Origin: an archaeon
GTDB lineage: Archaea; Asgardarchaeota; Hermodarchaeia; Hermodarchaeales; Hermodarchaeaceae
Direction of reading: 5' to 3'
Length of the DNA: 19,309 nt
Assembly (NCBI GenBank): GCA_016550415.1
Contig: JABXGU010000413.1
Span: forward strand, 1-19,309
In this document: piece after piece, positions 1 through 19,309 of the stretch
How positions within the stretch are numbered: position 1 is the first letter of the stretch
Layout: each line of letters opens with the position of its first letter
Position numbers and translations under genes: made by a program
The notes under the pieces: generated by a model
What the model saw: only the letters and a program-made list of their open reading frames with translations
What the model was told of the DNA's origin: nothing
Database searches by the model: none

Positions 1-174
1 CGAGTGGGCGAGATTGGTGAGTTTGAAGAAAAAGGCATTCGGCACCTACTCCACGGGAAATATCCTGTCGAAACTGTTCTTAATCTCCGTTTAGCCATGG
101 AGAGTCTTAGGCGTATAGCTGAATATGGGGCAGATATTGCTGAAACATCTATCAATCTCTCAGTTGAACGTTAA
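1..174 (+). CDS. C-terminal fragment of a PhoU-like phosphate-signalling protein
   Basis: The reading frame is open from the first base and stops at TAA 172-174, giving 57 residues of a protein whose start lies outside the window. Near its end it reads RIAEYGADIAETSINLSVE, which resembles the helix signature of PhoU domains (a leucine/arginine-rich stretch, then an acidic or aromatic residue, then ADIAE). PhoU proteins are helical-bundle regulators of phosphate uptake, and in archaea they are often fused to an AbrB-like DNA-binding domain. Only the last helix and a half is visible, so the family call rests on one short motif. The downstream gene is convergent. Confidence 0.55.
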   Translation, partial: RVGEIGEFEEKGIRHLLHGKYPVETVLNLRLAMESLRRIAEYGADIAETSINLSVER

Positions 175-209
175 TATTCTGAGATAACACCTTTCAATCA
201 AAAACTGTT

Positions 210-731
210 TTAGATTTCTAATAAATGACCACAGAAGGCACAATACATTGCATCTGAGTCATTTTCTGTTCCACAATGCGGACATTTATGTTCAACATCT
301 TCTTCAAACAAATCCAATAATGGGGGCTTCTCTGCTAATTGAATTTCTTTTATCCCCCTTGCTGCAGTGAATATTGGACTCCAAAGTATTCGTTTATTGT
401 CTTTGGTGCCATGTTTTGGACAGTTGAGTAGCACTGCAGTAAAGTGCCCTTTAATACCGATTTTCTGCAATTGAGATGGTGAACCGCATGTGTTACATCT
501 AAAAAGTCTGTCACTTACTGGACCAATCCATTCACTTAATCGGCTATAGGGCAGGAATATTCGACGCACACGCCGATGAACTGGACAACGAACATAGGTT
601 GCGAGAGGCTGTAATTCGCGGCTTTTTGTTATGAGAACTTCATCGATTTTAAGCAGTATATATGGGCGGCCACAGGGGCAAGTAAGTGCGCCGTCCCATC
701 CAGTGCCGCTTTCAGTTTCGCTATTGGTCAT
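210..731 (-). CDS. Small zinc-finger protein with three cysteine clusters, function unknown
   Basis: This 173-residue protein has three apparent metal-binding modules. The first uses C18/C20 with C49 and H52 (CPCG, then CPVH). The second uses C79/C82 with C104 (CNTCG, then CPKHG). The third is a C-terminal zinc ribbon, C150/C153 and C164/C167 (CPHCG, then CAFCG), of the kind found in many archaeal 'double zinc ribbon' proteins. No catalytic domain is recognisable and there is no signal peptide or membrane segment, so it is probably cytosolic and may bind nucleic acid or protein. ATG at 731 is preceded by GAGG about eight bases upstream, which supports this start. It lies about 38 bases downstream of the methyltransferase gene on the same strand and may be co-transcribed with it. 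I do not recognise a named family for the whole protein. Confidence 0.75.
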   Translation of the reverse strand: MTNSETESGTGWDGALTCPCGRPYILLKIDEVLITKSRELQPLATYVRCPVHRRVRRIFLPYSRLSEWIGPVSDRLFRCNTCGSPSQLQKIGIKGHFTAVLLNCPKHGTKDNKRILWSPIFTAARGIKEIQLAEKPPLLDLFEEDVEHKCPHCGTENDSDAMYCAFCGHLLEI

Positions 732-768
732 CTTTTGGCCTCATATCTTAGCTCAATATTTTGAGTAC

Positions 769-1641
769 TTAAAATTTGGGCGTTTTGGATATTGGTTTCT
801 GGAAAATGAGTATGTATTCGTGGCATTTGTTGACTCTGAATGTGGTTGGATATCCAAGGGGACGGAGATTATGATATTCTTGTCGTCTATCCCAGATAAT
901 GATATCATCAAGTTGGAATCCACGGGTTGTCATTCGTTGAATGCAGTCCTTGTGAAATGGATAGAATTTGCTGCCCTTGCGGAGATCCATGACTATGAGG
1001 ATACACCATCGTCCTTCCTTTGCTACTGTATAGAGTTGACCTAATACAATGCTTAGGGCATCAAGAAAGTCAGTATAGGATGCAATATTTCCTATATCTT
1101 GTGTTAATGCTGAATAGGGTCTTGGTGATTTTCCATCAGCTGTCCGACGCTGACGGTGGATATCCCAATATGGAGGAGATGTTACAATGAGGTCAATTGA
1201 GTTAGGAGCAATACATTGTCCTAAACTGCGAGCATCTTTATTGAATAGTTTCGGTTCGATTATCTGTGACTGTTTGGGGCATTCCATTTGGAGACGCTTC
1301 TGGGTAAGGGCAACATATTCTGGCGTAATCTCAAAGCCGATTCCCCTGCGTCCCAAATTCTGAGCAGCTATGAGTGTACTTCCAGATCCAGCAAAGGGAT
1401 CTAGGATGACATCGCCAGGCTTCGTATATATTTCTATTAATCTTTTGACAATTTCTTGAGGAAATAGGGCAGGATGCTGCATTCTTGCCTCTTCTTTTGT
1501 CTTACCTAAATCCCAAATTGAAATGGAATAACGTGTCCATGTCTTTCCATCGAGGGAATTTAATCTCCGCTTTAGCTGCCGTCGATTCTCTGTTTGCGTC
1601 ACTACTTCATTCACCTTATTGTAAGCTGACCTTCTGTTCAC
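769..1641 (-). CDS. Site-specific DNA methyltransferase (N4-cytosine/N6-adenine type)
   Basis: This 290-residue amino-methyltransferase carries, in order, a motif X-like helix (HPALFPQEIVKRLI, from about residue 56), the SAM-binding motif I DPFAGSGST (81-89) followed by GIGFE, and the catalytic motif IV TSPPYWD (154-160). The C-terminal strand HEYILIFQK is usual for the family. The order X-I-IV is that of gamma-like amino-methyltransferases. The SPPYW form is most often linked to N4-cytosine methylation, but N6-adenine cannot be excluded. No restriction endonuclease gene adjoins it, so it looks like an orphan methyltransferase that marks the genome. The start is GTG at 1641, 44 bases after the small GTPase gene on the same strand. 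Another GTG nine codons later is an alternative, since no clear ribosome binding site decides between them. Confidence 0.88.
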   Translation of the reverse strand: MNRRSAYNKVNEVVTQTENRRQLKRRLNSLDGKTWTRYSISIWDLGKTKEEARMQHPALFPQEIVKRLIEIYTKPGDVILDPFAGSGSTLIAAQNLGRRGIGFEITPEYVALTQKRLQMECPKQSQIIEPKLFNKDARSLGQCIAPNSIDLIVTSPPYWDIHRQRRTADGKSPRPYSALTQDIGNIASYTDFLDALSIVLGQLYTVAKEGRWCILIVMDLRKGSKFYPFHKDCIQRMTTRGFQLDDIIIWDRRQEYHNLRPLGYPTTFRVNKCHEYILIFQKPISKTPKF

Positions 1642-1685
1642 TAATCAGATATTAACTGCTAGAAGAGATTTAGCGAATGAGAGTT

Positions 1686-2249
1686 CTAAATTGTGAAGCT
1701 ATCTTCATGTCCTATTTTTGTAAGGGCATTGCTTAGAACGAGCCGTCCAAGGCTCTGGAAGGCTTTTTCAACATTTTGTCCAGTCAGGGATGAGGTTTCA
1801 AAATAGTAAGCATTTATTTTTCTTGCAAGGCGCTCTCCAGAGCTGGTACTAACGACCCGTTGCTCAGCAAGGTCAGCTTTGGTTCCCCATATTGCAGGCA
1901 CATAACCTTCTATGATGCTATTAATTTCAGGAAGCCAATATTTCTCAAGGTGACGAAAGGATTCAGGACGGGTTAAATCGAAGACAAGAATTACACCATG
2001 TGTATTTTTATAGTAACTCTTGCGGAGGTGACTAAAACGTTCTTGACCTCCCGTATCCCAAATTGTCATACAAACCTGGACTCCATCAATTACGACCTCT
2101 TTTGAAACAAAATTTACCGCAATTGTTGTTAGATAATCATTAGTGAAGGAGTTCGTTGCATAGCGGCGTACCAAAGAGGTCTTCCCGACTGCCCAATCGC
2201 CACATACTACAATTTTAAAACGATATTGTTCTTCACATGTCTCTGTCAA
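1686..2249 (-). CDS. Ras/Rab-like small GTPase
   Basis: This 187-residue protein has the Ras-superfamily G motifs in order: G1 GDWAVGKTS (17-25), a G2 threonine near 41-42 (YLTTIAV), G3 WDTGGQE (64-70), a G4 variant GTKAD (122-126) and G5 ETSSL (151-155). The DTGGQE and FDLTRPESF segments are closest to the Rab/Ras branch; such GTPases are expanded in Asgard archaea. G4 departs from the usual NKxD by having T where N is expected. No C-terminal prenylation cysteine is seen, so membrane attachment by a CaaX box is unlikely. The only start in the short interval after an in-frame stop is TTG at 2249; it is supported by a GAGGTGG ribosome binding site. The methyltransferase gene follows within 44 bases. 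Confidence 0.92.
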   Translation of the reverse strand: MTETCEEQYRFKIVVCGDWAVGKTSLVRRYATNSFTNDYLTTIAVNFVSKEVVIDGVQVCMTIWDTGGQERFSHLRKSYYKNTHGVILVFDLTRPESFRHLEKYWLPEINSIIEGYVPAIWGTKADLAEQRVVSTSSGERLARKINAYYFETSSLTGQNVEKAFQSLGRLVLSNALTKIGHEDSFTI

Positions 2250-2257
2250 TGGTTACG

Positions 2258-2266
2258 CCACCTCAA
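2258..2266 (-). promoter_or_regulatory. Ribosome binding site fixing the TTG start of the small GTPase
   Basis: On the minus strand the sequence TGAGGTGGC lies about eight bases before TTG 2249-2247. It matches the archaeal anti-Shine-Dalgarno partner GGAGGTGATC. An in-frame TAA just upstream of the TTG (2255-2253) excludes any earlier start, so the pair decides for the rare TTG. Confidence 0.7.
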
Positions 2267-2325
2267 TAATTTTTGACAGTAATAATATCTTTCCTTAGTT
2301 TGCCCTTAAAGATGTAGGTATACCC

Positions 2326-2952
2326 TTATTTTCTATTTATCGTAGCATACCAGCAAAGAGAGTTTATTGGGCAGATGACACACTTTGGGTTTCTTGCAAA
2401 ACAAATGTGACGACCGTGAGTTATGAACAATCTGTTAATATGACCCCAAACATCCTGAGGAAGTATTGCCATAAGATCCCTCTCTACCTGTATGGCATTG
2501 TGACCTGTACTAAGACCAAGGCGATTGGCAATTCGAAAAACATGTGTATCCACTGCAATCCCAACCACTATTCCAAAGGCACGGTTTAACACGATATTTG
2601 CTGTTTTTCGACCTACACCAGGTAACTGTAGGAGCTCCTCCATGGTCTCTGGTACTTTTCCTTTGAATTCCTCAATTATCATCTGACATGTACGTTTAAT
2701 GAAGTTCGCTTTTTGCCGGTAATAGCCTACGGCACGGATTTCCATTTGGAGTTGTGATAAATTGGCGGCAGCAAAATCCCTAGCATTATGATATTTCTGG
2801 AATAGTCTGGAAGCTACTCGATTTACTTGAATATCGGTGGATTGAGCAGAAAGAATAGTCGCTACTAATAACTGCAGTGGTGTCCTTGCCTCTAGGGTTA
2901 AGTGGCTTTCTGGGTAGTAGGCTTCCAATATCTCTATTATTCTACGAGCCAT
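2326..2952 (-). CDS. nth: Endonuclease III (DNA glycosylase/AP lyase)
   Basis: This base-excision repair enzyme removes oxidised pyrimidines and nicks the abasic site. From ATG 2952 it is 208 residues, close to the usual bacterial and archaeal length. The early helix carries LLVATILSAQSTD, a family hallmark. The helix-hairpin-helix LPGVGRKTAN contains the catalytic lysine (K116), and VDTHVFRIANRLGL contains the catalytic aspartate (D135). The C-terminus holds a 4Fe-4S cluster motif C-x6-C-x2-C-x5-C (C184, C191, C194, C200). The frame extends upstream to TTG 2976, but I chose ATG 2952: it places the first helix at the normal position, and a possible minus-strand TATA box near 2990-2997 would start transcription between the two. 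It is divergent from the PAP2 gene. Confidence 0.95.
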   Translation of the reverse strand: MARRIIEILEAYYPESHLTLEARTPLQLLVATILSAQSTDIQVNRVASRLFQKYHNARDFAAANLSQLQMEIRAVGYYRQKANFIKRTCQMIIEEFKGKVPETMEELLQLPGVGRKTANIVLNRAFGIVVGIAVDTHVFRIANRLGLSTGHNAIQVERDLMAILPQDVWGHINRLFITHGRHICFARNPKCVICPINSLCWYATINRK

Positions 2953-3066
2953 CGCTTGTTCTTCTTTACCAACCAAAATCTATCACAGACTATTTTTTGC
3001 ATCCAAATCAAGTTCAAGTTTGTGCTAATACTATTCTTTCTATGATAAACATTGCTTCATCATATG

Positions 3067-3077
3067 ATTATATATTA
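3067..3077 (+). promoter_or_regulatory. TATA box for the PAP2-family gene
   Basis: ATTATATATTA is a strong archaeal TATA box in the 198-base divergent interval between nth and the PAP2 gene. A start of transcription about 25 bases downstream would leave a leader of roughly 50 bases, which ends with GTGAT just ahead of ATG 3151 as a likely ribosome binding site. Confidence 0.55.
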
Positions 3078-3150
3078 CAACACATTGATACTGTGCCACA
3101 CCAATCCATCGATCATGATTTTCCATAGAATATGAAAATGATGTGATACA

Positions 3151-3897
3151 ATGAATCTTTCAACTTTGAAGGAATACCTTTGGGTATTGTATGGCATTGT
3201 CGCTATCCTGCTAATTCTCGGCATTTCTCTGCTATATACACCAATTGCGCAAATTCAGGAAGCCCAAATCACAGCGGGTCTTCGAACAGCAGTTACTCTA
3301 CCAACTCCGTTGGATTTGATGATTCCCCTAGTACCAGCTGCAATCATCATTTACTGGTATGTTTTCTACGGATTCCTATTCTTCAGCTATTTCTACTTCG
3401 CATTCATTCAACGAGAATTCCGCAACTCAATGGTCATTGCATTTGCACTCGTCAACTTCATTGCCTATGCCATTTATCTAGTCTTTACTGTGCAGGGACC
3501 AGAACGAATTGTCACAGTAACAGACATCTTTTCCTACCAAATCTCTAGACTCTATCTAGGTGACACGCACTACAACTGTTTACCAAGTCTCCATGGTTCA
3601 ACCTCACTCCTCACTGCCTACGTTATTTGGAGGGCAAAGAAGCAGTGGGGTTATATTGCTTGGCCAACGGCTATCGCAATTCAAGTATCCACACTCCTAG
3701 TTCGCCAACACTGGATTGCCGATCAAATTGTTGCAGCACTTGTAACTATTCCCATCGCTTACTTTGTCTTTGATTGGTTCAAATATACGAAGGTTACTTC
3801 TGAAGCAGTAAAAATTCCATGGTGGAAAATTGCTGTTTCGATTGGAGTTGCAGTGTGCTTCATGGTTCTATACATCTGGGCGTTCTATCTCATCTAG
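3151..3897 (+). CDS. PAP2-family integral membrane phosphatase or phospho-transferase
   Basis: This 248-residue polytopic membrane protein has about six hydrophobic segments (roughly 9-30, 57-85, 94-113, 168-184, 192-210 and 226-247). Between them are the signatures of the PAP2/AUR1 superfamily: CLPSLHGS (143-150), where H148 is the likely general acid, and RQHWIADQ (185-192), where H187 is the likely nucleophile and D191 its partner. Such enzymes remove phosphate from, or transfer phospho-groups between, isoprenoid or phospholipid substrates at the membrane. The conserved KxxxxxxRP first motif of classical PAP2 enzymes is not obvious, which fits the inositolphosphotransferase/AUR1-like branch (inference). 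GTGAT precedes the ATG. rnpB follows 63 bases downstream with its own promoter. Confidence 0.85.
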   Translation: MNLSTLKEYLWVLYGIVAILLILGISLLYTPIAQIQEAQITAGLRTAVTLPTPLDLMIPLVPAAIIIYWYVFYGFLFFSYFYFAFIQREFRNSMVIAFALVNFIAYAIYLVFTVQGPERIVTVTDIFSYQISRLYLGDTHYNCLPSLHGSTSLLTAYVIWRAKKQWGYIAWPTAIAIQVSTLLVRQHWIADQIVAALVTIPIAYFVFDWFKYTKVTSEAVKIPWWKIAVSIGVAVCFMVLYIWAFYLI

Positions 3898-3930
3898 GAG
3901 AAGCGAATCTTCAAGACATATTGGCAACCC

Positions 3931-3938
3931 TTAAATTA
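3931..3938 (+). promoter_or_regulatory. TATA box for RNase P RNA
   Basis: TTAAATTA, preceded by GGCAACCC, is centred about 26 bases before the first base of the P1 helix of rnpB at 3961. That is the expected archaeal TATA-to-start distance. Confidence 0.6.
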
Positions 3939-3960
3939 TCTCGTGGTGTTCACACAATCA

Positions 3961-4351
3961 GTGGTCCAGAGAGGAAGGACGGCTGCCGGATGCATAGCGT
4001 CTGAGGAAGGTCTGTCCTCCCATAGGCAACGGTACGGTGAAAACCGTAGGTCGAGAGCCCTGCTCTGGGAACAGCAACGACACGACCATCGCCAAAATGA
4101 CAATGATGCAGTAGAGGACTGCCCTTTTGAGCTGGTCCGAGCGGCGTGCTGGTAACGGGACGTTGGTTAACCTGTTGAGGATGACGATGGAACCGTTGAA
4201 ACGACCCATCACCGTGGGAGCAAGCCCAAATAGGTCACTAATGACAAGCCTAACGAGGTGACGGGTAGGGTGCTTAGCTGGATGCCGTCAAGCCTGCCAG
4301 GGTAACCCGGCAGGATTAACAGAAGATGGCCTACTCTCCTAACTGGACCAC
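3961..4351 (+). ncRNA. rnpB: RNase P RNA (archaeal type A)
   Basis: The catalytic RNA that matures tRNA 5' ends is recognisable from all its conserved blocks, in order. Helix P1 is formed by GTGGTCCAG (3961-3969) and CTGGACCAC (4343-4351). CR-I reads GAGGAAGGTCTGTCCTCCCA followed by TAGGCAACGGTA (from about 4003). The middle contains GGGAACAGCAACGA and CTGGTAACGGG. CR-IV reads GTGGGAGCAAGCCCAAATAG (4214-4233). Then comes GGGTAGGGTGCTTAGC, and CR-V reads ACAGAAGATGGCCTA near 4319-4333. The length of 391 bases is normal for a type A archaeal RNA. A TATA box lies 26 bases before P1 and T-runs follow the 3' end. The ends given are those of the P1 pairing and may be a base or two off. Confidence 0.95.
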
Positions 4352-4355
4352 GCCC

Positions 4356-4385
4356 TTTTTCTCTCCTCCAGCTTTCCCTTTTTTT
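4356..4385 (+). terminator. Oligo-T terminator after rnpB
   Basis: T5 (4356-4360) and T7 (4379-4385) follow the closing strand of P1. Archaeal RNA polymerase stops at oligo-T tracts on the non-template strand without needing a hairpin. The tract sits just before the stop of the convergent HD-domain gene. Confidence 0.55.
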
Positions 4386-4409
4386 GGGTTTCTGGCGAAT
4401 GGCTCTCCG

Positions 4410-5441
4410 TCATTGGGTTTTGGGTTCCATTGGAGTGGCGGTTGCCCTAATTGTTGGTCTTGCCCTTTTTCCGTGTTGGAGGCGATTCGGGTGTGGGTTG
4501 CACACACCTGTCGGTTTGTCCGGTCGTTGTGGCCGGATTGTACCGGGTGTAGCATTTTGGTGTTTTTTGGTGCGAATTAGGTAGAGGGTGCGTTGGGTTG
4601 TGAGGATTAGGTGGGTGGCGAGATTAGTGTGAGTGTATCGGCTGTCGGCTGGTATGCTGTGTAGGAGGGAGGACTGTTGTATAGCTTTGTAGAGGTGGTG
4701 GGGTCCAGCGTTTGCAGCTTGGATTAGTTCTTTGGCTAAGCGCTCTGTCTCGTCCACAGGAATTGATGTTTTGTGTGGGTAGATGCTAGGAGTGTGGCGG
4801 TTTCGTCGTGCAGTCCATTGATCAGCTTTTTGGAGTAGGGTGAGGTCGGGATTTTGGGTGGCTGCTTGGGTGTCGTGGTGGTGTTGGCAGAGCAATGTTA
4901 TTCGATTGTCCAGTGGTTCAATGGATACGCCTAGTTTGCTTTTGTGTTGTGGGTTGTCGATGAGGTCGTGGAGTAGTGCAGCGGTTATGAGTTTTGCTTC
5001 TTGTGGGGTTAGTGAGGGTAGTCCTTTGAGGATGCGGAAGGGTTTGGATGGTTGAGTGGGAAGGGGAGCCTCCTTTGTGGTGCCGACATGGATAGGCTGG
5101 AGGCGGCCGTAGCCCCATTGTCTGAGCTGGCTTGGTGGACGCTCTGCTAAATCACGGAAGAGTTTGTTGTATCGGTGTTCCAGTTTGGAAGGAATGAGTT
5201 GGTTGCGGGGAAGTCGTTCGAAGATGTGGAGGTGTCCGGTCCATGCTCGGATCCAGCCAGTTAGTCTGGTGCCTGTGGTTTTGGGGATGCGTTGGAGGAC
5301 AGGAGAGTCGCTGAGGGCACGGCATGGATCATTTTGCCAGTTGTGTCTGCTGATGATGTGCCATCTTCCTTGGCGGCGGAAGATGCGGCGGGACCAGACA
5401 AGCGGGGTGAGGGTGCGAGCAACCAATAACAAATAAGTCAT
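4410..5441 (-). CDS. HD-domain nuclease/phosphohydrolase of the CRISPR-like operon
   Basis: This 343-residue protein has an HD domain in the middle. LITAALLHDL places H158/D159, CQHHHD places H187-D190 and LLQKADQWTARRNR places D207. The last stretch resembles the ADxxSSxER-type end of Cas10 HD domains, so a metal-dependent nuclease of the Cas10/Cas3'' kind is plausible. Residues 1-120 are a separate module with RLTGWIRAWTGHLHIF and QWGYGRLQPI; this could be a degenerate RAMP/Cas5-like fold, but I cannot confirm it. The last 50 residues are basic and proline/threonine-rich, with no recognisable fold. The ATG at 5441 overlaps the TGA of the Cas7-like gene (ATGA), so translation is probably coupled. 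No GGDD cyclase motif is present, so this is not a full Cas10. The gene runs convergently towards rnpB. Confidence 0.72.
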   Translation of the reverse strand: MTYLLLVARTLTPLVWSRRIFRRQGRWHIISRHNWQNDPCRALSDSPVLQRIPKTTGTRLTGWIRAWTGHLHIFERLPRNQLIPSKLEHRYNKLFRDLAERPPSQLRQWGYGRLQPIHVGTTKEAPLPTQPSKPFRILKGLPSLTPQEAKLITAALLHDLIDNPQHKSKLGVSIEPLDNRITLLCQHHHDTQAATQNPDLTLLQKADQWTARRNRHTPSIYPHKTSIPVDETERLAKELIQAANAGPHHLYKAIQQSSLLHSIPADSRYTHTNLATHLILTTQRTLYLIRTKKHQNATPGTIRPQRPDKPTGVCNPHPNRLQHGKRARPTIRATATPMEPKTQ

Positions 5442-6721
5442 TGCTTTGTCTCCTCCTTGCCATTGTTATTGATCCATTGATGGAATGTTGCGAGAGCGTC
5501 CTCCAACATTTGTGGATTCGGATCTTTTTGCGGGTGAGTGACTACGCGGAACCCTGGCCCTTGGGATTGGAGGTGGTATTGGAGGGTTTCGTGGTAGTAT
5601 TGGAGATGTTGGAGGTGGAGGCGTCCGCTGCCCCATGCTTTAGCTTTGCCAGTGGCTTGCCCATTGATAGCTAGCAGACTGGCTACAACAAGCCCAAATT
5701 GGATGGGTGTTGGTTTGTGGCGGAATTCTATTCGCAATGTGAATGTGCCACTCAGATATTCCTCGACGAAAGCAAGGCTTGGATTTCCTATGTCATCGTA
5801 GATTACATGACGATTGTGAGAGCTGACATACATTCGGTTTATTGTAACACCTTGTATGTCCTCTAGCTCTTCATTCTGTTGCTGGCACATACTTTCTATT
5901 TTGCTGGTTTCTGTGCTACTATTCCCATTGTTTGCTTTGGGATGTTGACTGTTGCTTTTGTTGGTGTTTTGACTTGTATTATTTGGTGTGTCGGTGTGGA
6001 TTATGGGTGGCACATAGACTTCGATTAGACCGGGTGTGCGCAAGCTACCAAAGACCTGGTGGTATAGGCAGGGGTTGTCTTCTGCACAGGTGCCACTTGG
6101 ATGATGGTGCACACTGGCAGGTGCTTCTTTTACAGGTCTGCAGTGGTGGATGCCTGCAGCACAAAGGAGGTGGCAGGCGGCTTGGGCGATAGCTCCTCGC
6201 AGGGACCCTAGGAAAAAAAGGCGTACTGGCTCTGCACGGGATTCCCAGGCCTCTGGTGGTTGGGTGTTCAGCCATTCGGTGATTACTGTGTCTAGTTGTG
6301 GGTAGGCTAGTAGCTTTGCTATCTTTTCTGCTTTCCTTCCGGTATTCTTTAAAATGGTTGCTCCTTGCTGTTGGCATCTTTCGATTAATTGGTGTAATTT
6401 TGACACAGTTAATAGACTCAAACCTTCCTTTAGTGCGCCATCTGCTAGTAACTGGAGGGCAGAAGGAGCTTCCACGGAAATGGGATTGCAGCGGACTAGC
6501 ATACTTCGTGGTGGTCGTCCTTGAGCTCCTCCCATCGATGCGTTGTGAACTTTGAGCATGGGTGTGTAGAAGTGAGCTTCCAACACCCAGTGTCCATTCC
6601 CTTTGTTTTGGCGGTATGCAGTTTTCGGAACCTTTTCCAGACTGTCATTCCCTAATATGGGTGATCCCTTTTGGTAAGTCTTTGACTCTGCCAATCCATT
6701 CGGTGGAGTTTGCAGGTTCAT
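5438..6721 (-). CDS. Cas7-like RAMP-family protein
   Basis: This 427-residue protein has the landmarks of Cas7/Csm3/Csf2-type RAMP proteins, which coat guide RNA along the backbone of type III, IV and I-D effectors. RLFFLGSLRGAIAQA (167-181) matches the 'SSLRGA' element. NPCLYHQVFGSLRTPGLIEV (216-235) matches the 'CpicrlFG' element. Near the C-terminus FTLRIEF (327-333) is followed by the glycine-rich RNA-contacting loop ATGKAKAWGSGRL (356-368). Between them, residues about 243-275 are an N/S/T-rich low-complexity insert. A longer open frame runs upstream to 7477, but its upstream part is out of frame with a genuine nuclease gene. I chose ATG 6721 because it overlaps that gene's TGA as ATGA and precedes the first plausible strand. 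The TGA overlaps the start of the HD gene. Confidence 0.78.
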   Translation of the reverse strand: MNLQTPPNGLAESKTYQKGSPILGNDSLEKVPKTAYRQNKGNGHWVLEAHFYTPMLKVHNASMGGAQGRPPRSMLVRCNPISVEAPSALQLLADGALKEGLSLLTVSKLHQLIERCQQQGATILKNTGRKAEKIAKLLAYPQLDTVITEWLNTQPPEAWESRAEPVRLFFLGSLRGAIAQAACHLLCAAGIHHCRPVKEAPASVHHHPSGTCAEDNPCLYHQVFGSLRTPGLIEVYVPPIIHTDTPNNTSQNTNKSNSQHPKANNGNSSTETSKIESMCQQQNEELEDIQGVTINRMYVSSHNRHVIYDDIGNPSLAFVEEYLSGTFTLRIEFRHKPTPIQFGLVVASLLAINGQATGKAKAWGSGRLHLQHLQYYHETLQYHLQSQGPGFRVVTHPQKDPNPQMLEDALATFHQWINNNGKEETKQ

Positions 6722-7293
6722 TTGGAGTTTTGTTTCATGTGACTCCCTAGCCACCGCTCCAATTCCTTTTGAACTGTGAGTGGTTGTGCCTCCAATTGGT
6801 TGCCTGAAAGTAAATCGATGAGGAGTTGTCCCAGCTGAGGAATGCTGGTTGTCACGTAATCGGTGTATTTGAGGTTGGCAATACGCTTTGGTGTTAGTGC
6901 TCGGTTTTTGTATTCTTGGCAGTGGGGGGCTTCGAGTAAGGCGATGGTTGTGAAAGAACCTGTTTCTTTTGCAAGACGAAATTTGTAGTCTAGATAGATT
7001 GTGCGACGCCAGAGAGTGGTCCAGGCTTTTGAGCAGTTTTGATGGGTGCTCTGAGTACATTCGGCTAATACGCGGTTTTCTACTTGGAAGTCGAAGACAA
7101 GTGCTTCGCCAGAGATGCGCAGGAGCCATTGTTCGCGAAAGGACAAACCAACTTCTTCGAGCATCTGGGCTACCAATGCTTCTTGGGCTGTGCGTCCCTC
7201 TCGGTGGGTTAAACATGATATTCGACCGTGCCCTGGATCGAGGGGAAGGGGTGATGTTGGTGTTCGATTGCGACGTTGTGAGGAAGGACCCAT
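6718..7293 (-). CDS. PD-(D/E)XK-like nuclease, first gene of the RAMP operon
   Basis: This 191-residue protein opens with a proline/arginine-rich tail (1-30). An alpha-beta core follows: a helix REGRTAQEALVAQMLEEVG (31-49), then LVFDFQV (65-71) and RVLAECTQST (74-83). D68 and E78 occupy the positions of the PD-(D/E)XK acidic pair. The usual lysine two residues after the glutamate is a threonine (ECT), so the active site is atypical; a lysine in the following helix (K104 of YLDYKFRLAKE) could substitute. The core end TIALLEAP is typical of the fold. An in-frame TGA lies three codons before ATG 7293, so this is the first possible ATG. It couples to the Cas7-like gene through an ATGA overlap, which suggests an effector nuclease of the same complex. 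The exact family is unrecognised. Confidence 0.66.
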   Translation of the reverse strand: MGPSSQRRNRTPTSPLPLDPGHGRISCLTHREGRTAQEALVAQMLEEVGLSFREQWLLRISGEALVFDFQVENRVLAECTQSTHQNCSKAWTTLWRRTIYLDYKFRLAKETGSFTTIALLEAPHCQEYKNRALTPKRIANLKYTDYVTTSIPQLGQLLIDLLSGNQLEAQPLTVQKELERWLGSHMKQNSK

Positions 7294-7607
7294 TATTCTT
7301 CATCTCAAGGAGGGAAGGGGGGAATGATTCATAGGCTCGTTTATTGCTCCAAAGTTCCTGCCATTCTCCGAGTTCACCTAGAAAATGATGACAATAGACA
7401 TCATAAACTCCACAAAGACTCATATCACTGGCTATTATTCGGCTATCCCATGACACAAACAACACCAGAATAAGCATTACAAGGGTTGTATTTAAACATT
7501 GGAAGCCTTTGTTTCTTCCATCGGTATTATTAATGATTTAAGTCGCCTTAGAATAGGATTCTGAGCCCTTCTTTTTATTTTTGCCCTATCTGAATACGGA
7601 TTAGGCT
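7294..7607. promoter_or_regulatory. Divergent promoter region of the Cas1/RAMP locus
   Basis: This 314-base interval separates the two operons and should hold both promoters. A minus-strand TATA box, TTTAAATA (7496-7489), points to a transcription start near 7466. That would give the nuclease operon an unusually long leader of about 170 bases. On the plus strand CTTTTTATTTTT (7571-7582) could be a weak TATA element starting transcription around 7601-7605, just before GTG 7608. An open minus-strand frame covers most of the interval (from 7477) but leads out of frame with the nuclease gene, so I do not annotate a gene. I see no direct repeats spaced like a CRISPR array and no long inverted repeat. 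Confidence 0.5.
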
Positions 7608-10600
7608 GTGTTGGTTGGGTCAGAGTTACTAACCGTAATGCTTAAAAATAGACCAAATTCCGCCGGGCTTCGGAGACCTAAGATGAGTGCGGAAGTCGCG
7701 AATATAGCAACATCCCGCCTTCATGCTCTTGGATTATTGGAAAAGATTGCTCCAAGAGCAAAGCTTAGTCCTCGGGAAATGGAAGCAGATTGTCTGGTGA
7801 CAGTTGCTGCTGAATTCGAGGTTCAGGTTACTGTCGTGGCGAGTTGGGTGGAGTGGCAGGTAGCTGCTGGACGACGGTGTGCCATCCTACTTGAACGCGG
7901 TCAAAATGCAACAGCAGTAGCAGACGCACTGAAGGCTCATTTACCCGATGTGCGAATTTTAGTCTGGGTAGGACAGGAGGTAACACTGTGGCCTGCACCA
8001 CTTCAGTATGACGTAGTGGTGTGCAGTTATCGACGTTTTTGGAACCGCTTCGCTCGGAATGTCCGTTGCGGCTTCCATGCTGTTGTTGCTTGGGATCTCG
8101 ATGTGATGTTGCTGTCTTCTATCTGTGTTCTTGTGGAAGCCTTGGTGGCGCGATGGCGTTTGGGTAATCGTCCTTTTCGGTTGATGGGAGTGACTCGGGG
8201 GTGTGCACAGAAATTAGTGACCTGGCTGTATGGACCTGATAAGGATTCATCCGAAGATGATTCATACTATGTTGTGGTAGATTCCCCAAAATGTCTGAGT
8301 GTTACTTTCAAGCCTTTGACTGTTAATGGTGATTTAGAGGTACTAGGTATAAACCTAGTAGCTCGACCAAGCAGAGTAGCAGCATGGATTTCACCAGACT
8401 TCGCGATGGAGCTAGCGCAATGTTGGAAGAATGCTGGGGTGGAGATTTCCATCTATGGCTATGGGCGTTTTGCAAAGCAATCCTCTGTGGACGTGGCGAT
8501 TGTTAACGGGGGGATGTTGACACAAATAGAGCTTCGTGAAGTGGCAGCGTTCCTCAAAGAAGGTGGTGAACTTGTCATTCTCTATCGCGATGAAGAGGAT
8601 TCGTTTTGGGAGGGAGGAGAGAAGAGAGCTTCTCAACTTTTAGAATTACGACAGTTGGTGCGGCAGACTCTGGGCGTTGGTCCTCTCCAAGAATGCCCTA
8701 TAGATTGGGAAATGTTCTTGCTGCATTTATTCCGACATACTCTTCCCTGTTTCAAGGGACTAGAACTTTGTCAGTGTAGTTTTGCTGCTATGTTTGCAGG
8801 CGTAAAGCCGCCATCCATTGAAGAGTTTGAGATATTATTCATGCGGCTACAAGATGAAGGGTTGGTGCAACGTCATGGCACTTTAAAAAGCCGGTTTGGT
8901 GGGACTGCTCATTGTACAGAAAATGGTGAAAATCTCGCTAAGACAATCTATACGGCATCTGTACGCCGCGCTGTCCTCAATCGATATGCGCACCACTCAC
9001 GTGATTCTGACGAACCTGATTGGTTATGGATAATCCAAGCTGCAGCTGAATTGACAGGTGAAGAACAGCTGGAAGCAGAATTTTGTGACCTATTGAAAAC
9101 TTCAGTTTTGGCTACAGTAGATTCTTCAAAACCTCCACGTTGGTTGCGTCCAGGACTCTTTGCTATCTCAGCTTTGGATGCAGCCACAGCTAGATTCATC
9201 GAGCAACATGCCCGTAAGATAGGTATTCTTCCCATACCGACAACTGATATCTTGCCATATTCAAGTCCAAGACGACACCGTCCACATCCAGTTGCTCTAC
9301 GCAAAGTTATTCGGTTTGTATTTGGTGCTTTGGCACAAGGTATATTGCGTCCCAGTCAACGTAAGATAGCTGCCCGTACAGATCTACATTACGCTGAAGT
9401 GGCAGCAACCTTGGATCTTCCATCTATCACTGTCTACCAAATTTTCCGTGATTACTTTGAGTACAACCCTCTCACACCCAAACAAATAACATTGGTAAAG
9501 GGTTTGGGTGTAAGCTCTTGGAATCAACTTTTATGGATTCGACGTTCTTGTGTTTTAACCCATTATCATGTAGGTTTCCATCGTCCCAGACTCCTTCTAG
9601 TTCGAATTGATCCTGAGGCTAGAGGAGAACCAGTAGTTCCAGAACGTTATCGTAGGACCTGTGGGGAGTGTGTGTTTTTTGACGCCGAAGCCCAAGTGTG
9701 CGCACTCTGGTACCAAGTAGCTAGTGTGCGGCAGGATTTAGTTGAAGAGCAGCGAGCAGGTCGTCGGCAAACAAGTCGCCACCTCAATGGCTGCCGTTAC
9801 TTCACAGCTAAAACAAGCTATCACATTTCTGAAAAAAAGTTGAAAGCAGCAACCATCATCTCTCCAAGAGAAGGAGTGTATGAGGTTAGACAATGCGATC
9901 GACCTGGGTGTTCAGGTTATCTGAATCGTATCCCTCGCGTTGGTACTGTGGGACAATGTAATCGCTGTGGAACAACTTATCGAAAGACTCCAAGAGGTCG
10001 TTTGTATGTCCAAATTGGTGTTCTGGATTTGCTTCAGCATGAAGTGCGTGCCATTGCTGGTACACTTCCCTCCAATCTTTTGCCAAAGATGGAGGCTCCC
10101 TCCATTGATACGGCTTCGCTTTACTTGACATCAGACGATACGATTCAGGAGGTGTCCCGTGAGCAAATCGTTATCTCGTATCACCAAGGTCGCTTAATAG
10201 AGACCTATCCATTGGATGAGGTGGGTACACTAAGTCTTCCTGCTGGTAAATTGGATAAAGCTACTGAGGTACTTCTCATTCAACAAGGTATTCGAGTTAT
10301 TCAACGCAGTGACCCTTCTGTTCCAAAACATCCTATACCTGCAATTACTAAAGCTCTAAAACAAGGAGTTGGAAACCCAACTCTATTTCGTCGGCATTGT
10401 GTAGCACAATACCTTAGCCTCCTCCATGCCACTGCAAGTCTATATCCATATTTCGAACGCGATGTCATTAATCGATTGCTGTGGCGCCAGCTAGACCGAC
10501 TTTATCTTTTCAGTCACGCACAGATATCTTCAGATGACAAGGAACGGATTTACCTTCGTGCATGTGAGGGTCAAATGGCGTACATGTTTCATGCTACCCT

Positions 10601-11306
10601 CCGGAGTGCTCTGGCAACATTTGGTGCAACAGATACCAGTATCGGTCGTGTTCATGGTCGCCGTGTTAGGTTTCGTGGAAGTCGTCTTGGTCTCGCGCGT
10701 GGTTGGACCCACTTCGATGCTGCCTTAAACCTAGCTAGTCGTTTGCTTCGCAGTCATCTCCGAGCTATAAATGCTGGTCTTGGTCTTGGATGGCAAACAC
10801 TACCCCTCTTTCTCCACACGCCTAGAGACCATCCCGGACTAGGTGTCCATCTGGACTTAGAAGAGGTTCCACGATTAGCACTCACACTCTCAATTTTCCA
10901 AGCCTTCAACTCTGGTCAAATTGCACAAAAAGACTTCAAATGCCAGTTCACACCGCTTCAAATCCCATTCTATTCTCCCAACTCTATTGGATACCAGAAA
11001 TTACATCAATTAGTCAATCAACTATTAGAAATACGAGTCTTGTACTGTGACAAACTTCTATCTCTTGACTCTGCGCATCAGCACCATGTTAGTCATCTTT
11101 TGGATATTCTTCAATCAGGCTCCTACATACAATACAAACCCCTGCTTTGGGTTCCACATGACAACATCGAGCAGATATGGAGGGATTATGCTCCTCTGAG
11201 AACTTTCAATGTTTTCTTATTGTTCCAACTTGGTGAACCCTTCCGATCGGAGGTTTCTCACCTGCTTAAGCAAAATAACGTAAAAAATTGTGAGAGGAAT
11301 GAATGA
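7608..11306 (+). CDS. Fusion of a degenerate Hel308-like helicase, Cys clusters and a Cas1 integrase domain
   Basis: This protein has 1232 residues. Residues ~60-210 follow the RecA1 domain of Hel308/Ski2 helicases (GRRCAILLERGQNA, YDVVVCSYRRF, HAVVAWDLD in place of DExH, FRLMGVTRG in place of the SAT motif, LVTWLYG), but Walker A is absent. Residues ~250-335 fit a decayed second RecA domain. Residues ~366-460 fit the Hel308 winged helix (EILFMRLQDEGLVQR, then ENGENLAKTIY). C685/C688/C698/C729 and C763/C768/C784/C787 are likely metal sites. From about 836 a Cas1 domain begins: the beta-rich N-lobe LYLTSDD...QIVISYHQGRLI, then E987 (ACEGQMAYMF), H1070 (LFLHTPRD) and D1083 (HLDLEE). The 13-residue H-to-D spacing equals that of E. 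coli Cas1. It is presumably a DNA integrase on a dead-helicase scaffold. Starts: GTG 7608 (possibly leaderless), ATG 7638, or ATG 7683 with GGAG upstream. Confidence 0.82.
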   Translation: MLVGSELLTVMLKNRPNSAGLRRPKMSAEVANIATSRLHALGLLEKIAPRAKLSPREMEADCLVTVAAEFEVQVTVVASWVEWQVAAGRRCAILLERGQNATAVADALKAHLPDVRILVWVGQEVTLWPAPLQYDVVVCSYRRFWNRFARNVRCGFHAVVAWDLDVMLLSSICVLVEALVARWRLGNRPFRLMGVTRGCAQKLVTWLYGPDKDSSEDDSYYVVVDSPKCLSVTFKPLTVNGDLEVLGINLVARPSRVAAWISPDFAMELAQCWKNAGVEISIYGYGRFAKQSSVDVAIVNGGMLTQIELREVAAFLKEGGELVILYRDEEDSFWEGGEKRASQLLELRQLVRQTLGVGPLQECPIDWEMFLLHLFRHTLPCFKGLELCQCSFAAMFAGVKPPSIEEFEILFMRLQDEGLVQRHGTLKSRFGGTAHCTENGENLAKTIYTASVRRAVLNRYAHHSRDSDEPDWLWIIQAAAELTGEEQLEAEFCDLLKTSVLATVDSSKPPRWLRPGLFAISALDAATARFIEQHARKIGILPIPTTDILPYSSPRRHRPHPVALRKVIRFVFGALAQGILRPSQRKIAARTDLHYAEVAATLDLPSITVYQIFRDYFEYNPLTPKQITLVKGLGVSSWNQLLWIRRSCVLTHYHVGFHRPRLLLVRIDPEARGEPVVPERYRRTCGECVFFDAEAQVCALWYQVASVRQDLVEEQRAGRRQTSRHLNGCRYFTAKTSYHISEKKLKAATIISPREGVYEVRQCDRPGCSGYLNRIPRVGTVGQCNRCGTTYRKTPRGRLYVQIGVLDLLQHEVRAIAGTLPSNLLPKMEAPSIDTASLYLTSDDTIQEVSREQIVISYHQGRLIETYPLDEVGTLSLPAGKLDKATEVLLIQQGIRVIQRSDPSVPKHPIPAITKALKQGVGNPTLFRRHCVAQYLSLLHATASLYPYFERDVINRLLWRQLDRLYLFSHAQISSDDKERIYLRACEGQMAYMFHATLRSALATFGATDTSIGRVHGRRVRFRGSRLGLARGWTHFDAALNLASRLLRSHLRAINAGLGLGWQTLPLFLHTPRDHPGLGVHLDLEEVPRLALTLSIFQAFNSGQIAQKDFKCQFTPLQIPFYSPNSIGYQKLHQLVNQLLEIRVLYCDKLLSLDSAHQHHVSHLLDILQSGSYIQYKPLLWVPHDNIEQIWRDYAPLRTFNVFLLFQLGEPFRSEVSHLLKQNNVKNCERNE

Positions 11307-13656
11307 TTCGCTGGAGATTCCACTGGTTGCACACATCCGATATCCACGTAGTCAGCCTCGGCGCAGTAGTAGACATTGGACTACTCTTCTTCCACATCTC
11401 GGAAGCCAAGTACAATGCAAACATCGGGGATGGCGACCAAGCAGATCACAAGCCCAGTTCTTTCAAGCAGCTCATGCAGGACATCATATCCTCAATACAG
11501 TGGGTACTGGCAATGGGAAATCTTGGTCTGTTGCCGCCTACATAGCTGACCAGACTGTAGCAAAGCATACTACTCCTAATCAAGCTTCCTTTCGCCATGC
11601 CATTTACTGGCTGCCAACAAGAGGAGTAGCCATAGATCAAGAGCAAAAAATGCGTAATCTTCTACGCAATCTCGATCTGAAAACTCCGGTTGCAGTAGTA
11701 GGCTATACGAGTGATTTAACACAAGAGGAGAGCTATCACATCAGGTCCCAATGTAAGGATTATGATGTCCTTTTCTGCACACCAGACTTGTGGCGAGCTA
11801 GCCTAATTGGAGCGAGCCAGAGTGGCACAGAGGTTGGGAAAAAATGGACTGAATTTCTTCTAACCCCTTCAATCCTTGTTCTCGATGAAATCGACTACTA
11901 TGATAGCTACACCATAGGACACCTACACTACCTTCTACGAATAATAACTGATACCTGCATTCATCATAATCTTTCTCCACCACAAATTCTAGCCTGCACA
12001 GCCACTATTGGAAATCCAAAACAGTTCACCGCCACATTCTTCCCAGACACACGAGGGCATACCATCGTCAGTGGTCCACCTCGTCGAGGTCCAATAGATG
12101 TGTGGGTTTATCGGTTGCAATTGGTCAGCCTCGATGATAAGGTTCATGGGCTCCATGAAGTTCTTCTGGACAATACGCTGGGTCAAAATCCAGGGTTAAT
12201 TCAACAAGGACTGAAGATTCTTGTTTATCTCCAAAATAAAGCAGAGTTAGAGCGCCTATTACAAGCCAAGAACTATTGGTTGAAAGGCTTCGATGTTATG
12301 CATGCAAGTAAAGAAACGCAAGCTAATCGACAGACCCATCAAGCATTCAGCTATGGACAATTACAGGGATTATTTGCTACTAGCTACTTGGATCGTGGAT
12401 TAGATATTGACAGTCTTACACATGTATTGATTATTGGTTTTCCCCAATCAATTAACGATTGCCTCCAGCGCATTCACCGTGTGGCCCGCAACCCCACACA
12501 ACAAGGGACTGTCTATTTGTTACTTGACGAGCGCCATTCTCTCGATCGCTATTATCTCGAAAAACCCCAAGCCCTTCATCGTGACCTTGAAGACTTTCGC
12601 CCAGAAACTTTACATGTTAATCCAGAAAATCCACAAGTCGTGGCTCGAACTGTACAGCTAGCTCTACTCCTCGGCTACTCCACACATGACAAACTTACCC
12701 GCCTATTTCCACTTGACAAATTCCCACATCTAACGAATATACTTGAGAACACCTTACTTCAACTCCGCATTGATGGCTATTGCTACACATCACCTGAACC
12801 ACAAAACTATGAAAACCACACTTCCCTCAAAGACTTCGCAATACGAAATAGCATACGGAGTTCAAGCAATGTTCTAGAAATCTTTACCAGAAACGGAAAC
12901 CAAAAAGAGTATCAAGTTGGACAACTTCCAGAAGAACAGGCTATCGTTCTTGCTTGCCCAACTAACAACTTCTTCCTAAATAAAAAACCTTGGCTCGTTA
13001 AGGACATTATACGTTCACAAATAATCGTTGTACCAGGATCTCCACTATATCAATCCCGCAATAAAGTAGCTTACCGTCTTGCGTACAAGCCCACTGCAAC
13101 TCGCCATCTATCCAAAGTAACTATACAAGCCGTTACTGCCCGCATCATTCATTATCCCGAAAAATTACGAGAATATGATGTTAACAACCCACACCGGTCA
13201 ATAGCATCCCGTGAACCTACACAAGATACGAGAATAATCGTTGATAGAATGGTTACTGGATTACTAATTAGTTTACAACGGGGAAAATTATCTGAAACGG
13301 TGTCTTTACAGCAGTCGTTCAGTCTAATAGGTACAATGCTTCAGTCTGCAGCTTGGCATCGCTACGGTATCAAATCTAACGAACTCGCCCTCCTTCCTGT
13401 GGAGGGCACCGCCACCCCCCAAATCCTCCTCTATGATACAGGTGGTGATACCGGACACATTCTCACATTGTGGCATAATTTAGATCAACTAGCTCAGGAT
13501 GCAATCACACTTCTAACTACATGTGAATGCGGTGGTGACGGTTGTCCACATTGCTGGCGCCGCTTCTACCCCGCTTCATTCATACATCCTCCCAAGAAAG
13601 TACGCGACGAAATTATAGGAGTTCTCAAAGAGGTGAGCCAACATCAATGGCGTTAA
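11299..13656 (+). CDS. SF2 DNA helicase, MrfA/YprA-like, with C-terminal zinc module
   Basis: This protein has 785 residues from ATG 11299, or 788 from GTG 11290 (numbering here uses the longer form). All SF2 motifs are intact: a Q-motif-like RPSRSQAQFF (49-58), Walker A GTGNGKS (72-78), Ib-like CTPDLW, Walker B LVLDEID (196-202), motif III TATIGNP (237-243), motif V TSYLDRGLDID (364-374) and motif VI QRIHRVAR (393-400). ATIGNP followed by SGPPRRGPI and the arrangement of V/VI recall MrfA/YprA helicases. The C-terminus ends with DTGGDTG (716-722) and C745/C747/C752/C755 in CECGGDGCPHC, the MrfA zinc-binding (DUF1998/MZB) pattern. It should be an ATP-driven DNA translocase with a 3'-5' bias, as known for that family. 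It overlaps the Cas1 fusion gene by 8-17 bases and the phosphoesterase gene by 10. It has no HD domain of its own, unlike fused Cas3. Confidence 0.88.
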   Translation: MNDSLEIPLVAHIRYPRSQPRRSSRHWTTLLPHLGSQVQCKHRGWRPSRSQAQFFQAAHAGHHILNTVGTGNGKSWSVAAYIADQTVAKHTTPNQASFRHAIYWLPTRGVAIDQEQKMRNLLRNLDLKTPVAVVGYTSDLTQEESYHIRSQCKDYDVLFCTPDLWRASLIGASQSGTEVGKKWTEFLLTPSILVLDEIDYYDSYTIGHLHYLLRIITDTCIHHNLSPPQILACTATIGNPKQFTATFFPDTRGHTIVSGPPRRGPIDVWVYRLQLVSLDDKVHGLHEVLLDNTLGQNPGLIQQGLKILVYLQNKAELERLLQAKNYWLKGFDVMHASKETQANRQTHQAFSYGQLQGLFATSYLDRGLDIDSLTHVLIIGFPQSINDCLQRIHRVARNPTQQGTVYLLLDERHSLDRYYLEKPQALHRDLEDFRPETLHVNPENPQVVARTVQLALLLGYSTHDKLTRLFPLDKFPHLTNILENTLLQLRIDGYCYTSPEPQNYENHTSLKDFAIRNSIRSSSNVLEIFTRNGNQKEYQVGQLPEEQAIVLACPTNNFFLNKKPWLVKDIIRSQIIVVPGSPLYQSRNKVAYRLAYKPTATRHLSKVTIQAVTARIIHYPEKLREYDVNNPHRSIASREPTQDTRIIVDRMVTGLLISLQRGKLSETVSLQQSFSLIGTMLQSAAWHRYGIKSNELALLPVEGTATPQILLYDTGGDTGHILTLWHNLDQLAQDAITLLTTCECGGDGCPHCWRRFYPASFIHPPKKVRDEIIGVLKEVSQHQWR
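13630..13636 (+). promoter_or_regulatory. Ribosome binding site fixing the phosphoesterase start
   Basis: GAGGTGA lies inside the end of the helicase gene, ten bases before ATG 13647. It matches the archaeal Shine-Dalgarno consensus and selects this internal ATG over the much longer open frame that begins at 13542. Confidence 0.7.
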
Positions 13657-14306
13657 TTGATGTCATTTTTGCAGATATCCATATCGGGCTATCTGATAGT
13701 CGATGGGACGCTGTCCTTGACACACTCAAAAAACTCACAACTAATGAAAATACTACAATCGGTGCAATAATTTTTGCTGGTGATACAGTAGACATCACAC
13801 GGGCAAAACCTCAACAAGTTACTACTGATCTTAATAAATTCTGCAAAGAATTGAAGAAATTAAACCTACTTCATAGAAGTGTCTTTCTTCACGGAAACCA
13901 CGATCCAACAATAAACCAGTTACTCACTGTTCCAGACTGCATCCTTCGCCCTACTGTGCTGCTCCGTTTCCCTGACACCAACATTTTCATCGTGCATGGG
14001 CATGGCATAGGTCTAGAAGCAGCTATTTCCTGTCATGGCTATACCTCTACTGCCTTCGCTGCTGCCAAACAACGCCTAATTCGTTATCCCCCGCTTTGGC
14101 TCCAAGAACCCATGAGCCAAAATGACTGGTTAGTTGCTTGTCATTATGCCCTTCCTCATATAGACTTCGAAAACCGAACTGCTGGGCTTAGTCCATGGAC
14201 TGGTAGCCTTGATGATAACTGGCATGGTCACTATCTCATAATCCGTTCACATCCAACCCGCCCAATACTCGTTCTTTGTAAAAGGGATAAACCTATTCCA
14301 GCCTAG
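13647..14306 (+). CDS. Calcineurin-like metallophosphoesterase
   Basis: This 219-residue protein has the dinuclear-metal motifs of the superfamily in order: ADIHIG (D10, H12), FAGDTVD (D46), HGNHDP (N84, H85, D86), a conserved ACHYALPH (H166) and VHGHG (H117, H119). The HGHG form and small size recall the archaeal COG1407-type phosphoesterases, which are commonly encoded next to Lhr-family helicases. Here the partner is an MrfA-like helicase, so a matching helicase-nuclease/phosphatase pairing is plausible (inference). Likely substrates are DNA ends or nucleotides, but a phosphodiesterase acting on a small molecule cannot be excluded. The ATG at 13647 follows GAGGTGA, and the gene overlaps the helicase stop by 10 bases. 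It is the last gene of the operon; a T5 run at 14325-14329 may help termination. Confidence 0.85.
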   Translation: MALIDVIFADIHIGLSDSRWDAVLDTLKKLTTNENTTIGAIIFAGDTVDITRAKPQQVTTDLNKFCKELKKLNLLHRSVFLHGNHDPTINQLLTVPDCILRPTVLLRFPDTNIFIVHGHGIGLEAAISCHGYTSTAFAAAKQRLIRYPPLWLQEPMSQNDWLVACHYALPHIDFENRTAGLSPWTGSLDDNWHGHYLIIRSHPTRPILVLCKRDKPIPA

Positions 14307-14372
14307 CCAATATCTCTAAAGGAATTTTTCAGAAATAAGATGTGGACGCATTCCTCACCGTCCTAGGTGCCC

Positions 14373-15671
14373 TCACGCCTCTGGGTGTCCATGTCTATAG
14401 GCAAGAAGTACTAGAGAACCCAAAATAATTGCGAATACAAGAATGAAGATTACAGTACTTATAGCAGCAATACTTCGAGGTGTAAAAGAGTCGAGTATTT
14501 CAAGAGTACCTGTCAATGAGAGAATATTCACGGCACCATAAGTGCCTCCGATGTCATATTCTTCGCCTCCAAAAAGTCCATAGTGAGGGCACCGTGCGAG
14601 GAAGTCAGGTAGATAAATACGATATTGATAATCAAGAAGCTGACGGTCTAATGTGGTATCAAGAGTTAAAATTAGTCCTTCTTCAGATTCATCGAGACCA
14701 CCCAAAACATCTAATGCTCTAATTGCATAGAATGTTTCCCAGTCATGAGGTGGATCATTAGCAGCTCCAGAATGAGGATCAGAATTTGTAATTATGTGAA
14801 AATCTCCTAAAAACGTTTGACATCCCCAAACGAAATCAATTGTATCATTGCTATGCATCTCGATATAACCTGCTATCTGATCTAAATCCTCCAAAATCAT
14901 CAACGCACAATAAGTATAGGGAAGACCAGTTCCGTATGCCCCAGAAAAAAATCCTCCCGAATTGTCAGTAGCATTCGGAAAGGGGCGAAAACCGCCATCA
15001 GGCCCTTTTGATTGATAAACCCAAGATAATGTTTTGGAAGTATTAATTATGTCTAGGCTATCCATACTCTTTAAAATTGAGATCCCAAGGTGTGTGCTTA
15101 TCATGTTATCCTTATCAAATGGGTAGGGTTCACCTCGCCACATATCAAAGCTGCAGGAGCCGTCTGGCTCGTAAAATGCTCCACTTGTCTCGTTGTAATG
15201 GTTAAGAATGAGGAGTTCTAAAGATGTGGAGTTGCAACGGTCTATTGAATTTGTTATTATGAGGGCGTTTACACAGAGCCAGTTTGTATAGAGTTCCTGG
15301 GATCCATGATTAGAGAAGCTTCCTGTTGTTTGATTTTGGTTGGCTAAAATGTATTCAATTGCTGCTCCTGTATTGATTAGATTCAGAGAACCAAGTTGAT
15401 CGCATATTGTTATAACCTCTGCTGTACAGGGTAGACAACTTTCATTTCCAGGAAAGAGTCTTGAGAAAGGAGGGTAGGCTCCATCTGATTTTTGCCCTCT
15501 TACTAGAGCCCGTATAAGGGCCTGGTTCCTGGTCTCCAGGAACGCTTCAGTGGGTATGCAAAGTACATAGGCAGAAAACACAGAAAAGATAATTAGGGCC
15601 ACTAGACAAGCACTAGCAGCCCCAATCTTGTATTGGCGTTTATCAATCAGTCCAATGCACCTGAAATCCAA
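14373..15671 (-). CDS. Membrane-anchored alpha/alpha-toroid protein (prenyltransferase/squalene cyclase repeat-like)
   Basis: This 432-residue protein has two membrane helices, about 18-40 near the N-terminus and 401-424 near the C-terminus, so residues 41-400 should lie outside the cell with a short basic tail inside. The outer domain contains repeats of a helix-G-x-[FY] type: KSDGAYPPF, TTGSFSNHG, ETSGAFYEPD, GPDGGFRPF and HYGLFGGEE, each followed by a segment with Y/N-A-L or A-L-x-x-L. This is the pattern of alpha/alpha-barrel repeats in squalene cyclases and protein prenyltransferases. The DxDD catalytic motif of cyclases and the zinc ligands of prenyltransferases are not evident, so I do not assign an enzyme activity; similar extracellular toroid proteins are frequent in Asgard genomes. 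Its ATG lies 29 bases inside the end of the upstream surface-protein gene, so the two form an operon. Confidence 0.75.
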   Translation of the reverse strand: MDFRCIGLIDKRQYKIGAASACLVALIIFSVFSAYVLCIPTEAFLETRNQALIRALVRGQKSDGAYPPFSRLFPGNESCLPCTAEVITICDQLGSLNLINTGAAIEYILANQNQTTGSFSNHGSQELYTNWLCVNALIITNSIDRCNSTSLELLILNHYNETSGAFYEPDGSCSFDMWRGEPYPFDKDNMISTHLGISILKSMDSLDIINTSKTLSWVYQSKGPDGGFRPFPNATDNSGGFFSGAYGTGLPYTYCALMILEDLDQIAGYIEMHSNDTIDFVWGCQTFLGDFHIITNSDPHSGAANDPPHDWETFYAIRALDVLGGLDESEEGLILTLDTTLDRQLLDYQYRIYLPDFLARCPHYGLFGGEEYDIGGTYGAVNILSLTGTLEILDSFTPRSIAAISTVIFILVFAIILGSLVLLAYRHGHPEA

Positions 15672-18660
15672 TTTCTATGTTCTGGTGGACGGCTCCAGCT
15701 CTTTTCCATCCTATAGTTGGTATTTCATAGTCTTCTACCCATGTATTCACTGTAGCAGCAAACCAGTGTTCGTGATTTCCTGCTGTCGTTGGTCGCTTGA
15801 AATATATTGTTACAAAGAGATCAGCTTCACCCCAATCATCTTTAACACCTGGGTCACAGTTTCTAATCCGTACTCCTTCAGCGCAAAAGTACTGATTAAA
15901 GTCATCCTCTGGGGTGAAGAAATCTATTATTGTAGGAATGGAGCCGTACAATAGACCAAAGATGTCATTCATTTTTCCAGCTAAAGCTGAACTCATTTGC
16001 CACCATAGATCATCCATGAAATCTGGATCCTCATCCGGTGACCGTTCCACTCCAGATAATCCTGCAATTAAATTGAATTTTACGCTATTAGCGCCAGATA
16101 CGAAGTAATAGTCTACGACGCTTAGAGCTACCCAAGCGCCACCTACATACTGGTGGTAGAATGGGTAATGGGCTTTCACTGAGACCCGTAAATCAAGTGC
16201 ATAATACACTAAACTATCTGGGCGATATTCCTCCCATCTCCAACTTCCAGGCACAATTGTAATTCCAGTTACTGCTGAGAGATAGCCTCCATCGGGATTA
16301 TTTCCTTCGTAATATATTTGGTCACTCCAGAATCCTATTTGGCTCTTTGCTTCCTCTATAGCTAAAACTGTGGCTATATATCCTTTCAAGTCATCATCAT
16401 CACTAGTATTCGGATTGCCATCACCATTTGCATCTGAATCAAGTCCGCTGTAGATAAAAATGCCAGGATTCAAGCCCTGCATTGTAAATGCTGCTGTACA
16501 GAACAGTGAATTTCCTTCTCCAGCATAACCTCCACATTCTATATAGAGATTACTTCCCGTTAGAAATCTTGAACCTTGAATGCTATCATACTCAGGTAGA
16601 TTATATGTGGTACTGAATCCATAGCTGCTAAAACCAGGTTTTCCTATTACTCCCGAATTGAATTTCACTAGTCCTTGTTGTTCACTAGTTATCACGATAG
16701 TTGTGTCATCAACAAATACTTTTATTCCGGTAACAGCGGGAATGGTTCCACCACATGTAATATCTGTTGACCAATAATCCTTGTTACTAACATAGTAATG
16801 ACTGACACCAGCGACATTTGCCCAAATTAACCCGCTGGTTCTGCAACTATCTGAAATCTTGTTGAACCATAATTGCCAGTCAGGTTTTGCAGGATCAGCT
16901 TCCCACTCGATAGTTACTGCCATTGGAGCAGTCCACTGATGGTGGAGTTCGGTTTGCTCATAGCGACCCTCTGCAACCATAAGGAAGTCACGCGCAGAAA
17001 AAACAGGATGAACAGGTGCAGGCTGGAACTTGACAAGGAATTTCCGACCAGGACTCAGTTCAGCATAGTTGCCATTCGGGCTGCTCAGCAGATTTTCGAT
17101 GTCTGTTTCGTCCCAATTTAACGCAGCAACCAATGGTGCTGGTCTGACGACAAGGGGCTCCTGATAGCTAGTGTCAACACCAACGAAGTCCAGCTTGTGA
17201 TTGGCTGTGAAGCGAAGCCGCACCTCCATGGGTTCACAGGTCCATTGACGGTAGGGGGTGAGGTCCACAATCTCCATGGCCCAGTTTGTGCGCGTGTGAA
17301 TCACCTCCACCTCACGCCAGCAACCAGATCTATCAAGAAGGTCTATATGGATGGAGTCCTTCATCACCGCATCTGCATACAACATCAGCTTTACAGGACG
17401 CCACGAAGGTACCTCCTGGAGCTTTAGGTGGAGGAAGTCGCCATCATATCCCTCAAACCAATCCCCATCAATGGCTGAAAGAGTGGTGGACACATCATTG
17501 CCACAATTATCAATCATGTAAGGGGGTGGTGTGGGATTGCAGTATGTGAGGAGACGACCATCCTGGGTAACAGCAACATTAACATCGGGCGCATGGTCCA
17601 CAGTAATAAGTCTGAGGGTGTCGAAGTAGTCATGTTCTGCTTCATATTCACCTACCACAAAGTAGTAAAGACCATCTCGTGCAATCGGCGTGTGCTGGAG
17701 CAGGTAATGGTCTATGACATCTCCGCCCGTTGTTTCACTAGCCTGTAGCAGATTATTTTCCACAGTGTAGATAGAGCCATTCCAGAAATACAGATAGGGG
17801 CAGCCTCCTCCTGGTGGCGGATCTGGTGGATCCTCAGGTGGATCTTCGGGGGGTGGTGCTTCGATGAAGACACTTCTTGTGTGGTATACTTCGACGCCAG
17901 AGTAAGAGGTTGCTTTGACTTGTAGGTCATACCAATGGTTTTCTATACAATTGCTAGTATCCCATATTTTTTCCCATTTTTCTTCAAAATATGTCATTAG
18001 TTGCCAGTTACCCCATTGGCCGCCTTGGGGTCGAATTCGCCGAAAACAACTCTCGATTCCAAGATTTCCTTCTGAATAGAGCGCAACTTCCTTTGCCCAT
18101 GCATTGGTAAATATGATGTCTCCTTTAGTGATATGTTGCCCATCGAGGGGGTAAGTGATGCTCATTCGTGTAATGTACTCTTGGGGGATAGGCACCACTT
18201 CTCCATGAGCATTCACTATGATGGCATGCTCTGGAGGATTTTGAACCAGATTGTAGAGCTGGTCCATTGTGGTGATTCTGGTTACCTGTCCCTCATCACC
18301 TATTATCTGTGACTGACCATTGATGAGCAGTTTAACTGGGTTGTTTTGGCCGAAGGCGTTAGCGTCTGCCATGGCAGCTTCGATGCCTGCAATGACTTGG
18401 TTACGGTCGCCTACCCAGCTGTTCAGAGCCCGGTCTATGTCGATGACATAAACTGGGATTTCATTTTCTTCAATTACTCCTCCTGTCTTTTTCTGAGAAG
18501 CTTGTGCCACTGGAGTCTGATGTGAAGTAGTGAATTGTTGTGTCATAGCTATACTGCTAATGGAGAAGATGAATATGAAAAAGACAGCGAGGATCCACTT
18601 TTCATACTTATGGGAAATAGTCAAAATGAATTGCCTCCAATTTGCCCCCCTCCAGCTCAT
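15643..18660 (-). CDS. Large secreted multidomain surface protein
   Basis: This 1005-residue protein has an N-terminal hydrophobic segment (about 22-38) that is a signal peptide or anchor. Residues 66-160 form an alpha-beta domain ending in AIIVNAHGEVVPIP. Residues ~166-267 look like an Ig-type beta domain (SITYPLDGQHI to VFIEA). A proline-rich linker (268-284) leads to a domain opening CPYLYFWNGSIYTVENNLL (287-305) and closing near LRLITVDHAP (349-358), a combination recurrent in archaeal surface proteins. A calcium-binding loop of EF-hand/thrombospondin-3 style, DSDANGDGNPNTSDDDD, sits at 741-757. Many cysteines are consistent with extracellular disulfides. No S-layer anchor or protease motif is certain. 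The start is ATG 18660 with GGATG five bases upstream. The toroid gene overlaps its 3' end and may be a functional partner. Confidence 0.75.
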   Translation of the reverse strand: MSWRGANWRQFILTISHKYEKWILAVFFIFIFSISSIAMTQQFTTSHQTPVAQASQKKTGGVIEENEIPVYVIDIDRALNSWVGDRNQVIAGIEAAMADANAFGQNNPVKLLINGQSQIIGDEGQVTRITTMDQLYNLVQNPPEHAIIVNAHGEVVPIPQEYITRMSITYPLDGQHITKGDIIFTNAWAKEVALYSEGNLGIESCFRRIRPQGGQWGNWQLMTYFEEKWEKIWDTSNCIENHWYDLQVKATSYSGVEVYHTRSVFIEAPPPEDPPEDPPDPPPGGGCPYLYFWNGSIYTVENNLLQASETTGGDVIDHYLLQHTPIARDGLYYFVVGEYEAEHDYFDTLRLITVDHAPDVNVAVTQDGRLLTYCNPTPPPYMIDNCGNDVSTTLSAIDGDWFEGYDGDFLHLKLQEVPSWRPVKLMLYADAVMKDSIHIDLLDRSGCWREVEVIHTRTNWAMEIVDLTPYRQWTCEPMEVRLRFTANHKLDFVGVDTSYQEPLVVRPAPLVAALNWDETDIENLLSSPNGNYAELSPGRKFLVKFQPAPVHPVFSARDFLMVAEGRYEQTELHHQWTAPMAVTIEWEADPAKPDWQLWFNKISDSCRTSGLIWANVAGVSHYYVSNKDYWSTDITCGGTIPAVTGIKVFVDDTTIVITSEQQGLVKFNSGVIGKPGFSSYGFSTTYNLPEYDSIQGSRFLTGSNLYIECGGYAGEGNSLFCTAAFTMQGLNPGIFIYSGLDSDANGDGNPNTSDDDDLKGYIATVLAIEEAKSQIGFWSDQIYYEGNNPDGGYLSAVTGITIVPGSWRWEEYRPDSLVYYALDLRVSVKAHYPFYHQYVGGAWVALSVVDYYFVSGANSVKFNLIAGLSGVERSPDEDPDFMDDLWWQMSSALAGKMNDIFGLLYGSIPTIIDFFTPEDDFNQYFCAEGVRIRNCDPGVKDDWGEADLFVTIYFKRPTTAGNHEHWFAATVNTWVEDYEIPTIGWKRAGAVHQNIEIGFQVHWTD

Positions 18661-18994
18661 CTTTTCATCCTTTTATTATTTTTCATTGTTCGATTACTAT
18701 CATACTCGTTATGGCACTAAAGAAAAAGCGGAACATTTTGTTTTCAATCTTGGTCTAATAATACATCTTTTGTAAATAAGCTGAATCCAATATGAAACTC
18801 GTTATCAAAAGTCGTTTGAAGCCGGTTCAAAGGACATTGTGTAGTTATCACTCCTCGTCTAACCCTTCCTCTTTTATCACTTCTCAAATAGTCAGGTTCC
18901 TAACAACTTAAGCATCTCCAGTAGTGTGCAGTCAGATGATCTTATGAGGTAGTGCAATAAAGGCAATTTCACATTATGGTGAATTAAGTTGGGT
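18661..18994. other. Gene-free divergent interval before tsr3
   Basis: These 334 bases separate the surface-protein gene (-) from tsr3 (+) and must hold both promoters. The minus-strand side has AT-rich TATA candidates (AAAAATAATAAAAGG just before ATG 18660, and TATTATTAGA near 18757). The plus side has only weak candidates such as CAATAAAGG near 18955. GGTTCAAAGGAC at about 18823 recalls a tRNA T-loop, but no acceptor or anticodon arm pairs around it. I see no gene or RNA here. Confidence 0.5.
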
Positions 18995-19309
18995 GTGCCA
19001 CGAGTTTTTGTTCTTCGGATTCCTGGATGCGACCCAAGAAAATGTAGCGCATTAAAAATGGCACGTCATGGTCTAGTGAAGTTGCTTAGAAGTCCTCGTC
19101 AGATTCGTGGACAGCCATTGGTATTGAATCCGTTTAGTGAGAAAGCATTTTCCCCTGCTGATAGAGTTCTTGCAGAGCAAGTGGGTATTCTTGTGCTTGA
19201 TTGTTCTTGGAATGAGGCAGATGAATCATTTCAGAGACGATTACCTGGAAAGGCACGTTGTCTACCCTATCTTGTTGCAGCAAATCCTGTGAATTATGGA
19301 AAAGTTGGC
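18995..19309 (+). CDS. tsr3: Tsr3 rRNA aminocarboxypropyltransferase, N-terminal part
   Basis: The first 105 codons of this gene are present; it runs off the right edge. Tsr3 (DUF367 plus its N-terminal metal-binding-like domain) transfers the aminocarboxypropyl group of S-adenosylmethionine to a hypermodified uridine of small-subunit rRNA, in archaea and eukaryotes. The diagnostic stretches are DPRKCSALKMARHGLVKL (13-30), LNPFSEKAFSPAD (44-56), VLDCSW (67-72) and RLPYLVAANPVNYG-type residues at the end (here LPGKARCLPYL, then AANPVNYG). Start candidates after an in-frame TGA at 18980-18982 are TTG 18989 and GTG 18995. GGTGA at 18978-18982 suits either. I chose GTG because it gives the usual short N-terminus, MPRVFVLR. 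Confidence 0.93.
   Translation, partial: MPRVFVLRIPGCDPRKCSALKMARHGLVKLLRSPRQIRGQPLVLNPFSEKAFSPADRVLAEQVGILVLDCSWNEADESFQRRLPGKARCLPYLVAANPVNYGKVG

What the first reader, a model, noticed from the sequence alone, without database searches (positions are those of the whole stretch)
4410..14306. Candidate new CRISPR-derived system: Cas1 fusion + RAMP + HD + helicase, with no array
Seen: two divergent operons with overlapping genes combine a Cas1 integrase domain, a Cas7/RAMP protein, an HD domain, a PD-(D/E)XK-like protein, an intact SF2 helicase and a metallophosphoesterase. Known: Cas1 normally comes with Cas2 and an array. Casposons carry Cas1 with PolB. HRAMP systems carry RAMPs without Cas1. 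This set matches none of them. Inferred: an immune or programmed-integration system in which the RAMP/HD/nuclease operon is the effector and the Cas1/helicase/phosphoesterase operon processes and inserts DNA.
Basis: partly seen in the sequence, partly recalled or inferred. Interest (0 to 1): 0.95.

Follow-up and report, generated by a model that had tools for sequence, protein, structure and literature searches.

The report
Array-less CRISPR offshoot of Asgard archaea
Six neighbouring genes in a likely Asgard archaeon make up a CRISPR-derived gene set without a CRISPR array, of a kind (ARAMP) already reported in Asgard archaea, and in three other lineages with the same effector genes a conserved RNA-like element follows those genes, which may be the guide RNA that the system was thought to lack.

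Summary
All six genes are there, in two divergent runs with overlapping genes. Profile or fold evidence supports Cas1 (catalytic E, H and D invariant in 21 loci), a Cas7/Csm3-like RAMP, a RAMP fused to a Cas10-type HD domain, an SF2 helicase and a metallophosphoesterase; the PD-(D/E)XK call rests on conserved residues only. No array was found. The kind is not new: a 2022 review describes ARAMP, array-less CRISPR derivatives of Asgard archaea, most with a distinct Cas1. The window is a divergent variant, with Cas1 fused to a degenerate SF2-helicase fold. Two results go beyond what I found in print. First, across 227 Asgard genomes the Cas1-helicase-phosphoesterase and RAMP-HD modules are conserved and multi-copy, but usually apart. 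Second, in three other lineages an RNA-like element follows RAMP-HD: in one clade a strongly covarying, dispersed RNA family; in a second, DNA constrained as RNA rather than protein; in a third (weakest), a hairpin that pairs in 4 of 4 loci. A cis-encoded guide or scaffold RNA becomes testable, but a regulatory leader or mobile-element end fits too. The window itself shows no proven copy.

The parts
4410..5441 (-). RAMP-HD fusion: residues 1-124 RAMP fold, residues 144-297 Cas10/Csm1-type HD domain; tail 298-343 low confidence
5438..6589 (-). Cas7/Csm3-like RAMP (start codon uncertain; stretch as aligned)
   Evidence: aligned with 9 relatives; relatives hit Cas7-11 and Csm3
6718..7293 (-). PD-(D/E)XK-like nuclease candidate, 191 aa
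   Evidence: invariant D68, E78, K104, K109 in 8 relatives; 58% identical to the divergent neighbour of the Hermod Cas1 fusion
7683..11306 (+). Cas1 fusion (ORF opens at 7608): degenerate SF2-helicase fold (about 7716-8882), Cys-rich region (9423-10076), Cas1 domain (10281-11111) with E987, H1070, D1083
11290..13656 (+). SF2 helicase with MZB domain; Walker A-like GTGNGK and DEID kept
   Evidence: Pfam DEAD 1.2e-15, Helicase_C, MZB
13542..14306 (+). Calcineurin-like metallophosphoesterase (in-frame ATG at 13647)
   Evidence: Pfam Metallophos 1.5e-9; adjacent to or fused with the helicase in other loci
4499..4554 (-). Palindrome in the HD-gene tail: weak, unproven candidate for the RNA element seen behind HD in other lineages
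   Evidence: hand-picked 63 nt has z -3.35; in a systematic scan the minus-strand windows rank only 112 and 153 of 2568 by z; no R1 or R2 match

Best explanation
The cluster at 4410-14306 is most likely an ARAMP locus, a CRISPR-derived, array-less gene set of Asgard archaea, in which the Cas7-like RAMP and the RAMP-HD fusion likely form an RNA-dependent complex whose Cas10-type HD domain would cut DNA, while the Cas1 fusion, helicase and phosphoesterase likely process and insert DNA. Shown: the domain identities (PD-(D/E)XK by motif only), conserved catalytic residues, and conservation of both modules across Asgard genomes. Inferred: that RAMP and RAMP-HD assemble as Cas7 and Cas5/Cas10 do in type III complexes, and that DNA is the target (the HD residues are kept; no invariant Asp suggests a Cas7 RNase site). 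Proposed, untested: the RNA partner is not a CRISPR transcript but a structured RNA encoded right after the RAMP-HD genes, as in three other lineages, with the unique sequence 3' of the element as possible guide; Cas1 would move or copy such units.
For: Cas1 E-H-D invariant in 21 loci and profile match to Cas1 (Foldseek also lists 4n06 at 8.5e-5); RAMP profile matches Cas7-11, III-D and Csm3; 46 of 51 RAMP relatives carry precomputed Pfam RAMPs; HD fold is Csm1/Cas10-type; RAMP and HD neighbours on one strand in 43 of 49 RAMP places; helicase, phosphoesterase and Cas1 adjacent or fused in many loci; ARAMP described in print. RNA: R1 covariation above all 500 shuffles in all five measures; codon-position test and frame-breaking indels in lineage A; 4 of 4 paired arms in lineage B.
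Against: The window's RAMP and Cas1 domains match no family model on their own at the usual cut-offs. Cas1 lies within 10 kb of RAMP in only 18 of 49 places; one Hermod Cas1-fusion copy stands without RAMP-HD. No R1 or R2 match in the window. R1 was found in 5 of 227 genomes and R2 in 9 of 26, with many solo copies away from RAMP-HD. No expression, binding or activity data.
Confidence: 0.6

Rival explanations
1. It is mainly a mobile genetic element: the Cas1 fusion with helicase and phosphoesterase is a casposase-like transposition module, RAMP-HD is cargo or a separate element, and the structured element is a terminal sequence rather than a guide.
For: Many copies per genome and HD fragments; dispersed solo elements; presence/absence beside the same gene in G062/G057 against G063, and before glmM in G176 against G175, G177 and G178; PMC8730458 says some Asgard Cas1 homologues may belong to novel mobile elements.
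Against: No terminal inverted repeats or target duplications around the window cluster; no PolB among the Pfam hits; flanks at the compared sites differ too much to show a clean empty site; RAMP and HD keep conserved residues.
Confidence: 0.25
2. The element is a cis-regulatory leader or portable 5' untranslated region, not a partner of the RAMP complex.
For: Several solo copies end shortly before a start codon, with GGTGAT resembling a Shine-Dalgarno sequence and TATA-like sequence upstream (by eye); likewise before genes in lineage A.
Against: Placed behind RAMP and HD in all 14 G177/G178 RAMP loci and behind HD in two further lineages whose elements differ in sequence.
Confidence: 0.3
3. 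The RAMP-HD complex takes crRNAs from ordinary CRISPR loci elsewhere in the genome.
For: Type III kinship; 5 of 13 genomes have canonical Cas1-Cas2 pairs elsewhere; PMC12669027 suggests recruitment in trans for subtype III-G (passage).
Against: 8 of 13 genomes, among them G062 with 10 listed HD matches, show no Cas2, though they may be incomplete; arrays were not searched genome-wide.
Confidence: 0.12

Closest known systems
ARAMP (Asgard RAMP; Makarova et al. 2020, paper not held; known here from passages of PMC8730458 and PMC12669027)
   Same: Asgard, array-less, diverged RAMP proteins, distinct Cas1 in most, associated nucleases, type III kinship
   Different: Cas1 fused to a degenerate helicase fold in the window; whether the exact fusions or any RNA element were reported in 2020 could not be checked
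HRAMP (haloarchaeal RAMP)
   Same: array-less RAMP set with nucleases, kin to type III
Type III CRISPR-Cas (Csm/Cmr)
   Same: Csm3-like RAMP; Csm1/Cas10-type HD
   Different: no array, no Cas2, no Cas10 palm found; HD sits on a RAMP protein
Casposons
   Same: Cas1 integrase outside an array, possible mobility
   Different: no PolB, terminal repeats or target duplications found
OMEGA systems (TnpB/IscB with omega RNA)
   Same: by analogy only: structured RNA encoded at the 3' end of the effector gene, dispersed copies, unique sequence on its 3' side
   Different: unrelated proteins; guiding not shown

Membership tests
ARAMP | found in Asgard archaea | tested here: met
ARAMP | diverged Cas7- and Cas5-like RAMP proteins | tested here: met
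   Csm3-like RAMP through relatives; RAMP fold at the N-terminus of the HD protein; which of Cas5 or Cas7 it is remains open
ARAMP | distinct Cas1 (in most) | tested here: met
ARAMP | associated HNH or PD-(D/E)xK nuclease | tested here: inconclusive
   conserved motif residues only, no profile match
ARAMP | no CRISPR array | tested here: met
ARAMP | same families as the loci published in 2020 | not tested
   paper not held
Canonical type III CRISPR-Cas | CRISPR array and Cas10 with palm domain at the locus | tested here: not met
   no array; Pfam and PADLOC scans of the six proteins show no Cas10, and scans of the main neighbouring ORFs show no cas gene
Casposon | PolB plus terminal inverted repeats and target-site duplication | tested here: not met
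HRAMP | RAMP set of Haloarchaea | tested here: not met
   relatives are Asgard
OMEGA-like (guided by a cis-encoded RNA) | RNA bound by the effector and used as guide | not testable with these tools
   only position, conservation and covariation were tested

The most novel reading that the evidence does not exclude
ARAMP is an RNA-guided system without arrays: the Cas7-like RAMP and the RAMP-HD nuclease are programmed by a dedicated structured RNA encoded directly behind them, whose unique 3' flank is the guide, and Cas1 with helicase and phosphoesterase copies or moves these RNA units to new sites, giving dispersed one-unit 'arrays'. It would be a third design besides CRISPR arrays and omega RNA.
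Probability: 0.22. Interest if true: 0.93.

Novelty: new variant of a known kind. Interest (0 to 1): 0.62.

Why it matters
A 2022 review calls the ARAMP mechanism enigmatic because it keeps Cas1 and RAMP proteins without an array (PMC8730458, passage). Showing that its effector is a Csm3-like RAMP plus a RAMP-Cas10HD fusion, and that a conserved RNA-like element follows it in three lineages, turns 'what guides it, if anything?' into a pull-down experiment. If the RNA is a guide, it would show how array-free programming can evolve from type III CRISPR in the archaea closest to eukaryotes.

Tried and rejected
rnpB as integration site: archaeal RNase P RNA ends 65 nt from the HD stop, but no terminal inverted repeat or duplication was found, 39 other loci hold 2 tRNA genes in all, and Rfam finds nothing in 9 of them nor in 3 more. 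'CL3' small protein family: first read as a gene, it is the R1 element. Window RNA: R1 and R2 do not match; the palindrome at 4486-4563 gives the lowest energy of 2568 windows on the plus strand, but ranks 112 and 153 by z on the minus strand. The MAFFT-based consensus fold of lineage B missed its stem; the arms were then picked by eye and checked. Approximate core-motif search over HD tails: exact only in parts of lineage B and R1, elsewhere uninformative. R1 outside its clade: one weak match, L060 at the HD 3' end, E 0.053. Viral contigs: no relative of the Cas1 fusion or of HD. Empty site: not clean. Cas1-fusion model weak (pLDDT 51): only its N-terminal match is used, at high rmsd (9.5 over 329 residues for Hel308); fold families not listed by VIA-align are not excluded. 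Plain Foldseek for the HD model gave nothing under E 0.001. Papers: searches showed no ARAMP RNA in the held library; Makarova 2020 is not held, so prior description cannot be excluded.

Rows dropped before counts: one weak R1 copy of 29 (L048 12747) before alignment A9; 11 of 29 lineage-A tails without the 3' anchor, and L104; HD rows typed for neighbour counts were 47 and 42 (R2), RAMP and HD rows 35 (R1), each a part of the rows that searches listed.

Full report
WHAT IS THERE. Single-sequence searches are weak: Pfam names clearly only the helicase and the phosphoesterase, PADLOC gives Cas1 at E 0.01. No whole genome is held for the window. Neighbours are an N6/N4 DNA methylase, a Ras-family GTPase, an endonuclease III-like protein, a PAP2 protein and a prenyltransferase-toroid protein, and archaeal RNase P RNA at 3967-4345.

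RELATIVES. Besides its own entry, the Cas1 fusion has two full-length relatives in a search of 5.8 billion proteins in which the 7997 best candidates were scored; one, at 44% identity, is named as a Promethearchaeota MAG. Two loci lie in one Hermod MAG. One of these has the same divergent nuclease-like gene at 58% identity, with a TnpB-type gene beside it; the other has no RAMP genes on its 9.6-kb contig. A first search of 227 Asgard genomes found matches in 13. A profile of 21 Cas1 domains finds them in 19 of 227, the RAMP profile in 18 of 227 and the HD profile in 22 of 227, with up to 8, 10 and 10 listed matches per genome; some are short fragments.

ARCHITECTURE ACROSS ASGARD. Cas1, Cys-rich region, helicase and phosphoesterase recur together and fuse in different ways: helicase-Cas1 in one chain (L034-L036, L044, L050, L051), helicase-phosphoesterase in one chain (L030, L031, L032, L042, L046, L060). 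RAMP and HD are neighbours on one strand in 43 of 49 RAMP places (checked against 47 HD rows); a Cas1-family place lies within 3, 10 and 20 kb of 8, 18 and 20 of the 49. The nuclease-like gene occurs in L028-L033, L001 and the window, with a further conserved gene of about 240 aa beside it in L028-L033. Cas2 occurs in 5 of 13 genomes tested (13 chosen from those with matches), each time beside a canonical Cas1 and away from these loci; 8 of 13 have none.

KNOWN KIND. Two reviews describe ARAMP as array-less, CRISPR- or type III-derived loci, in Asgard archaea, mostly with a distinct Cas1, and with nucleases (PMC8730458, passages; PMC12669027, legend passage). The original 2020 paper is not held. 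The window fits, with a Cas1 fusion that may or may not have been described there.

THE RNA. Twenty-eight copies (one weak copy of 29 dropped) fold into a 10-bp hairpin, a closing stem and an inner hairpin. On 55 copies 93.8% of cells pair, all five measures exceed all 500 shuffles, and 9 of 10 pairs of the first hairpin change on both sides (the alignment was fitted to the model, so counts lean to it). No Rfam family matches in the three loci tested. Covariance model R1 matches in 5 of 227 genomes, G175-G179, at 52 listed places, only 14 candidates being scored per genome. All 14 RAMP loci of G177 and G178 have 1-4 copies, 29 of the 55 matches; since 28 of these built the model, the count of neighbours is partly by construction. 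Twenty fetched regions hold 23 of the 30 listed places outside RAMP loci: 3 regions have HD remnants beside the element, 17 have no RAMP, HD or Cas1 remnant, one of these (L081) with a distant helicase hit.

TWO MORE LINEAGES. In lineage A (G042, G056-G063) the HD ORF runs on past its domain, mostly by 40-82 codons, over a conserved block. In 8 such loci (28 pairs) mismatches there are 19/25/27% by codon position, against 30/21/49% in the HD domain, and 7 of 28 pairs have a frame-breaking indel. L062 stops after 16 codons yet keeps the block. A terminal hairpin with changing stems was tested in the 18 of 29 tails that have the 3' anchor: summed stem length 100, reached by 0 of 2000 arm permutations; the effect is modest (13 of 18 stems of 5 bp or more against 51% in swapped pairs), and the anchor with the best own stem was chosen, which favours the observed pairing. 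Model R2, built from 16 tails, matches 40 places in 9 of 26 genomes; 26 lie within 350 nt behind an HD row (training tails included), 14 do not. In lineage B (L029, L030, L031, L033) a hairpin with arms of 6-10 bp, different between loci and picked by eye, encloses a similar loop right after HD in 4 of 4 loci. Single-sequence shuffle tests support L030 but not L029, L031 or L033, so this third case is the weakest.

READING. Position behind the effector genes in three lineages whose elements are hardly alike favours a part of the ARAMP machine: guide, scaffold or element end. Solo copies before host genes, with TATA-like sequence upstream and a possible Shine-Dalgarno sequence at the end (by eye), favour a leader or a mobile element. 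G176 has R1 before glmM while the G175, G177 and G178 orthologues do not; the cassette before a Zn-ribbon gene in G062 and G057 is missing in G063. The flanks differ too much to prove insertion. The window has no R1 or R2 match; a palindrome in its HD tail is a weak candidate.

VERDICT. A real, conserved CRISPR-derived cluster of a known but unexplained kind. The most valuable outcome is the candidate ARAMP RNA, which was found outside the window.

Noticed in passing
window 3967-4345 (+): Archaeal RNase P RNA (RF00373, 173 bits) ends 65 nt from the HD stop codon, convergent with the RAMP-HD run; no terminal repeats found.
   Followed up: partly
G175-G179; loci L034-L036, L039, L044, L048-L056, L068-L087: Structured, covarying RNA element R1, 52 listed places, no Rfam match in the three loci tested.
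   Followed up: partly
G042, G056-G063; for example L057-L064, L088-L105: RNA-like block R2 behind or overlapping the end of the HD gene, 40 places in 9 of 26 genomes.
   Followed up: partly
G082:C7, C6, C11: Cas1-domain matches inside open frames of 2096-2772 aa: giant Cas1 fusions.
   Followed up: no
G062:C9: Four RAMP-HD loci and two Cas1-family places on one 170-kb contig: an island of repeated ARAMP modules.
   Followed up: partly
L001:6321-7586 (-): IS605-type OrfB/TnpB gene (Pfam OrfB_IS605) beside the nuclease-like gene of the Hermod Cas1-fusion locus.
   Followed up: no
window 15428-15461 and 19235-19268: 34-nt inverted repeat, 82% complementary, 3.8 kb apart, near the ends of the stretch with the 1005-aa ORF.
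   Followed up: no
L028-L033: A conserved gene of about 240 aa beside the nuclease-like gene, PIN-like by eye; absent from the window.
   Followed up: no
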